DNA of 64,000 nucleotides, from NCBI RefSeq assembly GCF_007997155.1, contig NZ_VORT01000003.1, positions 62,001 to 126,000 on the forward strand. The letters run 5' to 3'. The notes under the pieces were generated by a model that worked only from the letters and a program-made list of their open reading frames with translations, had not been told where the DNA came from and did no database searches. Positions 1 through 64,000 of the stretch are shown in pieces (position 1 is the stretch's first letter; the number at the start of each line of letters is the position of its first letter). The position numbers were made by a program, and so were the translations under genes. Source of the stretch: Aequorivita antarctica (lineage in GTDB: Bacteria; Bacteroidota; Bacteroidia; Flavobacteriales; Flavobacteriaceae).

Positions 1-776
1 ATAAGTACTGGACTGTTTTTATTGGTAACGTCTATGATATTAACTTTTTTGTTTCCACCAAAAGCTCCCACCAATATTTCATGCCCTTGATAATCTGGAT
101 CTGGACCGTCATACAGTACAACTTCGGCATCATGACAATAGCCCCAAGTTGACATGTTCCCTACCACTGTTGGGTTTGTAGGGTTACTATTTAAGTCTAA
201 AATTCTAGGGCCTCCACTATTTCTGTTTGAGCCTAATAAATATAAGTAACCCGTGTCTTCATTAATAATTACATTATGGGTAGTAGAAACGCCAGTATAT
301 AATCCATCGGTTGTAAATGTTCTCATACTTCCACCAATAGGACTTGTAGAGAGATTCCTAAGTCTTGTAAGATCAAAAATTTGAACTCCAAAACCCGAAC
401 TTTCACTTACCATATAGGCATAATTATTATATACCTTTACGTCATGCCACCAACTCGTTCTACCAGCAGTAGAGTTTAATTTTCCCAAAAATCGTGGACT
501 GGTCGGGGTTGAAATATCCACAAATGCGAGACCATCATTTAATGTTACTAATGCATACTCTTTATTATCTAACGGATCTGTCCAGCCCCATGAATCCTGA
601 GCTTCCATTGGGTTGCTTCCAGTATATGCTTTCCCGCCTAAGTTGGCAATACTTATATGTCCTTGCAGTGTAAGTCCATCACAAGGAAAACCATTCGCCA
701 TTCCACCAACACATGGGGTTTGCGAAAAAATAAATGGGGCACTAAGCATTAAAAAGAATTGTAATAATCGTTTCAT
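1..776 (-). CDS. Choice-of-anchor B / LVIVD-repeat exported protein (C-terminal part outside window)
   Basis: Start ATG is at 774-776 on the minus strand and the frame stays open to base 1, so about 258 residues are seen and the C-terminus is missing. The N-terminus MKRLLQFFLMLSAPFIFSQ is a signal peptide. The rest has the look of the choice-of-anchor B family: a CVGGMANGFPCDG segment, then propeller-like repeats such as ALVTLNDGLAFVDIS and GVQIFDLTRLRN, and the conserved HDAEVVLYDGPD stretch. Members are exported beta-propellers of unknown function that often end in a cell-surface anchor, here probably a T9SS domain beyond the window. The family call is by pattern; a role is not known. Confidence 0.75.
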   Translation of the reverse strand, partial: MKRLLQFFLMLSAPFIFSQTPCVGGMANGFPCDGLTLQGHISIANLGGKAYTGSNPMEAQDSWGWTDPLDNKEYALVTLNDGLAFVDISTPTSPRFLGKLNSTAGRTSWWHDVKVYNNYAYMVSESSGFGVQIFDLTRLRNLSTSPIGGSMRTFTTDGLYTGVSTTHNVIINEDTGYLYLLGSNRNSGGPRILDLNSNPTNPTVVGNMSTWGYCHDAEVVLYDGPDPDYQGHEILVGAFGGNKKVNIIDVTNKNSPVL

Positions 777-1146
777 AAATGTAGGTTTTGGGTATAACTA
801 ACTAAGAAAAAGTTGGATGAGTTGAGATTATTCGGTCATATAAATAAATTCTACATAAGGTAGGAACACAATTGACCAAGAAGAGAGTGGCGGCAATAGC
901 TGGCCACAACATAAGTAGGTTCATTTTCATAATCTGGGTTGTTGAAAATATGGTACAATAATAAAACATAATTCCGATAAAGTGCAAGTTTTTTGGATGA
1001 AAAGTTAAAATTTTTAAGAAACAACGCTCTAATTATCAGTCATTTCTTACAAAAGAAAGCTTTTACATTATAAATTTAAAGAAATACTGTATGGGAATAC
1101 CACAAAATTCTTAGAGACAACTGGTTTCATTAATTATATTTGCCTC
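777..1146. other. Divergent intergenic spacer, no gene recognised
   Basis: This 370-bp AT-rich spacer separates two divergent genes. A short minus-strand frame at 802-987 codes for a hydrophobic 61-residue peptide, but I see no family resemblance and no good start context. The only clear element is a -7 type motif at its right edge (1135-1142). Confidence 0.5.
1135..1142 (+). promoter_or_regulatory. Bacteroidota -7 element (TATATTTG)
   Basis: Matches the TAnnTTTG consensus exactly. It ends only 4 nt before the ATG at 1147, so transcription would start at or within the start codon (leaderless mRNA). A clear -33 element is not visible. Confidence 0.5.
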
Positions 1147-2070
1147 ATGCAACCTATCTTGACCCATTCCAATATCCCTTTAATGAAAATAGACCTTTCT
1201 AAACATGGAATTACGGGCTATTCTTTGGTTTTAAAACGAGAAGATTTATTACATCCTTTTGTTTCTGGCAATAAATTCAGAAAATTGAAGTATAATATTC
1301 TTGCGGCCAAAGAACAGAAACACAATACACTGCTCACATTCGGCGGGGCTTTTTCAAACCATATAGCTGCGGTAGCAGCTGCCGGTAAAGAATGGGGGTT
1401 TAAAACCATCGGCATCATACGCGGTGAGGAACTTGAACGTAAAATATCGGAAAATACAACACTTTCTTTTGCTGAAGAATGCGGAATGCAGTTGCATTTT
1501 ATTTCGCGTGAACATTATAGACATAAAGACGAAACTAAATTTCTCAATAATTTAAAAAATCAATATGAAGATTTTTATCTTTTACCCGAAGGCGGCACCA
1601 ACGCACTGGCAGTAAAAGGATGCGAAGAAATTTTGGGAGAAATAAACGACTCTTTTGATTATATCTGTGTTCCCATAGGCACAGGCGGCACCATGGCCGG
1701 CTTGGTAAAAGCATCAAATATAAACCAACAAGTTTTAGGGTTTTCAGCTTTAAAAGGAACCTTTCAAGCTTCTGAAATTGAAAAATATACTTCCAAAACC
1801 AATTTTGAAATCACAGATAAGTATTGTTTTGGTGGGTATGGCAAAATAGATATTGATTTGATACGTTTCATAAATGAGTTTAAAGAAAAGACCAACATTC
1901 CACTAGATCCGATCTATACCGGAAAAATGATGTATGGCATCATGGATCTACTAAAAAAGGGGTATTTCAAAGAAAATAGCCGTATTTTTGCAGTCCATAC
2001 TGGAGGCCTGCAAGGCATTGCCGGAATGAATCAAAAATTAAAAAAGAAAAATCTACCTATAATTGAATAA
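1147..2070 (+). CDS. PLP-dependent ACC deaminase / D-cysteine desulfhydrase family protein
   Basis: 307 residues of the tryptophan-synthase-beta-like fold. The PLP lysine is expected in SGNKFRK (K43); ALKREDLLHPF-type substrate-binding sequence precedes it (LVLKREDLLHPF), a GGAFSNHIAA loop follows, and VPIGTGGTMAGL is the phosphate-binding glycine loop. Family members open cyclopropane rings (ACC deaminase) or split D-cysteine to pyruvate, H2S and ammonia; sequence reading alone cannot separate them and D-cysteine desulfhydrase is the commoner activity. Cytosolic. The next gene begins 1 nt after the stop, so the two are probably co-transcribed although their functions are not obviously linked. 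Confidence 0.85.
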   Translation: MQPILTHSNIPLMKIDLSKHGITGYSLVLKREDLLHPFVSGNKFRKLKYNILAAKEQKHNTLLTFGGAFSNHIAAVAAAGKEWGFKTIGIIRGEELERKISENTTLSFAEECGMQLHFISREHYRHKDETKFLNNLKNQYEDFYLLPEGGTNALAVKGCEEILGEINDSFDYICVPIGTGGTMAGLVKASNINQQVLGFSALKGTFQASEIEKYTSKTNFEITDKYCFGGYGKIDIDLIRFINEFKEKTNIPLDPIYTGKMMYGIMDLLKKGYFKENSRIFAVHTGGLQGIAGMNQKLKKKNLPIIE

Positions 2071-2071
2071 A

Positions 2072-2908
2072 ATGATTGGCAGAATAGTTACCCTTCTACT
2101 TATATGTATAATTTGTTTTAGCAGTTGCAAATCGAAAAAAACGGCTGTCAAACACCGAAAAAAGCACAATACCGAAAGGGTTGTCAAGGTTAGGCAACCT
2201 ATAGAAGAAAAAAACACAAAGGCAGAAGAACCTGAGGTTGTAGTAGTACCCGTAAACATTCCTTACAGTGAGCGCGTAGCCAATTATATTAAGGAATACA
2301 GCGATATTGCAAAAGAAGAAATGCTTCAGTACGGAATTCCCGCCAGTATTACTCTTGCCCAAGGAATACTAGAAAGCGGCGCTGGAGCAGGCGAACTCAC
2401 TATGAAGGCCAACAATCACTTCGGAATTAAATGTCATACTGGCTGGGAAGGTGATAGTGTATATCACGATGATGATGAACGCGGGGAATGTTTCAGAAAA
2501 TACAAAGATCCAAAATACTCTTACAGAGATCATTCGTTGTTTTTAACCCAACGAAGCCGCTACCAAGATTTGTTCAAACTTCGGAAGGACGATTACAAAG
2601 GTTGGGCAAAAGGCCTGCGAAAAGCAGGTTACGCCACAGACCCCAAATATCCCGATAAACTTATTGGTATTATTGAACGCTATAATCTAGAGGCATATGA
2701 CAATGAGGTTTTGGGCAAAAAAGTGAACTACACAAAGTCCGATGATTCAAAAATAAGTACCTATACAGTGCAACCGGGCGACACGCTTTACAACATTTCA
2801 AGACGTTTTAATCTTACAGTCGAAACCTTAAAAGAATACAATGGATTAAAGAACAATGATTTAGCTATCGGCCAAATGCTTTATCTGCATGCTGTGAAAA
2901 ATCAGTAG
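2072..2908 (+). CDS. Glucosaminidase-domain lipoprotein with C-terminal LysM
   Basis: Start taken at ATG 2072, which gives the lipoprotein signal [19 protein letters not shown] (Cys about residue 19); a TTG three codons upstream is in frame but less likely. A basic and proline-rich linker is followed by a FlgJ/Bax-type N-acetylglucosaminidase domain (about residues 70-210) with the catalytic glutamate in [10 protein letters not shown] and the NNHFGIKCH motif. A LysM peptidoglycan-binding repeat closes the protein ([17 protein letters not shown]). It should trim peptidoglycan glycan strands from the periplasmic face of a membrane. It starts 1 nt after the PLP enzyme gene. Confidence 0.88.
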
Positions 2909-2960
2909 TAAAAGTCTTCAATGTTCAGTGTTCAAAATTAATAAATCCTCGAATCCAATT

Positions 2961-4256
2961 ATGAATTATCAAAGAAGTAGTGCGCTTTTCTCAGAAGCCC
3001 AAAAAGTTATTCCCGGCGGCGTCAACTCGCCTGTTCGCGCTTTTAAAGCCGTTGGCGGCACGCCTATTTTTGTTGAAGAGGCAAAAGGGGCTTACCTCTA
3101 TGATGTTGATGGCAACAAGCTGATTGATTATATTAATTCCTGGGGGCCAATGATTCTTGGCCATGCACACCAAACTGTGGTTAATGCCGTTGTTGAAAAA
3201 GCACAAAAAGGAACTTCCTTCGGGATGCCCACCGAAATTGAAACCGAAATCGCTGCGCTCGCAGTGGCTATGGTTCCGAATATTGACAAAATCCGTTTTG
3301 TAAACAGTGGAACCGAAGCTTGTATGAGTGCCGTTCGCTTGGCGAGAGGTTTTACCGGAAAGGATAAAATCATAAAATTCGCAGGTTGTTATCACGGACA
3401 TAGCGATTCTTTCTTAATTCAAGCAGGAAGTGGTGCCGTTACTTTCGGAACCCCTAACAGCCCAGGCGTTACCGAAGGAACTGCAAAAGACACGCTTTTG
3501 GCAAACTACAACGATCTAAAAAATGTGGAAGAAGTAATTGCCGCAAACAAAAACGAAATAGCTTGCATCATCCTGGAACCCGTTGCAGGAAATATGGGCT
3601 GCATCCCTCCTGTTAATGGTTTTTTGAAAGGCTTGCGAAAGCTCTGTAACGACAACAACATACTTCTAATTTTTGACGAAGTAATGACCGGTTTCAGGCT
3701 TGCCGCTGGGGGGGCTCAGGAATTATATGGTGTAAAAGCTGATATTGTAACCTTCGGAAAAGTGATAGGCGGTGGACTTCCTGTTGGTGCATTTGCAGCT
3801 AAAGCAGAAATAATGGATTATTTGGCGCCCATTGGCCCGGTTTACCAAGCGGGGACTTTAAGCGGAAATCCATTGGCGATGGCAGCTGGGCTGGCAATGT
3901 TGAAAGAGTTGAATGAAAACAAAGAAATTTTCAATTCAATAAATAAAAAAACAGCATACCTCCATAAAGGTTTGAATGAAGCGCTTACTTCAGCAAATGT
4001 GAAATTTACAATCAACAGAATTGGGTCTATGATTTCGGTACATTTCTCTGAAAAACCCGTTACCGACTTTGCATCTGCTGCCGAAGCTAACAACGAAAAT
4101 TTTAAAATATTCTTCCACGGATTGCTGAATGAGGGCATTTATATTGCGCCCAGTGCTTTTGAAACTTGGTTTATTTGTGATGCGCTGAGTTATGAAGATT
4201 TGGATGCAACGATTGCTGCTTGTGGGAACGTAGCGAAGACCTTAAATAGGGGTTAA
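2961..4256 (+). CDS. hemL: Glutamate-1-semialdehyde 2,1-aminomutase
   Basis: Converts glutamate-1-semialdehyde to 5-aminolevulinate, the C5-route entry to heme. Start set at ATG 2961 ([14 protein letters not shown]) because the family starts at this point; the upstream in-frame GTG would add 11 residues resembling nothing. With 431 residues the length is normal. Class III aminotransferase features are clear: [14 protein letters not shown]-type region, [16 protein letters not shown], the FDEVMTGFR aspartate (D239) that contacts the PLP nitrogen, and PLP lysine K267 in [12 protein letters not shown]. The spacer before it contains three heptad-like repeats (TTCAATG, TTCAGTG, TTCAAAA). Confidence 0.97.
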
Positions 4257-4285
4257 AACCACAGAGGCACAGAGAGCGCAGAGCT
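4257..4285. repeat. CACAGAG-type short intergenic repeat
   Basis: Directly after the hemL stop there are three imperfect units built on CACAGAG / CGCAGAG spaced by 1-2 bases. Such strings recur in spacers of unrelated bacteria and have no assigned role. Confidence 0.45.
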
Positions 4286-4304
4286 AATTTCATTTTATAA
4301 AAAA

Positions 4305-4332
4305 AGACCCTTTCTAAGTTTAGAAAGGGTCT
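4305..4332 (-). terminator. Intrinsic terminator between hemL and 4355 gene
   Basis: A perfect 13-bp stem (AGACCCTTTCTAA with its complement) and a 2-nt gap. The A-run on its left is a T-run on the minus strand, so it best serves the minus-strand gene ending at 4355; it may also slow hemL transcripts. Confidence 0.8.
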
Positions 4333-4354
4333 CGATTTCAAATATAATTAATCA

Positions 4355-4702
4355 CTAATTATTCGTTTTGAGCCATTTGGCATACTGGTCTGCTGTCAAG
4401 GTTTTTTTCATTGATTCCTTTAACTGATCGTCCAATTTTTTCTTTTCGGCAACAACTGAAGCATCTTTAGCGTCTTTTCCATCCACATTTTTTTGATAGC
4501 CAACTTCTTTGGCTACAAGAGCTCTAAATACAGCGCGACCTTGGTCACCGTTTAGACCCAATGTTTCAGTAAGGTTTGCAGTTTCAGTTTTTGCAATCAC
4601 TTCTGGTCTGCTTTTATCTTGTGACAACTGTTGTGCAGAGCTTGTTTGAACGCCCATAAACATGGTTGCCGCAAATGCAAATACTGTTAGTCTGTTTTTC
4701 AT
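4355..4702 (-). CDS. Small exported helical protein of unknown function
   Basis: 115 residues with a signal peptide (MKNRLTVFAFAATMFMGVQTSSAQ). The mature part is predicted to be mostly helical and charged, with LGLNGDQGRAVFRALVAKE followed by KKLDDQLKESMKKTLTADQYAKWLK. The pattern of two helical hairpins with 'LT..QY.KW' resembles Spy/CpxP-like periplasmic proteins, and the downstream-oriented neighbour at 4790 shows the same ending (LTEEQMTKWELK). I infer that the two are distant paralogues in tandem, perhaps periplasmic stress chaperones, but no member of known function is recognised. Confidence 0.7.
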   Translation of the reverse strand: MKNRLTVFAFAATMFMGVQTSSAQQLSQDKSRPEVIAKTETANLTETLGLNGDQGRAVFRALVAKEVGYQKNVDGKDAKDASVVAEKKKLDDQLKESMKKTLTADQYAKWLKTNN

Positions 4703-4789
4703 TGTTTTAAGTTTTAAAGTTACTAATGTAACTATTTTGTATATAACTAAAACAATAACCGCACCAAAAGTGTGAATTTTAAGAATATT

Positions 4790-5218
4790 TTAATGCTGGC
4801 CTTTTCTTTCGGACTTTCCTTTAGCCTTTCTTTTATCGTGTCTCTGGGTTTGTTTAAGCTCCCATTTAGTCATTTGTTCTTCCGTAAGAATTTCTTTTAG
4901 CTCCTTCTTCATCGAAATACGACGGTCCAGCATAGCGCTTTTGGCTTCATACTTTTGGGCATCAGTCATTTCTTTCCTGTTTTCAGGACGTTCGGGTTTA
5001 TTATTTTCCGATTTTAGGATAAGTTGCTTCACTTTTTGCTGTTGGGAAGCATTAAGATCTAGAGCCAATGTCATTTCTTTCATCTTTAAATCTGCTCTTT
5101 GTTCTGGGGTGAGATTTGCTTTCATCTCTTTGCGGTTTTCTTTTCTTTCAGAATTCTTGTTCTGCGCATTTACTGCGAAAGTGGCCAAGGCCATAAAGAT
5201 TATCAATACTTTTTTCAT
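4790..5218 (-). CDS. Spy/CpxP-like (LTXXQ-type) exported protein
   Basis: 142 residues; signal peptide MKKVLIIFMALATFAVNAQ. The mature protein is very rich in K, E, Q and R and holds the repeated 'LTPEQRADLKMKEMTLALDL' and 'LTEEQMTKWE' motifs typical of Spy/CpxP-like periplasmic proteins found in Bacteroidota. In enterobacteria such proteins are ATP-independent periplasmic chaperones or envelope-stress modulators; the same role here is inference. It lies upstream of the similar smaller gene at 4355 on the same strand, 87 bp apart, so the pair may be one transcript. Confidence 0.7.
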   Translation of the reverse strand: MKKVLIIFMALATFAVNAQNKNSERKENRKEMKANLTPEQRADLKMKEMTLALDLNASQQQKVKQLILKSENNKPERPENRKEMTDAQKYEAKSAMLDRRISMKKELKEILTEEQMTKWELKQTQRHDKRKAKGKSERKGQH

Positions 5219-5548
5219 AATATTTTGTTTTTAAATGTTCAACATAACTATGACATTGAAAACCTGATTAGGTTTAATTTCCTAAAAATATTTTGCTGTA
5301 AGCAAAAAGATCTTCAAAACGTATTCTTTACTAACTGTAAGGGTTGGTTGCCTAAATAGCGGTTTTTTGATTTTGTAAAATGTGATAGATTTAACTTACT
5401 AAATATTGAATACCACCGCTCATATTTCTGGCAGGGATGCCAGACCCCTTATGCCAAAAAGGAGGAAAAATGTGGGAGGTGGTGTATTTAAAACAAAAAG
5501 GAACCGTTTTACAACGGTTCCTTTTCAATATAAACATAGTTTCTATAA
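5219..5548. other. Intergenic spacer with a terminator only
   Basis: A 330-bp spacer. An open frame on the plus strand at 5406-5675 runs into the protease gene antisense and looks like chance. The right part contains a strong hairpin (5496-5525) ending the protease gene. No RNA gene is recognised. Confidence 0.5.
5496..5525 (-). terminator. Intrinsic terminator of the secreted protease gene
   Basis: A 13-bp stem (AAAAGGAACCGTT and its complement) around TTAC. On the minus strand a T-run follows. It sits 24 bp past the stop of the gene at 5549. Confidence 0.8.
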
Positions 5549-7675
5549 TTATTTCACCACAAAACGCAATACATTGTTATGGTCTTCAAATTTCAACACA
5601 TACACGCCTAAAGTAAGATCAGAAATATTGATACTACTATTACTGGCATCAACGGTTTGTTGTTTTACTTTTTGACCAAGTATATTATAAATGGCAACAT
5701 TGTATTCTTCAGTTAAGTTTGATAACGAAATAGCTTCATCTGCCGGGTTTGGATAGATGGAAACACTTAGCAAAGCTTCGTTTTCATTTATTCCTACAGT
5801 TACACAAGGATCTGGTGCTGTTCCAGCATTTGGAACGTTTAGGTTACAAGCCCCATCTGCTGAAAAAGTAGCGGTAATGTTAATTGGCCCACCATCTGAT
5901 GGCATTTGTACGCCCACAAAAGTGTGTGGCGAAGTTAGGCCTCCCACAGGAACTGAAGCGGTTCCATCACCTGATAGGTCTAAGCTTCCAGTTGCTGGTG
6001 GGTTAACAAAGGTTATGGTAACATCTGCTGTAAAGAAGTCGTCACTGCCATCGCTAGGCGTGCCATTATCATTACACGGAGAGATGTTTGTAGTATTTAT
6101 AGCTGTAATATCACAAGCGTTAGGATCGCAAATATATACAGGCAATGTATATCCTCTTGCTTCAAACCTGTCAGTGAAAGCATCTATTTCGGCACAACTG
6201 TAGCCCATATCAATAGCTGCTTGTCTTACTGCAATTGCTGCGTTTTGTTGGTTAGTGCCACTATTGGTCATCCCAAGGCCTTCCCAAACTGCTGCGTCCA
6301 TTTTTTCTCTTCCAATGATTTCCCAAATTTCAAGAAGTACTGAAGCCCAGATTTGTCCGTCTGTATGGATAGAGCCAGTAAGCCCTCCAGGATACATTGC
6401 GCCATAATTGGTAACTCGACCTCCCCAAAATGGGTTGTGTCCGTCCCAGCCAAAAACCCAGAAATATTGTGTGTCTGAACTGTCCCAAAAGCCCGTGCTT
6501 CTTTTATAGGAATTTGCCCAATAGTCACCAGTTCCTTCACTTAAACCATTTACTTGGCTAAGATTTCCGTTGGTGATAAAGTCGTGAAGTCCGTGGCCCA
6601 ATTCATGGAGCACAACGTCCATATCTTCAGCGTCATCTACACCACCTTCTCCAAACTGGAGACTTCCGTTACTGTAAAAAGAGTTATCAGCACCATTGGC
6701 ACCGTGCGGATCGTAGCGAACCACTCCGCCATTGTAGATTGAAACCAAAGGAATTCCTAAATCATCATTGATGTAACGGAAACTTTTATCAATATGGTGA
6801 TAGCAGTTTGCAGCTTCAAAACCCTGCTCGTCACGCGTAAAACTAAAATCTGGTGAATTTTGGATAAATAAACCAGTGGAAGGCGAGCCCAATTCTGCTA
6901 TTTCCGTATAAGGGCCTCTTAGTCTGTAATTGGTCCCGTCAAATTCAATATCCAAAAGATTAACTGCTGTTCTTGCAGCATCAAGTTCGGCATTGGTTTG
7001 GTCATTATTATCCACATAATTTCCGCCATAAGTACTTCCCGTTTTTGTAAGTGGGTCCGGGTCAAAAACCATTGCTGTGCCTGTAGCCAGTACTGAAGGT
7101 CTGATTGGGTTTTTTATGTCTTTTGGATTGTGTTCTCCATCTTTTTTGTGGTAGATGGCAATATCTTTGGTGCTCAACACAGCTCCTGTTTTTGCATCAA
7201 CGATGGTTTCCCAGTTTCCCATGCGGAATTCAGACATTGTAGTTACTCTATATACCAGTTTGCTACTGCCTAATTTATTATACACATAAAGTTTTATGTC
7301 TTTCTGCGAAATATATCCCTCAATATTTAAAGCCGATTTAGCTGCGTTCAATGCAGCATTTTCAGAGATTGATGGGTTGGTGTCTATGGTTTCCACAGCG
7401 CTGTCAAAAGTACTAGCGTGGTAAGTAACTTGGTTGTTATTGGAAACGTGAACCGCAACCGAAGAATCAAAAACTTCCACTCCATTAACGGTGTGATAGA
7501 AACGAAATGTTTCACCGGAAGGACCAGAATGACTGTTCAGCATGGCGAAACTTTGATTTGTTTTGTTGACGGGCATATTGCTGTCCATCCATGTTTGCGC
7601 AACACTTTCCTTGTTTTGGGCAAAGAAAAGCTGCGTAAAACATAATAATAGCGAAGTGAATAATAGTCTTTTCAT
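5549..7675 (-). CDS. Secreted gluzincin metalloprotease (M4/M36-like) with T9SS type A tail
   Basis: Start set at ATG 7675 (MKRLLFTSLLLCFTQLFFAQ signal peptide); the open frame reaches further upstream but across its own promoter. 708 residues. An FTP/PepSY-type propeptide (GETFRFYHTVNGVEVFDSS, SALNIEG) precedes the catalytic domain with HELGH (H357) and a downstream GLSEGTGDYWA supplying the third zinc ligand. After the protease come a PKD-like or immunoglobulin-like stretch and a C-terminal type A sorting domain (SIYPNPADEAISLSNL ending in a valine-lysine tail). It should degrade extracellular protein after export by T9SS. Assignment to M36 rather than M4 is unsettled. Confidence 0.88.
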   Translation of the reverse strand: MKRLLFTSLLLCFTQLFFAQNKESVAQTWMDSNMPVNKTNQSFAMLNSHSGPSGETFRFYHTVNGVEVFDSSVAVHVSNNNQVTYHASTFDSAVETIDTNPSISENAALNAAKSALNIEGYISQKDIKLYVYNKLGSSKLVYRVTTMSEFRMGNWETIVDAKTGAVLSTKDIAIYHKKDGEHNPKDIKNPIRPSVLATGTAMVFDPDPLTKTGSTYGGNYVDNNDQTNAELDAARTAVNLLDIEFDGTNYRLRGPYTEIAELGSPSTGLFIQNSPDFSFTRDEQGFEAANCYHHIDKSFRYINDDLGIPLVSIYNGGVVRYDPHGANGADNSFYSNGSLQFGEGGVDDAEDMDVVLHELGHGLHDFITNGNLSQVNGLSEGTGDYWANSYKRSTGFWDSSDTQYFWVFGWDGHNPFWGGRVTNYGAMYPGGLTGSIHTDGQIWASVLLEIWEIIGREKMDAAVWEGLGMTNSGTNQQNAAIAVRQAAIDMGYSCAEIDAFTDRFEARGYTLPVYICDPNACDITAINTTNISPCNDNGTPSDGSDDFFTADVTITFVNPPATGSLDLSGDGTASVPVGGLTSPHTFVGVQMPSDGGPINITATFSADGACNLNVPNAGTAPDPCVTVGINENEALLSVSIYPNPADEAISLSNLTEEYNVAIYNILGQKVKQQTVDASNSSINISDLTLGVYVLKFEDHNNVLRFVVK

Positions 7676-7711
7676 AAAAAAAATTAAGTTTAGAATTTGT
7701 GAATAGGTTTC

Positions 7712-7742
7712 CAAATGTAATATTAATGGATTATAATTCAAA
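7712..7742 (-). promoter_or_regulatory. Complete -33/-7 promoter of the secreted protease
   Basis: On the minus strand TTTG (7739-7742) is followed after 19 bp by TACATTTG (7712-7719), the textbook Bacteroidota arrangement. The ATG at 7675 lies 37 nt further on. This is the best full promoter seen in the window. Confidence 0.7.
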
Positions 7743-7794
7743 GAATTCCGCCCAAAGTAATTTGAATAATTTATGGAATATCAAAATTAAACCC

Positions 7795-7835
7795 CATAAA
7801 AAAAGGAAACCACACTGCTGTAGTTTCCTTTTTAA
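7795..7835. terminator. Hairpin terminator, left copy bracketing the toxin-antitoxin pair
   Basis: Stem of AAAAAGGAAAC with its complement and oligo-A/oligo-T edges. It is 39/41 identical to the hairpin at 8563-8603. Two substitutions spoil one pair of the stem here. It probably terminates the antitoxin transcript. Confidence 0.75.
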
Positions 7836-7863
7836 GTTCGTTTATAGATGTCCAATTAAATTT

Positions 7864-8148
7864 TCAGACGGACATTGGATTTACTTGAATTTGTCCTCCA
7901 ATTGCTTTTAAAACTTTCATTATTGTAGCAAATTGAGGTTTGGCTCCATCAGATAATGCTTTGTATAAACTCGGTCTACTCAATCCTGTTTCTTCCGCTA
8001 TTTTTGTCATTCCTATAGCTTTGGCAATATGACCGATTGCACTAATTATATCTGCGTTATTTCCTTCTTCTAATACAGTATTGAGATATTCAGCAATCAT
8101 TTCTTTGTTATCTAAATAATCTGCTATGTCAAATTTTGAAGTTACCAT
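7864..8148 (-). CDS. HigA-like addiction-module antidote (XRE-type HTH)
   Basis: 94 residues. The core NADIISAIGHIAKAIGMTKIAEETGLSRPSLYKALSDGAKPQFATIMKVLKAIG is a helix-turn-helix of the 'putative addiction module antidote' kind: it neutralises the partner toxin and binds the operon operator. Gene order is toxin first, antitoxin second, 5 nt apart, as in HigBA-type modules. The pair is bracketed by near-identical hairpins at 7795-7835 and 8563-8603. Confidence 0.88.
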   Translation of the reverse strand: MVTSKFDIADYLDNKEMIAEYLNTVLEEGNNADIISAIGHIAKAIGMTKIAEETGLSRPSLYKALSDGAKPQFATIMKVLKAIGGQIQVNPMSV

Positions 8149-8153
8149 ATTTT

Positions 8154-8453
8154 CTATTTCTTTAATTTTTCTAAGATTTCTTTTGCTTTCGTAATGTCTT
8201 TTTGTTGCGTAGATTTATTTCCTCCAATTAGAAGTAAAATAATTTTTCCGTCTTTTTCTTTGAAGTAAACTCTGTATCCTTTTGCGTAATTCACTCGTAA
8301 CTCAATTATTCCGTTTCCAACAGCCTTACAATCACCAAAATGTCCGTCATTTTCAATTTTCTGAATTCTAAACAAGATTTTTGCCTTGGCTTTTAAGTCT
8401 TTTAACTTCCTAAGCCATTTATCAAATTCAGTTGTTTTCTCAATGAAAAACAT
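8154..8453 (-). CDS. RelE/ParE-superfamily toxin (HigB-like addiction module killer)
   Basis: 99 residues. The pattern F(I)EKTTEFDKWLRKLKDLKAKAKILFRI, then GDCKAVGNGIIELRVNYAKGYRVYF and IILLLIGGNKSTQQKDITKAKEI, is that of the 'addiction module killer protein' subgroup of RelE/ParE toxins, which usually cut mRNA at the ribosome. The arginine in YRVYF and the C-terminal K-rich helix are kept, so the toxin looks intact. It precedes its antitoxin on the minus strand. Confidence 0.88.
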   Translation of the reverse strand: MFFIEKTTEFDKWLRKLKDLKAKAKILFRIQKIENDGHFGDCKAVGNGIIELRVNYAKGYRVYFKEKDGKIILLLIGGNKSTQQKDITKAKEILEKLKK

Positions 8454-8459
8454 AAAATC

Positions 8460-8477
8460 TGTATCTACTTGGATACA
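8460..8477. promoter_or_regulatory. Palindromic operator of the toxin-antitoxin operon
   Basis: TGTATC-N6-GATACA, a perfect 6-bp inverted repeat, lies just upstream of the toxin ATG and touches the -7 element at 8476-8483. The position is right for binding by the antitoxin HTH and autorepression; this role is inferred. Confidence 0.6.
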
Positions 8478-8483
8478 AATTTA
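8476..8483 (-). promoter_or_regulatory. -7 element of the toxin-antitoxin operon
   Basis: TAAATTTG on the minus strand, 22 nt before the toxin ATG; it overlaps the operator palindrome by 2 bp. Confidence 0.55.
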
Positions 8484-8562
8484 CATTATTTTTTTGAATT
8501 ATTATAATTGAGATTACGTTTTCTAGCATATGGTTTGATGCACCACAACAAGGTGAGATTCT

Positions 8563-8603
8563 CATAAAAAAAGGAAACCACACTGTTGTGGTTTCCTTTT
8601 TAA
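8563..8603 (-). terminator. Terminator of lysS, right copy bracketing the toxin-antitoxin pair
   Basis: A perfect 15-bp stem (AAAAAGGAAACCACA and its complement) around CTGT, 18 bp past the lysS stop, with a T-run on the minus strand. The 41 bp are repeated with two changes at 7795-7835. Confidence 0.85.
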
Positions 8604-8621
8604 ATAAATTTAAAGAGGTTT

Positions 8622-10313
8622 TTACAAAACTGAAACCATCAAGTTATCATCAGTCTTTTCAACTTTCGCAACCTTTGAAGCCGTCAATCCTTTTATAGCT
8701 TTGTCCCACTTTTTGTTGCTCAAACCGCTTTGGGCTTTTAACGCTTCCAAAGCAACAGGTGATTTGACTTTTAAAAGTGTGTAAACAGCTTTTTCGTCTT
8801 CGGTCATTTCCACTTTTTTCTTTTCGGGGCGCATTTGAGGGAAGAAAAGCACTTCTTGTATGGAAGGGTTGTTAGTCAAAAACATAATCAATCGGTCCAT
8901 CCCGATGCCCATGCCGCTGGTTGGGGGCATACCGTATTCCAAAGCTCTAAGAAAGTCATAATCTATAAAGGCAGTTGCTTCGTCATCACCTCTATCTGCA
9001 AGTTTCAATTGGGCTTCAAAACGCTCGCGCTGGTCTATGGGGTCATTCAACTCACTGTAAGCGTTTGCTACTTCCTTTCCGCAGACCATCAATTCAAAAC
9101 GCTCCGTTAATTCAGGATTTTCGCGATGCTCTTTGCAAAGCGGACTCATTTCCTTTGGGTAATCTGTAATGAAGGTTGGTTGAATGTAGTTGCCTTCACA
9201 CTTTTCGCCAAAAATTTCATCGATGAGTTTTCCTTTGCCCATGGTGTCGTCCACTGGAATTTTCATATCCAAAGCAGCTTTGCGGATTTCATCCTCAGTC
9301 TTGCCAGTAATATCAAAACCTGTAAAGTTTTGAATAGCCTCAGCCATTGTTACTCTTGGGTAAGGGGCTTTAAAGTCTATTTTGTGCTCTCCAAAAGTAG
9401 CTTTTGAGGTTCCGTTTACTTGTATAGCGCAGAATTCCAGCAATTGTTCACAGAAATCCATCATCCAGTTATAGTCTTTATAGGAAACGTAAATTTCCAT
9501 GGCAGTAAACTCTGGATTGTGGGTGCGGTCCATCCCTTCGTTTCTGAAGTTTTTGGAGAATTCATATACGCCGTCAAAACCACCGACGATCAATCTTTTT
9601 AGGTATAATTCATTAGCAATTCGCATATACAATGGAATGTCCAAGGAATTGTGGTGCGTAATAAAAGGTCTTGCTGCAGCACCACCCGGAATGGGCTGCA
9701 AAACAGGAGTTTCAACTTCAAAATAACCGCGTTCGTTAAAGAATGTTCGCATGGCGTTGAATAGCTTGGTTCGCTTTACGAAAATCTCCTTTACATGTGG
9801 GTTTACCACCAAATCCGCATAGCGCTGGCGGTAGCGTTGTTCAGGGTCTGTAAAAGCGTCGTGTACTTTTCCTTCGGCATCAACGCGCGGTTGCGGCAAA
9901 GGTTTTAATGCTTTGCTCAACAAGGTGAAGTTTTTTACCATGATGGTTTTTTCACCAACTTGGGTTTTGAAAAGTTCGCCTTCAATCCCTATGAAATCGC
10001 CTATATCGAGCAATTTTTTATAGACTTCATTGTAATGGCTTTTGTCTTCGCCAGTGCATATTTCATCACGGTTAAAATAAACCTGAATACGTCCATCTGC
10101 ATCCTGAAGCTCTGCGAAAGAGGCTGAACCTTGGATTCTGCGCGACATCAACCGTCCAGCAACCACTACCTTTTTTCCTTCCTCAAAATTGTCCTTTATC
10201 TTTTTTGAAGTGTTGTTTACAGGGTATAAATCTGCGGGATAGGGGTTTATTCCACGATCGCGCAGTTGTTGTAGTTTTTCTCTTCGGATGATTTCCAGTT
10301 CAGACAGTTGCAT
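8622..10313 (-). CDS. lysS: Lysyl-tRNA synthetase (class II)
   Basis: Charges tRNA-Lys. 563 residues: an OB-fold anticodon-binding domain (VVVAGRLMSRRIQGSASFAELQDADGRIQVYFN), then the class II catalytic core with motif 2 (FRNEGMDRTHNPEF) and motif 3 (GMGIGMDRLIM). A C-terminal extension of about 65 residues (EKKKVEMTEDEKAVYTLL...) is longer than in E. coli LysS (505 residues) and is usual in Flavobacteria. A TATCTTTG -7 element lies at 10338-10345, 24 nt before the ATG, and the gene is followed by a strong hairpin. Confidence 0.97.
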   Translation of the reverse strand: MQLSELEIIRREKLQQLRDRGINPYPADLYPVNNTSKKIKDNFEEGKKVVVAGRLMSRRIQGSASFAELQDADGRIQVYFNRDEICTGEDKSHYNEVYKKLLDIGDFIGIEGELFKTQVGEKTIMVKNFTLLSKALKPLPQPRVDAEGKVHDAFTDPEQRYRQRYADLVVNPHVKEIFVKRTKLFNAMRTFFNERGYFEVETPVLQPIPGGAAARPFITHHNSLDIPLYMRIANELYLKRLIVGGFDGVYEFSKNFRNEGMDRTHNPEFTAMEIYVSYKDYNWMMDFCEQLLEFCAIQVNGTSKATFGEHKIDFKAPYPRVTMAEAIQNFTGFDITGKTEDEIRKAALDMKIPVDDTMGKGKLIDEIFGEKCEGNYIQPTFITDYPKEMSPLCKEHRENPELTERFELMVCGKEVANAYSELNDPIDQRERFEAQLKLADRGDDEATAFIDYDFLRALEYGMPPTSGMGIGMDRLIMFLTNNPSIQEVLFFPQMRPEKKKVEMTEDEKAVYTLLKVKSPVALEALKAQSGLSNKKWDKAIKGLTASKVAKVEKTDDNLMVSVL

Positions 10314-10337
10314 AAATTATGTATAAAAATAAGTTTG

Positions 10338-10345
10338 CAAAGATA
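10338..10345 (-). promoter_or_regulatory. -7 element of lysS
   Basis: TATCTTTG on the minus strand, 24 nt upstream of the lysS ATG. It lies next to, but outside, the heptad array that begins at 10353. Confidence 0.55.
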
Positions 10346-10352
10346 GCGAAAT

Positions 10353-10499
10353 GAAGTGCGAATTACGAAGTGGAAAATTCGAAATACCTTGATTAGAAAA
10401 AAGAATAAAGAAAATAGAACAAAGAATCCAATGACTATTGCAAACCAACGAATTAACAAATCCCGAATCCCAAATCCCAAATCACGAAGTAACAAGTAT
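10353..10499. repeat. Degenerate 7-bp-periodic array A (21 heptads)
   Basis: The whole spacer between lysS and the thioredoxin gene can be cut into 21 consecutive 7-bp words without a register break. Sub-blocks share words: GAANTNC words at the left, five AGAANNN words in the middle, and AAATCCC / GAATCCC / AAATCAC words at the right next to an AATTAAC word. It ends at the stop codon of the thioredoxin gene. Compare the arrays at 13663, 14380, 14804, 18388, 54921 and 61927. No function known. Confidence 0.75.
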
Positions 10500-11392
10500 C
10501 ACTCTTTCCCCTTAATTGCCGCTATTGCAATTTTCACCCTTTCGTTATTGGGATTTATGGCCAGTGATTTCTCGTAGTTTAACAGCGCTTTTTCCATTTG
10601 GTTTGTAACATATAATTTGTTTGCCAAGTTTTCATAGGAATAAGATTCATTAGGAAACAAAATTGTATTCATTTCGGCAATATAGAGCCCCTCCGCTTTT
10701 CTTTCAGAGTAGAATAGAACACTGGAATAGGTACTTAATTCGCCTAAATGCTCAGCTTCTTTTTTTAGCTTCGGAAGCAATTTTTTTGACTTTCTCTGGA
10801 ATTTTTCAAATCCCATTTCGGTTAGCGCATCATTCACAATGGTAACCGCATTGTAGTTGGGCACGTAGCCTTTATCCTGAATAATTTGTAGAATATCATC
10901 CTCAAATGTATTGACGGGATGCTCCACAATTCTATTTATTTCTTTTCCGTCTTTGTAGAATATAAAAGTAGGAACGCGATGAATATTCAAACCTTCTTCC
11001 TCCCCGCCAGGGCTTTGTTTGTAGTTTTCGCTATCGTTTGATACAGCTATCACGGTAAGCCGATCCAAAGGAAATTGGGCTTCCTCCAGAATTTTATAGA
11101 ATATGGGAAGTTCCTTTTTACTGTCTCCACACCAAGTGCCAAAAAAAACAGTAATCGTGTATTGCGGAAGTAGCTTTTGTATAGCGACAACTTTTTCTTT
11201 ATTGGGTTGATAGGCTTCATAGTTTGTTAAAAACCATTCAGAATAGGTGTTTACTGAAAGTGCTTCCTTGTTGATTTTACCAAGTAACATTGGAGTTTCG
11301 CCATTTTGCATAATTTCTGTATTAAACGGCTGGGCGTAGTTAGTGAGAATTGAAAATGTAAATGCGATGGAAAAGAGAATTAAATTTTTCAT
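10499..11392 (-). CDS. Exported thioredoxin-fold protein with C-terminal TPR-like helices
   Basis: Start taken at ATG 11392, giving signal peptide MKNLILFSIAFTFSILTNYAQ; nine upstream codons are in frame but precede it. The thioredoxin fold (about residues 70-185) carries FFGTWCGDSKKELP, so the CXXC site is reduced to C88-G-D-S91, and a cis-proline follows in IHRVPTFIFYKDG. The rest is a helical region ending in a TPR-like repeat (ALLNYEKSLAINPNNERVK). With only one cysteine it cannot be a standard disulfide oxidoreductase; single-cysteine members often act as isomerase-like or binding proteins. It follows the LuxR-type membrane regulator on the same strand. Confidence 0.82.
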   Translation of the reverse strand: MKNLILFSIAFTFSILTNYAQPFNTEIMQNGETPMLLGKINKEALSVNTYSEWFLTNYEAYQPNKEKVVAIQKLLPQYTITVFFGTWCGDSKKELPIFYKILEEAQFPLDRLTVIAVSNDSENYKQSPGGEEEGLNIHRVPTFIFYKDGKEINRIVEHPVNTFEDDILQIIQDKGYVPNYNAVTIVNDALTEMGFEKFQRKSKKLLPKLKKEAEHLGELSTYSSVLFYSERKAEGLYIAEMNTILFPNESYSYENLANKLYVTNQMEKALLNYEKSLAINPNNERVKIAIAAIKGKE

Positions 11393-11490
11393 GGGTGCTG
11401 ATTTTAGAATTAACACCACGAATATTTAAAAAATGGAGGAAGAATTGCTGAAGACAGGGTTTGAAAAAGGGCCTAGACCCCCGTTTGAAT

Positions 11491-12552
11491 TTAACTGGAA
11501 TACAGGTTTTTAACGTCTTCCCGAGAGCTCACATTCAGCTTTTTATAGAGGTTATTAATGTGGGTTTTTACCGTGCTTAAACTAACGAACATATCAGAAG
11601 CTATTTCTTTGTTGCTTTTGTTTTCTAAAATGAGTTCCAGAACCTTCTTTTCTTGGTTAGAAAGAGATTCTTTATTGGGAGGGAAAAAACTTTTCATCTT
11701 TCTCAGTTTCCCATAAAAAAAGAAGTTGCCAAAAATTGATAAAGCTGCAATTGCACCCAACCCATAAACCCACCAAGACAATCCATCAGGTTTAATTGTA
11801 GCTATCAAATATTTATCTGAAGCAAGTTCCTCTCTGTATTGCTCTGTGTAATTGCTGTTGGGATATTTTTCTTTGAGCCTATTTAATAAATTGTCATAAT
11901 AGGAGTTGGTTTTTAAATCTTCCAAATAATAGGCATGCAACGGTTGTGCTCTGTCGGAAAAAAAGGAGTAGCTATAAAGCTCTGCCAAAGGTTCATGTAG
12001 CTGTTCGCCGTATTGTTGCAAAATGCTGAACCATTTTTTTGAATTAATTTTTCTATTAGCTTCACTGCGATAAGTACCAAAAGCAAAACGCATATCGTGT
12101 TTTAAGGAGTCGATTTTTAAAAAAGCATTGGCCTTTTCATTTTTAGAGATTACAAGACAGAACATCTCATTGTCAAACGAAAAAGGAAGCGTCAAAGTGT
12201 CGTTATTATTTGCGATAAAATTCACCTCTTTGCTATTTGGGCATTGCCCCGTGAAATGTGCCGTGTTTTGATCATTTTCGTTGCACATATCTACGTGGAT
12301 TCTATAAATTTTGTTTTCAGCAGGTAAATTATCCCCTGAAAAAGAAAAGTATCCTGTAGAATCAGGATATGTTTTATTGAGAATTTGCTCAGGAAATACT
12401 CCAGAAATTTTCCTGTAGTCATCAACCACAGAAAGATAAACAGCACCTTTGGCAGATTCAGCATCTACATAACCCGAAAATTGATATTGTGCTTTACTGG
12501 CCGTTACAGCAAAAAAGAAAACGAGCAGCGCAATAATTTTTTTGAAATCCAT
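11491..12552 (-). CDS. Transmembrane one-component regulator with LuxR-type HTH
   Basis: 353 residues. An N-terminal signal peptide (MDFKKIIALLVFFFAVTASKAQ) leads into an extracytoplasmic beta-rich domain (about 22-150) and a helical segment. A single transmembrane helix (WWVYGLGAIAALSIFGNFFFYG, about 262-284) is followed by a cytoplasmic LuxR/GerE helix-turn-helix (LSNQEKKVLELILENKSNKEIASDMFVSLSTVKTHINNLYKKL). There is no receiver or kinase domain, so the signal must pass directly through the membrane. The thioredoxin-like gene follows about 100 bp downstream on the same strand. The ligand is unknown. Confidence 0.8.
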   Translation of the reverse strand: MDFKKIIALLVFFFAVTASKAQYQFSGYVDAESAKGAVYLSVVDDYRKISGVFPEQILNKTYPDSTGYFSFSGDNLPAENKIYRIHVDMCNENDQNTAHFTGQCPNSKEVNFIANNNDTLTLPFSFDNEMFCLVISKNEKANAFLKIDSLKHDMRFAFGTYRSEANRKINSKKWFSILQQYGEQLHEPLAELYSYSFFSDRAQPLHAYYLEDLKTNSYYDNLLNRLKEKYPNSNYTEQYREELASDKYLIATIKPDGLSWWVYGLGAIAALSIFGNFFFYGKLRKMKSFFPPNKESLSNQEKKVLELILENKSNKEIASDMFVSLSTVKTHINNLYKKLNVSSREDVKNLYSS

Positions 12553-12646
12553 TTTTAAAATAAATCACTAAGGTAATAAACTCTGTTGAATCAAAATCTT
12601 GTAACAAAAGGAAAAATGACGGGACAGATAGCTTAAATAATAATCG

Positions 12647-12654
12647 TAAATTTG
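12647..12654 (+). promoter_or_regulatory. -7 element (TAAATTTG) 6 nt before a start codon
   Basis: Exact TAnnTTTG match ending 6 nt before the ATG at 12661; the expected transcription start falls at or next to the start codon. Confidence 0.55.
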
Positions 12655-12660
12655 TTTTCT

Positions 12661-12819
12661 ATGAATATATGGAGAGTCCTGTTAGCAATCATTTTTCCAC
12701 CACTTGCAGTTATTGGCAAGGGTTGTGGATCTGTTCTTATTGTCTTTATACTTACCGTTTGCGGATGGATTCCCGGCGTGATTGCCGCACTTATCATTCT
12801 AAACAATCCTAAAAGATAA
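12661..12819 (+). CDS. YqaE/Pmp3-family small membrane protein
   Basis: 52 residues with two hydrophobic helices: NIWRVLLAIIFPPLAVIGKGCG and VLIVFILTVCGWIPGVIAALIIL. The 'FPPLAV' and 'CGWIPGVIHA'-like motifs are those of the Pmp3/YqaE (UPF0057) family, which in yeast and plants affects membrane potential and salt tolerance; in bacteria the role is unclear. It is followed 4 nt later by a lipoprotein gene, so the two form an operon. The promoter element is unusually close to its ATG. Confidence 0.88.
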   Translation: MNIWRVLLAIIFPPLAVIGKGCGSVLIVFILTVCGWIPGVIAALIILNNPKR

Positions 12820-12823
12820 ACCC

Positions 12824-13564
12824 ATGAAACTAAAATTACTTTCGCTATTTATCTTGGCTTTTACTTTTGTAAGCTGCCAATTTACGGAAACTATGGTTAT
12901 GAATGAAGACGGTAGCGGCACCATGAGAGTGGAAGTGAACCTCAACGAAATGATGGCCTTTGGCGGCGGGGCAATGGGTGATTCAACAGTAATGAAAATG
13001 GATACCATTGTCTATATGAAACAATTTTTGGAGGAAAAGAAAGACAGTATCTCCAAACTTTCCATCACCGAACAACAAAAACTGAAAAAGTTGGAGAATT
13101 TCAACATTCATATAAAAATGGACTCGGAGACTTCTGAAATGGTTTATGATATTTCCACCAATTTCAAAAATATAAATGAGGCGAATGATATGCTGAACGG
13201 ATTGGAACAGGCTGGAAATTTAATACCCAACAAAGATGCGAATACCGAAATTAAAAAGGAAGAAGATTCCCCCGAAGTAGTTGGTGTTAATTATTCTTTT
13301 AAAAATGGTATCTTTAAACGAGATGCTTACATAAAAGACGAAAAGCTGCACGCACAGCAAGTAGACAGCATGAAACAAGCCGAAGCTTTTATGGGTGGTT
13401 CCAATTATATGTTGAAATATACTTTTCCAAAGAAAATAAAGAATACTTCAAATCCAGACGCTACATTTTCAGCAGATAAAAAAACAGTAAGTATTCAAGC
13501 ACCTTTTTTAGAATACTTTAAAAACCCGGATTTGCTGGATTTAGAAGTGGAGTTGGAGAAATAG
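12824..13564 (+). CDS. Lipoprotein of unknown function
   Basis: 246 residues. Lipoprotein signal MKLKLLSLFILAFTFVSC with the lipobox at VSC. The mature part begins QFTETMVMNEDGSGTMRVEVN, a pattern seen in flavobacterial lipoproteins whose name is only 'hypothetical'. Acidic and lysine-rich, with predicted mixed alpha/beta content and no enzyme motif. Co-transcribed with the YqaE-like gene (4 nt apart). The stop codon is followed at once by heptad-like words (TTGAGTT, ATGAGTT, ATTGATT). Confidence 0.7.
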   Translation: MKLKLLSLFILAFTFVSCQFTETMVMNEDGSGTMRVEVNLNEMMAFGGGAMGDSTVMKMDTIVYMKQFLEEKKDSISKLSITEQQKLKKLENFNIHIKMDSETSEMVYDISTNFKNINEANDMLNGLEQAGNLIPNKDANTEIKKEEDSPEVVGVNYSFKNGIFKRDAYIKDEKLHAQQVDSMKQAEAFMGGSNYMLKYTFPKKIKNTSNPDATFSADKKTVSIQAPFLEYFKNPDLLDLEVELEK

Positions 13565-13662
13565 GGAATCGTAAATATTGAGTTATGAGTTATTGATTAC
13601 GAGCTCCTTCCCCTAGTTACTAATTTAAATTAATTGACGGAAACACCCTTTAAAGGCAGGGG

Positions 13663-13762
13663 GAATTAACAAATCCCGAATCACAAATCACGACTCACAA
13701 ATCACGAATCCCGACTCACGACTCACGAATCACGAATCCCGACTCACGAATCACGAATTAAC
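13663..13762. repeat. 7-bp array B (12 heptads) framed by GAATTAAC
   Basis: Twelve heptads in strict register, 13671-13754, all fitting RAMTCMC (AAATCCC, GAATCAC, GACTCAC, AAATCAC, GAATCCC). GAATTAAC sits directly on both sides (13663-13670 and 13755-13762). The array is 16 bp before the ATG at 13779. It is the most regular of the arrays and shares its words with the right end of array A and, in reverse complement, with array F at 54921. Confidence 0.85.
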
Positions 13763-13778
13763 ACTAAACACATAAAAC

Positions 13779-14315
13779 ATGAAAGCACTCTATTTTTTAA
13801 TCCCATTATTTATGGTAAATGCTTGCAAAACGCAAACGGGTGCTGTAACCTCTTCAGAAAACACAACGATAGAACATATGGAAAACAAACCAACAGGCTG
13901 TCCTGAAGAAGGAACTTGCAACGTAGTCGTCCATAAAAACAAAAGCTTGTCCATACAAGAAGATGGAACTGGTGCCTTATATCCTCAAATAATAGAAGGT
14001 ACAAGTACAGTAGTAGAATACACTTATTTAAAAGAAGGTCCTCCGGGAACGGCAGACGGCAATTATTCTGAAACCATTCACTTTGAAATTCCTGCGGCCA
14101 CAACAACATTGCGCAAGGAAAACGCATCCTTGAACGATGTAAAACTGCTCTACGGAAAACACTGTTTTTGCAGAGGGGAAGCGGGTTATTACCCAATAAC
14201 CGACGGAAAGCTTTTAATTGAAAAAAGCGGTCAGGGAATTGTGTTCGATCTTAAATTTAAAGTAAATAAAACCTCACAAGTAGTTACGCATATTTCGGAA
14301 ACGATGAAACTTTGA
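13779..14315 (+). CDS. Lipoprotein of unknown function
   Basis: 178 residues; signal MKALYFLIPLFMVNAC with the modified cysteine at about residue 16, followed by KTQTGA. The mature part is beta-rich (VVEYTYLKEGPPGTADGNYSETIHFEIP) with four further cysteines (CPEEGTC, CFC). The repeated glycine/threonine pattern is compatible with a beta-sandwich. No known family is recognised. It lies between array B upstream and a purine/pyrimidine heptad array downstream. Confidence 0.65.
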   Translation: MKALYFLIPLFMVNACKTQTGAVTSSENTTIEHMENKPTGCPEEGTCNVVVHKNKSLSIQEDGTGALYPQIIEGTSTVVEYTYLKEGPPGTADGNYSETIHFEIPAATTTLRKENASLNDVKLLYGKHCFCRGEAGYYPITDGKLLIEKSGQGIVFDLKFKVNKTSQVVTHISETMKL

Positions 14316-14424
14316 AGTAGAAAAAAGAGAAAAGAATAAAGAGGATAGATGTTAGATATTGATTAAATAATCACTTTTTACATTCTCTTTTCTTTATTCT
14401 TTTTTCTTTGCTCTTTATTCTTTT
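14316..14424. repeat. 7-bp array D with 14-bp inverted repeat, upstream of the four-helix-bundle gene
   Basis: Begins right after a stop codon. A purine half and a pyrimidine half are complementary: AAAAGAATAAAGAG (14330-14343) pairs perfectly with 14411-14424. In 14380-14421 six successive heptads all end in TCT (ACATTCT, CTTTTCT, TTATTCT, TTTTTCT, TTGCTCT, TTATTCT). The RNA could fold into a long A-U-rich hairpin just before the ATG at 14440. Confidence 0.75.
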
Positions 14425-14439
14425 ACAAAAAATACTGCA

Positions 14440-14799
14440 ATGCGAAAAAGGCATAATTATAAAAACTTAAATATTTGGAAACTGGGACTACAGATAACCA
14501 TGGATATTTCTGATATTTTAGACACTTTTCCTAAACACGAAATATTTGGATTGACATCGCAAATGAGTCGTTGTTCTGTTTCAATGCCTAGCAATATTTC
14601 AGAAGGTTCTGCAAGAACCGATAAGGCCTTCAGTAATTATTTGGATATTTCCCTTGGATCTTCTTTTGAATTGGGAACTCAGCTATTGATTGCTCATCAC
14701 AAAAATTATATAACCACAGAAACGCTGGAAGAATTGGAAGCAAAAATTTCAGAGTGGCAGAAAATGACAATGGGCTTTCAAAAAAGATTAAACGGCTAA
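14440..14799 (+). CDS. Four-helix-bundle protein (S23 / bAvd-like)
   Basis: 119 residues. The sequence NYKNLNIWKLGLQITMDISDIL, HEIFGLTSQMSRCSVSMPSNISEGSAR and FSNYLDISLGSSFELGTQLLIAHHKNYI is the '23S rRNA intervening-sequence protein' (S23, four-helix-bundle) family. Members occur inside intervening sequences of 23S rRNA genes, as the Avd accessory protein of diversity-generating retroelements, and as orphan genes. Here no retroelement reverse transcriptase or rRNA is near, so it is an orphan copy. It is enclosed on both sides by heptad arrays (14316-14424 and 14804-14936), which suggests that gene and repeats travel or evolve together. Confidence 0.88.
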   Translation: MRKRHNYKNLNIWKLGLQITMDISDILDTFPKHEIFGLTSQMSRCSVSMPSNISEGSARTDKAFSNYLDISLGSSFELGTQLLIAHHKNYITTETLEELEAKISEWQKMTMGFQKRLNG

Positions 14800-14803
14800 G
14801 AAA

Positions 14804-14936
14804 CCCCGTCTTTCCTCTTTATTCTTTATTCTTTATTCTTTATTCTTTATTCTAAAAAAAAGAGAAAAGAACAGGAACCACCCCGTCTTTTCTCTTTATT
14901 CTTTATTCTATTTTCTTTATTCTCTATTCTACTCAG
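14804..14936. repeat. 7-bp array E (ATTCTTT words) with direct and inverted repeats
   Basis: Four perfect ATTCTTT heptads (14821-14848), then a purine-rich centre, then TTTATTC-type heptads (14895-14929). The string CCCCGTCTTTYCTCTTTATT occurs twice, at 14804 and 14881, exactly 77 bp (11 heptads) apart. AAAGAGAAAAGA (14859-14870) and its complement (14886-14897) form a hairpin with a T-run on the minus strand, which may terminate the protease gene ending at 14933. Confidence 0.8.
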
Positions 14937-17197
14937 TTCTTAACAACCTTCTTAGTAGTTACTTTATTTCCGTTTTTCACAACAAGGAAATACATTCCAC
15001 TTTCAACATAATTGTAATCCAATTGTTTGCTGAAAGTATTTGATGCAGAAACATCGTCAAAAGTAGTTTGACCGATAATTCTTCCTCTTAAATCATATAA
15101 CGAAACTTCAATATTATCATTGGAAGCTGGTTTGAAAGTAAGGTTGAAAGTTCCGTTTGAAGGGTTTGGATAAACTGCAAAGTTTTCAAACGTGAATTCT
15201 TCAACACCAACAGTTCCTGTTACAGTAATAACGGCATTATTAATATCATAGAAAATGTTGTCAGACGAAATAACCATCAACCTACCTGTTGTAGTGTTAA
15301 GGTTTGGCACGTTTACAATAGCACTTCCATTGTTTGGTACACCCAATGCAACAGCTACTGGATAAGTAAGTCCGCCATCAGTAGAGAACATAATATCAAC
15401 ATTAGGACTGTCCACTGGAGCTACATCAGTTCCTGCAACATCCCAAGTAACGGTTTCAGTAGTTTGGGTAGTCCAACTAGTAGCAGTATTTTGCGAGCTT
15501 ACCACAAATGGTCCTGCGGTTCCATCTACAGTAACAAACATATCATCACGTGCTGAAGATCCGCCAATGGCTGCATTATCACGAACGTTATATCTAAAAC
15601 GCATCGATCTTCCTACTTGAGGAACAACTTCCCAAGTGCTCTGTGTGTTTCCAGCTAATACAGTTGCCAATGCTGGCATATATCTGTCTGGTGATAGCAA
15701 TGGATCAATAGACCTAAAAGCTGGCCCTACTGTTGAAGTGTTTTGTGGTGGTTGAGGGGAATCTTGATTATCCATCTGCTCCCAGCAGTGTGAAAGCACA
15801 TCTCCTGCGTCAGGGTCTGTAGCAGTACCTCTCAAAATAAATGGAGTTCCTTTTGGAATAGTCATATCAGGGCCAGCATCTGCCGTTGGCGGCAAGTTGT
15901 TGGTTGGGCTTTGCACCGCGCACTGGCCTTGACCATTTTTAATATAAGTCCACATTTCCTGTATGCTTATACCGTGAAAATAGTCATCACTATGTGTTTG
16001 AACATTCTGGGGAGCGCATATTCCCGCATATGCCATAATTGTGGAACCACTTCCTGGCTCAAAAGCAGTAGGTAGGTTTCTATTGCCCCCGCCGCAAGCA
16101 TTTGCAGTTCCATTAAAAGTATGGTTTGCGCCGAATTGATGTCCCATTTCGTGCGCTACATAGTCAATATCATAATTATCCCCAATTGGGGCATTAGTTC
16201 CAGTTACTCCTCTTGCTTTTTGACCAGTAACGCAGGGTACACGTAAACCGGCGATACCCCCAGCTCCAGTACTGAAAACATGGCCTATGTCATAATTGGC
16301 ATTTCCAATAATATTATCACAGGTAGTTTGGTTTTGGCCAAGCATTGTACTTCCGTTATTGTTAGTGTATGGATCTGAGCCCGAATTAAGAAAGATAATA
16401 TCTGTGTTGTTGGCTACTATAACCATAGTCAATGCAACATCCCTTTCATAAACACCATTTACACGCGTCATGGTAGTGTTCATTGCTGATAATACAGCAG
16501 CTTTTTTAACGGCATCAGGAGCACCTGGATCAACACCTTGTTGGTTTAAGTGATATTGCGAATATTCCCCAGTACAAGCCAAAGCAAGTCTAAAGGTTCT
16601 TAAAAGACCATCGTTTGCATTTCTGTTGGCTTCAGGCATATCTATTATCTCATGTTCCACTGTGTTACACTCAAAATCTCCAGAATATGCAGGAAGTGTA
16701 TTGATGTTATAAGAAATGTAATAGTTCTTATCACTGGTATAAGGATCAATATAGATAGTAGAATAGTTTGGTGAAGAAATCATCACATTTACACCTACAC
16801 TAGAAACACTAAACCGTGCTACGGCTGAAGCATCTTCAATTCCCTGAGCCACATAAGATCTAATATTTGGGTGTTGTGCCTGTAGCGGAGCTTCCATTAT
16901 GGAAGCTTCATATACACGGAAATGTTGAAGTACACCATTGTTGGTAGGCAACTCTATAATAACATTGCTATGTACGGTATTTCTTGCCGGAGCGTGAGTC
17001 AAAAGAGTTGTTAAAGCTGAAGTATTAAGATCAAACAGATTGTAATCCTGCGGCATCGAGTTTCTAAAAGCTTTCTGTCGGTTTTGCGTTTCAGTAGACG
17101 AAGCTTTCGTCCATAACGCATTGTTCTGTGCATTTACCCCAAAGCATAAGAGTGCAAAGGATAAAACCAGCATGTGTTTAAAAGTACTTTTTTTCAT
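14933..17197 (-). CDS. Secreted reprolysin-like zinc metalloprotease with T9SS type A tail
   Basis: 754 residues. Signal peptide MKKSTFKHMLVLSFALLCFGVNAQ; a propeptide-like region to about residue 200 (FRVYEASIMEAPLQAQHPNIRSY, RTFRLALACTGEYS). The catalytic domain carries the metzincin motif HEMGHQFGANH (first His 349) and a Met-turn-like STIMAYAG. After it come a linker, a fibronectin/PKD-like region (DAGPDMTIPKGTPFILRGTATDPD), a further beta domain, and a C-terminal sorting domain (FAVYPNPSNGTFNLTF...). Exported by T9SS to degrade protein outside the cell. The stop codon lies inside the last heptad of array E. Confidence 0.9.
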   Translation of the reverse strand: MKKSTFKHMLVLSFALLCFGVNAQNNALWTKASSTETQNRQKAFRNSMPQDYNLFDLNTSALTTLLTHAPARNTVHSNVIIELPTNNGVLQHFRVYEASIMEAPLQAQHPNIRSYVAQGIEDASAVARFSVSSVGVNVMISSPNYSTIYIDPYTSDKNYYISYNINTLPAYSGDFECNTVEHEIIDMPEANRNANDGLLRTFRLALACTGEYSQYHLNQQGVDPGAPDAVKKAAVLSAMNTTMTRVNGVYERDVALTMVIVANNTDIIFLNSGSDPYTNNNGSTMLGQNQTTCDNIIGNANYDIGHVFSTGAGGIAGLRVPCVTGQKARGVTGTNAPIGDNYDIDYVAHEMGHQFGANHTFNGTANACGGGNRNLPTAFEPGSGSTIMAYAGICAPQNVQTHSDDYFHGISIQEMWTYIKNGQGQCAVQSPTNNLPPTADAGPDMTIPKGTPFILRGTATDPDAGDVLSHCWEQMDNQDSPQPPQNTSTVGPAFRSIDPLLSPDRYMPALATVLAGNTQSTWEVVPQVGRSMRFRYNVRDNAAIGGSSARDDMFVTVDGTAGPFVVSSQNTATSWTTQTTETVTWDVAGTDVAPVDSPNVDIMFSTDGGLTYPVAVALGVPNNGSAIVNVPNLNTTTGRLMVISSDNIFYDINNAVITVTGTVGVEEFTFENFAVYPNPSNGTFNLTFKPASNDNIEVSLYDLRGRIIGQTTFDDVSASNTFSKQLDYNYVESGMYFLVVKNGNKVTTKKVVKN

Positions 17198-17344
17198 TTT
17201 ATTTGTGATTATTATGAATGTTTATAACTGTAAATATAAGAGTCTTTAGGGAAATTTGGGAAACTTTAAGAAACTAACTTTCTGCATTTAGCTAAAAAAA
17301 CGCATAAAATTCAAAAAATGAATCCTAGAAATGTAATTTATCAA

Positions 17345-17352
17345 TAGTTTTG
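17345..17352 (+). promoter_or_regulatory. -7 element of lipB (TAGTTTTG)
   Basis: Exact TAnnTTTG match, 24 nt before the TTG start at 17377. This supports that start. Confidence 0.5.
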
Positions 17353-17376
17353 CCCTTAATTTTTTAAAAAGCTACA

Positions 17377-18102
17377 TTGAATCGATCGCTAGAAATAATA
17401 GATTTAGGGTTAAAAGATTACCAAGAAACTTGGGATTTTCAGGAATCGCTTTTTCAAAATATTCTTCATATAAAAAGCAACAACAGAAAAGATAATTTGG
17501 AGCAAGCCACTCCAAATTATCTTTTGTTTGTGGAGCATCCGCACGTATATACCCTCGGAAAAAGCGGCCATATTGAAAACCTGCTCATTTCTGAAGAAAA
17601 ATTAAAAGCCATAAATGCTAAATTCTACAAAATAAACCGCGGCGGCGATATAACCTATCACGGCCCGGGACAGATTGTTGGCTACCCAATTTTGGATTTG
17701 GAAAATTTTTTTACCGATATCCACAAATACCTCCGTTTACTAGAAGAAATGATTATCCGAACCCTAGCGGAATACGGTCTAAAAGCAGAACGTAGCAAAG
17801 GCGAAACTGGAGTTTGGCTTGATGTCGGTACCCCCTTCGCCAGAAAAATATGCGCCTTGGGTGTCCGCGCCAGCCGTTGGGTGACCATGCACGGTTTTGC
17901 ACTAAACGTAAATACCGATTTGGGTTATTTTGACAATATGATCCCCTGCGGAATTAAAGGCAAGGCGGTAACCTCCTTAAATGTGGAATTGGGAAAGGTT
18001 GAAATTTCTATGGAAGAAGTGAAAGAAAAACTTTTGAAACATTTTCTTGTTCTTTTTGAAGCTGAAGTGAAACAAGAAGAAAATCACCATATTTCATTAT
18101 AA
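17377..18102 (+). CDS. lipB: Lipoyl(octanoyl) transferase, TTG start
   Basis: Moves octanoate from acyl carrier protein to lipoyl domains, for example of the pyruvate dehydrogenase whose E1 beta is encoded at 25390. 241 residues with all family marks: PNYLLFVEHPHVYTLGKSG, NRGGDITYHGPGQ, K157 in ARKICALGV, and catalytic C191 in MIPCGIKGKAVTSL. No ATG is available: an in-frame TAA lies at 17365-17367 and the first Met codon is deep inside the protein, so TTG at 17377 is the start, giving the usual N-terminus (NRSLEIIDLGLKDYQETWDFQE). Confidence 0.95.
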   Translation: MNRSLEIIDLGLKDYQETWDFQESLFQNILHIKSNNRKDNLEQATPNYLLFVEHPHVYTLGKSGHIENLLISEEKLKAINAKFYKINRGGDITYHGPGQIVGYPILDLENFFTDIHKYLRLLEEMIIRTLAEYGLKAERSKGETGVWLDVGTPFARKICALGVRASRWVTMHGFALNVNTDLGYFDNMIPCGIKGKAVTSLNVELGKVEISMEEVKEKLLKHFLVLFEAEVKQEENHHISL

Positions 18103-18461
18103 AAAATAGAAACTCTTGTTACCTTTAAAACGGGGACTGAGCGGAGCCGAAGTGCAGTAAAAGGGTCTGCCATCTTTAAAACGGGCACTGAGCGGAGCCG
18201 AAGTGCATTCGAAAGCTTTTGTGCCAGTCCTGAGCGGAGCCGAAGTGCAGTAAAAAGGCCTTCCTCCTTCGTCCCTCCCTTTAAAACAAAAGAGGAATCT
18301 TTAGAAGGGATTTCTAATTGAGATGAGATAAGCAAATAGATTTAAAAACTATTAAAAGCCTAATATTGTGTTATCGTCAACTATCAGGTTAGAATTTGTT
18401 ATTTGGAATTTGTTATTTGGAATTTGTTATTTGGAATTTGGAATTTGTTATTTGTTATTTG
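18103..18461. other. Repeat-filled intergenic region
   Basis: A 359-bp spacer containing three copies of a 20-bp palindromic element (18136-18249) and most of heptad array C (18388-18478). The minus-strand frame at 18084-18335 is read out of the repeats (TALRLRS three times) and is not a gene. Confidence 0.7.
18136..18249. repeat. Three copies of CTGAGCGGAGCCGAAGTGCA
   Basis: Copies start at about 18137, 18189 and 18230. The middle copy, with GCA to its left, has pairing ends (GCACT / AGTGC) and an inner CGG/CCG, so it can fold as a short hairpin. The first two copies are preceded by the same TTTAAAACGGG. It belongs to the same kind of dispersed palindromic element as TGAGCCTGTCGAAGT in mutS (60835-60858). 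Confidence 0.8.
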
Positions 18462-18478
18462 TTATTTGTTATTTAAAC
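18388..18478. repeat. 7-bp array C, TTTG(TTA/GAA) heptads
   Basis: Eleven perfect heptads from 18395 to 18471, each TTTGTTA or TTTGGAA, with one decayed unit on each side. In reverse complement the words are TAACAAA and TTCCAAA, close to the AAATCAC class of arrays A and B. The stop codon of the minus-strand gene at 18462 lies inside the array, which also encodes its last residues. Confidence 0.9.
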
Positions 18479-19169
18479 AAATATACTTCCCAATCATATA
18501 CCGCGTAATGGGCTTTAAAGTCTTCCCAGTTTGCGGATGCAAACCATAGCTGGTAAAATATTCAAGATCGCCATCCCTGTTTTTGCCATACCAAACCCGA
18601 ACGCTTCCATCTTCATTAAAAAACTCAGATTCACAAGTCGGTGTAACTTTTTCAAAATCAATTATTCGTTCCTCTTTATAAGCTTTAAGGTTTCCTTCTC
18701 TTAGTTTTTCTGAATCAAAGGAAGCTTCAATATAATGTCTTCCCTCCCATTCCATCCAACGCTGCTTGGTAAAATAATGATACCCAAAGAACCCAATAAC
18801 CGCTAGCAAAACAACAGCTATAATAGACAGTACTAATTTATTTTTCTTCTTTGGAACCTTTCTTCCCTCTGAAATTCCCTTTACTTCATCTATAGTATTC
18901 TTAACAAGAAAATCCCTGTAATTCTCATATCCTAAATATTGTGCTAAAGCAATCAAAACTTCTGGTCTTGGAATTTGAATATCATCATCCGAGTTTTTAA
19001 CAGCCCTTTTATATAGTGTTCTAAAACTTTTCTCTCCATAGGGAAAAACTTCCGAAACAATTTCAGACAACCTATGTGCGCATTTTGAATCCGATGGCTC
19101 TTTATGACCTTCAAGCGCCAATTCCTCGCTTACTTTATCAAAAGCTTTTAAAAGTAATTCGCTATGCAT
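18462..19169 (-). CDS. Single-pass membrane protein of unknown function with N-terminal helical (HTH-like) domain
   Basis: 235 residues. The N-terminal 100 residues are helical and soluble (KAFDKVSEELALEGHKEPSDSKCAHRLSEIVSEVFPYGEKSFRTLYKRA ... PRPEVLIALAQYLGYENYRDFLV); the second half looks like a helix-turn-helix or similar small DNA-binding fold. A lysine-rich stretch and a transmembrane helix (LVLSIIAVVLLAVIGFFGYHYF, about 110-131) follow. The C-terminal 100 residues would be outside the cytoplasm and include WEGRHYIEASFD and VWYGKNRDGDLEYFTSYGLHPQTGKTLKPITRYMI. I do not recognise a named family. The upstream region has repeated CCTTTCCA motifs, a possible autoregulatory site. Confidence 0.6.
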   Translation of the reverse strand: MHSELLLKAFDKVSEELALEGHKEPSDSKCAHRLSEIVSEVFPYGEKSFRTLYKRAVKNSDDDIQIPRPEVLIALAQYLGYENYRDFLVKNTIDEVKGISEGRKVPKKKNKLVLSIIAVVLLAVIGFFGYHYFTKQRWMEWEGRHYIEASFDSEKLREGNLKAYKEERIIDFEKVTPTCESEFFNEDGSVRVWYGKNRDGDLEYFTSYGLHPQTGKTLKPITRYMIGKYICLNNK

Positions 19170-19524
19170 CCATACTGTTTTTCAATTTTTTAAAACTACA
19201 AAAATCAGATGGAAAATACTTGGAAATTCTTTTCCATAACCTTTCCATTTCCTTTCCAACCTTTCCAACACATTCTTCATTCATTTGCTTCAGTATTGCA
19301 ATGCCACCTTGGGTGTAACAGGGTTTACAAAACATTTCAATACTGCTACTGGAGCCGCAGCTTAAAGTGATTGGCCATTTTTGAGAAGTAACCTCTTGCC
19401 TTACTTCTGCGCTCCACACTTCTCAAATTGGAAGGATTCCCTTCCACCTTAATGTGTCGCTGTAAAAATTCTCTGGGCAAGTACCCGGACAGCCACACTA
19501 ATACCAACTTTTAAATCAAACAAA
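19170..19524. other. Intergenic region with iterated CCTTTCCA motif
   Basis: A 355-bp spacer between divergent genes. At 19223-19269 the motif (C)CTTTTCCA/CCTTTCCA occurs four times at 9-11 bp spacing, upstream of the minus-strand gene at 19169. The rest (19290-19500) shows no open frame on a good start, no tRNA and no clear hairpin. Confidence 0.5.
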
Positions 19525-19686
19525 ATGAAGAAAATAATTTTAATAGTACTTACTGCATTCCTCAATATGGGTATTTTTTCCTGTACCCCACAAGCAATTT
19601 CTGAGGAAGTAAAGAGCACACAAGCCTGTTGTGGCGATCAAGGCCATTTTCCACCCCCTCCTCCAGGAGGAAACGGAGGCGGATAA
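19525..19686 (+). CDS. Tiny lipoprotein with Pro/Gly-rich C-terminus
   Basis: 53 residues starting MKKIILIVLTAFLNMGIFSC, a lipoprotein signal with lipobox FSC at about residue 20. The mature peptide is short (TPQAISEEVKSTQACCGDQGHFPPPPPGGNGGG): a CC pair, a run of five prolines and a glycine/asparagine tail. It ends 31 bp before the TPR histidine kinase on the same strand, so it may be a partner or signal of that two-component system. No homologue is recalled; it is included because the lipoprotein signal is convincing. Confidence 0.55.
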   Translation: MKKIILIVLTAFLNMGIFSCTPQAISEEVKSTQACCGDQGHFPPPPPGGNGGG

Positions 19687-19717
19687 ATATTCGCCAATTT
19701 GTTAGTACTTTAGAGGA

Positions 19718-21373
19718 ATGAAAAACCTACCCCTTTCATTCCTCTTTTCTTGGCTTCTTTCTTCCCTTTCAATCCCTGTTGTTTGCAACGCCCAAACCGC
19801 TTCGGACTCCATAGAACAATATTATCAATTAATTGTAAACCCCCAAACAAGCATAGACATTCCAGAAGGTATAATGTTCTATTCCCAAAAAAAAGAAAAT
19901 GACCTAAAACGAAAAGACACGCTAAGCGCAGTAAGAGACTTAAGGCTGATTGCTATAGGCCAAGCGAAAATTGGGAATTTATACGACAGTGAAAATGCTA
20001 CAGTAGAAGCACTTGCTCTAATAGATAAATACCATTACAAAGACACCCTTATTGAAGCCAAAAAAGGAATCTACAATGAAATGGGAAATTTATACCGCGA
20101 ATCATACAATACCAAAAAAGCTATTGAAGCCTACAATTTATCTTTAAGTTTTTCGAGAAAACTATCAGACAGTCTTACACTTATTAATAACAAATCCAAC
20201 ATCTATAAAGACTTAGGGCAATATCAAAAAGCAGCCGAGCAACTCAATCTTGCCTATGTGAAAATTCGCAACGATACGAATTCCCTTCAATCTGCAATGG
20301 TTCTCGATAATCTGGGATATGTGCAGTCCAAGTTGGGAAACCCAGATGCCCTGCTCAATTTAAAAAAAGCACTATCTATTAGGGATACCCAAAACAACTT
20401 GGAAGGCATCTATTCCAGCAACAAGCATTTGGCGATGTACTATTTTGACCGAAATGACAAACAACTATCCCAAAGCTATTCAAATAAAGCCTACCAAACT
20501 GCACAATTACTAAATAGTATCACCTACCTCCAAGACGCCCTTTCTCTCTTTGCAATAATGAATGATGACCCAAAAATCATTCAGTTCAAAAAGATTACTG
20601 ATAGTATTGCCAAAGACAAACAACTGGCCGAAAATAAAAATGCTTATTTAAAGTACAACGTTGCCAAGGAAAAAAAGAAAACCTCAGAGGCACTTCTGGA
20701 ACGTGAAATGGAAAAAAACCAAAAACTCATTTTCATTATTCTTGGAATAATCATTTTTCTCACTTCTATTTTCATTTACCTAATACAAAGAGTAAAATAT
20801 AAAAAGGAAAAAATATTACAAGTCCACAATACGGAAACCCGCATTTCTAAAAAGGTCCATGATGAAGTAGCCAATGACGTATACCATCTTATGGCTAAAA
20901 TTCAAGGAAACGCCCCCGATAATGAGGAACTACTAGATGAACTAGAAAAGATATACAACAAAACCCGCGATATTTCAAAAGAAAACAGCGCCATGGAAAT
21001 CCAAGAAAATTTCAGTGGTCAACTCAACGATTTGCTGTTGAGCTATCAAACCGAAAAAGTAAAAATAGCTACACGCAACATTTCTAAAATTGATTGGAGT
21101 ACTATTTCAGAAACAAAAAAGACGACTATCTATAGGATACTACAAGAATTGATGACCAATATGAAAAAACACAGCAACGCCAATGTAGTGGTGCTTTCTT
21201 TCCAACAAAACAATAAAAAAATAAACATTGAATATACAGACAATGGCAAGGGATGCGAAATAAAAAACAAAAATGGTCTTCAAAATGCGGAAAACCGTAT
21301 TAAAACTCTAAATGGAACTATTAATTTTGAATCCAAACCCAATGGTGGGTTTAAAGCAAAAATCACTTTGTAA
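19718..21373 (+). CDS. Sensor histidine kinase with exported TPR domain (HisKA_3/LytS-NarX type)
   Basis: 551 residues. A signal peptide (LSFLFSWLLSSLSIPVVCNAQ) is followed by tetratricopeptide repeats (about 85-300; for example GNLYRESYNTKKAIEAYNLSLSF and NKSNIYKDLGQYQKAAEQLNLAY). A transmembrane helix (LIFIILGIIIFLTSIFIYLIQ, about 341-361) leads to a cytoplasmic kinase: the phospho-acceptor is H381 in ISKKVHDEVANDVYHLM, and the HATPase has LQELMTNMKKHSNA and YTDNGKGCEI. ATP lid and G2 are short, as in this subfamily. Its response regulator starts 3 nt downstream. The upstream tiny lipoprotein may be part of the same signalling unit. Confidence 0.9.
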   Translation: MKNLPLSFLFSWLLSSLSIPVVCNAQTASDSIEQYYQLIVNPQTSIDIPEGIMFYSQKKENDLKRKDTLSAVRDLRLIAIGQAKIGNLYDSENATVEALALIDKYHYKDTLIEAKKGIYNEMGNLYRESYNTKKAIEAYNLSLSFSRKLSDSLTLINNKSNIYKDLGQYQKAAEQLNLAYVKIRNDTNSLQSAMVLDNLGYVQSKLGNPDALLNLKKALSIRDTQNNLEGIYSSNKHLAMYYFDRNDKQLSQSYSNKAYQTAQLLNSITYLQDALSLFAIMNDDPKIIQFKKITDSIAKDKQLAENKNAYLKYNVAKEKKKTSEALLEREMEKNQKLIFIILGIIIFLTSIFIYLIQRVKYKKEKILQVHNTETRISKKVHDEVANDVYHLMAKIQGNAPDNEELLDELEKIYNKTRDISKENSAMEIQENFSGQLNDLLLSYQTEKVKIATRNISKIDWSTISETKKTTIYRILQELMTNMKKHSNANVVVLSFQQNNKKINIEYTDNGKGCEIKNKNGLQNAENRIKTLNGTINFESKPNGGFKAKITL

Positions 21374-21376
21374 GCT

Positions 21377-22042
21377 ATGTTCAAAAAAGTGTTGGTTTCT
21401 GAAGACCTAGGCAGCATCAGCAATGGTATAATTTCCGTGCTGGAAGCGCTCCACATAGACAATTTTATACAAGTGCAATATTGCGATGATGCCTACCTAA
21501 AAATTAAAAAAGCAAGTCAGGACAAACGCCCCTTTGATTTGTTGATTACCGATCTCTCCTTTAAAACTGACCACCGTGAACAAAAATACGCTTCTGGTGA
21601 AAAGCTCATAAAAGCCTTGAAAGAAGAACATCTTAATATAAAGATAATAGCCTATTCAGTAGAAGACCGCCCACAAAAAGTGCGAAACGTAATGATAGAC
21701 AGCAAGGCAGATGCCTATGTTTGCAAAGGTAGAAATGGTTTAAAGGAACTGGATGAAGCCATCGCAGCGGTATTAAATGGACATACCTATCTTTCCCCAA
21801 AAGTTGGCAACGCGTTACGGGAAACCGCACCCGCAGAAATTGACGATTATGATGTAGAAGTGATGAAGCTCCTCGCCAACGGCCTTTCCCAAGACCAGAT
21901 TAGCGTAAATTTCCAAGGCCATAATATACATCCCAGCAGCCTCAGCGCCATTGAAAAACGCATCCTCAAACTTCGCAACCATTTCAATGCCAACAATTCC
22001 GTTCACCTTATTTCCATAGCTAAAGACCTAGGACTGATTTAG
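21377..22042 (+). CDS. Response regulator, REC plus C-terminal helix-turn-helix
   Basis: 221 residues. Receiver domain with acidic pair E9-D10, phospho-acceptor D59 (FDLLITDLSF), and lysine-containing ADAYVCKGRNG. The C-terminal part (DYDVEVMKLLANGLSQDQISVNFQGHNIHPSSLSAIEKRILKLRNHFNANN) is a divergent LuxR-like HTH: 'LLANGLSQDQIS' resembles the start of GerE helices but with an insert before the recognition helix. Pairs with the kinase 3 nt upstream. Targets unknown. Confidence 0.88.
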   Translation: MFKKVLVSEDLGSISNGIISVLEALHIDNFIQVQYCDDAYLKIKKASQDKRPFDLLITDLSFKTDHREQKYASGEKLIKALKEEHLNIKIIAYSVEDRPQKVRNVMIDSKADAYVCKGRNGLKELDEAIAAVLNGHTYLSPKVGNALRETAPAEIDDYDVEVMKLLANGLSQDQISVNFQGHNIHPSSLSAIEKRILKLRNHFNANNSVHLISIAKDLGLI

Positions 22043-22213
22043 ATAAAAAGTCGGTTTTGCCCATTGTGGAGCAACAACTCTTTTCAATTTTAATTTCGTT
22101 TTCAAATAAAATACGCACATTACGGAAAACCGCAAAGAAAATTCCCACACTCTCCATAAATTAGCCAATATTCAGCCGCAATCAGGTTCTGGGGAGAATA
22201 AAACGGCTGAATT

Positions 22214-22249
22214 AAATCCCTTACAGAGGATGCTGTAAGGGATTTCTCT
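22214..22249 (+). terminator. Intrinsic terminator 170 bp after the response regulator
   Basis: A 13-bp perfect stem, AAATCCCTTACAG and its complement, around AGGATG, then TCTCTT. It lies just before the ATG at 22263, so the downstream gene needs its own promoter or read-through. Confidence 0.75.
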
Positions 22250-22262
22250 TAAGCCAAACCAT

Positions 22263-22493
22263 ATGATATATAAAGTAATCCCATTTATAGTACACACAGA
22301 CCATAAAACAGGTTACTCAAACCATGTGTCGCTCCAACTAGAACAATTAATAAACAAATATTCCGAACAAGGCTGGACATATTTAAAAATCGAAACCGTA
22401 ACCAATCATGTACAGGGCAAAAAAGGCTGCCTTGGCTTCGGCGCAAAACCTGGCTTTACCTTGGTCAGCAATATGTTGGTTTTTAAAAAATGA
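22263..22493 (+). CDS. DUF4177-like small protein
   Basis: 76 residues: YKVIPFIVHTDHKTGYSNHVSLQLEQLINKYSEQGWTYLKIETVTNHVQGKKGCLGFGAKPGFTLVSNMLVFKK. The 'YKVIPF...LINKYSEQGW.Y..IE...' pattern is that of DUF4177-like proteins, small cytosolic proteins of unknown role. Its stop codon overlaps the start of the YidD-like gene by 4 nt (ATGA). Confidence 0.7.
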   Translation: MIYKVIPFIVHTDHKTGYSNHVSLQLEQLINKYSEQGWTYLKIETVTNHVQGKKGCLGFGAKPGFTLVSNMLVFKK

Positions 22494-22771
22494 TAAAATC
22501 CATTCTACTTTTAAGTATAAGAAGCTACTGGCGTTTAGTTCCAAAGAAAAATCGCAGAAAATGTCTTTTCAAAAAATCCTGCTCCCACTACATATATGAA
22601 CAAATTAAGAAAAAAGGCTTAGAAGCAGGATTGAGGGCGGTGCATTTCAGAATAGAAAACTGTAACGCCAATTACCAAATAATGAAGATTGACGGTGAGA
22701 AAATACTGATAACCAAAACCAATAAAGTATATCCTGAAAAGGAATTGAGTGAATTTATTTTGAAAAAGTAG
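22490..22771 (+). CDS. YidD-like membrane protein insertion factor (divergent)
   Basis: 93 residues. The core CLFKKSCSHYIYEQIKKKGLEAGLRAVHFRIENCN has the three-cysteine arrangement and amphipathic helix of YidD (C-x5-CS-Y....G...G......R...C), but the N-terminus (LLLSIRSYWRLVPKKNRRK) and the tail after NCNANYQIMKIDGEKILIT differ from typical YidD. YidD helps insert membrane proteins with YidC/Sec. A canonical yidD usually sits with rnpA/yidC; this copy is next to a DUF4177 gene, overlapping it by 4 nt, so it may be a specialised paralogue. Confidence 0.6.
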   Translation: MIKSILLLSIRSYWRLVPKKNRRKCLFKKSCSHYIYEQIKKKGLEAGLRAVHFRIENCNANYQIMKIDGEKILITKTNKVYPEKELSEFILKK

Positions 22772-22860
22772 GAGGCCTTACGGTTTTCTGTAATAGAATG
22801 TTAAGTGAGTGTTTAAAGTTTGAAACCAATACTTAAAACTGAAAGGAATCAAAGAAATAC

Positions 22861-25353
22861 TTAAAAAGTAAACCCAAAAACCCCTGTTACCCCAAAGCTT
22901 CGGGCGTCTGGATTGTCAAAATAATTCCCACGGAAATTGAAGTCTACCCTAAAGACACGGAAGATATTTCCCACGCCAACACTCCATTCCCAATAAATAT
23001 CCTCGGGGGCTTGGTAAACTATATTGGACGCATTTAGGTCTTTGTTTTCTTGTGATATGGTTCCATAAACAGCCCTAAAGCCCACCACTTCACGCAAATC
23101 AAGCTTTCGCAATAAAGGTATTCGCGAAAAGATGCGTCCTCCAAAGTTGTGCTGCAGATGGAGCGAGGTATAGGTATCACTTACAAATTCGTAATAATCT
23201 AATTGCGTAAAACTATTGTAAATACTAAAATACGTCTGGTTTCCAGGTATAGGATTCAATAAACTAAGCGGAACCGCACCAAGGGTCGTCCCTACTTCAA
23301 CAGTAGAGAGCAAACGGCCAATACCTCCAATATTCCATGGCTGGGTATAAAGGGCCTGTATCTTTTTATATTCAAAATCGCCCCCCATAACACCTTTTAA
23401 ACCATAGCTATAACCAGCATAAAAAGAGGGAAAGTCGCCATCATTTATTATCGTGCGTTCAACGCCATAGCCAGAGGTTTTTCTTCCGGGAGCGTATAGA
23501 AAACCGAGTTGTATTTCAGCTTGTTTCAGTTCGCTTTTCGTTTCACCTGTAAAAACACCATCCTCCATTACCTTATAATCAATACTGAAAGTCTCGGTTG
23601 CAGACTCCAAGGTTCTATAAGAGCCCGTAAGGCGCAAAATAAAATTCTTCCATGGCTCAATATCAAACCCTATGGTTGAAAGGTTTATTCGTGAAAGCCT
23701 ATCGTTTGAACCAACTGACAACAAAGAGGAAGAGGCAAGACTTCTGCCCAAAACATCGGTACTATTGGTAAGACTTGCTCCTGTTTGTTCCACATCGCGC
23801 CGGTTACCACCAAAGACCGTGAGCCGCGATTTTCTATCTAAAAGCCACTTGGCACTGACTCCATATTTAAATCTATCATCCTTAAAACCATACGCCCCAA
23901 AACCTTCCAAACGCCAAGGGTCATTTTGAGTGAAATACGTTCGTCCACCCAAGCGTATTCGCATTCCTTCGGCTTCATTGAACCCGAAAATGGAAAACAC
24001 AGGACCAATATCAAAATTATTTACCTCGTAATACCCACTCGCTAGCGTAGCGCCAACATTGTACAAAGCCTTGAAACGCCGGACAGTCTTAAGGGTGTCT
24101 AGCATTTTGTAAACGCCCTTTTCATCCTTGCTCAACTTTTCCATCCGGTTCTTTTCCCAAAACTCATCCGTTTGGTTATAGATTTCATATTGATAAGGAT
24201 CTACTTGGTCATTGTAGAATTTTTTCCCTTTCGGAATGTCGAAAGTATAATTATTATAAAGCGTTGTCCGCTTACCATAGACGCCCTTTGCAGTTTCCTT
24301 TTTTTGAAAGCTGAAATCGCTCATAAAATAATCTCGCGTTATCAAAAAGATGGAATCGTTTAGCACATCGAATTCTTGTTCAATATATACATCGCGCACC
24401 CAGTTTAGGTTGGCGCTTTTGGAAGCTTGCAGATTTATTTCTTTAATGGCCCAAGTAGAATCGTTCACCCAAAAATCACCTTTAAAAGTCAGTTCGTTTT
24501 TTCGGCGTGGGTAGTATATAATATTGTAGCACCATTTGTTATCGCGATAGGCACTGTCACGCAATACATAATTATAAACATCTATCCCAGTACGTGAAAG
24601 TGGACTGGTAAAAGCCTTGTCGAAAAACTTTAAATAATTGTCATAAACATCATACTCGCTGTAAAGATCTTTTACAAAAGCGATAAGAGTTTGATTATTC
24701 TCAAAACCAGAGTTTTTATTACCGAGTAATATTTCCTTTTCTCCATTCAACAAATTGTCGCCATATACTTTTGAAACGGCTTCGTTGATAAAAATAGGCA
24801 GATAGGTATTCCCAGTAACATTTGAAGTATCGGTCTGGTCAAAAACAAATTCCATCCCTTTAAAAACCCTACTCTTGATGAGGGCACTGTCTATAGTGTT
24901 TAAGTCAAATTCAAGCTTTTCATATTTATCGTACTGATACTGTTTGAATTTTTTTACACCGTTTTCCCTTCTATTCTCCCAAATCTTCCGAAGAATATCG
25001 AGAGCCGGATTGTCCTTTTTTGAAGTTTTTCCACTGTAGACTACAACCTCGTCCAATGCATCGGCACTTTCCTCCAGCAACACTTCCATATTGTAGTTGG
25101 TTCGGGAAGGAAGCTCCACCTCTTTGGTAGTATAACCTATAAATGAAAAAAGAACTGTTTTATAGGTTTTGTCGCTTTCCAAATAAAAACGACCATTTTC
25201 ATCTGAAATAGTTCCCTCTTGCGAATCCTTAAAAATCACATTGGCAAAAGCAACCGGATAATCAGAGCCGTCTTTAATAACACCGCTGACTTTGGTTTGG
25301 GAAAATACCGAAGCACCAAAAACAATAAAAAAAAACAATAAAAGGTACTTCAT
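22861..25353 (-). CDS. DUF5686 outer-membrane protein with carboxypeptidase-regulatory-like domain
   Basis: 830 residues. Signal peptide MKYLLLFFFIVFGASVFSQ; a CarboxypepD_reg-like beta-sandwich (about 20-95: VSGVIKDGSDYPVAFANVIFKDSQEGTISDENGRF); a central DUF5686 region with NPALDILRKIWENRRENGVKKFKQYQYDKYEKLE; and a long C-terminal part made of alternating beta strands (about 430-830) that should form an outer-membrane barrel, ending in ...GVTGVFGFTF with a terminal phenylalanine. Common in Bacteroidota, with no proven function; a link to surface or nutrient transport is likely. Followed on the same strand, 36 bp upstream, by pdhB. Confidence 0.85.
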   Translation of the reverse strand: MKYLLLFFFIVFGASVFSQTKVSGVIKDGSDYPVAFANVIFKDSQEGTISDENGRFYLESDKTYKTVLFSFIGYTTKEVELPSRTNYNMEVLLEESADALDEVVVYSGKTSKKDNPALDILRKIWENRRENGVKKFKQYQYDKYEKLEFDLNTIDSALIKSRVFKGMEFVFDQTDTSNVTGNTYLPIFINEAVSKVYGDNLLNGEKEILLGNKNSGFENNQTLIAFVKDLYSEYDVYDNYLKFFDKAFTSPLSRTGIDVYNYVLRDSAYRDNKWCYNIIYYPRRKNELTFKGDFWVNDSTWAIKEINLQASKSANLNWVRDVYIEQEFDVLNDSIFLITRDYFMSDFSFQKKETAKGVYGKRTTLYNNYTFDIPKGKKFYNDQVDPYQYEIYNQTDEFWEKNRMEKLSKDEKGVYKMLDTLKTVRRFKALYNVGATLASGYYEVNNFDIGPVFSIFGFNEAEGMRIRLGGRTYFTQNDPWRLEGFGAYGFKDDRFKYGVSAKWLLDRKSRLTVFGGNRRDVEQTGASLTNSTDVLGRSLASSSLLSVGSNDRLSRINLSTIGFDIEPWKNFILRLTGSYRTLESATETFSIDYKVMEDGVFTGETKSELKQAEIQLGFLYAPGRKTSGYGVERTIINDGDFPSFYAGYSYGLKGVMGGDFEYKKIQALYTQPWNIGGIGRLLSTVEVGTTLGAVPLSLLNPIPGNQTYFSIYNSFTQLDYYEFVSDTYTSLHLQHNFGGRIFSRIPLLRKLDLREVVGFRAVYGTISQENKDLNASNIVYQAPEDIYWEWSVGVGNIFRVFRVDFNFRGNYFDNPDARSFGVTGVFGFTF

Positions 25354-25389
25354 AAATTTATGGGACTGATATTTATTAGGAATATAAAG

Positions 25390-26370
25390 TTAGTCTCTAT
25401 AAAGAACTTTCTTTACAGCCTTAACAACATCTTCACTATTTGGTAACCACTCTTCAAATAAACCAGGAGAAAATGGCGCGGGAGTATCTGCAGTATTTAT
25501 CTTTACAATTGGGGCATCCAAATAGTCGAAAATTTGATTTTGAACTTGATAGGTTATTTCAGTTGAAACGTTTCCAAAAGGCCAAGCTTCTTCTAAAATC
25601 ACCAAACGGTTCGTCTTTTTTACGGATTCTAAAATGGTTTCATAATCCAAAGGACGAACAGTTCTCAAGTCGATTATTTCACACTCAATACCATCCTTGG
25701 CAAGAGTTTCAGCTGCTTTATAAGCCTCTTTTATAATTTTTCCGAAGGAAACAATGGTTACATCTTTTCCTTTTCTTTTAATATCAGCAACCCCAAGTGG
25801 AATTAGATATTCTCCTTCCGGCACTTCGCCTTTGTCGCCGTACATCTGCTCGCTTTCCATAAAAATCACGGGATCATTATCACGGATGGCGCTTTTCAAC
25901 AAACCTTTTGCGTCAGCTGGATTGCTCGGCACTACTACTTTTAGGCCCGGACAGTTGGCATACCAGCTTTCAAAAGCTTGGCTGTGCGTGGCGGCAAGTT
26001 GGCCTGCTGATGCTGTTGGTCCGCGGAACACAATAGGAATATTAAATTGTCCGCCACTCATTTGGCGCATTTTAGCAGCATTGTTTATAATTTGGTCAAT
26101 AGCAACCAAAGAAAAGTTGAAGGTCATATATTCAACTATCGGCCTATTGCCGTTCATTGAAGAACCAATGGCTATTCCTGTAAACCCATTTTCTGAAATG
26201 GGGGTGTCAATTACGCGTTTTGCTCCAAACTCGTCCAACATTCCTTTACTGGCCTTGTAAGCGCCGTTGTATTCGGCCACTTCCTCACCCATTAAATAAA
26301 TAGTTTCATCGCGGCGCATTTCCTCGCTCATCGCTTCCTGTATAGCTTCTCTGAATTGTAATGTCTTCAT
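25390..26370 (-). CDS. pdhB: Pyruvate dehydrogenase E1 component subunit beta
   Basis: Start set at ATG 26370 (MKTLQFREAIQEAMSEEMRRDETIYLMGEEVAEYNGAYKASKGML); the frame continues upstream through the promoter. 326 residues, normal for the beta subunit of the alpha2beta2 E1. Transketolase pyrimidine-domain features (GEEVAEYNGAYK, TPISENGFTGIAIGSSMNG) and the C-terminal transketolase domain are complete. It decarboxylates pyruvate with ThDP and passes acetyl to the lipoyl E2; alpha subunit and E2 are not in the window. A TATTTTTG -7 element lies on the minus strand at 26416-26423. Confidence 0.95.
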   Translation of the reverse strand: MKTLQFREAIQEAMSEEMRRDETIYLMGEEVAEYNGAYKASKGMLDEFGAKRVIDTPISENGFTGIAIGSSMNGNRPIVEYMTFNFSLVAIDQIINNAAKMRQMSGGQFNIPIVFRGPTASAGQLAATHSQAFESWYANCPGLKVVVPSNPADAKGLLKSAIRDNDPVIFMESEQMYGDKGEVPEGEYLIPLGVADIKRKGKDVTIVSFGKIIKEAYKAAETLAKDGIECEIIDLRTVRPLDYETILESVKKTNRLVILEEAWPFGNVSTEITYQVQNQIFDYLDAPIVKINTADTPAPFSPGLFEEWLPNSEDVVKAVKKVLYRD

Positions 26371-26415
26371 CTGTCTAAATTGAAATGTAAATAACTGAAA
26401 AATTTTCAGGGACAG

Positions 26416-26423
26416 CAAAAATA
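26416..26423 (-). promoter_or_regulatory. -7 element of pdhB
   Basis: TATTTTTG on the minus strand, 45 nt before the pdhB ATG; an exact TAnnTTTG match. Confidence 0.5.
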
Positions 26424-26589
26424 GTATAAATCCAATCTGTTTAAGTAGTATTTCCCAACTTTTAACCAAAATTTATTATGCGTGCATAGCAAAATAAGGA
26501 AATATATTCTTAACTTCGCATATTAATAATCCGAAGCCTTTGGCAAAGGGTTACCCAACAAAATTTACAATCCAAAAAACAGTTCAAAA

Positions 26590-27330
26590 ATGAAAATATT
26601 AGTCTGTATAAGTCACGTACCGGACACAACTTCAAAAATAAATTTTACCGACGGCGACACAAAATTCGAAACCAATGGAGTTCAATTTGTAATCAATCCA
26701 AATGACGAATTTGGCCTTACCCGTGCTATGTGGTTTAAAGAAAAACAAGGCGCAACCGTACACGTTATAAACGTTGGCGGTCCAGAGACAGAACCTACAC
26801 TTCGCAAAGCTTTGGCCATTGGAGCCGATGAAGCAATAAGAATCAATACTCCTGCAACCGACGGGTTTTCCGTGGCAAAACAACTTGCAAATGTTGCGAA
26901 AGAAGGTGGTTATGATTTGGTAATTGGCGGACGAGAGTCTATCGATTATAACGGCGGAATGGTTCCTGGTATGATGGCAAAACTTATTGGAGCAAATTTC
27001 GTAAACACTTGCATAGGTCTTGAAATTGAAGGTGATAAAGCCACCGCAATTCGCGAAATAGATGGCGGAAAAGAAACCTTAAAAACTTCACTTCCATTGG
27101 TAATTGGCTGTCAAAAAGGTTTGGTTCAGGAAAGCGACCTTCGCATCCCGAACATGCGCGGTATTATGCAAGCCCGGTCCAAACCATTAAACGTTAAAGA
27201 ACCAATAGCTTCAAATGCGGAAACAAATACAGTTTCCTTTGAAAAACCAGCCCCAAAAGGAGCTATTAAATTGGTCGATACCGTGGACGAATTGATAAGT
27301 CTACTGCACAACGAAGCGAAGGTAATTTAA
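26590..27330 (+). CDS. etfB: Electron transfer flavoprotein subunit beta
   Basis: 246 residues, normal length. Begins MKILVCISHVPDTTSKINF; carries VQFVINPNDEFGLTRAMWFKEK, GPETEPTLRKALAIGADEAIRI and GGRESIDYNGGMVPGMMAKL, which build the AMP-binding ETF-beta fold. With EtfA it takes electrons from acyl-CoA dehydrogenases and delivers them to the quinone pool. The upstream sequence has TAACTTCG at 26511-26518, one base from the -7 consensus. etfA follows after 20 bp. Confidence 0.96.
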   Translation: MKILVCISHVPDTTSKINFTDGDTKFETNGVQFVINPNDEFGLTRAMWFKEKQGATVHVINVGGPETEPTLRKALAIGADEAIRINTPATDGFSVAKQLANVAKEGGYDLVIGGRESIDYNGGMVPGMMAKLIGANFVNTCIGLEIEGDKATAIREIDGGKETLKTSLPLVIGCQKGLVQESDLRIPNMRGIMQARSKPLNVKEPIASNAETNTVSFEKPAPKGAIKLVDTVDELISLLHNEAKVI

Positions 27331-27350
27331 GAATCAAAAAAAAGAAAAAC

Positions 27351-28319
27351 ATGTCAGTTTTAGTATATACAGAATCAGAAGAAGGAAAAATCAAGAAAAT
27401 AGCTTTGGAAGTAGTTGCCTATGCAAAAGGAATTGCAGACCAGATGGGAACTACGGTAACCGCGGTTAGCATCAATGCGAATGATATTTCAGAATTGGGC
27501 AAATATGGTGCTTCAAAAATTTTGCAAGTTTCCAATGACAAATTGAGCAATTTCAATGCAGAAGCTTACGCAGATGTAATTGCACAGGCTGCAAAAAGCG
27601 AAGACGCCAAAGTTATCATCGTTTCTTCCAGCGCAAATAGTAAATTTTTAGCTCCAGCTCTTGCAGTGAATTTAGAAGCAGGTTATGTTCCAAACGTTAC
27701 TGCGCTTCCGGAAAGCACTTCGCCTTTTAAAGTGAAATCAAATGTTTTCACTAATAAAGCTTTTGCTTCAACTGAAATCAAAACCGATGTAAAAATTATT
27801 GGTCTAGGTAAAAACTCTTATGGTTTAAAGGAAAACGAAACTTCTGCTGCAAACGAAGCTTTCGCTCCAAATCTTGATGCCCACGATTTTGATATGGAAA
27901 TTGTTTCCGTAGATAAAGCAACAGATAAAGTAACCATCGCTGATGCAGAAATAGTTGTTTCTGCTGGCCGTGGCCTTAAAGGACCTGAAAACTGGGGAAT
28001 GATTGAAGATCTTGCAAAAACATTGGGCGCAGCTACAGCTTGTTCCAAACCAGTAAGTGATATGGGCTGGAGACCACACAGCGAGCACGTTGGGCAAACT
28101 GGAAAACCAGTTGCTTCAAACCTTTATATTGCAATCGGTATTTCTGGTGCAATCCAACATTTGGCAGGTATCAATGCTTCAAAAGTGAAAGTGGTTATTA
28201 ACAACGATCCCGAAGCTCCATTCTTTAAAGCGGCGGACTATGGTATTGTGGGTGATGCTTTTGAAATTGTGCCGAAACTCACCGAAAAATTAAAAGAATT
28301 TAAAGCACAAAATAGCTAA
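27351..28319 (+). CDS. etfA: Electron transfer flavoprotein subunit alpha
   Basis: 322 residues. The C-terminal FAD domain is clear: VVSAGRGLKGPENWGMIEDLAKTLGAATACSKPVSDMGWRPHSEHVGQTGKPVASNLYIAIGISGAIQHLAGI. Partner of EtfB in beta-oxidation electron transfer. Operon with etfB, ending at the hairpin 28346-28383. Confidence 0.96.
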   Translation: MSVLVYTESEEGKIKKIALEVVAYAKGIADQMGTTVTAVSINANDISELGKYGASKILQVSNDKLSNFNAEAYADVIAQAAKSEDAKVIIVSSSANSKFLAPALAVNLEAGYVPNVTALPESTSPFKVKSNVFTNKAFASTEIKTDVKIIGLGKNSYGLKENETSAANEAFAPNLDAHDFDMEIVSVDKATDKVTIADAEIVVSAGRGLKGPENWGMIEDLAKTLGAATACSKPVSDMGWRPHSEHVGQTGKPVASNLYIAIGISGAIQHLAGINASKVKVVINNDPEAPFFKAADYGIVGDAFEIVPKLTEKLKEFKAQNS

Positions 28320-28345
28320 TCTCTCGAAGATAAATATTTGAAAGT

Positions 28346-28383
28346 AGCCGTCTCAATGCAAATTTGGGACGGTTATTTTTTTG
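28346..28383 (+). terminator. Terminator of etfBA
   Basis: Stem CCGTCTCAA with its complement (one G-T pair), loop TGCAAAT, then a run of T. 29 bp past the etfA stop. Confidence 0.8.
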
Positions 28384-28407
28384 GTTAATAGCAATACGTT
28401 TATTAGA

Positions 28408-29691
28408 TCAATTTTTAATAAGCCTAAAGTTCTGTTGTGAATTTTCTGTCCGCAACTTTAAAATATAGGTTCCAGTACTTAAAGATGATGTTTCAATTCT
28501 AAAATTATCTTGAATTTCAATTTTAATTTCTTTGCCCAAAACATCAAATAAACTTACATCGCTAACAGGCAATTTTGAGTTTAAAAACAATTCATTTTTG
28601 AATGGATTTGGATAGACCCTCATTAAACCGCTATCTGAACCAGGAACTTCCAATTGGCCACATTCAGGATTATCCCCTGCTTCCATATTCAAATTTCCGT
28701 TATCTATAAACCAATTTTCCCAACTGCCACCACTACCTGTTTCCCAATCTGAAAGATCAAAATAGTTTGGACCACCGTAGGTGCCAGGAACTTTATAAAC
28801 TTTTATGGCTTCTCCACTTCTATTCCAAGTTACTGGCGTACCAACCTCAAGTGTTTCTGGCGCATAATCTAATACGCAATTAGTTTGTAGAAAATAAGCG
28901 AATTCAGGATAATCGGGATATTCTCCGTATACATATGCTTTTCCATTTGGCTCAACACAAACTGCGGTATATTCATTACAGGCAATACCAAAACTACGAG
29001 GACCATTATCCTCAATAAATCGAGCTAAAAAGACACTTATTCTACCTTGTCTGTCACGTTCCGCGAAATGGGTATCGGTAATTAAATTCTGCATAAAGGG
29101 CACCTCCAAAAAATCGTTATAACCTAAAGCTACTCTCGAATGATAGGGATTACTTAAAGCCACAGGGCTATCAAGAGTACCGTATTCAGCAGTAAAATAC
29201 GAACTTCCCAGTATTGCCATTCCTGCACTTGTGCCGCCAACAACACCCTGTTTTACGTTTATATATTCATTAAGGGTTGTTTCCATGGCGTTGTCCTTGA
29301 AATAGGAAACATAATCCCATTGGTCACCTCCGGCAAACCATATTGCTTCTGCATTGGCCACTTTTTGCAATACTACTGGGTCGATAGCCCCGGTTTCGTT
29401 ATGGATAACAAAAGTGGTTACCGAATTAAGGGTTACACCTAATTCGCTATAAAAGTAATCGTTGTACCCATCATCTCCGGTGGATCTTAAAACCACAACA
29501 TCGCCACCATCGGCCTTGTTTAAAAACCAAACCATAGCCTCATCGTTTTCTGAAGCTCCGCCCATTAGGCAAATCCCGGCTTGGTGGTTGGTATTAATAT
29601 CGGATGTGCTGCCAGTTACATATTCAGTATAATTCTGGGAATAAACTAAGACGTTTAAAAATAATGCTATTAAAAGGAGTGTTTTTTCCAT
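28408..29691 (-). CDS. S51 / cyanophycinase-like secreted hydrolase with T9SS type A tail
   Basis: 427 residues. Signal peptide MEKTLLLIALFLNVLVYSQ; an S51 domain (about 35-260) with WFAGGDQ (residues 118-124), nucleophile S155 in GGTSAGMAIL, and THFAERDRQGR where cyanophycinases have QHF..R.R. The late 'GIDE'-type motif reads GIACNEYTAV, so its Asp is Asn. A beta-rich insert follows, and the end is a type A sorting domain (RVYPNPFKNELFLNS). It differs from the neighbouring cyanophycinase-like protein in length, anchor and two active-site motifs. Last gene of the Sus-like cluster; probably an extracellular polymer-cutting enzyme or a related isopeptidase. Confidence 0.85.
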   Translation of the reverse strand: MEKTLLLIALFLNVLVYSQNYTEYVTGSTSDINTNHQAGICLMGGASENDEAMVWFLNKADGGDVVVLRSTGDDGYNDYFYSELGVTLNSVTTFVIHNETGAIDPVVLQKVANAEAIWFAGGDQWDYVSYFKDNAMETTLNEYINVKQGVVGGTSAGMAILGSSYFTAEYGTLDSPVALSNPYHSRVALGYNDFLEVPFMQNLITDTHFAERDRQGRISVFLARFIEDNGPRSFGIACNEYTAVCVEPNGKAYVYGEYPDYPEFAYFLQTNCVLDYAPETLEVGTPVTWNRSGEAIKVYKVPGTYGGPNYFDLSDWETGSGGSWENWFIDNGNLNMEAGDNPECGQLEVPGSDSGLMRVYPNPFKNELFLNSKLPVSDVSLFDVLGKEIKIEIQDNFRIETSSLSTGTYILKLRTENSQQNFRLIKN

Positions 29692-29701
29692 TATTGAAGT
29701 T

Positions 29702-31027
29702 TTATTCTTCCTTTTTCTGTTGCATCATTCTATACATCAACACTGCCGTTATTTTCGCTTGAACACCAACTGTATTAAGGTTTCCCATTTCTTCAATTGT
29801 ATGGTCGCCAGAACCGCCAGTTAGGCCCATACCATCCAAAGCCATATCAACATAACCCGATGTAAACGATATATCTGCTGCGCCAGCATTTCTTGGGTTT
29901 ACGGCTTCCACAGCTCCAAACCCCAAATCTTTACTTACTGTGTTGTAGTATTCCAGCAATTTCATATTTCCATCTGTCTGCGCCAAAGGTGGATATCCTT
30001 CATTGTCGAATATTAGTTCTGCCGATGTTTTTGGATATTTGTTAGCTACGATTTCCTTCATAATCACTTTCGACTTTTGCAATTGTTCTGGCGAAACCGC
30101 TCTTAGGTCGCCGTGAACAACAGCCGTTTGAGCCACTACATTATTTTTTCCGAAGGCAGTGCCACCTGTTAAATCTTCATTGGGCGCTACGTTTGTTCCT
30201 CCCAAAAAAAAGCCTGGATTAAACGTAAGATCTTTTTCCTTTGCCAATTGCAGATAAAATTCATTTAAGATGCGAGCCGCTTCATAAATAGCTCCTGTGC
30301 CAATACTTTCAGTAAAGATTTGTGATGAGTGCGCTGGTTGACCTGTGACAGTAAGTTGCCAATCTTCGGAACCTCTTCTGGATACCACTATGGTTTTTGG
30401 GTTGTTGTCGCCATTTTCAAAACCCAAGGCGATATCTGCCCATTTTGCCCCTTCAACTAAATCTTTTTTGGACAATTCAATTGGCGATCCACTTTTTTCC
30501 TCATCGCCAGTCATTATTATTTCGATGGACATTTCGTCCAATGCACCAGATTCTTTTAAGGCTTTCATTGCTAAAATAATAATAACATCGCCACCCTTCA
30601 TATCTGCCACTCCAGGACCTTTCATAATTGAATCGTTGAGCATTGTGAATTCCTGAAAAGGACTGTCAAGCTCAAAAACCGTATCCAAATGACCTATCAA
30701 TAAAAATTTGGGTCCTTTTTTTCCTTCCTTTTTGGCAATAAGATGACCAGCGCGGCCATAAGCTTCACCAGAAGTCAATTCTGTTTTAAAACCCAGCTTA
30801 TCCAATTCTGCCTTGTAGAGTTCACCCACTTTTCTAACCCCATCAATATTTAAAGAACCGCTATTTATGTTCACTGTTTTTTTTAGCAATTCTATGGAAG
30901 CGTCCAGATTTTTATTAACCGATTTTACAATATTTCTTTCAATTTTGGCATTTTGAGCTATATTGTTCATGCCGATTAATAGGCTGGCCAATAGAGCGAT
31001 TCTTTGAAATTTCATTCTTAAATTCAT
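29702..31027 (-). CDS. M20-family zinc peptidase (glutamate carboxypeptidase-like), exported
   Basis: 441 residues, or 437 if the second Met at 31015 is used; a signal peptide (KFQRIALLASLLIGMNNIAQ) fits both. M20 zinc site: LIGHLDTVFE (His, Asp), GPGVADMKGGD (bridging Asp), and TGDEEKSG (Glu general base and ligand), with a dimerisation domain and GGSGDHTIEEMG-like final histidine. The best resemblance is carboxypeptidase G2-like enzymes that free C-terminal Glu or Asp from dipeptides. It lies 4 nt after the cyanophycinase-like gene, suggesting it splits the dipeptide products in the periplasm; this is inference. Confidence 0.9.
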   Translation of the reverse strand: MNLRMKFQRIALLASLLIGMNNIAQNAKIERNIVKSVNKNLDASIELLKKTVNINSGSLNIDGVRKVGELYKAELDKLGFKTELTSGEAYGRAGHLIAKKEGKKGPKFLLIGHLDTVFELDSPFQEFTMLNDSIMKGPGVADMKGGDVIIILAMKALKESGALDEMSIEIIMTGDEEKSGSPIELSKKDLVEGAKWADIALGFENGDNNPKTIVVSRRGSEDWQLTVTGQPAHSSQIFTESIGTGAIYEAARILNEFYLQLAKEKDLTFNPGFFLGGTNVAPNEDLTGGTAFGKNNVVAQTAVVHGDLRAVSPEQLQKSKVIMKEIVANKYPKTSAELIFDNEGYPPLAQTDGNMKLLEYYNTVSKDLGFGAVEAVNPRNAGAADISFTSGYVDMALDGMGLTGGSGDHTIEEMGNLNTVGVQAKITAVLMYRMMQQKKEE

Positions 31028-31031
31028 CTAT

Positions 31032-31886
31032 CTAATTTATCGTAAATGTTTCGCCGGGCAAATAAATATCCAATTTAAGATTACGTGCACCAAGCTTTCC
31101 ATCATGTTCATTTTTGGATTTTGTGGGGTTTTTTAGCACAATAACCTGCGCGTCACCCAAGACTTCGGCAGTATAGCCTTTTACTAAAATTGCAGTAGAT
31201 TCGTCAATGCCTATCCCCATTAAATCAGGGTGTTCAATTATAGCACTAATCAAGCGATTATAACGGCTTCGCTTTACAAAATGTTGATCTATAATTACTC
31301 CAGTAACCATCCCCAAACCTGATTTTATTTCGATATTCTCAGCTTCAATATTTCTGAAAGTAGAAGAATAATCGGAGTGTTTTAGTTCGTTTCCTGTAAT
31401 CATCATTTTGCTCATAACCGCCGCACCTGCACTTGTGCCAGCAACCAAGCTACCTTTGTGGAATGCCTCGTGTATGGCCTCTTCGACAGTAGTACCGCCT
31501 ACAATATCCATAAACCTATTTTGGTCGCCGCCGGAAATGTATATCATGTTGGCGTTTTTGATTGAGTCTAATTTAGATTTAGACACATTTTCATCTTTAT
31601 AGATCTGAAGACCAACTATATTAGTAAGACCCGCTTCCACGAATTGTTTTTTGGCATAATAAACGGCTGAATCCGGTTCGGCGCTAGACATTGGCAATAT
31701 TATGCCATAGCCAGATTTATCCAGCTGTGCTTCTTTAATAATGCGTTGCACCATGGCTTCGGGCCTTGAGCCACCACCAATAATTACCAGTTTACCATTG
31801 CCACCGGATTGCTGCGCAAAAGCTGAAAACTGAAGCGCAGCAAAACCGATTAAGGCAAGGGGGATATAGTGTTTTAAAAGTTTCAT
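31032..31886 (-). CDS. Exported cyanophycinase-family (S51) hydrolase
   Basis: 284 residues; signal peptide MKLLKHYIPLALIGFAALQFSAFAQ. All cyanophycinase landmarks are present: SGGDQNRF (119-125), nucleophile S152 in AGTSAGAAVMS, DQHFVKRSRYNRL (200-212) and GIGIDESTAILV (225-236). Cyanophycinase cuts the arginyl-polyaspartate polymer to beta-Asp-Arg dipeptides; in cyanobacteria it is cytosolic, whereas this one is exported. Its place directly ahead of an M20 peptidase and behind SusC/SusD genes implies extracellular or periplasmic polymer use. Other S51 enzymes cut Asp-X dipeptides, so the substrate is not proven. Confidence 0.92.
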   Translation of the reverse strand: MKLLKHYIPLALIGFAALQFSAFAQQSGGNGKLVIIGGGSRPEAMVQRIIKEAQLDKSGYGIILPMSSAEPDSAVYYAKKQFVEAGLTNIVGLQIYKDENVSKSKLDSIKNANMIYISGGDQNRFMDIVGGTTVEEAIHEAFHKGSLVAGTSAGAAVMSKMMITGNELKHSDYSSTFRNIEAENIEIKSGLGMVTGVIIDQHFVKRSRYNRLISAIIEHPDLMGIGIDESTAILVKGYTAEVLGDAQVIVLKNPTKSKNEHDGKLGARNLKLDIYLPGETFTIN

Positions 31887-31919
31887 CTGTATAAAATATT
31901 TGATAAAGCGGAAGATGGA

Positions 31920-31992
31920 AACCGAAGGTTCACGAACTCCTTTTTTTTAATCTTCACGTTGTGAGTAATGCCCAGATTATTCACCTTCGGTT
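31920..31992. repeat. Inverted repeat AACCGAAGGT / ACCTTCGGTT in the Sus cluster spacer
   Basis: Perfect 10-bp arms at 31920-31929 and 31983-31992 enclose 53 nt in the gap between the second PKD lipoprotein and the cyanophycinase-like gene. It could be an mRNA stem that separates expression of the surface and the enzyme genes; no T-run suits a minus-strand terminator. Confidence 0.5.
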
Positions 31993-32023
31993 GGTTTACA
32001 CAATGTATATGGGCATTTCATAA

Positions 32024-33151
32024 TTAATTTCCAATTACGATACCTCGAGTGTCTCCAGCGGCTTGGTAATATAATTCAGTATTGGAACCGTCCAGATTTG
32101 CCCGCATCATTGCATCGGTACTTCTGTCTCCCCAATAAATTTTGTTTTCGGAAACCTCATAACCAATGCCATATACAACCCTTCCAATACCGGTAGCTAT
32201 GGTTGTAACGTTAGTGCCGTCTAGAGCAGCCGATTTTATGCGTATATCGCCAGAGCCTACGTATTCATCGTAATAAATACGGTCGTTTATCACTAACATA
32301 CTTCCGGTTTCTATATCAGGGATAATCAAGGTTTCATTGCTTCCATCAAGGTTTTTGGACCAAATGCCACCATCATAATTGCCCCAGAATATTTTTCCGC
32401 TTGCAAAGTGAATTGAGACGCCTTCTGGATCGTTTACTTGACCAATTGCGAAATCCTCCTTCGCATTAACATCGGTAGAGCTTAAATCGGTTCGTTGAAT
32501 ACTGTTGCTTGTAGACCAATATAGTTTATTGCCAGAATAATCTATTGCCATTCCAATTGGTGAATCAAGGCCCACCCTGAAATCTTCAAATTCGCTGCCA
32601 TCGGTATTGACTCTGTAGATTTTACCTGCATCAACATCGCTTATATACAGTTTGTTTGTTAAAGTATCTAGCACCATTTCATAAGAAGATTGTAAAGCTA
32701 TATTCGGCAAAGTTGTAAAAATTGGTGCCTGTTCGTTTATCAACCCCTGAAAAACGGAAGCTCCGTCTGTATAATAGATAGGAATACCCACTGCATTTGG
32801 ATCTTTTACAACAACAGTTTTTGATACTTCTCTTACTTCTAAAGACCCTGAAGTGGTTACAACCAAGCTTACTTGATACGCGCCAGGTTGGATATAAGTA
32901 TAAACAGGGTTTTCTTCAACTGAAGAATCGCCGTTTCCAAAATTCCAATAAAAAGTGGCTTCCCCAACAGTAGTTGGAACTATTGACGTATTTGTGAAAG
33001 TTACGGCTGCAGGTGCAAACTCGTTATTGTCTATTGTATATGTAAATTGAGGAACCGTACTGGCTGGTGGCACGGGAAAACCGTCGTCAGAGCAGGATTG
33101 GAAAATACTCCCAAAACCTATAAATAGTATTGCTATTATTGTGTTTTTCAT
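32024..33151 (-). CDS. Surface lipoprotein: one PKD domain plus YWTD beta-propeller
   Basis: 375 residues; lipoprotein signal MKNTIIAILFIGFGSIFQSC followed by SDDG, acidic residues near the lipid cysteine that mark surface export in Flavobacteria. A PKD domain (about 35-115: FYWNFGNGDSSVEENPVYTYIQPGAYQVSLVV) is followed by a six-bladed LDL-receptor-YWTD-type propeller (about 120-375: KLYISDVDAGKIYRVNTDG, KLYWSTSNSIQRTDL, KIYWGDRSTDAMMRANLDGS). It replaces the usual SusE/F glycan-binding proteins next to SusC/SusD, so it is probably the surface ligand-binding protein of the system. Confidence 0.82.
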   Translation of the reverse strand: MKNTIIAILFIGFGSIFQSCSDDGFPVPPASTVPQFTYTIDNNEFAPAAVTFTNTSIVPTTVGEATFYWNFGNGDSSVEENPVYTYIQPGAYQVSLVVTTSGSLEVREVSKTVVVKDPNAVGIPIYYTDGASVFQGLINEQAPIFTTLPNIALQSSYEMVLDTLTNKLYISDVDAGKIYRVNTDGSEFEDFRVGLDSPIGMAIDYSGNKLYWSTSNSIQRTDLSSTDVNAKEDFAIGQVNDPEGVSIHFASGKIFWGNYDGGIWSKNLDGSNETLIIPDIETGSMLVINDRIYYDEYVGSGDIRIKSAALDGTNVTTIATGIGRVVYGIGYEVSENKIYWGDRSTDAMMRANLDGSNTELYYQAAGDTRGIVIGN

Positions 33152-33158
33152 CTGTATC

Positions 33159-34508
33159 TTATTTTATTAAAGCAATTCCTCTTGGGCTGGCAATTCCTGT
33201 TGCTAATATTTCTCGGCTGGAGCCATCAAGATTTGCGCTATACAACTCGCCCGTATCACGGCCAGACCAATACAATTTGTTGGATTCATTGTCTATTTGA
33301 ATCCCATATATACGTGTTCCGTCAGAATCAATGGTTTGTATGTTAGAGCCATCCAGATTAGCCACATTAAATACTGCCCCGTTTTGATCGTCAAAATAAA
33401 TTTTATCGTTCACAGTGTCTACAGCAATAGCGTATCCATAAACACCTGAGATAAGAATCTGAGGGTTTGTGCCATCCAAATTGGCAACATACAGATTTTC
33501 AACATTTACCTCGTAGGCGTACATTTTGTTGTTTTCCACATCCAAAGCAATGGCTCTCCATTGGGCGCCAGCTATATTCAATATCCCAATTTCAGGAGAG
33601 GACCCATCAAGGTTTGCACGCGACACATTGCCGTCGTCATCAACCCAATACACTTTACTGTTTACTTCATCTACCACTACACCGTAAGGATCGCCAATGT
33701 TGCTCACAACCATTTCGGCACCGCTACCGTCAAGATTTGCTCTCCAAATATTTCCAAGGGGATAAGTGTCAAAATCACTGAAATAAATTTTTTGGTTCGT
33801 GGCATCATAAGCCAAGCCAACACCTGCTTTACCTACAAGATTTAGCACATCAGTGGTGGTCCCGGAACCATCCAATAACAAACTTCTAATAAATTCATCG
33901 CCATAAGCAATATAATACAATGATGCTGGTGTTTGTTGACCTGCCGCCACTGTTATATCTTTCGTTGAAGTATTTGATCCATATAAGGTAGTGGCGGTAA
34001 GCGAAACGGTGTAATTTCCCTCTGAAGAATAAGCAAACATTGGATTCTCTTCTGTTGAAGTTGAATTGGCAGCATCGCCAAAATTCCATGTGTAGCTTGT
34101 TGCGCCAATTGATGTATTTGTGAACTGTACAGGAACGCCAGCCGTTAAATTATCTACATCTTCAACAGAGAATGAACTGGAAGGTGTTACAGTTATTTCA
34201 ATATTTGAAATGGTTGAACCACCTGCGCCCGTTGACACCAAGGTGACTAAGAACACATTGCTGCTAGTATATGATTTTGTTGGCGATACTTGGGTAGATG
34301 TTGTGCCATCGCCAAAACTCCATTTAAAGGCTGTGGCATTTTGTGAGTTGTTTGTAAATTGAATGGTTTCACCAATCGCCACATCAGTAGCACTTGCCGT
34401 AAACTCTGCCTGTGATTGCGGAGGAACTGGATCGTCATCTTTTTGACAAGAAAAAAGGGCGAATAGCGCGAAAGTAATAAGGCTGTATTTGTATATAAGT
34501 GTTTTCAT
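33159..34508 (-). CDS. Surface lipoprotein: two PKD domains plus YWTD beta-propeller
   Basis: 449 residues. Signal MKTLIYKYSLITFALFALFSC then QKDDD, matching the K-(D/E)2 surface-export signal of Flavobacteriia. Two PKD domains (about 35-110, FKWSFGDGTTSTQVSP; about 115-190, YTWNFGDAANSTSTEENP) precede a YWTD-type propeller (about 200-449; KIYFSDFDTYPLGNIWRANLDGSG, KVYWVDDDGNVSRANLDGS, KLYWSGRDTGELYSANLDGSS). Paralogue of the next gene, 7 bp apart; 25 bp after SusD. Likely binds the imported polymer. Confidence 0.84.
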   Translation of the reverse strand: MKTLIYKYSLITFALFALFSCQKDDDPVPPQSQAEFTASATDVAIGETIQFTNNSQNATAFKWSFGDGTTSTQVSPTKSYTSSNVFLVTLVSTGAGGSTISNIEITVTPSSSFSVEDVDNLTAGVPVQFTNTSIGATSYTWNFGDAANSTSTEENPMFAYSSEGNYTVSLTATTLYGSNTSTKDITVAAGQQTPASLYYIAYGDEFIRSLLLDGSGTTTDVLNLVGKAGVGLAYDATNQKIYFSDFDTYPLGNIWRANLDGSGAEMVVSNIGDPYGVVVDEVNSKVYWVDDDGNVSRANLDGSSPEIGILNIAGAQWRAIALDVENNKMYAYEVNVENLYVANLDGTNPQILISGVYGYAIAVDTVNDKIYFDDQNGAVFNVANLDGSNIQTIDSDGTRIYGIQIDNESNKLYWSGRDTGELYSANLDGSSREILATGIASPRGIALIK

Positions 34509-34533
34509 ATTCTATGTTTTATCAAATTAGTTG

Positions 34534-35862
34534 TTAGTATCCTGGATTTTGAACCATCCCTGGATCTTTATTGGTTTGTAGCTCATCAAAAGGAATTGGA
34601 AATAAAGTTTGGTTAATGCTTGTTACATTAAATAGTACATCTACCGCCCTTTCGGTTCTTACAAGGTCGAACCAACGTTGACCCTCAAAAGCGAATTCCA
34701 CACGACGCTCTTTTTCAATAGCGCTAATTAATTGATCTATGCTGTTGGATGTTATTCCAGACAAGCCAGCGCGTGTTCTTATAGCGTTTAAATCAGCTTT
34801 TATCTGGTTTGCTTCTGGAGCTGGGCCTTTTGCCAAAGCTTCTGCTCGAATTAAATACATATCTGCCAAGCGTATCACTATAAAGTTATCTGCGCCCAAA
34901 TTTAAATCGTCATATTTTATGGCATAAGCCAAACCTTCGGCGAAGGCAATACTGGCCTCAAAACGTTCGTCGCCTACTTCAAAGGCATCCAGCAAATCTT
35001 GCGATGGTTCAACTTCTCTCCTTCCGTTCAGAGATTTTGGGAAATTGTACTCAGCTATTCGGTTGCGTTCCAATTGCGAAAAATAAATTTCAAAAATAGA
35101 TTCAGCATTTTCTTCATCTGCAAAAACATCGGCATAGTTGGATAGTAAGGTATAGCCACCGTTGTTAATTACATCCGAAGCCATTGCTGCAGCTTGTTGA
35201 AAGTTGCCTTGATACAAATAAACACGGGCCAAAAGTGCCTTGGCTGCAAATTTTGAACCTCTGATTTTGCTTCCAGAACTAGGTAGGTTTTCAGCCGCAA
35301 AAGTCAAATCGATTATAATCTGGGCATAGACTTCATTAACTGGAACCCTTGGCGCATCCAAGCCGTTCACGCCAATGGTTGGCTCTAATTTTAAGGGAAT
35401 AGCCCCATAATAACGGGTTAAATTGAAATGATTTAAAGCCCTGATGAAATACAGTTCTGCCAAGGCCACATTCTTTTCTTCCACTGTCATATCATTTATG
35501 ATGGGCACTTTGCTAATAACGTTGTTTGTCACGTTGATGCCATCATACATAATGGCCCACATATTACTATTGCTGCCATTTTCAGGAAGTATACTGTTAT
35601 TGTCCACCTCAGCATACTCGGTAGCCGTCGCGTCTAAAGGATGTGAAAGATTATCAGCCGCCAAATCTGAAAATATGCTATACGTTCTTCCGTAATAGCT
35701 AAGGCTTTGGAGTGAGGCGTAAGCCCCCAAAATTCCTTTGTCTATGTCTTCTTTTGTTTTGAACGCTTCTGATGCCGAAATTGAATTTTGTGGTTCAACA
35801 TCTACTACGTTGCAGGAGACTACTGCAAAACATAGTATCGAAATATATAATAAATTTTTCAT
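34534..35862 (-). CDS. SusD/RagB-family nutrient-binding lipoprotein
   Basis: 442 residues. Lipoprotein signal MKNLLYISILCFAVVSC. The SusD fold is recognised from the N-terminal 'ISASEAFKTKEDIDKGILGAYASLQS', TPR-like helices (VALAELYFIRALNHFNLTRYYGAIPL), and the C-terminal 'YLIRAEALAKGPAPEANQIKADLNAIRTRAGL ... ALEFAFEGQRWFDLVR'-type ending. It caps the SusC transporter, forming a pedal-bin uptake complex. Starts 5 nt after SusC, same strand. At 442 residues it is smaller than many carbohydrate SusD proteins, in keeping with a compact or peptide ligand. Confidence 0.95.
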   Translation of the reverse strand: MKNLLYISILCFAVVSCNVVDVEPQNSISASEAFKTKEDIDKGILGAYASLQSLSYYGRTYSIFSDLAADNLSHPLDATATEYAEVDNNSILPENGSNSNMWAIMYDGINVTNNVISKVPIINDMTVEEKNVALAELYFIRALNHFNLTRYYGAIPLKLEPTIGVNGLDAPRVPVNEVYAQIIIDLTFAAENLPSSGSKIRGSKFAAKALLARVYLYQGNFQQAAAMASDVINNGGYTLLSNYADVFADEENAESIFEIYFSQLERNRIAEYNFPKSLNGRREVEPSQDLLDAFEVGDERFEASIAFAEGLAYAIKYDDLNLGADNFIVIRLADMYLIRAEALAKGPAPEANQIKADLNAIRTRAGLSGITSNSIDQLISAIEKERRVEFAFEGQRWFDLVRTERAVDVLFNVTSINQTLFPIPFDELQTNKDPGMVQNPGY

Positions 35863-35867
35863 CTTGT

Positions 35868-38800
35868 TTATATTTTTAGATTAACACCCAATGTGAAGGT
35901 TTTTGCCTGCGGATAGGTAAAGAAATCGGTGCCAATTACAGCATTGTCGTCACCCCTATAGTTAACTTCTGGATCGAGACCTGAATAATTTGTAAATGTG
36001 AACAGGTTTTGTGCACTTACATAGACTCTCATTGATTCAAAAAACCGTTTATTCATGTTTTTTTGGTTCAGTGTATAACCCAAGGTTACATTTTTAAACC
36101 TTAGATAAGAGCCATCTTCCAAAAACCTGGATGAAACACGTTTATTTTGTGCAGCGGCAACTGGATCTGTAGTTGCGCGTGGAATATCTGTAATATCACC
36201 GGGCTGCCTCCATCTTCTGGTAACAGATTCCAATTGATTGTCGCCACCTTGAAGCGATTCTAAATACAATCGGGAACCATTGAAAACATCGTTGCCTTGC
36301 GAACCTTGAAGAAATATGCTTAAGTCTAAGTTTTTATATGCAAAATTATTGGTGAAACCATACACAAAATCGGGGTGCGGATTTCCAACCACGGTTCTGT
36401 CTGCAGATGTTATCTCACCGTCAAAATTAGTGTCGGCATACACAATATCTCCCGTTGAAGGATCTACACCCAACGACTGATAACTGTAAAATATACCTAT
36501 TGGTTGGCCTTCCATAATACGGTTACCACCACGGCCAATATCATCAATAGGTTGGCCATTGTAGAGTTCTAGTACCTTATTGCGGTTTCCTGAAATGTTA
36601 AACTGAGTATTCCAAGTAAATTCGCCTACGAGGTTTTGAGTTGAAAGGGTAAGCTCGATACCTTTATTTTCTACCTTCCCTACATTTTCGGTAATTGATG
36701 AAAATCCGGAGCTGGTTGGCAAAGGTCTGCTCAATAAAAGATCATTGGTCTGTTTGTCATAATAATCTGCCGTTAGCGTAATGCGATCTTGGAAAAATCC
36801 AAGGTTTAAACCAAGATTAAGCTGAGTGGTACTTTCCCATTTTAAATCTGGATTGGGAATATTGCTAGGATAAATAGCTGGTGAACCACCATAGGATGTA
36901 TTTCCATAAAGTTCAGAAAACAAAAATGGACTTATATCGTCATTACCGGTCAAACCATAACTCACACGCAATTTAAGGTCTGAAAGAAATTTAACATCCT
37001 TTAAAAATTCTTCCTGGGAAACGCGCCAAGCTATTGATGCAGCTGGGAAAAACCCAGTTTTGTTATTGTCACCGAATTTTGATGAAGTATCAAATCTACC
37101 AGTCAAAGTCAAGATATATTTATCACTGAAGTTATAATTTACCCTGCCAAAGTAAGAGCGAATACCTTCGTCCGATGCGCTGGCACTGGCAGAAACTATT
37201 GTAGCTGCAGAGTTTATGTATTCCAGATCGTCATCTGCAAAATCCTGGCCCCGAATAAAGGAAGACCTAAAATTTCTTTTCTCAAAACTGTAGCCAACCA
37301 AAGCATCGAGTTTGTGCTTATTAAGACGTTTGTTGTATTGTAGCAAGTTGTTGGAAACAATATTTGAGATATTGCTATATGTTTCAAAACCCAAACCATT
37401 ATACTTGGCGCCTTGAACTGTTTTGGTAGATTCATAACCGTGTTCCCTGAAGTTTAGGAAATCTACTCCGAGTTTTGATGAAAAAGTCAAGTCTTCGACT
37501 ATATTCCAATCTAAATAAATGTTTGAATTTGTCCGGTATGAAAAGTTCTCATTGATGGCCTCATTGGCAATAGATACCGCATTTGAATATGGTCCATCTT
37601 GATTGTAAGAACCATCTGCATTATAGACCGGATAAATTGCAGGGGTTGATATACCGTTTGGCAATGGACCGTGAAGCGTTTGGTCGCTTTCCACCCTATC
37701 GGTATGTGCGTAACTCAACCCAATGCTGGTACCAATCTTAAATTTGTTTGATATTTTATGGTCTAAATTCGCGCGAAAGTTGAAACGGTCATAATCTGTA
37801 CCAATCAAGATACCTTCTTGCTTAAATAGAGTTCCGCTCATAAAAAACTGTGTTTTTTCTGAACCTCCAGCGGCAGAAATCTCATAGCTATTTATGGGTG
37901 CGGTACGGAAAATAATATCCTGCCAGTCTGTATCTATGGTATTATCATTTATCTGTTCTTCTGTAAAAACAGTACTGTTGGTCAAATCATTTCGATACTC
38001 TTTCCACTCTCTGGCGTTTAACATATCCAATCTATTCCAAGCGCTCTGCATGCCCGAATATATGTTTACGGAAACAATAGTTTTCTGTTCTTTACCGCGT
38101 TTGGTTGTGATTAAAACAATACCGTTGGATCCTCTTGCGCCATATATAGCGGTTGCAGAAGCATCTTTTAGTATACTTATGGATTCAATATCGTTTGGGT
38201 TTAAATCGGTAAGCGCACTTGAGCCTTGGCCGGAATAGCCAATTTGGCCGAAGTCGCCAGTTGTTACAGGAATACCATCAATAATATATAAAGGCTGGCT
38301 ACTGCCGCTAATAGAGGTAAGCCCTCTAATCCTAACAGACATTTGACCTCCAGGGGTTCCGGAATTTTGATTAACCTGCACACCCGCAGCTTGGCCTTGC
38401 AGCAAGCCATCAACCGATGCCAATGGTAAATTTTCAATCTGTTTGGCATTAATTGTGGATAGCGCATCACTTACCAATGACTTTTTTTCAGTACCGTAAC
38501 CTATAACCACAATTTCCTCCAGAGCGCTACTATCTTCAACCATCGTTACAGTTATATTTGAGATACCAAATATTGAAACCTCTTGTGTCTTATACCCTAC
38601 ATAAGTAATCACCAAAGTACTTGCATCATTGGGAACGGTAATTTTGAAGTTTCCATCAAAATCTGTGGCCGTGCCTTTTGAAGTTCCTTTAATAATTACA
38701 GTGGCTCCTACTAAAGGAACACCCTCAGTGTCCATTACAGTCCCAGTAACTTCACGTTCTTTCTGGTTGGTTGGTTGTATTTTAGAATTTTGATCGATTT

Positions 38801-39158
38801 TGTTCTTGATAACAATCTGCCTATCATTTATTATATAGGTTAAATCAGTATTCATCAATGCCTTGTCAAGAATTTTTGAAACGGTAGATTCCTTTAATTC
38901 AAGCGTTACATTGTATTTGAGTACATCATCTTTGTAAAAGAAAATATATTCGCTTTTACCCTGGATTTCCTTAAAAAGTTGTTCCAAACTTACATTGGCA
39001 ACTTTAATATCCATCTTGGTTTGAGCCTCGATTGTAGTTGCGAAGGCTGAACTAATCCCAATGCTAATCAATAGTATAAAAGTTCGTATCATATGCCCAA
39101 AATAGTACCTGAAAGATTTTAACCTTCGCAAAGGATAAAGGTTCTTAATTTTATTCAT
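35868..39158 (-). CDS. SusC/RagA TonB-dependent outer-membrane transporter with STN domain
   Basis: 1096 residues. Signal region MIRTFILLISIGISSAFATTIEAQ (about residues 23-46), then an STN/secretin domain (MDIKVANVSLEQLFKEIQGKSEYIFFYKDD), a CarboxypepD_reg-like domain (VTGTVMDTEGVPLVGATVIIKGTSKGTATDFDGNF), a plug (EEIVVIGYGTEKKSLVSDALSTI... RGSNGIVLITTKRG) and a long 22-strand barrel. The STN domain is the contact for FecR, so transport can switch on the ECF sigma factor encoded upstream. It imports the polymer fragments bound by SusD. In context with the two S51 proteins, the ligand may be cyanophycin-like peptides rather than glycans. Confidence 0.96.
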   Translation of the reverse strand: MNKIKNLYPLRRLKSFRYYFGHMIRTFILLISIGISSAFATTIEAQTKMDIKVANVSLEQLFKEIQGKSEYIFFYKDDVLKYNVTLELKESTVSKILDKALMNTDLTYIINDRQIVIKNKIDQNSKIQPTNQKEREVTGTVMDTEGVPLVGATVIIKGTSKGTATDFDGNFKITVPNDASTLVITYVGYKTQEVSIFGISNITVTMVEDSSALEEIVVIGYGTEKKSLVSDALSTINAKQIENLPLASVDGLLQGQAAGVQVNQNSGTPGGQMSVRIRGLTSISGSSQPLYIIDGIPVTTGDFGQIGYSGQGSSALTDLNPNDIESISILKDASATAIYGARGSNGIVLITTKRGKEQKTIVSVNIYSGMQSAWNRLDMLNAREWKEYRNDLTNSTVFTEEQINDNTIDTDWQDIIFRTAPINSYEISAAGGSEKTQFFMSGTLFKQEGILIGTDYDRFNFRANLDHKISNKFKIGTSIGLSYAHTDRVESDQTLHGPLPNGISTPAIYPVYNADGSYNQDGPYSNAVSIANEAINENFSYRTNSNIYLDWNIVEDLTFSSKLGVDFLNFREHGYESTKTVQGAKYNGLGFETYSNISNIVSNNLLQYNKRLNKHKLDALVGYSFEKRNFRSSFIRGQDFADDDLEYINSAATIVSASASASDEGIRSYFGRVNYNFSDKYILTLTGRFDTSSKFGDNNKTGFFPAASIAWRVSQEEFLKDVKFLSDLKLRVSYGLTGNDDISPFLFSELYGNTSYGGSPAIYPSNIPNPDLKWESTTQLNLGLNLGFFQDRITLTADYYDKQTNDLLLSRPLPTSSGFSSITENVGKVENKGIELTLSTQNLVGEFTWNTQFNISGNRNKVLELYNGQPIDDIGRGGNRIMEGQPIGIFYSYQSLGVDPSTGDIVYADTNFDGEITSADRTVVGNPHPDFVYGFTNNFAYKNLDLSIFLQGSQGNDVFNGSRLYLESLQGGDNQLESVTRRWRQPGDITDIPRATTDPVAAAQNKRVSSRFLEDGSYLRFKNVTLGYTLNQKNMNKRFFESMRVYVSAQNLFTFTNYSGLDPEVNYRGDDNAVIGTDFFTYPQAKTFTLGVNLKI

Positions 39159-39213
39159 AATTTTGTGTTAGTTGGTTAATATTGCTGTGATTACAGTGGT
39201 ATTGATTTTAATG

Positions 39214-39241
39214 ACTAGAAGGTGTTGGCGCATCTTCTAGT
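39214..39241. repeat. Hairpin between fecR-like gene and susC-like gene
   Basis: An 11-bp stem (ACTAGAAGGTG with its complement, one G-T pair) with a TTGGCG loop. The T-run is on the plus strand, against the direction of the genes, so it would terminate antisense transcription; on the minus strand it may be a pausing or processing stem. Confidence 0.55.
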
Positions 39242-39271
39242 TTTTTTGTTTATGTCAAATTTGAAATGTTT

Positions 39272-40330
39272 TTAATTAATTATAATTTTATGATCTGCTG
39301 AGAACTTATATTCAAATCCTGGTGGTTCCGCTTCTTTAATGGTTTCTAAAACGCTCTCAATACTGTCCTTTACATCTAGATAACCCGAAAATGTTTCATT
39401 TGCCCTCGCGTTATCTGCAATAATAATTTCCACATCGTAATACCTCGATATTTTTTTCATTATAGATTTCAAAGGGTCATTTTTAAAGATAAAAACCCCA
39501 TCGCGCCAAGAAAAATATGGCTCCACATCAACATTGGCCTCGTTCACATTATGTTTTTCCTTATTAAATGTAACCTTTGTTCCTGGCTTCATTTTGATGT
39601 TTTTTTCAGAATCGAAAAGCGTATTTGAAGTATAATTTATTTGAACGCTTCCACTTTTTAGAACGGTGTAAATAGCATCGTCATCATTATAATTATTAAC
39701 ATTGAATACGGTACCCAATACCTGAATTTCGTGATTTTTGGACTTCACGAAAAAGGGTTTGTTTTTATTGTGACTTACTTCAAAAATTGCTTCGCCTTCA
39801 AGATATACCTCTCTTTTTTCAACAGTAAAACGAGCGGGAAATATAAGTTTTGAACCAGAATTGAGCCAGACTTTACTGCCGTCCGAAAGGACTATCTCAG
39901 ATCGTTTTCCGAAAGGAACAATCAAGGTGTTGAAAATAGGCTCAGATGAAGATGCTATATGCTGAGCTACAGAATTTGATTTGCCTATACTCACTTCTTC
40001 CCCTGAATTGGAATAGCTTATTTGAGCATTTTTAGCTGTAATAGAAATATTTTTATTGTCATTCAAGATTAGTTGAACATCTTGATTTGTAGTCTTATCA
40101 TTATGGATTTTCGCAAATTTTTCAATTGCTGAATTAGAAACCTTAGAATTGAATAATGAAAAGGTTAAGAATACAGCAACGACAGCTGCAGAAGCAGCAA
40201 CTGTAAATCGAAAAAAGTGCCTTCTAAGTCTATATGCGTAGATAGAGCTATAAATCCGCTTCCTTAAAAGCGATTTATCCTTTCCGGAAAATTTTTGGAA
40301 ATTTAAATTACCATTTTTGTTCTGTGTCAT
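39272..40330 (-). CDS. FecR-family anti-sigma factor
   Basis: 352 residues. Cytoplasmic N-terminus (about 1-35, basic), one transmembrane helix (FTVAASAAVVAVFLTFSLF, about 42-60), the FecR domain (RSEIVLSDGSKVWLNSGSKLIFPARFTVEKREVYLEGEAIFEVSHNKNKPFFVKSKNHEIQVLGTVFNV) and a C-terminal DUF4974 STN-like domain (FIFKNDPLKSIMKKISRYYDVEIIIADN). It holds the ECF sigma factor inactive until the SusC-like transporter signals substrate. Gene lies 105 bp after the sigma gene. Confidence 0.95.
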   Translation of the reverse strand: MTQNKNGNLNFQKFSGKDKSLLRKRIYSSIYAYRLRRHFFRFTVAASAAVVAVFLTFSLFNSKVSNSAIEKFAKIHNDKTTNQDVQLILNDNKNISITAKNAQISYSNSGEEVSIGKSNSVAQHIASSSEPIFNTLIVPFGKRSEIVLSDGSKVWLNSGSKLIFPARFTVEKREVYLEGEAIFEVSHNKNKPFFVKSKNHEIQVLGTVFNVNNYNDDDAIYTVLKSGSVQINYTSNTLFDSEKNIKMKPGTKVTFNKEKHNVNEANVDVEPYFSWRDGVFIFKNDPLKSIMKKISRYYDVEIIIADNARANETFSGYLDVKDSIESVLETIKEAEPPGFEYKFSADHKIIIN

Positions 40331-40435
40331 ATATATTTTCCAATAAAATGGAAATTTTAAAAGTTCTTACCTAAAAATTCAAACCACCCTTGGGTTATAT
40401 AAGTATAAGTAAGAACTTCTCAATATATAGACACT

Positions 40436-41029
40436 TTATTTTTTAAAAAAACAAAAAAATATTAGGTAAACCAAGATAAGATACTGTAATTGGCTACGTA
40501 AAACCTTGATAGCTCTATAAATCATGGTTCTTGAAGATTGTACAGAAATATTCATTTGTTCTGCAATTTCTTCATAGGAATAATTTTCACTGAACCGCAT
40601 GGACAAACCTTTGCGTTGTTTTTTACTGAGCGATTTTATGGCCTTGGTGAGTTTTTGTGAACGTTCCATTTCCCATTCATTGGCTATAAAACCTTCTTCT
40701 GTTGATATTTGGAAAGAGATATTGTTTTCTTGACCTCCTATAGTCAACTTCCTTTTGGAGATTTGGATGCGTTTTAATATTTCGTTTTTCAGTGAGCGCA
40801 TTAAATAAAAATCCACACGATCTGTATTGGAAAGATTTTTTCGATACTTATAAAGATTTAAAAATAAATCGTGGATGCAATCCATCACCTCGCTTTTATT
40901 TCCAGAAACACCCATTCCATAAGTAAATAGGTCGTCAATATAAATATCGTAGAGCATTCCTAGAGCCTCCAAGTTACCGTCTTGTAGCTTCGCCCATAAG
41001 CGTAATGATTCAGATTGATTCTGTTTCAA
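40436..41029 (-). CDS. ECF sigma-70 factor (FecI-like)
   Basis: Region 2 (NLEALGMLYDIYIDDLFTYGMGVSGNKSEVMDCIHDLFLNLYKYRKNL) and region 4 (KSLSKKQRKGLSMRFSENYSYEEIAEQMNISVQSSRTMIYRAIKVLR) are complete. No ATG start exists ahead of region 2; the open frame reaches 41125 with another TTG, but that part is AT-rich and unlike a protein. I choose TTG at 41027-41029 (KQNQSESLRLWAKLQDGN), giving 197 residues, the usual size. Divergent from the gene at 41629. It should transcribe the susC cluster when FecR releases it. Confidence 0.85.
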   Translation of the reverse strand: MKQNQSESLRLWAKLQDGNLEALGMLYDIYIDDLFTYGMGVSGNKSEVMDCIHDLFLNLYKYRKNLSNTDRVDFYLMRSLKNEILKRIQISKRKLTIGGQENNISFQISTEEGFIANEWEMERSQKLTKAIKSLSKKQRKGLSMRFSENYSYEEIAEQMNISVQSSRTMIYRAIKVLRSQLQYLILVYLIFFCFFKK

Positions 41030-41628
41030 AATTTTAAATATGCTTTTAATTACACAACGAAGTACCTTCTTTAAATACAGAGGAAAAGATAAACAGAAAT
41101 AATAAAAATCTCTGTCAAAATACAAGCCAATTCAATGACCAAATTCAATATAAATTTTGATGCTTATTCATTTGTCTGTGAATTTAAAAAATTAATTGAA
41201 AACAAAACATCGACTTTAAACAATAATTTAGTGAAGTGATGATTCAGAAATTGTTCTCGTGGCCGATAAATTTCAAGGACGGAACAATGGCCGCCTAACC
41301 AAAGAACAGTTATTGTCCTCCCCATCGGCAATAACTGTGCATTGTCTAACTTCCTTCAATTGATACAGATACGTACTGAACTAGGGTGGCTGAGCCTGCC
41401 CGCTCCGCCTTGGCAGGCAGGTGATTTTCTTTTTTTTCAAAAAAAAGAAAATTGTACCGAAGCCAACGCATAATTTTTATTAATTTGTGCCTCGAAAAAA
41501 GGCTGTTTAGATAGGGAAACATCCAAATTTAAACAGCCTTTTTTTTATTGTTTTTTTATTCGTTAATTTTATAATCCATTGTTGAACTGAACACTGCGTA
41601 ACGCGTACTGAATATTGACCACTGAAGA
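41030..41628. other. Large intergenic region with several inverted repeats, no gene
   Basis: About 600 bp between the sigma gene and the nuclease gene. It holds ACAGTTATTG (41306-41315) with its exact complement at 41329-41338; GCCTGCC...GGCAGGC (41395-41417); a perfect 14-bp inverted repeat ATTTTCTTTTTTTT / AAAAAAAAGAAAAT (41424-41452); and a terminator-like hairpin (41495-41544). No open frame or known RNA family is recognised. The last 40 bp before the ATG are heptad-like (GAACACT, GCGTAAC, GCGTACT, GAATATT, GACCACT). Confidence 0.6.
41495..41544 (+). terminator. Strong hairpin with T-run
   Basis: AAAAAAGGCTGTTTA (41495-41509) pairs with 41530-41544, loop of 20 nt, followed by further T. 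No plus-strand gene lies upstream within 400 bp, so it may end a small RNA transcribed from the spacer, or act bidirectionally. Confidence 0.65.
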
Positions 41629-42252
41629 ATGAGTTTAGTAAAACTTACCATAAAAGGAATATCCTACAGCCAAACACAAAATGGCGCGTATGCCCTTATC
41701 TTGAACGAAGTGGACGGCGAACGCAAACTACCAATAGTAATTGGCGCGTTTGAGGCACAGTCCATCGCCATTGCGTTGGAAAAGGAAATAACACCTCCAC
41801 GCCCATTGACGCACGACCTTTTTAAAAATTTCGCGGATCGTTTCGAAATTGTAGTGAAACAAGTAATAATTCACAAATTGGTGGATGGCGTTTTCTACTC
41901 TAGCATAATATGCGAACGCGACAAAATTGAAGAAATAATAGACGCCCGAACCAGTGATGCCATTGCGTTGGCACTTCGTTTTAAGGCACCTATTTTTACA
42001 TATAAAAACATTCTGGACAAAGCTGGAATTTATCTGAAAACCTCCACCTCAAAAAAAATGCTTTCAAAAAAAGAAGACGCGGTTATAGAAAATTTGATTT
42101 TAGGGGAAGACAAAGAATCAGTCAAACCGGCCAGCGAAGATTACAGCAAGCTCAGCCTTAGTGAATTGAACAAAATGCTGAATGAAGCCGTAAAAAACGA
42201 AAACTACGAAAAAGCAGCAAGCGTAAGGGATGAAATCTCAAAACGACAATGA
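41629..42252 (+). CDS. Bifunctional nuclease family protein (DUF151) with UvrB/UvrC motif
   Basis: 207 residues. DUF151 domain about 1-130: LVKLTIKGISYSQTQNGAYALILNEVDGERKLPIVIGAFEAQSIAIALE, then RTSDAIALALRFKAPIF. The C-terminal 40 residues (LSLSELNKMLNEAVKNENYEKAASVRDEISKR) form a UvrB/UvrC interaction helix pair. DUF151 proteins have been reported with DNase and RNase activity in plants and Thermotoga; in Bacteroidota the two-domain form is widespread and conserved. Preceded by a heptad-like spacer. Confidence 0.88.
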   Translation: MSLVKLTIKGISYSQTQNGAYALILNEVDGERKLPIVIGAFEAQSIAIALEKEITPPRPLTHDLFKNFADRFEIVVKQVIIHKLVDGVFYSSIICERDKIEEIIDARTSDAIALALRFKAPIFTYKNILDKAGIYLKTSTSKKMLSKKEDAVIENLILGEDKESVKPASEDYSKLSLSELNKMLNEAVKNENYEKAASVRDEISKRQ

Positions 42253-42285
42253 TTTCGGTTGTTTTTTTCGTTTGTCAGTTTATTC

Positions 42286-42357
42286 CCCTGAGCACAGTCA
42301 CAGGGTTGAATTGTAAACATTAAACCTTGAACTTTTCACCCTGAGCTAGCTGAAGGG
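42286..42357. repeat. Two copies of a CCCTGAGC...AGGG palindromic element
   Basis: CCCTGAGCACAGTCACAGGG (42286-42305) and CCCTGAGCTAGCTGAAGGG (42339-42357), each followed by TTGAATT. Ends CCCT/AGGG pair. Same kind of dispersed element as in mutS and at 18136. Placed 19 bp ahead of the nucleoside transporter ATG. Confidence 0.75.
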
Positions 42358-42375
42358 TTGAATTTTGAATAATTT

Positions 42376-44130
42376 ATGCAGAAATTTACAATTGTAGCCA
42401 TCGCACTACTTTTCTTCGGAACTATTTTTGGGCAGAGCATTGAAAAAACCTGGCAATTTTCAGAAGTAAAAGACGAAAACGGCCTTTCCATCCTCAAGAC
42501 CAATCCAGAAAAAGATTATTTAAAACTCGAAAACGGTATTTTTGAATATCAATTGTCGCCTAACGATAGCCTAAAATCTAGTGGTGATTATATTTTTCAG
42601 AATAATCTACTCGTACTTTTCTTCAACAAACCCAACGAAAGTATCAGACGGTTCCGCGTGTCGCAAGTTACCGATAGCACACTTTCACTTTCTGAAAATA
42701 ATATTGAGTATCAGTTAAAACTGCTTGGTAATGAAGCCGCTATAACACCACTAACTGTGGCAAAATCTTCAGAAATAATACCCAGCCAAGGTTTTTCAAT
42801 GCAAAGTTTTTGGCGCGGAATTTTGGGAATGATTTCATTGCTTGTAATAGCATTTCTTTTCAGCGCAAACCGAAAAGCCATCAACTGGAAAACAGTGGGC
42901 ATCGGTTTAGCATTCCAACTGTTGATCGCTATTGGAGTTTTAAAAATTGGTTTCATAAAAAATGGTTTTGAAGCAGTAGGCCAACTTTTTATCAATGTTT
43001 TGGAATATACTAGAGCTGGGAGCGAATTCCTTTTTGGCGGAATGTTGGACATAAACTCATTCGGTTTCATCTTTGCATTTCAAGTTTTACCGACAATTAT
43101 ATTTTTCTCAGCCTTAACCTCAGTGCTGTTTTACTTTGGAATAATTCAAGTTGTTGTAAAAGGAATGGGCTGGTTGCTCACCAAACTTTTGAACATTTCT
43201 GGAGCCGAAAGCTTAAGCGTAGCTGGAAATATCTTTTTAGGACAGACCGAAGCACCACTTCTTATTAAAGCCTATTTGGAAAAAATGAACAAGAGCGAAA
43301 TGCTTTTGGTAATGATTGGTGGAATGGCTACCGTTGCTGGGGCTGTACTTGCTGCCTATATTGGTTTTTTGGGAGGTGACGACCCCGTATTGCGATTGAC
43401 TTTCGCAAAACATCTTTTGGCTGCCTCTGTTATGGCAGCTCCGGGCGCAATTGTTATCTCAAAAATATTGTTCCCACAGACCGAACCTATTAATACAGAT
43501 GTAAAAGTTTCTTCAGAAAAAATTGGATCTAACTTTTTGGATGCCATAGCAAATGGAACCACTGAAGGTTTGAAACTGGCTGTAAACGTGGGTGCTATGC
43601 TCTTGGTTTTTGTAGCGTTTATCGCTATGTTCAATGGAATACTTGGTGCTTTGGCAAGCTTTGACGGTTTTTCCATTGAAGCATTAAGCTTCCACTGGCA
43701 TTTTATGTCTCTTAATGAGCTTATCGCTGAGAAAACAGCCTACGAAGGTCTATCGCTCGAATTTATTTTAGGAACTATCTTAGCACCTTTAATGTGGTTG
43801 ATGGGTGTGGCCAAAGAAGACATGACAATGATGGGCCAATTGCTCGGAATAAAACTCGTTGCCAGTGAATTTGTGGGATACATTCAGTTGGCAGATCTTA
43901 AAAACGTACAGAACGAGCTGCATCTCAATTACGAAAAAAGTATTATTATGGCAACCTATATGCTTTGTGGCTTTGCGAATTTTGCTTCCATCGGCATTCA
44001 GATTGGAGGGATTGGTTCCTTGGCGCCTGGTCAGCGTAAAACCCTTTCTAAGTTTGGAATAAAAGCTTTAATTGGTGGGACGATTGCTTCCCTTATTTCT
44101 GCAACTATTGCTGGAATGATTATCGGCTAA
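42376..44130 (+). CDS. Concentrative nucleoside transporter (CNT/NupC) with extra N-terminal exported domain
   Basis: 584 residues, against about 400 for NupC. A signal peptide (MQKFTIVAIALLFFGTIFGQ) and a lipocalin-like beta domain (about 21-115: KTWQFSEVKDENGLSILKTNPEKDYLKLENG) stand before the transporter core. The core has the first helices from about residue 150 (FWRGILGMISLLVIAFLFS), the CNT signature GQTEAPLLIKAYL and FANFASIGIQIGGIG near the end. Imports nucleosides with Na+ or H+. The N-terminal domain would lie in the periplasm; its role is unknown but the fusion recurs in Flavobacteriia, to my knowledge. Two palindromic repeats precede the gene. Confidence 0.9.
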   Translation: MQKFTIVAIALLFFGTIFGQSIEKTWQFSEVKDENGLSILKTNPEKDYLKLENGIFEYQLSPNDSLKSSGDYIFQNNLLVLFFNKPNESIRRFRVSQVTDSTLSLSENNIEYQLKLLGNEAAITPLTVAKSSEIIPSQGFSMQSFWRGILGMISLLVIAFLFSANRKAINWKTVGIGLAFQLLIAIGVLKIGFIKNGFEAVGQLFINVLEYTRAGSEFLFGGMLDINSFGFIFAFQVLPTIIFFSALTSVLFYFGIIQVVVKGMGWLLTKLLNISGAESLSVAGNIFLGQTEAPLLIKAYLEKMNKSEMLLVMIGGMATVAGAVLAAYIGFLGGDDPVLRLTFAKHLLAASVMAAPGAIVISKILFPQTEPINTDVKVSSEKIGSNFLDAIANGTTEGLKLAVNVGAMLLVFVAFIAMFNGILGALASFDGFSIEALSFHWHFMSLNELIAEKTAYEGLSLEFILGTILAPLMWLMGVAKEDMTMMGQLLGIKLVASEFVGYIQLADLKNVQNELHLNYEKSIIMATYMLCGFANFASIGIQIGGIGSLAPGQRKTLSKFGIKALIGGTIASLISATIAGMIIG

Positions 44131-44231
44131 CGTCCAATTATAGTTAATAACTTTTCAAATAATATAGTATTCCCATTCGTTCCCTTAAAGCGATTTATCT
44201 ATTTTAGAAAACTCAAAAAAAGCGAAGGAAA

Positions 44232-45056
44232 ATGAAGCAATACCACGACCTCCTAAAACACGTACTCGAAAGCGGAACGGAAAAGCAAGACCGAACTGGC
44301 ACTGGCACCAAAAGTGTTTTTGGTTATCAAATGCGTTTTGACCTCAGCGAAGGCTTTCCAATGATAACGACCAAAAAACTTCACCTAAAATCAATCATCT
44401 ATGAACTTTTGTGGTTTTTGAACGGTGACACAAATATTAAATACCTTCAAGAAAACGGAGTCCGAATTTGGAACGAATGGGCTGATGAAAATGGTAACTT
44501 AGGCCCCGTTTACGGCCACCAATGGCGAAACTGGAACAGTGAAGAAATTGACCAGATTTCAGAAATTATCCAAACTCTTAAAAAAAACCCTGACAGTCGC
44601 CGTATGCTGGTTAGCGCTTGGAATCCCAGTGTAATGCCAGATACTTCAAAACCATTTTCTGAAAATGTTGCCAATGGCAAAGCGGCACTTCCGCCCTGCC
44701 ACGCTTTCTTTCAATTTTATGTGGCTGATGGAAAACTATCCTGTCAATTGTATCAACGCAGTGCCGATATTTTCTTGGGCGTTCCTTTTAATATTGCATC
44801 TTATGCTTTGTTAACAATGATGATGGCACAAGTTTGTGGTTACCAACCTGGCGATTTTATCCACACCTTTGGCGATGCCCATATTTACAGTAACCACTTT
44901 GACCAAGTTGCACTTCAATTATCGCGTGAACCGCATCCTTTACCAAAAATGTTGCTCAATTCAGAAGTAAAAGATATTTTTGGCTTCACTTTTGATGACT
45001 TTACACTTGTTGACTACAATCCACATCCACACATTAAAGGTGCTGTTGCCATTTAA
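44232..45056 (+). CDS. thyA: Thymidylate synthase
   Basis: 274 residues. dUMP to dTMP with methylene-tetrahydrofolate. Active-site cysteine C156 in [18 protein letters not shown] and arginine-containing region [16 protein letters not shown] and final ...PHIKGAVAI are as in the family. A short insert around residues 140-150 ([14 protein letters not shown]) explains the extra ten residues over E. coli ThyA. folA, which regenerates tetrahydrofolate, is 5 kb away at 50242. Confidence 0.97.
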
Positions 45057-45078
45057 TTATAAACTCAAATCCCCCAAA

Positions 45079-45513
45079 ATGAAAAACCTATTTATTGCAA
45101 TTTGCATTCTATTCTCAACAACTATTCTTGCCCAAGAAGAATGGGGAAATGTTGTAGCAAACGAAGTAACCATGAAAGAAATTGCTCCTATTTGGCCCGG
45201 CTGTGAAGCCGGAGCTGCCGCAGTACGCGACAAATGTTTTGATGAGAAGCTTATTGCCCACATTATCAAAAATTTTAAATATCCTCCAACAGCATACAAA
45301 AAAAACGACCAAGGAAAAGTAACTGTTGAATTCATTATCAACGAACAAGGCTTGGTTGAAATACAAAAAGTTACCGGAGGCAGTAAAGAATTACAGGAAG
45401 AGGCAAAGAGAAACATTATGGCAATTCCAAAAATGTCCAAACCTGGAATGCTAGCAGGCAAACCACGCGCTATTAAATACACCGTTCCGTTTAATTTTAA
45501 AACTGGGAAATGA
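45079..45513 (+). CDS. TonB-C-like exported protein (energy-transducer-TonB family, no membrane anchor)
   Basis: Start taken at ATG 45079 (MKNLFIAICILFSTTILAQ signal peptide); upstream codons overlap thyA. 144 residues. After EEWGN there is a cysteine-containing segment (PIWPGCEAGAAAVRDKCFDEKLIAHI) and a TonB C-terminal fold (VTVEFIINEQGLVEIQKVTGGSKELQEEAKRNIMAIPKMSKPGMLAGKPRAIKYTVPFNF). Flavobacteria carry many such proteins with a cleaved signal instead of a TonB transmembrane helix; function unknown. Overlaps the next, similar gene by 4 nt. Confidence 0.82.
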   Translation: MKNLFIAICILFSTTILAQEEWGNVVANEVTMKEIAPIWPGCEAGAAAVRDKCFDEKLIAHIIKNFKYPPTAYKKNDQGKVTVEFIINEQGLVEIQKVTGGSKELQEEAKRNIMAIPKMSKPGMLAGKPRAIKYTVPFNFKTGK

Positions 45514-46025
45514 TATTTAAGAAATTTCTTTTTCTATGCTTTGTAAGCTGTGCTTCAATTTCTTTTGCTCAGGAAGAAGGCTCCGTTACTGAAGTTACAG
45601 AATCTGAAATGACAACGGGAGATGTACCTTATGCAGTAATTGAAAATGTCCCTAAATATCCTGGCTGTAAAGGAGATGACAATATTGAACTGAAAGACTG
45701 TATGTCAACCAAAATTGCTGAGTTTATAAACAAGCACTTTGACATGAAAATGATTGAAGCGATGGATTTGCCTCCAAAAATATACAGATCCGCAGTGCAA
45801 TTTAAAATTGACAAACAAGGAAACGTTGTAGATGTTCGGGCACGCGCAGATTATCCTGAGATTGAAAATGAAGCTGTTCGTGTTGTAAGTAATCTTCCCC
45901 AGATGAAGCCTGGAAAGCAAAGAGGAAAAGAAGTTGGAGTACTGTATTCGCTTCCTATTATTTTCAAAGTGGAACCCCCGAAAAGAGTCGAGAAAAAAAG
46001 TAATAAACGCAAAATAAAAAACTGA
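45510..46025 (+). CDS. Second TonB-C-like exported protein
   Basis: 171 residues. Signal peptide MIFKKFLFLCFVSCASISFAQ. Same plan as the preceding gene: PKYPGCKGDDNIELKDCMSTKIAEFINKHFD, then a TonB-C fold (VQFKIDKQGNVVDVRARADYPEIENEAVRVVSNLPQMKPGKQRGKEVGVLYSLPIIF) and a lysine-rich tail. The two are paralogues; start and stop overlap (ATGA). A hairpin with T-run follows at 46093-46127. Confidence 0.82.
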   Translation: MIFKKFLFLCFVSCASISFAQEEGSVTEVTESEMTTGDVPYAVIENVPKYPGCKGDDNIELKDCMSTKIAEFINKHFDMKMIEAMDLPPKIYRSAVQFKIDKQGNVVDVRARADYPEIENEAVRVVSNLPQMKPGKQRGKEVGVLYSLPIIFKVEPPKRVEKKSNKRKIKN

Positions 46026-46092
46026 CAAAAACTAGTTTAACAACTGTTTAACGCTAGTTAAATAGTCTTAAACAATTTTAATAATTATATTT

Positions 46093-46127
46093 AAAGTGTC
46101 GTCAAAAAAAATTGCGACACTTTTTTT
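46093..46127 (+). terminator. Terminator whose T-run touches the egtB start codon
   Basis: Stem AAAGTGTCG (46093-46101) with CGACACTTT (46115-46123); the T-run 46121-46127 is immediately followed by the ATG of egtB at 46128. It terminates the TonB-C pair, or acts as a leader attenuator of egtB. Confidence 0.75.
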
Positions 46128-47291
46128 ATGATTACTACAGACACTTTGGTTTCATTCTTTCTCGAAACCCGTGAACATACTGAAAATATTTGCAAACCCC
46201 TAGAAATTGAAGACTATGTGGTTCAGCCCATTATAGATGTATCGCCTCCAAAATGGCACCTAGGACATACCACTTGGTTTTTTGAGGAATTCATATTAAA
46301 ACCCCACAAAAAAGGCTACCAACTTTTTCACGAAGACTTCGCCTTTGTATTCAATAGCTATTATGAAAACGTTGGTAAACGCGTAATTAGAAATGACCGC
46401 GGAAACCTCTCGCGTCCTGGCGTGGCGAAGGTTTACGATTATCGTCAGTATGTAACCAATGAAATGAAAGATTTTCTTTCTGAAGAAATTTCCAAAGAAT
46501 TAGAAGAAATTCTGTTAATAGGAATTCATCACGAAAAACAACACCAAGAGCTGTTGATTACAGACATAAAATATATTTTTGGAAACAACCCCTTGTTGCC
46601 AAAATACAACGATTTATTTTCAGAAAACCTATCACAGAATTTTCAGCAGGAATGGATTGATATGAAGGAGGGTATTTATGAAATTGGTCATACTAATTCC
46701 GACGAATTCTGTTATGACAATGAATTAGGTCGCCACAAAGTATATCTTCAGAATTATAAAATTTCAAGTAAACTCATTACCAATGCAGAATATCTTGAAT
46801 TTATAAACGCTGGCGGCTATAAAGATTTCAACCTGTGGCACGCCGAAGGCTGGGATTGGGTTAAACAAAACGATATTGCGATGCCCATGTACTGGCATAA
46901 CATCGATGAAGAATGGCACCAATATACGTTGAAGGGACTTCAAAAAATAAATTTGGAAGCCCCTCTTTCACACATTTCCTATTATGAAGCATTTGCCTTC
47001 GCCCAATGGAAAAACTGCAGATTACCAACCGAATTTGAATGGGAGGCCGCGCAACAATTCTTTGAATGGGGAAGTCGCTGGGAGTGGACAGAAAGCGCCT
47101 ACCTACCTTATCCGGGTTATACAAAAGCGCCTGGCGCCATTGGCGAATACAACGGTAAGTTTATGGTAAACCAAAAAGTGCTGCGAGGCGGTTCTGTGGC
47201 AACTTCTCCGAAACACACAAGACCTACTTACCGCAACTTTTTTCAAACCAATCTGAGGTGGCAATTTACCGGATTAAGGTTAGCAAAATAA
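46128..47291 (+). CDS. egtB: Ergothioneine biosynthesis sulfoxide synthase EgtB-like
   Basis: 387 residues: an N-terminal DinB-like domain with iron ligands (WHLGHTTWF, H44 and H47; HHEKQHQELL about 142-151) and a C-terminal FGE-sulfatase (formylglycine-generating-like) domain (EIGHTNSDEFCYDNELGRHKVYL, RLPTEFEWEAA, GGSVATSPKHTRPTYRNFF). EgtB joins trimethylhistidine with a thiol donor and oxygen to the sulfoxide. egtD follows 16 nt later, so the two core steps are present; no egtA, egtC or egtE is seen nearby. The start codon abuts a terminator hairpin. Confidence 0.93.
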   Translation: MITTDTLVSFFLETREHTENICKPLEIEDYVVQPIIDVSPPKWHLGHTTWFFEEFILKPHKKGYQLFHEDFAFVFNSYYENVGKRVIRNDRGNLSRPGVAKVYDYRQYVTNEMKDFLSEEISKELEEILLIGIHHEKQHQELLITDIKYIFGNNPLLPKYNDLFSENLSQNFQQEWIDMKEGIYEIGHTNSDEFCYDNELGRHKVYLQNYKISSKLITNAEYLEFINAGGYKDFNLWHAEGWDWVKQNDIAMPMYWHNIDEEWHQYTLKGLQKINLEAPLSHISYYEAFAFAQWKNCRLPTEFEWEAAQQFFEWGSRWEWTESAYLPYPGYTKAPGAIGEYNGKFMVNQKVLRGGSVATSPKHTRPTYRNFFQTNLRWQFTGLRLAK

Positions 47292-47307
47292 TTACGACTA
47301 TCTTTTT

Positions 47308-48279
47308 ATGACAACAACTTTCACAACATCATTGGACACGACTTTTAAAAAAGAAGTTTTTGAAGGCCTCAGTGCTTTTCCCAAATATTTATCATCAAAG
47401 TATTTTTATGATAAAAAAGGGGATAAACTTTTTCAGGATATTATGGCAATGCCTGAATATTATCTTACGGGATGCGAATTTCAAATTCTTTCCAATCATA
47501 CAGAAACTATCGGCGAACTTTTCCGCGACCGTGAAAAGGGTTTGGATTTAATTGAGTTGGGTGCTGGCGACGGAAAAAAAACAAAAGTGCTGCTAAAGTA
47601 TATGACGAAAAACAATTTCAATTTCGTTTACAAACCCATTGATATTAGCGAAAATGCGGTGGAATTGCTCTCAAATAATTTAGCCATAGAAATGCCCATC
47701 CTAAATGTAGATGCCGAAGTGGGCGAATATTTTGAAGTTTTGGAACGGCTTAAAGGGTTCAATAAACGCAAAAAGGTAATTATGGTTTTGGGAAGCAACA
47801 TAGGCAACCTAAAGCACCCAAAGGCAATCGAATTTCTCTCAAAGTTAAAAGAGGCTATGCTTTCTAATGATTTGCTTTTTATGGGTTTTGATCAAAAAAA
47901 GAATCCGCAGACTATTTTGAACGCCTATAACGATGAAACTGGAATAACAGAAGCTTTCAATAAAAATGTTTTAACTAGAATAAACCGTGAAATAGGCGGG
48001 AATTTTGAGGTTGAAAAGTTCAAACACTGGGAAGTTTATGATCCAGAAACTGCTACTGCAAAAAGTTTTCTAGTTGCCACCGAACCTATGCAGGTAACAG
48101 TTGAAAAAATAAACTTAACTGTAAATTTTGAAAAATGGGAAACCATCCATACCGAAATTTCACAAAAATATGACGACAAAATTGTGAGTTGGCTTGCCGA
48201 AGAATCAGGGCTTGAAATCGTAACCTCATTTTCGGACGATAAAGAATATTATAAAAATTACGTTTTTAGAAAAGCCTAA
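47308..48279 (+). CDS. egtD: L-histidine N-alpha-methyltransferase
   Basis: 323 residues. SAM-dependent trimethylation of histidine to hercynine, first step of ergothioneine formation. SAM-binding motif LIELGAGDGKKTKVLL, PIDISENAVELLS, GSNIGNL and FDQKKNPQTILNAYNDETGITEAFNKNVLTRINREIGGNF are typical of EgtD. Operon partner of egtB. Confidence 0.95.
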   Translation: MTTTFTTSLDTTFKKEVFEGLSAFPKYLSSKYFYDKKGDKLFQDIMAMPEYYLTGCEFQILSNHTETIGELFRDREKGLDLIELGAGDGKKTKVLLKYMTKNNFNFVYKPIDISENAVELLSNNLAIEMPILNVDAEVGEYFEVLERLKGFNKRKKVIMVLGSNIGNLKHPKAIEFLSKLKEAMLSNDLLFMGFDQKKNPQTILNAYNDETGITEAFNKNVLTRINREIGGNFEVEKFKHWEVYDPETATAKSFLVATEPMQVTVEKINLTVNFEKWETIHTEISQKYDDKIVSWLAEESGLEIVTSFSDDKEYYKNYVFRKA

Positions 48280-48361
48280 TGCTTTATTTCAACTGTGCTC
48301 AGTATAATATTATAAGTGCTAATTCAAAATACATACTTTTAAACATTTCTAAATTTAAATT

Positions 48362-48643
48362 ATGAAAGCCATTTGGAACAATAAAACGCTTGCAGAAAGT
48401 AATGAAACCAAGATTATTGAAAATAATCATTATTTTCCAGCCGAATCCATTAACAAAGAATATTTTAAAGAAAGTGATACCCACACTCATTGTCCGTGGA
48501 AGGGTGAAGCATTCTACTACACTCTGGAAGTAGATGGCAAACAAAATCAAGATGCCGCGTGGTATTATCCAAAAGCAAAACATCCCGCCAAAGAAATTGA
48601 AGGCCATGTAGCTTTTTGGAAAGGAGTGGAAATGAAAGAATAG
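48362..48643 (+). CDS. DUF427-family protein
   Basis: 93 residues: KAIWNNKTLAESNETKIIENNHYFPAESINKEYF ... HCPWKGEAFYYTLEVDGKQNQDAAWYYPKAKHPAKEIEGHVAFWKGVE. This is the DUF427 pattern (W.G.V.A.S..., TYCPYKGTA-type motif, GHVAFW). Function unknown. It ends at 48643, and the stop codon of the convergent aminotransferase gene begins at 48644, so the two abut without any spacer or terminator. Confidence 0.85.
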   Translation: MKAIWNNKTLAESNETKIIENNHYFPAESINKEYFKESDTHTHCPWKGEAFYYTLEVDGKQNQDAAWYYPKAKHPAKEIEGHVAFWKGVEMKE

Positions 48644-49720
48644 TTATTTTAAAACTTTAAGTAACTTTTCTAATTCAGTTTCTGAGTTGTAATAATGAAA
48701 GCTTACGCGAATCCCACCACCACGTGGGGAACAAATAATATTGTTCTCCTGGAGCTTCTGAAATAGTGCCTGATCTCCTTTTAAATTATAAATAGAAGCG
48801 TGCTTTTCGCGAAGTAAGGTGTCATTTTTCAACAAGCCCATCTCGGCAAAATGTTCTTTTGCTTTGGCTGAAAGTGAAGCAATTTTTTGATACAAGTTTT
48901 CCTTCCCAAGCTTTTCCTGAAACAACATGGCCTGCTCCAAACTCCCATAATTCAAAGTATCTTGATGGCCTGGTTCAAAATGTTTCATAAAAGCAGTTTC
49001 CGTAGCCAGACTTTCAAACCTTTCCGCTGAATTGAACCCTATGGTTTTTGGAAAAATACGTTCCCTCGCAGCCTCCTTCACCATTATAAAACCGTTACCG
49101 TAGCCAGCAGTTAACCATTTGTAGGCACTGGCGCCCAAAACATCGATAGCATTATCTGAAAAATTGAAATGCTCCGTTCCCAAATATTGCGTGCCGTCTG
49201 CAATCAAAAGAAGGTTTGGATGATAGCTTTTTAACTGCTTAAGAAATTCAAAATCTATCTTTATACCACTGAGCCATTGCACGATGCTGAACATAAAAAC
49301 ATCCGGCCTGTGCTTTGCGACGGCTTCTTCTATGTTTTTCTCCAAATTTTCGTCAATTTCTGCATAGCAAACATCAAAATCGCGCATTTCAACGGGCCAA
49401 TTTATGGACGGATAATCATTTTTGAGAAGAAGAATTTTTTGACCCTTCGGAAGTCCTTCCAATACGGTATTTATTCCAAAGGATAAATTAGGAACCAATG
49501 CAGTTTCATCGGTGGAAGCATTAAAAAAGCCAGAAACCGTTTGCCGAATCTGCTCAATATGAAGTTTATGTTTGTCACGGAAAACGCTCGCATGGTTCAT
49601 CAAATCTAAATCGTGCTGTCTTCGCCATTCAATAACAGGTTTTGGAATTACGCCATTTGAAGCCGTATTCAGATATACACAAGATTCTAAAGCTGGAAAG
49701 TGTTTTTTTAAATCTTCCAT
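48644..49720 (-). CDS. PLP-dependent aminotransferase class V (cysteine desulfurase-like)
   Basis: 358 residues. Class V fold: VYLNTASNGVIPKP, GINTVLEGLPKGQ, DGTQYLGTEHFNFSDNAIDVLGASAYKWLTAGYGNGFI with the PLP lysine in SAYKWL, and a C-terminal domain ending in RVSFHYYNSETELEKLLKVL. Close relatives are annotated as kynureninase- or cysteine-desulfurase-like; the second catalytic cysteine of NifS/SufS is not evident. Substrate unknown. Divergent from the 2TM-domain gene. Confidence 0.85.
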   Translation of the reverse strand: MEDLKKHFPALESCVYLNTASNGVIPKPVIEWRRQHDLDLMNHASVFRDKHKLHIEQIRQTVSGFFNASTDETALVPNLSFGINTVLEGLPKGQKILLLKNDYPSINWPVEMRDFDVCYAEIDENLEKNIEEAVAKHRPDVFMFSIVQWLSGIKIDFEFLKQLKSYHPNLLLIADGTQYLGTEHFNFSDNAIDVLGASAYKWLTAGYGNGFIMVKEAARERIFPKTIGFNSAERFESLATETAFMKHFEPGHQDTLNYGSLEQAMLFQEKLGKENLYQKIASLSAKAKEHFAEMGLLKNDTLLREKHASIYNLKGDQALFQKLQENNIICSPRGGGIRVSFHYYNSETELEKLLKVLK

Positions 49721-49807
49721 AAGTAATGGCCAAAATGGCGAATTTTAGGTATTTTTACAATACTGAAAGTATCAGTAACAGTTGATTTTCAACGAAAGTA
49801 ACCAACT

Positions 49808-50245
49808 ATGTTTTCAAAAGCTAAAAAAAACGAAAGAATTGATGCCGAACAACGCGAGCAGTATGAATACGCTCGTAGCCGCATCAAACAGAAAAAAAAC
49901 TTGATGCGCCATTTTATATTGTTTTTGGTGGGTTCGGTACTCCTTATTATTATCAATCCTTTATTGGGCTACGGCAATAATTTCTTTATAAAAGATTGGT
50001 TCATCTGGGCCATTTTAATCTGGACTTTCATATTTCTCGTACATCTTTTCAACGTGTTTGTGATGAACAAATTTATGGGCAAGGAATGGGAAGACAGACA
50101 GCTTGAAAAACTGAAAGCCCGTCAAGCGGAGCGTATGGTCGAAATTCAGAAAAAAGTAGATACGGAACTGCAACTGCCTACAATACCTTCTGAAGAGTTA
50201 AAAAAAAACGAGATGAACAACCCATTACCGCCAGACGTACAATGA
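49808..50245 (+). CDS. 2TM-domain membrane protein
   Basis: 145 residues. An N-terminal basic helix, then two membrane helices (LMRHFILFLVGSVLLIIINPLLGYG and FIWAILIWTFIFLVHLFNVFV) of the '2TM domain' family, and a charged C-terminal coiled segment (KLKARQAERMVEIQKKVDTEL). In Bacteroidota the domain is often found alone or fused to histidine kinases. Its stop overlaps the folA start (ATGA). Confidence 0.85.
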   Translation: MFSKAKKNERIDAEQREQYEYARSRIKQKKNLMRHFILFLVGSVLLIIINPLLGYGNNFFIKDWFIWAILIWTFIFLVHLFNVFVMNKFMGKEWEDRQLEKLKARQAERMVEIQKKVDTELQLPTIPSEELKKNEMNNPLPPDVQ

Positions 50246-50727
50246 TTACAATGATTGCCGCCGCTGGCGAAAATAATGAATTGGGAAAGGACAACGGCCT
50301 TCTTTGGCATTTGCCAGATGATTTTAAACGTTTTAAGCAGCTAACCACTGGCCACCATATTATTATGGGGCGAAAGACTTTTGAATCTTTTCCAAGACCA
50401 CTTCCCAACAGAACACACCTTATTATTACCCGAAATAAAGATTATAAAAAGGAAGGTGCAGTTGTGGTTCATAGTATGGAGGAAGCGCTAAAAATTTCCG
50501 AAAAAGACGATCAGCCTTTTATAATTGGCGGTGGTGAAATCTACAAAATGGGGCTCCCATTTACTGATAAAATTGAGCTCACCCGAGTGCACGGAACCTT
50601 TCCTGATGCCGATACTTTTTTTCCCAGTTTCCCTGAAAAGGAATGGCTACTTATTTCTGAAGTTGAGCACGAAAAGGATGAAAGACACAAGTTTTCTTTC
50701 AGCTATCAAACTTGGGTTCGAAAATAA
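50242..50727 (+). CDS. folA: Dihydrofolate reductase
   Basis: 161 residues. ITMIAAAGENNELGKDNGLLWHLPDDFKRFKQLTTGHHIIMGRKTFESF holds the folate site (D in LPDDFKRF) and the NADPH-binding GRKTFES; IIGGGEIYKM follows. Reduces dihydrofolate made by ThyA. Starts inside the stop of the 2TM gene and is followed by fabD. Confidence 0.97.
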   Translation: MITMIAAAGENNELGKDNGLLWHLPDDFKRFKQLTTGHHIIMGRKTFESFPRPLPNRTHLIITRNKDYKKEGAVVVHSMEEALKISEKDDQPFIIGGGEIYKMGLPFTDKIELTRVHGTFPDADTFFPSFPEKEWLLISEVEHEKDERHKFSFSYQTWVRK

Positions 50728-50764
50728 AACCGCTATATTTAATTCTCTAAAAAAAACATTAAAA

Positions 50765-51646
50765 ATGAAAGCATATATATTTCCTGGACAAGGCGCCCAA
50801 TTCACGGGAATGGGTAAAGATCTTTATGAAAATTCCTCAAAAGCGAAAGAACTTTTTCATCAAGCCAACGAGATTTTGGGCTTCGATATTACCAAAATAA
50901 TGTTTGAAGGCACCCCCGATGAACTGAAAGAAACCAAAGTTACCCAGCCCGCGATTTTTCTTCACTCCACTATCTTGGCGGAAGTGATGGGCAGTAATTT
51001 TCAGCCAGATATGGTGGCTGGACATTCTTTAGGTGAAATTTCGGCTTTGGTTGCCAATAGAACGCTTGCTTTTAGTGATGGGTTGCAATTGGTTTATAAA
51101 CGCGCATTGGCAATGCAGCATGCTTGTGAATTGACACCATCAACAATGGCTGCTGTTTTAGGCTTGGAAGATCATTTGGTTGAAGAAATATGCGCAAACA
51201 CTCCAGGAATTGTAGTGGCTGCAAATTATAACTGTCCCGGCCAACTGGTAATTTCAGGAGATGTGGATGCCGTTGGAAAAGCCTGTGAAAGCTTGAAAGA
51301 AGCTGGCGCACGTAGAGCACTGATTTTACCTGTTGGTGGAGCATTTCATAGTCCGCTGATGGAACCTGCAAGAGAAGAGCTTGCAGCTGCCATTGAAGCC
51401 ACACAATTTACCGAACCAGCCTGCCCTATCTATCAAAACGTTTCAACCTTTGCGGTTACGAATCCTTCGGAAATAAAAGAAAATCTAATTTTTCAATTGA
51501 CCGCTCCAGTAAAATGGACGCAGAGCATACAGAACATGATAAAAGATGGTGCGACTAAATTTATAGAGGTTGGCCCCGGAAATGTTTTGCAAGGATTAGT
51601 GAAAAAGATTGATTCTTCTATGGAAACTGAAAAGGCGGAGGTTTAA
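50765..51646 (+). CDS. fabD: Malonyl-CoA:ACP transacylase
   Basis: Start at ATG 50765 (MKAYIFPGQGAQFTGMGKDLYEN); upstream frame overlaps folA. 293 residues. Nucleophile S88 in VAGHSLGEISAL, R in YKRALAMQ, and the active-site histidine in GGAFHSPLM. Loads malonyl onto acyl carrier protein to start fatty-acid elongation. Followed by a strong terminator at 51684-51717. Confidence 0.97.
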   Translation: MKAYIFPGQGAQFTGMGKDLYENSSKAKELFHQANEILGFDITKIMFEGTPDELKETKVTQPAIFLHSTILAEVMGSNFQPDMVAGHSLGEISALVANRTLAFSDGLQLVYKRALAMQHACELTPSTMAAVLGLEDHLVEEICANTPGIVVAANYNCPGQLVISGDVDAVGKACESLKEAGARRALILPVGGAFHSPLMEPAREELAAAIEATQFTEPACPIYQNVSTFAVTNPSEIKENLIFQLTAPVKWTQSIQNMIKDGATKFIEVGPGNVLQGLVKKIDSSMETEKAEV

Positions 51647-51683
51647 TTTGATGATTTGAAAATTCTTTAATTCGTTATATAAT

Positions 51684-51717
51684 AAAACGCCGAAGTTAAA
51701 ATTAACTTCGGCGTTTT
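51684..51717 (+). terminator. Terminator of fabD
   Basis: A perfect 16-bp stem (AAAACGCCGAAGTTAA) followed by T. Also usable by the convergent cupin gene. Confidence 0.85.
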
Positions 51718-51805
51718 TATTTTAGCTACAAATTTATTGGTTTATCAAACTACCAATTGCTGGCTTTTTTCGAGCATATTTAGTTTTAAAAGCGAATTAA
51801 ATGTC

Positions 51806-52150
51806 TCAAGAATTTTTTGCCACATCCTCCACACGTTTCGCGGAATCTGCTTTGTTTAGACTTAATCTTACGGTACTTATTTCCAATGCTTTTAGATCGT
51901 GGGGAATTCCCCCTTCAAGTGCAACTAAGTCTCCTTTTTTCAAATGGTGAATAGTTCCATTTACTCCAAACTCAATAGCACCTTCAAATATTTCAACAAC
52001 AATCGGGAAAGGCGTTTTGTGTTCTTTCATTAGCTGTCCTTCCTTAAAGGCGATTCTAATTTCCTTTCCAGTTTCCGTTTCCATTAAAACTTGTATTGCT
52101 GGCCTGCTTTCGTTGTATTGAAGATCGTTAATCAATGATGCTACTTTCAT
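51806..52150 (-). CDS. Small cupin-domain protein
   Basis: 114 residues: EHKTPFPIVVEIFEGAIEFGVNGTIHHLKKGDLVALEGGIPHDLKALEISTVRLSL. One cupin fold with possible metal ligands H (MKEHKTP), E and H (GIPHDLKA). Close to other 'cupin' single-domain proteins without known substrate; not long enough for a dioxygenase. Lies between two hairpins that share the GCCGAA...TTCGGCGTTTTTATT core (51684 and 52235). Confidence 0.8.
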   Translation of the reverse strand: MKVASLINDLQYNESRPAIQVLMETETGKEIRIAFKEGQLMKEHKTPFPIVVEIFEGAIEFGVNGTIHHLKKGDLVALEGGIPHDLKALEISTVRLSLNKADSAKRVEDVAKNS

Positions 52151-52234
52151 ATTATTTTGTTTTACGTTATTTAGAATGGTTCAAAATTAATGATTCTAAA
52201 AGTTTAAAAATATGATTTAACTCATCTAAAAATA

Positions 52235-52268
52235 AAAATGCCGAATGATAATTATCATTCGGCGTTTT
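52235..52268 (-). terminator. Terminator hairpin near 52289 gene
   Basis: Stem AAAATGCCGAATGAT with its complement (one G-T pair) and AATT centre; A-run to the left and T-run to the right make it usable in both directions. It ends the minus-strand gene stopping at 52289. Confidence 0.75.
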
Positions 52269-52288
52269 TATTCATAATTTGAAATCTC

Positions 52289-52483
52289 TTATGCGCTTAT
52301 GCTACAGTCCTCACAATCCTTCGTTTTACCATAATAGGTTTCGCGATATTTGTGGAGGGTTTTAAAGGGAATATTTAAAAATGTTTTTTTAATGTAGATC
52401 ACACTTGTAGTGAACATTCCCATTTTTTCTGTAAATCGTTTTTCTGTTTTTGTTTGTCGTTTCACTGAAACTAACTTCATCAT
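52289..52483 (-). CDS. Small basic protein of unknown function
   Basis: 64 residues: MMKLVSVKRQTKTEKRFTEKMGMFTTSVIYIKKTFLNIPFKTLHKYRETYYGKTKDCEDCSISA. The 'PFKTLHKYRETYYG..KDC..C' ending resembles small flavobacterial hypothetical proteins I have seen before, so I treat it as real, though no function is known. The C-terminal CxxC may bind metal. Its own terminator follows. Confidence 0.55.
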   Translation of the reverse strand: MMKLVSVKRQTKTEKRFTEKMGMFTTSVIYIKKTFLNIPFKTLHKYRETYYGKTKDCEDCSISA

Positions 52484-52702
52484 AGTTTTTTTGACCCCCT
52501 TTGGCTCCTAATGTATTGTTTTTAAAGCAAAAGTAAAGAGTACTATTCAGGGACAAAGAAACAAATCCTAATGGCCAATTCCTAATTATTAGCGTTAAAT
52601 CTGGGTTAAACCCTTGTGAATTAACCATCAGCCTCATAGTTATTTAAAACCTTTAGGGTTTAAATTGAATACTTTTTTTCGGAATTAGGTTATCCTGCCT
52701 TA

Positions 52703-53722
52703 TTAAATACCTCGCACTTTCTGCTCCCACTTCCAAGCCGATTTCAAAGCATCTTCCATTGTTTTTTCAGCTTTCCAACCTAAAACTTCATTTGCCTTTT
52801 TGGTGTCGGCATATACTGAAATCACATCTCCAGGGCGACGTGCCACGATTTTATAATTCAATTTTTCGCCAGTTGTTTTTTCGAATGAATTCACAACTTC
52901 CAAAACAGAACTACCTCTGCCCGTCCCTAAATTGAAAACCTCAAATTGGGTTTCATTTTTTTTGGAAAGCAATCGCTGCATTGCAATAACGTGCGCCTTT
53001 GCTAAATCTACCACGTGAATATAATCGCGAATGCAACTACCGTCTTCGGTTGGATAATCATTTCCAAAAACAGACAATTCTTTTCGTAAACCAGCAGCGG
53101 TTTGGGTGATGAACGGAACTAAATTTTGAGGCACACCTGCGGGAAGCTCTCCTATTTCTAGTGTTTCGTGGGCACCAATTGGGTTAAAATAGCGAAGCGC
53201 AATAGCTTTTAAAGAAGAAACCGAGCAAGTGTCCTTTAGTATTTCTTCACTAATTTGTTTTGTATTTCCGTAAGGTGAAGTAGCCGCTTTAACGGGGGCA
53301 TCTTCAGTAATAGGAAGTGAGTCTGGCTCGCCATAAACTGTACAGGAAGAGCTGAAAATAAAGTTTTCAATTCCATATGTATTACATTCCTGAAGTAAGT
53401 AAATAAGCGTGTTCAGATTGTTTTCATAATAAAGCAAAGGATTTTCAACACTTTCGCCTACTGCTTTACTAGCTGCAAAATGAATTATTCCTTCAATATC
53501 ACTATTTCTTTTAAAGAAATCTGAAACATCCGCCTTAAAACGAAGATCAAGCCTCTCAAAAGTTGGTGGTATCTTGGAAATATTGGTTATTCCCTCCAAA
53601 ACATCCAAAGAAGAATTGGAAAGATTATCGATAATTAAAACTTGATAACCTGATTTTTGAAGTTCAACAACGGTATGGGAACCTATGTAGCCCAAACCAC
53701 CAGTTACGAGTATTTTTTTCAT
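52703..53722 (-). CDS. galE: UDP-glucose 4-epimerase
   Basis: 339 residues of the extended SDR family. NAD-binding GGLGYIGSH near the N-terminus, FSSSCTVYGEPD (catalytic Ser/Thr), and YGNTK (Y..xK pair). Interconverts UDP-glucose and UDP-galactose for surface polysaccharide. It overlaps the DegT aminotransferase gene by 1 nt (TAATG). Confidence 0.95.
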   Translation of the reverse strand: MKKILVTGGLGYIGSHTVVELQKSGYQVLIIDNLSNSSLDVLEGITNISKIPPTFERLDLRFKADVSDFFKRNSDIEGIIHFAASKAVGESVENPLLYYENNLNTLIYLLQECNTYGIENFIFSSSCTVYGEPDSLPITEDAPVKAATSPYGNTKQISEEILKDTCSVSSLKAIALRYFNPIGAHETLEIGELPAGVPQNLVPFITQTAAGLRKELSVFGNDYPTEDGSCIRDYIHVVDLAKAHVIAMQRLLSKKNETQFEVFNLGTGRGSSVLEVVNSFEKTTGEKLNYKIVARRPGDVISVYADTKKANEVLGWKAEKTMEDALKSAWKWEQKVRGI

Positions 53723-54879
53723 TATTTGGTTACGAAATTTATAACGGTCTCTGTAATATAATCAATCTGCTCATCATCCAGTTCTGTGTGCATTGGCAAT
53801 GAAATCACTTCTTTTATCAACTGATTTGTAACTGTAAAATCTTCTTCTTTGTAACGCTCATCTTTATATGCTTTCTGAAGATGCAGTGGGATTGGGTAAT
53901 ACACGCCACAAGGAATTCCTTTTTCGTTTAAATGGTTTACTAATGCATCGCGATCCGCATTTACGATTTTTAAGGTGTACTGATGAAAAACATGGCAGTC
54001 GCAATTATCGCAAATTTTTTGGGAATTATCGCAAATTCCAGTTGGAGTAATTATATTTTCAACTCCTTCAAACGCCTTGTTGTATTTTCGTGCGGCATTT
54101 CGACGGGCTGCGTTATATGCGTCCAAATGCGGCAACTTTGCTCTAAGCACCGCTGCTTGTATAGAGTCTAATCTACTATTTACACCAACCACATCGTGAT
54201 GGTAGCGCACATACATACCATGGTTTACAATGCCGCGAATAATGTGTGCCAAATCATCGTCATTAGTAAATATCGCTCCGCCATCACCATAACATCCTAA
54301 ATTTTTTGAAGGAAAGAAAGAAGTCGAGGCAATGTGACCTATAGTTCCGGTTTTCCTTTTAGTACCGTCTTTTGAGGTATAATCTGCACCAATTCCTTGG
54401 GCGTTATCTTCAATTACATAAAGATTGTGCTCTTCGGCAAGCGCCATAATTTCGTCCATATTCGCCGCAAGCCCGAAAAGATGAACGGGAACTATTGCTT
54501 TGGTTTTTGGAGTAATTGCTTTTTTTATGGCTTCAATAGCTATGTTGAAATTTATTGGGTCCACATCAACCAAAACGGGAGTGAGTTGCAAAAGTGCAAT
54601 AACCTCAACAGTTGCAGCAAAGGTGAAGTCGGCCGTAATCACTTCATCGCCTGGCTTTAAACCAAGCCCCATCATCGCTATTTGAAGCGCATCGGTTCCA
54701 TTGGCGCAGGGAATTACATGTTTTACATCTAAATACTCTTCAAGCTCCTTTTGAAATTCGTGAACCTCGGGACCATTTACAAAAGCGGTGGTTTCAATCA
54801 CTTTCATGATAGAACTGTCCACCCGCTCCTTTATATTTTCATACTGACCTTTAAGGTCAACCATTTGTATTTTTTTCAT
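53722..54879 (-). CDS. DegT/DnrJ/EryC1-family sugar-nucleotide aminotransferase with 7-residue duplication
   Basis: 385 residues. PLP lysine K192 in STSFFPSKNLGCYGDGGAIFT; EDNAQGIGADY binds the cofactor. Family members transaminate keto-sugars of UDP or dTDP for LPS or capsule. Directly before galE, forming a small polysaccharide operon. Residues 282-295 (ICDNSQK then ICDNCDC) come from a 21-bp duplication of the DNA at 54003-54037, and produce a cysteine-rich loop just before the conserved HVFHQYTL. Confidence 0.92.
   Translation of the reverse strand: MKKIQMVDLKGQYENIKERVDSSIMKVIETTAFVNGPEVHEFQKELEEYLDVKHVIPCANGTDALQIAMMGLGLKPGDEVITADFTFAATVEVIALLQLTPVLVDVDPINFNIAIEAIKKAITPKTKAIVPVHLFGLAANMDEIMALAEEHNLYVIEDNAQGIGADYTSKDGTKRKTGTIGHIASTSFFPSKNLGCYGDGGAIFTNDDDLAHIIRGIVNHGMYVRYHHDVVGVNSRLDSIQAAVLRAKLPHLDAYNAARRNAARKYNKAFEGVENIITPTGICDNSQKICDNCDCHVFHQYTLKIVNADRDALVNHLNEKGIPCGVYYPIPLHLQKAYKDERYKEEDFTVTNQLIKEVISLPMHTELDDEQIDYITETVINFVTK
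54003..54037. repeat. 21-bp-period direct repeat in the DegT gene
   Basis: AATTATCGCAAATT at 54003-54016 recurs at 54024-54037, exactly seven codons apart, so the duplication keeps the frame. Confidence 0.85.
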
Positions 54880-54920
54880 GCTGCTGAAATAATTTTGAAT
54901 TCGGTAAAATTACGAAAATG

Positions 54921-55029
54921 ATATTTGTTATTTCGGGATTCGGGATGGGTTAATTCGGGATTCGAGATAGGGGCAACTTGAATTGACTTCATCGGTTTGG
55001 AATTTGGTACTTGAAATTTGGTATTTTTG
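54921..55029. repeat. 7-bp array F leading into the waaA promoter
   Basis: Two blocks of heptads: TTATTTC, GGGATTC, GGGATGG (with GTTAATTC inside) at 54921-54970, which in reverse complement repeat the GAATCCC / GAATTAAC words of arrays A and B; and TTTGGAA, TTTGGTA, CTTGAAA, TTTGGTA at 54996-55023. The last words merge into TATTTTTG (55022-55029), the -7 element of waaA. Confidence 0.7.
55022..55029 (+). promoter_or_regulatory. -7 element of waaA (TATTTTTG)
   Basis: Exact TAnnTTTG match ending 6 nt before the ATG at 55036. A TTTG 22 nt upstream (54996-54999), contributed by the heptad array, may be the -33 element. Confidence 0.6.
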
Positions 55030-55035
55030 CGTCAT

Positions 55036-56277
55036 ATGCGCATCATCTATAATTTATTAATTCATTTCGTTTCCTTCGGTTTAAGGATTGTGGCGCTGTT
55101 CAGCAAAAAAATGAAGCTTTTCGTCAACGGTAGGAAAGACGTTTTTGAAGTTCTTCAACAAAAAATTTCCGCTACAGATAAAACCATTTGGTTTCACTGT
55201 GCTTCTTTGGGTGAATTTGAGCAAGGCGTCCCAATTATGGAAGCAATGAAAAAAATAAAGCCCAACCATAAAATAGTGGTCAGCTTCTTTTCGCCATCAG
55301 GTTATGAAATCAAAAAAAACACTCCTTTGGCGGATGCCGTGATTTATTTGCCGATGGATACCTCTTCAAACGCAAAAAGGTTTATTAAAACCGTTCATCC
55401 ATCGCTTGCTATTTTTGTGAAATATGAATTTTGGCCCAATTATCTTTTCGAGCTTCAGAAAAAAAACATTTCAACCCTTTTGGTTTCGGGTGTTTTTAGA
55501 AAGAACCAAATCTTTTTCAAAAGCTATGGAAGTTTTATGCGAAAAGCCCTCGGAAGTTTTGATCACTTTTTCCTACAGGATGAAAAATCCGAAGCACTTT
55601 TAAAAAGCATTGGCTTCAACAATGTAACAGTTAGTGGCGACACACGGTTTGATAGGGTTTCACACCAAATTGAAATGGACAATACCCTAAAATTTGCCGA
55701 AGATTTCAAGGGGAATTCGCTTTGCATTGTCTGCGGAAGCACATGGCCAGATGATGAAGCAGTACTTTTAGACTATATAAATTCGGCACCTGAAAATGTG
55801 AAATTCATTATTGCTCCACATAAAATAGAAACTGATAAAATTGAAAGTTTCAAAAATAAAATTATAAAAAAAACAGTCTTGCATTCAAATAAAGACGAAG
55901 TGAACCTTTACGAATATTCGGTTTTGATAATTGACTGCATTGGCTTGTTGAGCAAACTATACAGTTATGCAGACATCGCTTATGTGGGTGGCGCAATGGG
56001 AAAAACTGGACTTCACAATATATTGGAACCAGCCACTTTTGGAGTGCCAATCGTGATTGGAAAAAATTATGATGAATTTCAAGAAGCCATTCGTCTGCAA
56101 GATTTGGCTGGTCTTTTTTCTGTGAATAACGCAGCGGAATGTAGCGAGATATTGGACAAACTAATAAATAATGACAACTTCAGAAACAAAACCGGAATGA
56201 TCTGTGGCCACTTCGTGAACAAAAACACGGGAGCAACACAGAAAATAATCAATTACTTAATAGCGAATTTTAAGTAA
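55036..56277 (+). CDS. waaA: 3-deoxy-D-manno-octulosonic acid (Kdo) transferase
   Basis: Start at ATG 55036 (MRIIYNLLIHFVSFGLRIVALFSKKM); upstream codons are repeat DNA. 413 residues. Membrane-anchored GT30 glycosyltransferase: WFHCASLGEFEQG, VKYEFWPNYLFEL, CGSTWPDDEAVLL and HNILEPATFGVPIVIG mark the donor and acceptor domains. Adds Kdo to lipid A. The transcript is predicted to be leaderless. Confidence 0.95.
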   Translation: MRIIYNLLIHFVSFGLRIVALFSKKMKLFVNGRKDVFEVLQQKISATDKTIWFHCASLGEFEQGVPIMEAMKKIKPNHKIVVSFFSPSGYEIKKNTPLADAVIYLPMDTSSNAKRFIKTVHPSLAIFVKYEFWPNYLFELQKKNISTLLVSGVFRKNQIFFKSYGSFMRKALGSFDHFFLQDEKSEALLKSIGFNNVTVSGDTRFDRVSHQIEMDNTLKFAEDFKGNSLCIVCGSTWPDDEAVLLDYINSAPENVKFIIAPHKIETDKIESFKNKIIKKTVLHSNKDEVNLYEYSVLIIDCIGLLSKLYSYADIAYVGGAMGKTGLHNILEPATFGVPIVIGKNYDEFQEAIRLQDLAGLFSVNNAAECSEILDKLINNDNFRNKTGMICGHFVNKNTGATQKIINYLIANFK

Positions 56278-56391
56278 ATATTTAACTTCTCTCTTATACT
56301 AACTGAACTATTTTGAATAAAAATCTAGCTTATTAGCATTATTTTTACATTTTTTAGTATTTAATTATCAATCTTCCACTTTTAAATAGAT

Positions 56392-56399
56392 TAGATTTG
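56392..56399 (+). promoter_or_regulatory. -7 element (TAGATTTG)
   Basis: Exact consensus match, 25 nt before the ATG at 56425. Confidence 0.5.
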
Positions 56400-56424
56400 T
56401 TGCAACCATTAAAACAATCTATTT

Positions 56425-56643
56425 ATGAAAAAGCTATTTATTCTAATTTCCATTGCAACTTTAGCTTTGGGTTCATGTCGTGAAACAACGACGGAAACCA
56501 AAGAAGTGATACGCGAAGTGAAAGTTGAAACTCCTCAAACTGAAAACAAAGAGGGCATTCTTGAACGTACCGCAAAAGAAGTGGATAAAGAAGTAAACGA
56601 GGAAATCGATAAAAAAATTGATGAAATCGGGAACGATAAATAA
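56425..56643 (+). CDS. Tiny acidic lipoprotein (CRETTTE type)
   Basis: 72 residues. Signal MKKLFILISIATLALGSC, then RETTTETKEVIREVKVETPQTENKEGILERTAKEVDKEVNEEIDKKIDEIG: a highly charged amphipathic helix. The SCRETTTE start recurs in the gene at 57886 and, as SCRDQKT, at 56670. Function unknown. Confidence 0.7.
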   Translation: MKKLFILISIATLALGSCRETTTETKEVIREVKVETPQTENKEGILERTAKEVDKEVNEEIDKKIDEIGNDK

Positions 56644-56669
56644 ATAACACTAACTCAAAACTAAAAACT

Positions 56670-56906
56670 ATGAAAAAGTTAACAATGATTGCCCTATTTG
56701 CAGGATTCTTAACAGTTTCTCTTACTTCTTGTAGAGATCAAAAAACCCAGAAGGAAGAAGTAATTGAAGACATGCAGGACAAGGGTGCTGATATTAAAGT
56801 GAAAGACGACGGTGATAAAATAAAAATGGAAACCGAAGACGAAAAAGCCAAAATAAAAACTGACGATGACGGAAACGTTAAAATAAAAATAAAAGACAAA
56901 GATTAA
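56670..56906 (+). CDS. Tiny lipoprotein with KIK/KIKDK repeats
   Basis: 78 residues. Signal MKKLTMIALFAGFLTVSLTSC, then RDQKTQKEEVIEDMQDKGADIKVKDDGDKIKMETEDEKAKIKTDDDGNVKIKIKDKD. The mature part alternates lysine and aspartate with short VKIKIK units. It lies 26 bp after the previous lipoprotein, so both probably share a transcript. Function unknown. Confidence 0.68.
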   Translation: MKKLTMIALFAGFLTVSLTSCRDQKTQKEEVIEDMQDKGADIKVKDDGDKIKMETEDEKAKIKTDDDGNVKIKIKDKD

Positions 56907-56959
56907 ATTCTTAGTTTTTTAAACAAAGAGGGGGTGTTTTGAAAAAAACATCCCTCTTT

Positions 56960-57727
56960 TTATTTCAGGCCGCTTATTTGTCCTTTTAGTTCATCCATTG
57001 ACTGTTGTAATTGCCGCAACAAACTACTTTCAGCAGGTTCGTCCACTCCAAAACTCAACTTGCTATTTACCATCCAAAGCTCTTGGATATCCTTCACTTT
57101 TACATCTATGGGCAAGTATTGATCGTTTAGGGATATAAGCCTGATGCTTTGCAGGTTGTTAGGGATTTTTTGAAGTTTTTTCACCAAAACCGAATCTCTT
57201 AAAACCACTATGTAAATCTTGCTGTCTGTAGCTTCGCTAATACTGGGCACGGCACGGCCTAAAACCCACTCATTTGGTTTTATGTTTGGCAGCATACTAT
57301 CACCTTCAACCTGAAAACCGCGATAAGATGCATTTCTGTATTCTGGCAAAGGAATATTGAAAGCCGGCAGGCTTTGATACCACCCTAAATCGTGAATATT
57401 GTTTGGGTAACCCGCTGCTGCTTTTTGGTTTACCAATAAAATACTGTCATTGCCCGAAATATCCAATGTTATAACCTTCGGACTCACATCGCCACGAGAA
57501 GTATCTATATGTTTTTCAAAACTTTTACCGTAAAGCCATAAAGGATTAATGTTGAATTGAGCCATAAGCTCCATCACAATTTTTCCGGTAATTTTGGTCT
57601 TACCTCTTTCAATATCAGCAGTCGTGGTGCCTATATCCAGAAGTTCCGAAAACGATTGTTGGGTATGGTGCAGCTCTTCACGGAGGGCTTTAAACCGTGT
57701 AGCTTCAATAGGAAGAGTATTTTTCAT
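56960..57727 (-). CDS. XRE-family transcriptional regulator with S24 peptidase-like domain
   Basis: 255 residues. An N-terminal HTH (RFKALREELHHTQQSFSELLDIGTTTADIERGKTKIT) and a C-terminal S24 (LexA/CI-like) domain: RGFQVEGDSMLPNIKPNEWVLG holds the catalytic serine in GDSML, and DSKIYIVVLRDSVLVKKLQ the lysine region. Such proteins can be self-cleaving repressors; no RecA-linked cluster is near. A perfect palindrome TTTTTTGGAA-ATA-TTCCAAAAAA (57743-57765) just upstream is its likely operator. It is transcribed against the lipoprotein genes on both sides. Confidence 0.9.
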   Translation of the reverse strand: MKNTLPIEATRFKALREELHHTQQSFSELLDIGTTTADIERGKTKITGKIVMELMAQFNINPLWLYGKSFEKHIDTSRGDVSPKVITLDISGNDSILLVNQKAAAGYPNNIHDLGWYQSLPAFNIPLPEYRNASYRGFQVEGDSMLPNIKPNEWVLGRAVPSISEATDSKIYIVVLRDSVLVKKLQKIPNNLQSIRLISLNDQYLPIDVKVKDIQELWMVNSKLSFGVDEPAESSLLRQLQQSMDELKGQISGLK

Positions 57728-57742
57728 CCTTTAAAAATACTC

Positions 57743-57765
57743 TTTTTTGGAAATATTCCAAAAAA
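57743..57765. promoter_or_regulatory. Palindromic operator upstream of the XRE/S24 gene
   Basis: A perfect 10-bp inverted repeat TTTTTTGGAA-N3-TTCCAAAAAA, 15 bp before the ATG of the regulator. A weaker site GGA-TAAT-TTCC lies at 57771-57781, so there may be two operators for cooperative binding. Confidence 0.7.
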
Positions 57766-57847
57766 ATAATGGATAATTTCCCTAAAAAAAGATTTGTACT
57801 TGCCTCAAAAAAAAAACTTATAAATGATACACAATCAAAATTTTAAT

Positions 57848-57855
57848 TACTTTTG
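57848..57855 (+). promoter_or_regulatory. -7 element (TACTTTTG)
   Basis: Exact TAnnTTTG match, 30 nt before the lipoprotein ATG at 57886. Confidence 0.5.
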
Positions 57856-57885
57856 CACACTATTAATCACTAATCTATTTCTACA

Positions 57886-58146
57886 ATGAAAAAAATCTTT
57901 TTATCACTTGCCGCTCTTGCATTAGTTGCTTCTGTTTACTCTTGCAGAGAAACTACAACAGAAAATGCTGAAGAAACTGCTGAATCAGTTCAAACTGACG
58001 CTGAGAACGCTATGGACAATGCAGCTGAAGCTGTTGATAACGCTGCTGACGCAACTGAAGATGCTATGGAAGATGCAGGCGATGCAGTTGAGCAAGCCGC
58101 TGATGACACTAAAGAAGCTGTAAAAGACGCTACTAACGGTCAATAA
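57886..58146 (+). CDS. Tiny lipoprotein with alanine/acidic 11-mer-like repeats
   Basis: 86 residues. Signal MKKIFLSLAALALVASVYSC, then RETTTENAEETAESVQTDAENAMDNAAEAVDNAADATEDAMEDAGDAVEQAADDTKEAVKDATNGQ. The A-A-[ED]-x(2)-[DA] repeat makes a long amphipathic acidic helix like LEA- or YtxH-type stress proteins, or Lpp-like coiled coil. The SCRETTTE start is identical to that at 56425. Strong terminator follows at 58171. Function unknown. Confidence 0.72.
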   Translation: MKKIFLSLAALALVASVYSCRETTTENAEETAESVQTDAENAMDNAAEAVDNAADATEDAMEDAGDAVEQAADDTKEAVKDATNGQ

Positions 58147-58170
58147 GCAATTTTTTTGCTGAAAAAACAG

Positions 58171-58198
58171 AAAGCCCTTTCAAATATGAAAGGGCTTT
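58171..58198 (+). terminator. Terminator of the lipoprotein gene at 57886
   Basis: A perfect 12-bp stem, AAAGCCCTTTCA, loop AATA, then T-run. Confidence 0.85.
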
Positions 58199-58258
58199 TT
58201 TTATACCTTGAATTTATCTGAAAAACAACTTTCAGAATATAGTTAGAACTAAAATAAA

Positions 58259-58292
58259 AAATGCCTCGTAATTATTTAATTACGAGGCATTT
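58259..58292 (-). terminator. Terminator next to tRNA-Leu
   Basis: A perfect 16-bp stem (AAATGCCTCGTAATTA) with a 2-nt loop, 3 bp past the 3' end of the tRNA on the minus strand; A-run to the left gives T-run on that strand. Confidence 0.8.
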
Positions 58293-58295
58293 ACG

Positions 58296-58379
58296 TACTG
58301 ATGGCGGGACTTGAACCCGCACGACCTAATGGTCACAGGATTTTAAGTCCGGCGTGTCTACCAATTCCACCACATCAGC
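58296..58379 (-). tRNA. tRNA-Leu (anticodon TAA)
   Basis: 84 nt with the class II long variable arm. Minus strand begins GCTGATG and ends CATCAGT plus discriminator A. Anticodon loop CTTAAAA holds TAA; T-arm GGGTTCAAGTCCC. D-loop has GG. CCA is not encoded. Confidence 0.95.
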
Positions 58380-58418
58380 TTAATTCGGCTGCCAGTTGCA
58401 ACCGGGACTTAACAAAAA

Positions 58419-58438
58419 ATGCCGAATTGCATCGGCAT
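58419..58438 (-). terminator. Terminator between the two tRNAs
   Basis: Stem ATGCCGA with complement, loop ATTGCA; preceded on the left by an A-run (T-run on the minus strand). It ends the tRNA-Gly transcript before tRNA-Leu. Confidence 0.65.
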
Positions 58439-58446
58439 CCTAGTTG

Positions 58447-58519
58447 AGCGAAAAACGGGATTCGAACCCGCGACCTCCACCTTGGCAAGGTGGCGCTCTA
58501 CCAACTGAGCTATTTTCGC
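58447..58519 (-). tRNA. tRNA-Gly (anticodon GCC)
   Basis: 73 nt. Begins GCGAAAA and ends with its complement and discriminator T. Anticodon stem-loop ACCTTGCCAAGGT with GCC; T-arm CGGGTTCGAATCCCG; D-arm GCTCAGTTGGTAGAGC. CCA not encoded. Confidence 0.96.
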
Positions 58520-58617
58520 ATAATATTTAATGAACGACGCTTCATATTCAAAGCGGGAGCAAATTTAAAAATTTTACTTCAAAAGCAAAGTCTTTTTTGA
58601 TAAATTATTCCTGAATT

Positions 58618-61254
58618 TTACTTTTTCAATTTAACTGTTGCATTCCGCTGCAACATGCGCCGTATTTCATTTAACTTCATCAAGGCTTCTACGGGCGTAA
58701 GTGTATCAATATCAATACCTAAAATCTCTTCCCGGAGTTCTTCTAGCAGCGGATCGTCCAGTTTAAAAAAGCTCAACTGCATCTCTTCTTTTGAAACTGC
58801 TTTCATTTCTTCGGTCAATTCTTCTGAAGCGTGGCTCTTTTCTAATCGTTTCAGTATTTTATTTGCCCTTTGAAGCACCGCTTGCGGCATTCCTGCCATT
58901 TTTGCAACGTGAATCCCGAAACTGTGATGGCTTCCACCTGGAACCAACTTCCGAAGGAAAAGTACATTGTCTTTCAATTCCTTTACCGAAACATTATAAT
59001 TTTTGATTCGGGCAAAAGTTTCGGTCATTTCGTTTAATTCGTGATAGTGGGTTGCAAAAAGTGTTTTCCCGCGTGAAGGATGTTCGTGCAAATATTCGCT
59101 AATGGCCCAAGCTATCGAGATGCCGTCATAGGTACTTGTTCCCCGGCCAATCTCATCCAAGAGAATTAAACTCCGTTCAGAAAGGTTATTCAGAATACTT
59201 GCCGTTTCGTTCATTTCAACCATAAAGGTTGATTCGCCCATCGAAATATTATCGCTCGCGCCAACCCTAGTAAAAATTTTGTCCACACACCCCATCCGCA
59301 CTGCTGAAGCTGGAACAAAACTACCCATCTGTGCCAACAATACAATCAAAGCTGTTTGGCGTAGAATTGCAGATTTACCACTCATGTTCGGTCCGGTAAT
59401 CATAATGATTTGCTGATTGTCTCTATCTAGAAAAACATCATTAGCAATGTACGGAGCATCTGGAGGAAGTTGTTTTTCAATAACCGGGTGACGCCCTTCT
59501 TTTATATCCAAATCAAAAGTATCATCGAGTAGCGGCCTTGTGTAGTTTGCTTCTTTTGCTTGCGTTGCGAAAGAACACAGACAATCCAGCTGCGCGATCA
59601 GTGCTGCATTTTGCTGAACGGATCCAATAAATTGAAGCATCCACTCCACTAGCTTCCCAAAAATTTCTTGCTCCAAAGCGAGTATTTTTTCTTCAGCTCC
59701 TAGGATTTTTGTTTCGTATTCTTTTAATTCTTCCGTAATATAACGCTCGGCATTTACCAAAGTTTGCTTTCGAATCCATTCTGGCGGCACTTTGTCTTTA
59801 TGGGTGTTTCGAACTTCTATGTAATATCCAAAAACGTTGTTTGAAGCTATTTTAAGCGAAGAAATACCTGTCCGTTTGGTTTCGCGCTGTAGCATTTCAT
59901 CCAGATATCCCTTGCCGTTTGCTGAGATATTCCGAAGCTCGTCAAGTGATTCTGAAAACCCTTCTGCTATGGAATTTCCTTTAAGAATGTTTACCGGAGC
60001 TTCCTCAAAAAGCGTTTCCTTTATTTTATCCCTAAGTAATTCGCAGTCGTGTAATTGTTCGCCAATAATTTTCAGGGATTCATTCTTTGAATTTAAAGCC
60101 AATGCTTTAATAGGAACGACTGCTTCTAAAGAATTTTTAAGTTGAATAACCTCTCTTGGATTCACTTTTCCCGTTGCAACTTTTGAAATCAAGCGCTCCA
60201 AATCGCCAATGCGCTTGGTGTATTGTTTCGTTTTTTCCAGAATAACTGTGTTGTCGAGCAGAAAACTAACAACTTCGTGACGCCGATTTATCTTTTCAGC
60301 ATTTTTAAGAGGAAGTGCCATCCAACGTTTCAAAAGCCTTCCACCCATAGGCGAAATGGTTTTGTCTATAACATCCAAAAGTGTAACTGCATTTTGCTGA
60401 TTGGAATGGTACAACTCTAAATTGCGAATGGTAAAACGGTCCATCCAAACGTATTCGTCTTCAGCAATTCGAGACAAACGCGAAATGTGCAGCAACTTGG
60501 TGTGTCGGGTTTCGCTTAAGTAATGAAGCGCAGCGCCCGCAGCAATAATGCCATCTTCCAAATGATCCACGCCAAAACCCTTTAAGTTTTTTGTGTCGAA
60601 ATGTTTCGTAAGCGTTTCAAAGGAATAATCACTTTGAAAAATCCAGTCTTCCAAATGGAAAACGTGATATTGATTGCCAAAAGTTTCCGTAAAAAGTTTT
60701 CGTTTCTGTTTCGAAAAAAGCACTTCTGAAGGATTGAAATTTTGTAGTAGTTTATCAACGTATTCCGCAGAACCTTCTGAAACCAGAAACTCTCCCGTAG
60801 AAACATCTAAAAAAGAAACACCAATATTTTTCACGGTTGCTGAGCCTGTCGAAGTACCAAAGTGAACTGCTGCCAAAAAGTTATTCGATTTTGATTGTAG
60901 GATATCGTCGTTAAAAGCAACTCCTGGCGTGACCAATTCAGTAACGCCACGCTTTACAATGGTTTTGGTCATTTTTGGGTCTTCCAGTTGGTCGCAGATG
61001 GCAACTCGGCAACCGGCCATAACCAGTTTTGGTAAATACGTATTTAAGGAATGATGCGGAAAACCAGCGAGCTCAACATTATCACCGCCATTATTCCGAG
61101 CGGTAAGTGTAATATTCAAAATTCTCGCGGCTCGTATTGCGTCTTCCCCAAAAGTTTCGTAAAAATCGCCCACACGAAAAAGCAGCAAAGCATCGGGATA
61201 CTTGGCTTTAATCGTGTTGTACTGCTTCATCAACGGGGTTTCCTTCTTCGCCAT
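58618..61254 (-). CDS. mutS: DNA mismatch repair protein MutS
   Basis: 878 residues, close to family length. Mismatch-recognition domain with [14 protein letters not shown] (the F-x-E motif that contacts the mismatch), connector and core domains, and the ATPase with Walker [15 protein letters not shown], signature region and [14 protein letters not shown]. Residues 133-140 (GTSTGSAT) are encoded by a palindromic element at 60835-60858 of the dispersed TGAGCCTGTCGAAGT type, an eight-codon insert between AAVHF and the conserved [11 protein letters not shown]. The protein looks otherwise intact. Confidence 0.96.
60835..60858. repeat. Dispersed palindromic element inside mutS (8-codon in-frame insert)
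   Basis: The core TGAGCCTGTCGAAGT lies within 60835-60858; the ends GGT / ACC pair. Length is a multiple of three and there is no stop in the frame used. Related copies lie in spacers at 18136-18249 and 42286-42357. Confidence 0.7.
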
Positions 61255-61373
61255 AACTCAAAAAAATTCTTTAATCGATAAATGTAACTAAAATGCTGTT
61301 TTCTTTAAAATGAAGTGATTGTGAATTATTGGGTTTTATCAACAATTGGCCTCAACTTTAGCCGGCTAATAAT

Positions 61374-61381
61374 TAACTTTG
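61374..61381 (+). promoter_or_regulatory. -7 element (TAACTTTG) 6 nt before a start codon
   Basis: Exact TAnnTTTG match, ending 6 nt before the ATG at 61388; predicts a leaderless transcript. Confidence 0.55.
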
Positions 61382-61387
61382 CCGCCT

Positions 61388-61933
61388 ATGAAAAATCGCA
61401 AGCTAAAAAATAGCGAACTCGATCGCATCAATCCTGAAGAATACAAGGCTTCGGAAAAAACGCCACTGATAATTATTCTCGATAACATCCGAAGCTTGAA
61501 CAATATTGGTTCCGTTTTCCGGACAGCGGATGCTTTTTTGGTGAAGAAAATTTATCTCTGTGGCATTACGGCCAAGCCTCCGCATAAAGACATTCAAAAA
61601 ACTGCTTTGGGCGCAACGGATAGCGTGGATTGGGAATATGCTGAAAATGTTACGGAATTAGTTTCCAAATTACAAAGCGAAGGTGTGTTTGTAGCTTCCA
61701 TCGAGCAAGCGGAACTCGCCGTAAACCTTAATGACTTCTCTGTTCAAAAAGAAATGACTTATGCAGTTATTTTCGGGAACGAAGTAAAGGGCGTTCAGCA
61801 AAAAATAGTTACGGCAAGCGATGCGGTGATTGAAATTCCGCAATTTGGCACCAAACATTCGCTGAACATTTCTGTAAGCGTGGGTGTTGTGGTTTGGGAT
61901 TTGTTTGTAAAGTTGCAAAAAAGTGAGAAATAG
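61388..61933 (+). CDS. SpoU/TrmH-family RNA 2'-O-ribose methyltransferase
   Basis: Start at ATG 61388 (MKNRKLKNSELDRINPEEY). 181 residues. SPOUT knot motifs: ILDNIRSLNNIGSVFRTADAF (motif 1 with the conserved N and R), VIFGNEVKGV (motif 2) and IEIPQFGTKHSLNISVSVGVVVWDLF (motif 3). It methylates rRNA or tRNA; the exact target cannot be told. Its stop codon lies in a heptad of array G. Confidence 0.92.
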   Translation: MKNRKLKNSELDRINPEEYKASEKTPLIIILDNIRSLNNIGSVFRTADAFLVKKIYLCGITAKPPHKDIQKTALGATDSVDWEYAENVTELVSKLQSEGVFVASIEQAELAVNLNDFSVQKEMTYAVIFGNEVKGVQQKIVTASDAVIEIPQFGTKHSLNISVSVGVVVWDLFVKLQKSEK

Positions 61934-62017
61934 GAAATGGAAAATTGGAAGTGAAATATTTATATAAATTTTCTCATTCTATTTTTTTGTCTTGGCTCTT
62001 TATTCTTGGTTCTTTTT
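61927..62017. repeat. 7-bp array G across the stop codon of the SpoU gene
   Basis: Left part: GAAATAG, GAAATGG, AAAATTG, GAAGTGA in register; the TAG of the first word is the stop codon. Right part: TCTTGGC, TCTTTAT, TCTTGGT, TCTTTTT (61990-62017). The register is unbroken between them. It ends next to the stop of the convergent UbiA gene at 62018. Confidence 0.7.
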
Positions 62018-62929
62018 TTAGAAAAAGCGGTGAAGCAATAAATTTACATGAATTAGCACAATGCTGAAAACGCCAATTACTATGGCGAACTTCAAAATAT
62101 TGTGCAAAACCATATAATGGATTTTGTTTTTTGAATACCAAAGAACCGCAAGAAACACGGCCAATCCTATAATACTTACATAAAAATAGTAATCCATATA
62201 ACCTATCTCATCCTTAAATTTAGTGATAAGCAAAATGATTGGCGCCAAAGTCAATACGCTTAAAACAGTAAGCATTATTTTGGAAGTTTTTTCGCCATAA
62301 ACCACTGGAATTGTATTGTAACCATGGGTTAAATCGCCTTTAATATTTTCAAGATCTTTCACTAATTCGCGCATAGCAATCAACAAGAAAAGAAAGGTGG
62401 CGTGTACAAAAATTACAACATCAAAATTTCGGTAATGCACAAAAATTGCAAAAAATGGAATTACTGCGAGAATAGCTGCCGTAATATTTCCAATGAAAGG
62501 ATATTTTTTCAGTTTATGCGAATAGAACCAAAGGAAAAAAATATAAATAGAGAAAAATAGCACAGCTCTAAACGAAACATAACTCGCAAAAATGACCGAC
62601 AAAAAGTTGAGTACAAAATAAGCCGAAAGCTTGGTGCGTTGGCTCACAAGTTTGTCCAACATTGTTTTCTGCGGTCTGTTTATTAAATCTTTTTCGCTAT
62701 CGTAAAAACTGTTTATGATATAACCACTGGCAATTGCTGAAGATGAAGCCAAGACCAACATGAGCAAATTCACGTCAAACAAAACATCGCGAACGCGCAA
62801 ATCTGGAGCCAAAATGTAAATACTGGTGAGGTATTGGGCAATTACAATAATGAGAATATTGTAGCCGCGAACCAAAGAAAACAGGCTGAAAAACTTTAAT
62901 AGGAAGAGTTTTTGTTTTCTATTGAGCAT
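62018..62929 (-). CDS. UbiA-family prenyltransferase (geranylgeranylglycerol-phosphate geranylgeranyltransferase-like)
   Basis: 303 residues with about nine membrane helices. Aspartate-rich motif 1 is NSFYDSEKD (D77, D81) and motif 2 is RELVKDLENIKGD. Bacteroidota members of this subgroup are usually named GGGP/GGGP-like geranylgeranyltransferases by homology with the archaeal lipid enzyme; the physiological acceptor in Flavobacteria is uncertain (a quinone-like or polyprenyl-glycerol product are both possible). Confidence 0.88.
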   Translation of the reverse strand: MLNRKQKLFLLKFFSLFSLVRGYNILIIVIAQYLTSIYILAPDLRVRDVLFDVNLLMLVLASSSAIASGYIINSFYDSEKDLINRPQKTMLDKLVSQRTKLSAYFVLNFLSVIFASYVSFRAVLFFSIYIFFLWFYSHKLKKYPFIGNITAAILAVIPFFAIFVHYRNFDVVIFVHATFLFLLIAMRELVKDLENIKGDLTHGYNTIPVVYGEKTSKIMLTVLSVLTLAPIILLITKFKDEIGYMDYYFYVSIIGLAVFLAVLWYSKNKIHYMVLHNILKFAIVIGVFSIVLIHVNLLLHRFF

Positions 62930-62990
62930 TTTTATCGCGTAAATAGTTAGCTATTAAAACAATTTGAAAGGACTTAAAATTCAAACCACT

Positions 62991-64000
62991 TTATACTTTA
63001 ATAAATCTTCTAACGCCAATTTCACCATCTGCACTTATTATTTTGATGAAGTAAACTCCTGCCTCTAATTTTGAAACATTTAATTCAGAATTACTATCAT
63101 TCAAGACATTAATATTTCTTGTAATCAATTGCCCTAAGTTATTATATATTTCAACTTTTTGAATAGTTTTTATGCAATTAATATTCAGAGTATTCGATGA
63201 TGGGTTGGGGTAAATGGAAAAGTTTAGGGTGGCGGCTTCATTAGTGCCTAAGATAAGGGTATTTTTAAACCATCTTATTTCATTTGAATCTCTAAGACTA
63301 GCAATAACATCCATATCGCCATCGCCATCAATATCATTTGCTAGAACAAAATTGGCTCCGTCAGCATTATTCATTATAATGTTTTGTGACCCAAAATTCC
63401 CAGCGCCATCAAGATTTTCGTACCAATCAACCACATCGCCGTAAAGGGAAACCGAAAGTACATCAAGATCGCCATCATTATCCAAATCCGATGTATAAAC
63501 GCCAACGGGTGTATCTAGCCCTGATGCAATATTCTTCTCTGGACCGAAATCACCTAGGCCATCTATATTCTCAAACCATACCACCTTACCATCCAATCTT
63601 TGGGTTATTATTACATCCAAATCGTTATCGCCATCCAAATCGGAAGCATGAACAAAATCGATATTGTTGTTACGAGTTGAAGCAATTAACTGGGGTGGGC
63701 TAAAAACTCCACCTCCTAAATTTTCATACCAATTTGTCGCACCATTTATTAATGAAGCAGAAACAATATCCAATCTTCCGTCGTTATTAATATCTGCGAC
63801 GTGAATATTATACGGACTCAAGGCAAAATTATCAACAATAATTTGTTCCGATCCAAAATTTCCTTGTCCGTCCAAGTTTTCAAACCATGACAATTTGTTT
63901 GTAAAAAATGTGGCTGTTACTACATCCACATCACCATCACCATCCATATCTTCAGCAGCAATATCAATATAAGCACTTGAAATTTGATTGGCTATTATTT
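62991..64000 (-). CDS. FG-GAP/VCBS-repeat exported protein with T9SS type A tail (N-terminus outside window)
   Basis: The frame is open to base 64000, so about 336 residues are seen. Repeats such as DMDGDGDVDVVTATFFTNKLSWFENLDGQGNFG, DINNDGRLDIVSASLINGATNWYEN and DLDGDNDLDVIITQ are FG-GAP/VCBS units, each with a Ca-binding D-x-D-G-D loop, forming a beta-propeller. The end is a type A sorting domain (NFSIYPNPSSNTLNINCI ... ISADGEIGVRRFIKV). Exported by T9SS to the surface; probably an adhesin or part of one. The N-terminal portion may carry another domain. Confidence 0.88.
   Translation of the reverse strand, partial: IIANQISSAYIDIAAEDMDGDGDVDVVTATFFTNKLSWFENLDGQGNFGSEQIIVDNFALSPYNIHVADINNDGRLDIVSASLINGATNWYENLGGGVFSPPQLIASTRNNNIDFVHASDLDGDNDLDVIITQRLDGKVVWFENIDGLGDFGPEKNIASGLDTPVGVYTSDLDNDGDLDVLSVSLYGDVVDWYENLDGAGNFGSQNIIMNNADGANFVLANDIDGDGDMDVIASLRDSNEIRWFKNTLILGTNEAATLNFSIYPNPSSNTLNINCIKTIQKVEIYNNLGQLITRNINVLNDSNSELNVSKLEAGVYFIKIISADGEIGVRRFIKV

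Follow-up and report, generated by a model that had tools for sequence, protein, structure and literature searches.

Heptad word arrays of Aequorivita antarctica and mirrored arrays around S23-family genes

The spacer between lysS and a thioredoxin-like gene in the 64-kb stretch of Aequorivita antarctica DNA analyzed herein (the window) looks as though written in seven-base words, which raises the question of what such an array is and how it might arise. A first-pass annotation had described a strict 7-bp register kept over 147 bp by 21 successive words. The identity at lag 7 over 10353-10499 was 0.543, compared with 0.323 ± 0.034 in dinucleotide shuffles, none of 2000 of which reached the observed value, and additional identity peaks were found at lags 14 and 21. 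While the signal goes beyond chance, the register held in three blocks only, located at approximately 10353-10387 (GAANTNC), 10395-10429 (AGAANNN) and 10458-10501 (RAATCMC) and separated by unlike DNA, and each of the three word classes proposed earlier corresponds to one of them. When the words were written out, CTTGATT, AATGACT, ATTGCAA and ACCAACG resembled no neighboring word, and a strict register of 21 words was not borne out. The neighboring genes had been named correctly, lysS encoding a 563-aa protein with a class II tRNA synthetase domain; the thioredoxin-like gene, which showed a TPR-like end in a profile search, terminates at the stop codon (10499-10501, minus strand) where the array starts. 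The spacer at 10353-10501 holds a real but degenerate solo array built of 7-base words, and the genome has many other such arrays.

A lag-7 array with a score of at least 10 also stands upstream of lysS in 14 of the 26 species with a located start, and in most Aequorivita species the promoter-like TATCTTTG of lysS is immediately preceded by a run of TTTC-type words, as judged by eye. On alignment with G019, the word stretch proved to be of the same length with different words, and in pairwise alignments of the lysS spacer, confined to species-level relatives, few gaps had a length divisible by 7. Inserts forming palindromes of the CCTGCCTGCC..GGCAGGCAGG type were observed inside or beside the heptad arrays upstream of lysS in G023 (L136) and G026 (L145), as well as in the G019 and G015 spacers among the window-array loci compared, and in G015 (L143) a short palindrome stands immediately behind the lysS promoter-like TATCTTTGCA.

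Heptad arrays across the genome and the genus

Arrays of this kind are abundant in the 3.84-Mb genome (66 contigs). In a 400-kb sample outside the window, the spacers showed a lag-7 excess with a z of 7.4 over 60 within-spacer shuffles, as had been expected of intergenic DNA genome-wide, and lag 8 came second (z 5.2); in 63-bp windows over the 64 kb, lags 7, 14, 21 and 28 were prominent. When arrays were defined by a score of at least 16, a sample of 864 kb, consisting of the window and 40 stretches of 20 kb, contained 33 lag-7 arrays versus two in one shuffled copy; lag 6 gave 11 arrays and lag 8 eight, while lags 4, 5, 10 and 13 gave none. Proportional extrapolation from this sample gives about 150 lag-7 arrays per genome. 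Spacers hold 27 of these 33 arrays; three are at stretch edges and three in ORFs, the ORFs having been called crudely as the longest non-overlapping frames.

The first-pass annotation had named six further heptad spacers in the window, of which 13663, 14316, 14804 and 18388 turned out to be strong, while 54921 reached only a score of 10 and 61927 held no array at that score. The array at 13672-13784 (AATCACG/ACTCACG/AATCCCG) has a score of 58, and that at 18394-18474, in which GAATTTG and TTATTTG words alternate, crosses a stop codon. A weak heptad stretch at 54996-55026 contains the 19-mer TTTGGTACTTGAAATTTGG, which is repeated at unrelated sites of the genus. With up to one mismatch, the 19-base sentence TTTGGTRCTTGAAATTTGG gave 55 matches at unrelated loci in 16 of the 28 genus genomes searched, and one match when reversed (our own sums); its exact form occurs in two of 395 phylum genomes, namely that of A. 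antarctica and one from another family. The 31-bp composite TTTGGAATTTGGTRCTTGAAATTTGG (54996-55026 in the window; L279-L308) was seen across the genus at numerous loci that are not related to each other, and in several cases a gene starts a short way downstream of it; it had no plasmid match, and on viral contigs its 19-mer core was found in one stretch.

A preference for stop codons was likewise confirmed. A stop codon was no more than 10 bp away for 23 of 36 own arrays versus 10.7 ± 2.1 under random placement (0/1000), and for 15 of 36 arrays of the relatives versus 8.0 ± 2.0. Since repeats of other periods also stand near stop codons, to a lesser degree (10 of 30 versus 5.5 ± 1.6; 23 of 61 versus 11.1 ± 2.5), this proximity is partly a general feature of spacer repeats. 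The idea that heptads supply stop codons was discarded, as the bias of sense-strand over antisense stop triplets (172 versus 99) was shared by reversed triplets (229 versus 119).

The degenerate, multi-class heptad system suspected at the outset does exist, and its words are common to dispersed loci. Among the 32 own array loci, 22 of 496 pairs more than 1 kb apart had 14-mers in common, compared with one pair when the words were reversed, and within arrays adjacent words are the most similar. Three RAATHMC words in tandem matched 662 times in the 28 Aequorivita genomes versus 45 times in reversed form (our own sums); across 247 phylum genomes the pattern was present in 29 and the reversed pattern in 17 (our own count). 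Dispersal restricted to single genomes was considered and rejected, because 44 of 1440 own-relative pairs also had 14-mers in common (reversed, 0.2% of own and 0.5% of own-relative pairs); word sharing between species nearly equals that within the genome, and there is therefore no strong dialect.

Arrays usually differ between related species, and the expectation that they would be present there in similar form was borne out upstream of lysS, in the 14 of 26 species given above, and failed at 13663, where an array with a score of at least 10 was found in only three of 14 relatives and with different words. In five relatives (G001, G010, G013, G018 and G020) the latter spacer measures 24-56 bp and has no array. 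Behind the stop codon at 14315, the short words differ between related species, some of them being under the score threshold and recognizable by eye alone. From the recurring positions and differing words at orthologous spacers, it follows that positions tend to recur and that words change fast. Near-perfect, young arrays were found in G027 ((AGTCTCT)10, L224:96-179) and G009 ((ACAAGCC)6, L222:3277-3318); both are missing from the sister stretches compared, in which the adjoining DNA differs as well. The stretches of the sister pairs G001/G013 (86.1% identity) and G009/G027 (95.6%) hold too few arrays for copy-number steps. In G009, a tandem repeat of higher order, its unit being about 130-180 bp long, was observed on the minus strand of L263 (C2:417550-420570) at approximately 300-1900; each unit is itself written in heptads with stepwise changes and in differing numbers.

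Tandem heptamers as such are known. In the available parts of the reports on heptanucleotide repeats (TAACTGA, PMC4679880; GGGAATC and GGGGA(T/C)T, PMC4692102), the units are likewise intergenic and tandem, are mixed or degenerate in some genomes, and vary in length and sequence between related genomes; heptamer arrays in Aequorivita and Gramella are already in print there (PMC4679880), with Aequorivita sublithincola among the genomes listed.

S23-family genes between mirrored arrays

Two of the strong arrays of the window oppose each other across a gene. The heptad stretch AGAAAAAAGAGAAAAGAATAAAG..CTTTATTCTTTT at 14319-14423 begins 3 bp past a stop codon, and the arrays at 14809-14930 face it from the other side of a plus-strand frame of 119 aa at 14440-14799, which belongs to the S23 family (PF05635, E 2.9e-29, 101.8 bits versus a cut-off of 33.8), that is, the 23S rRNA intervening-sequence proteins with a four-helix bundle. 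The S23 family is the one found inside the intervening sequences (IVSs) of 23S rRNA. The left arm, 14319-14349, pairs with 14809-14839 (inverted score 21) within the right word array (CTTTATT)n at 14809-14870, and a second right array at 14886-14930, whose end is 2 bp away from the next gene's stop codon, likewise has an inverted match with the left arm (score 18.5). Between the two right arrays stands a hairpin, AAAAGAGAAAAGAACAGGAA..CGTCTTTTCTCTTT, with similar copies in G001, G013, G018, G021 and G022. The 14319-14423 stretch is predicted to fold on itself as a long hairpin (z -5.2), and the two arms of the element to pair in the RNA (z -2.2, based on only 20 shuffles). The whole, 14319-14930, sits between protein genes and not within a 23S rRNA gene, and the S23 protein is the sole enzyme candidate encoded between its arms, where neither an integrase nor a transposase was found. 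The Avd/bAvd proteins of diversity-generating retroelements belong to the same four-helix fold family as this protein; its match to the bAvd profile, however, amounted to 24.7 bits, below the cut-off of 40.

The A. antarctica genome contains ten S23-family genes, and their flanks (150 bp each side) were examined for inverted alignments with a score of at least 14, together with the best-scoring S23 loci of the genus (29 new, 27 usable) and of the phylum (30, 29 usable), which are not a random draw. Inverted flanks were found at seven of the ten own genes, at 19 of the 27 best-scoring genus loci and at 11 of the 29 best-scoring phylum loci, the other 18 of the latter staying under the threshold; a Riemerella locus scored 20. 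Among control ORFs of 90-170 aa, four of 130 in the own genome (the window S23 gene included) and two of 162 in the genus passed, as did nine of 678 own ORFs of 90-2000 aa, and flanks mismatched between different S23 loci passed in 2.2% (own), 5.4% (genus) and 1.2% (phylum) of cases. Direct similarity of the flanks was likewise raised at 11 of the 27 best-scoring genus loci.

The flanking sequences are themselves periodic. A lag-7 score of at least 11 was reached in a 150-bp flank at nine of the ten own S23 genes, and lag-7 arrays stood on both flanks at seven of ten own and 11 of 27 best-scoring genus loci, compared with one of 130 and none of 162 controls; among lags 5-12, only 7 and 8 were enriched. 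In a combined test, which took 110-bp flanks and accepted either an inverted score of at least 14 or a period-7-to-9 array with a score of at least 13, eight of ten own, 25 of 27 best-scoring genus, 17 of 29 best-scoring phylum and 14 of 15 cyanobacterial plasmid loci passed, the figures for control ORFs being 54 of 698 and 81 of 903; the S23 loci are explained almost wholly by period 7, followed by period 8. The word is 7 or 8 bp long, specific to each element and alike on both sides. When S23 loci with unlike neighbors were compared (2081 pairs, non-orthologous), more similar proteins weakly tended to have more similar words (r 0.18; 0/999 permutations), provided that the words were read in the same sense; in the opposite sense there was no such correlation. 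Aequorivita S23 genes bearing TAGTATTGAGTA words, for instance, have them in common with S23 genes of other families. It is nearly certain that S23 elements in Aequorivita and in the cyanobacterial plasmids described below possess a mirrored-array architecture, which is likely to be general. A side observation concerns L053 (C65) of the own genome, where mirrored GTCAGTG-type arrays (1-44 and 591-621) surround a 152-aa frame (47-505) with no Pfam match, possibly another cargo.

S23 elements inside operons and a 23S rRNA gene

The S23 protein query matched 29 plasmid records, mostly cyanobacterial, of which 17 were read (H1, H3-H10, H12-H15, H18, H19, H23 and H24) and 14, all cyanobacterial, were counted. 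One flank or both hold a heptad array in twelve of the 14 loci, and eight have inverted flanks with a score of at least 14. Because the 25 ORFs adjoining the plasmid S23 genes share their arrays and are hence not a clean control, 127 genes of three such plasmids were used instead, giving one inverted case, eight with an array on either side and none with arrays on both. The words again differ from element to element, e.g., GTAGGGA in Nostoc edaphicum, AACAGGG in Nostoc C052, AGGGTGT in Calothrix, AAAAGGG in Geminocystis and AGGTGAC in Anabaena; the Picosynechococcus arrays have period 8, those of Pseudanabaena are direct instead of inverted on both sides, a second Nostoc locus reached an inverted score of 27, and the S23 gene of Calothrix sp. 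PCC 7716 has no arrays.

Several of these genes interrupt operons, namely as nrdB-S23-nrdA, cas6-S23-cas4 (two plasmids) and cmr2-S23-cmr3 (L396, L398, L402 and L403), and S23-free nrd and cas operons were found in Calothrix NIES-4105 and Dolichospermum UHCC 0315A. At the cas6-cas4 site, the entire spacer differs between the occupied form in Anabaena and the empty form in Dolichospermum. In the Nostoc nrdB-S23-nrdA RNA, the arms are paired in the predicted fold (z -6.2), making it, along with the window element, one of two elements for which pairing of the ends is predicted. A further occupied and empty pair comes from Azospirillum lipoferum, in which an open S23-like frame of 143 aa lies within a 23S rRNA gene (L411; RF02541, 2421 bits): an IVS of 473 bp replaces 19 bp of the same strain's other 23S copy and bears heptad arrays, mutually inverted, at both very ends, while the empty copy has none. 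With 19 bp replaced here and the whole spacer changed at cas6-cas4, neither site yielded a readable target-site duplication. In Gemmatirosa, mirrored period-8 words accompany an S23-like frame of 120 aa (by eye). Mirrored arrays were thus seen at S23 genes of Bacteroidota and of cyanobacterial plasmids, and once each in Azospirillum and Gemmatirosa. On viral contigs only two of the ten S23 genes examined had inverted flanks of at least 14, and S23 proteins did not appear in phage records at E 1e-5.

The likeness to known 23S IVSs with an S23 ORF consists in an S23-family gene inside a terminal inverted repeat; in contrast to these, the Aequorivita and cyanobacterial elements examined lie between protein genes, their arms are arrays of locus-specific degenerate words, and their excision is a prediction. 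According to the available part of PMC4990558, the Coxiella IVS, termed a selfish element, has ends that form a 28-bp stem and is excised by RNase III, and tandem heptamers in two to three copies, depending on the strain, precede its S23p gene; these heptamers stand beside the S23 start codon, and the Azospirillum IVS likewise has heptads, in inverted arrays at its very ends. The same part states that S23-type proteins have no known function, and describes XCC0516 of Xanthomonas campestris, the solved structure that our S23 query matched (2gsc), as a pentamer. X. campestris is also reported as abundant in GGGAATC heptamers, according to the available part of PMC4692102, a coincidence that we record. 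Among the papers listed by searches of the open-licence literature (subscription papers lying outside its range), PMC4990558 alone was seen to place heptameric repeats beside S23p, and PMC4046660 yielded nothing on the subject; the main text of PMC4679880 contains none of the terms "S23", "intervening sequence" and "four helix", and that of PMC4692102 neither "S23" nor "four helix". The link of heptad arrays to S23 genes, together with the mirrored pairing, is the new part of the present analysis.

Origin of the elements and of the solo arrays

The explanation that we favor for the whole, and regard as somewhat more probable than its opposite, is that of IVS-like S23 elements whose word-array ends pair and are cut out. 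Such an element would consist of a word array, one PF05635 gene and a mirrored word array, and a 23S rRNA IVS with an S23 frame would be the version sited in an rRNA gene. It would replace a spacer, often beside a stop codon, or the loop of an rRNA helix; in the transcript its ends would pair and the element RNA would be removed in the way known from RNase III and IVSs, which would make the insertion tolerable. The words could spread by slippage of 7-8 bp and by copying between the ends, which would keep the ends alike, and upon loss of the S23 gene a solo array may remain. Mobility, RNA cutting and any role of the S23 protein are what we infer, and S23 proteins between mirrored arrays are candidates for an array-binding protein.

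Three other accounts were weighed against this one. The arrays may be ordinary heptanucleotide repeats, generated by 7-bp replication slippage in spacers, drifting by point mutation and surviving beside stop codons where they do no harm, with the S23 elements unrelated and simply employing a similar type of sequence at their ends, and we give this account not far from an even chance. It agrees with the likeness of neighboring words, the near-perfect (ACAAGCC)6 and (AGTCTCT)10 missing in sister stretches, the repeats of other periods near stop codons and the distance of most arrays from S23 genes, as well as with the polymerase-slippage idea of Mrazek 2007, which the available parts of PMC4679880 and PMC4692102 cite; slippage is indeed the simplest source of single arrays, and for the templated process suggested in the first-pass annotation we came upon evidence neither way. 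The words, however, are non-random, as seen in the 662 versus 45 matches of the RAATHMC triplet and the 55 versus 1 of the non-periodic 19-mer, and slippage alone gives no mirrored pairs around one gene family.

It is unlikely, in our estimation, that S23 genes were inserted into array-rich spacers and that the arrays are landing sites instead of parts of the element. The own genome does offer many S23-free spacer arrays, and the direct arrays on both sides in Pseudanabaena would fit; each arm nevertheless resembles its partner much more closely than it does the arms of other S23 loci, the Azospirillum IVS brings its own arrays to a site whose empty copy has none, and the prevalence of inverted halves speaks against insertion into one array, which would leave direct halves. 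Least probable, and only barely credible, is that the arrays are functional themselves as binding sites, promoter-upstream elements or terminators. This would suit the TTTC-type words upstream of the lysS promoter-like sequence (by eye) and the long hairpin of 14319-14423, to which similar terminator-like hairpins correspond in the next spacer of several relatives. Against it, orthologous spacers carry other words or no array, the RNA structure of 13663, 18388 and 10353-10499 does not exceed chance (z 1.44, -0.67 and -0.64, respectively), and no Rfam match at the gathering threshold was obtained over 9900-18600.

Extending the IVS-like element reading, we tentatively suggest, while thinking it the less probable outcome, that S23 genes form a widespread class of such elements with inverted 7-8 bp arrays, that the S23 protein acts on the arrays or their RNA, and that many intergenic heptamer arrays are element ends or relics. 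Two features of bacterial DNA, the abundance of heptamer repeats and the S23-type proteins, would thereby be joined: if S23 genes regularly travel between mirrored arrays, the repeats acquire an owner and the protein a likely target. Binding, RNA cutting, and gain and loss would then become measurable. IVSs would not be special to rRNA genes either; they would be one of the forms taken by an element that also gets into ordinary operons.

Solo arrays, 10353-10499 among them, may be relics of S23 elements, a real possibility that we nonetheless rate below even, and for the reported spacer itself plain slippage is the strong rival. The 27 Aequorivita lysS loci are free of S23 matches up to a distance of 1.5 kb, and 10353-10499 has no 10-mer in common with 7-bp S23 arms, the arms of the window element excepted. 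Arrays not near an S23 gene make up 39 of 42 in the own genome and 45 of 49 in the stretches of relatives. An inverted partner within 2 kb was found for four of the 42 own arrays, three of them at the S23 locus, leaving one of 39 elsewhere, and direct partners for seven of the 42. At 22 of 32 loci, solo arrays have 11-mers in common with S23 arms, compared with 12 when the arms were reversed; as 12-mers gave nine versus eight, the case for descent from S23 arms based on common words was set aside as weak. Across Bacteroidota, arrays and S23 genes co-occurred strongly (median 11 versus 2 S23 genes) with kinship ignored, and the co-occurrence vanished within one family (p 0.34) and was weak within the genus (rho 0.34, p 0.08).

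Judging from sequence comparison, two sites give an idea of how a relic might appear. At the window S23 locus, the whole S23 frame is retained in G022 and only residues 66-113 in G018, the other nine of the 11 relatives having none; in a transporter spacer, G014 has array, S23 gene and array, and the own genome the left array only, with other repeats in place of the S23 gene. Three S23 loci of the genus were mappable to the own sample; for one of them the own genome has an array at the site, for the other two it has none. The repeats at the site of the G014 S23 gene (own genome, L054:17200-18400, C65) are about five copies of an approximately 50-bp unit (CAGTTCGAGTGTTTTT..).
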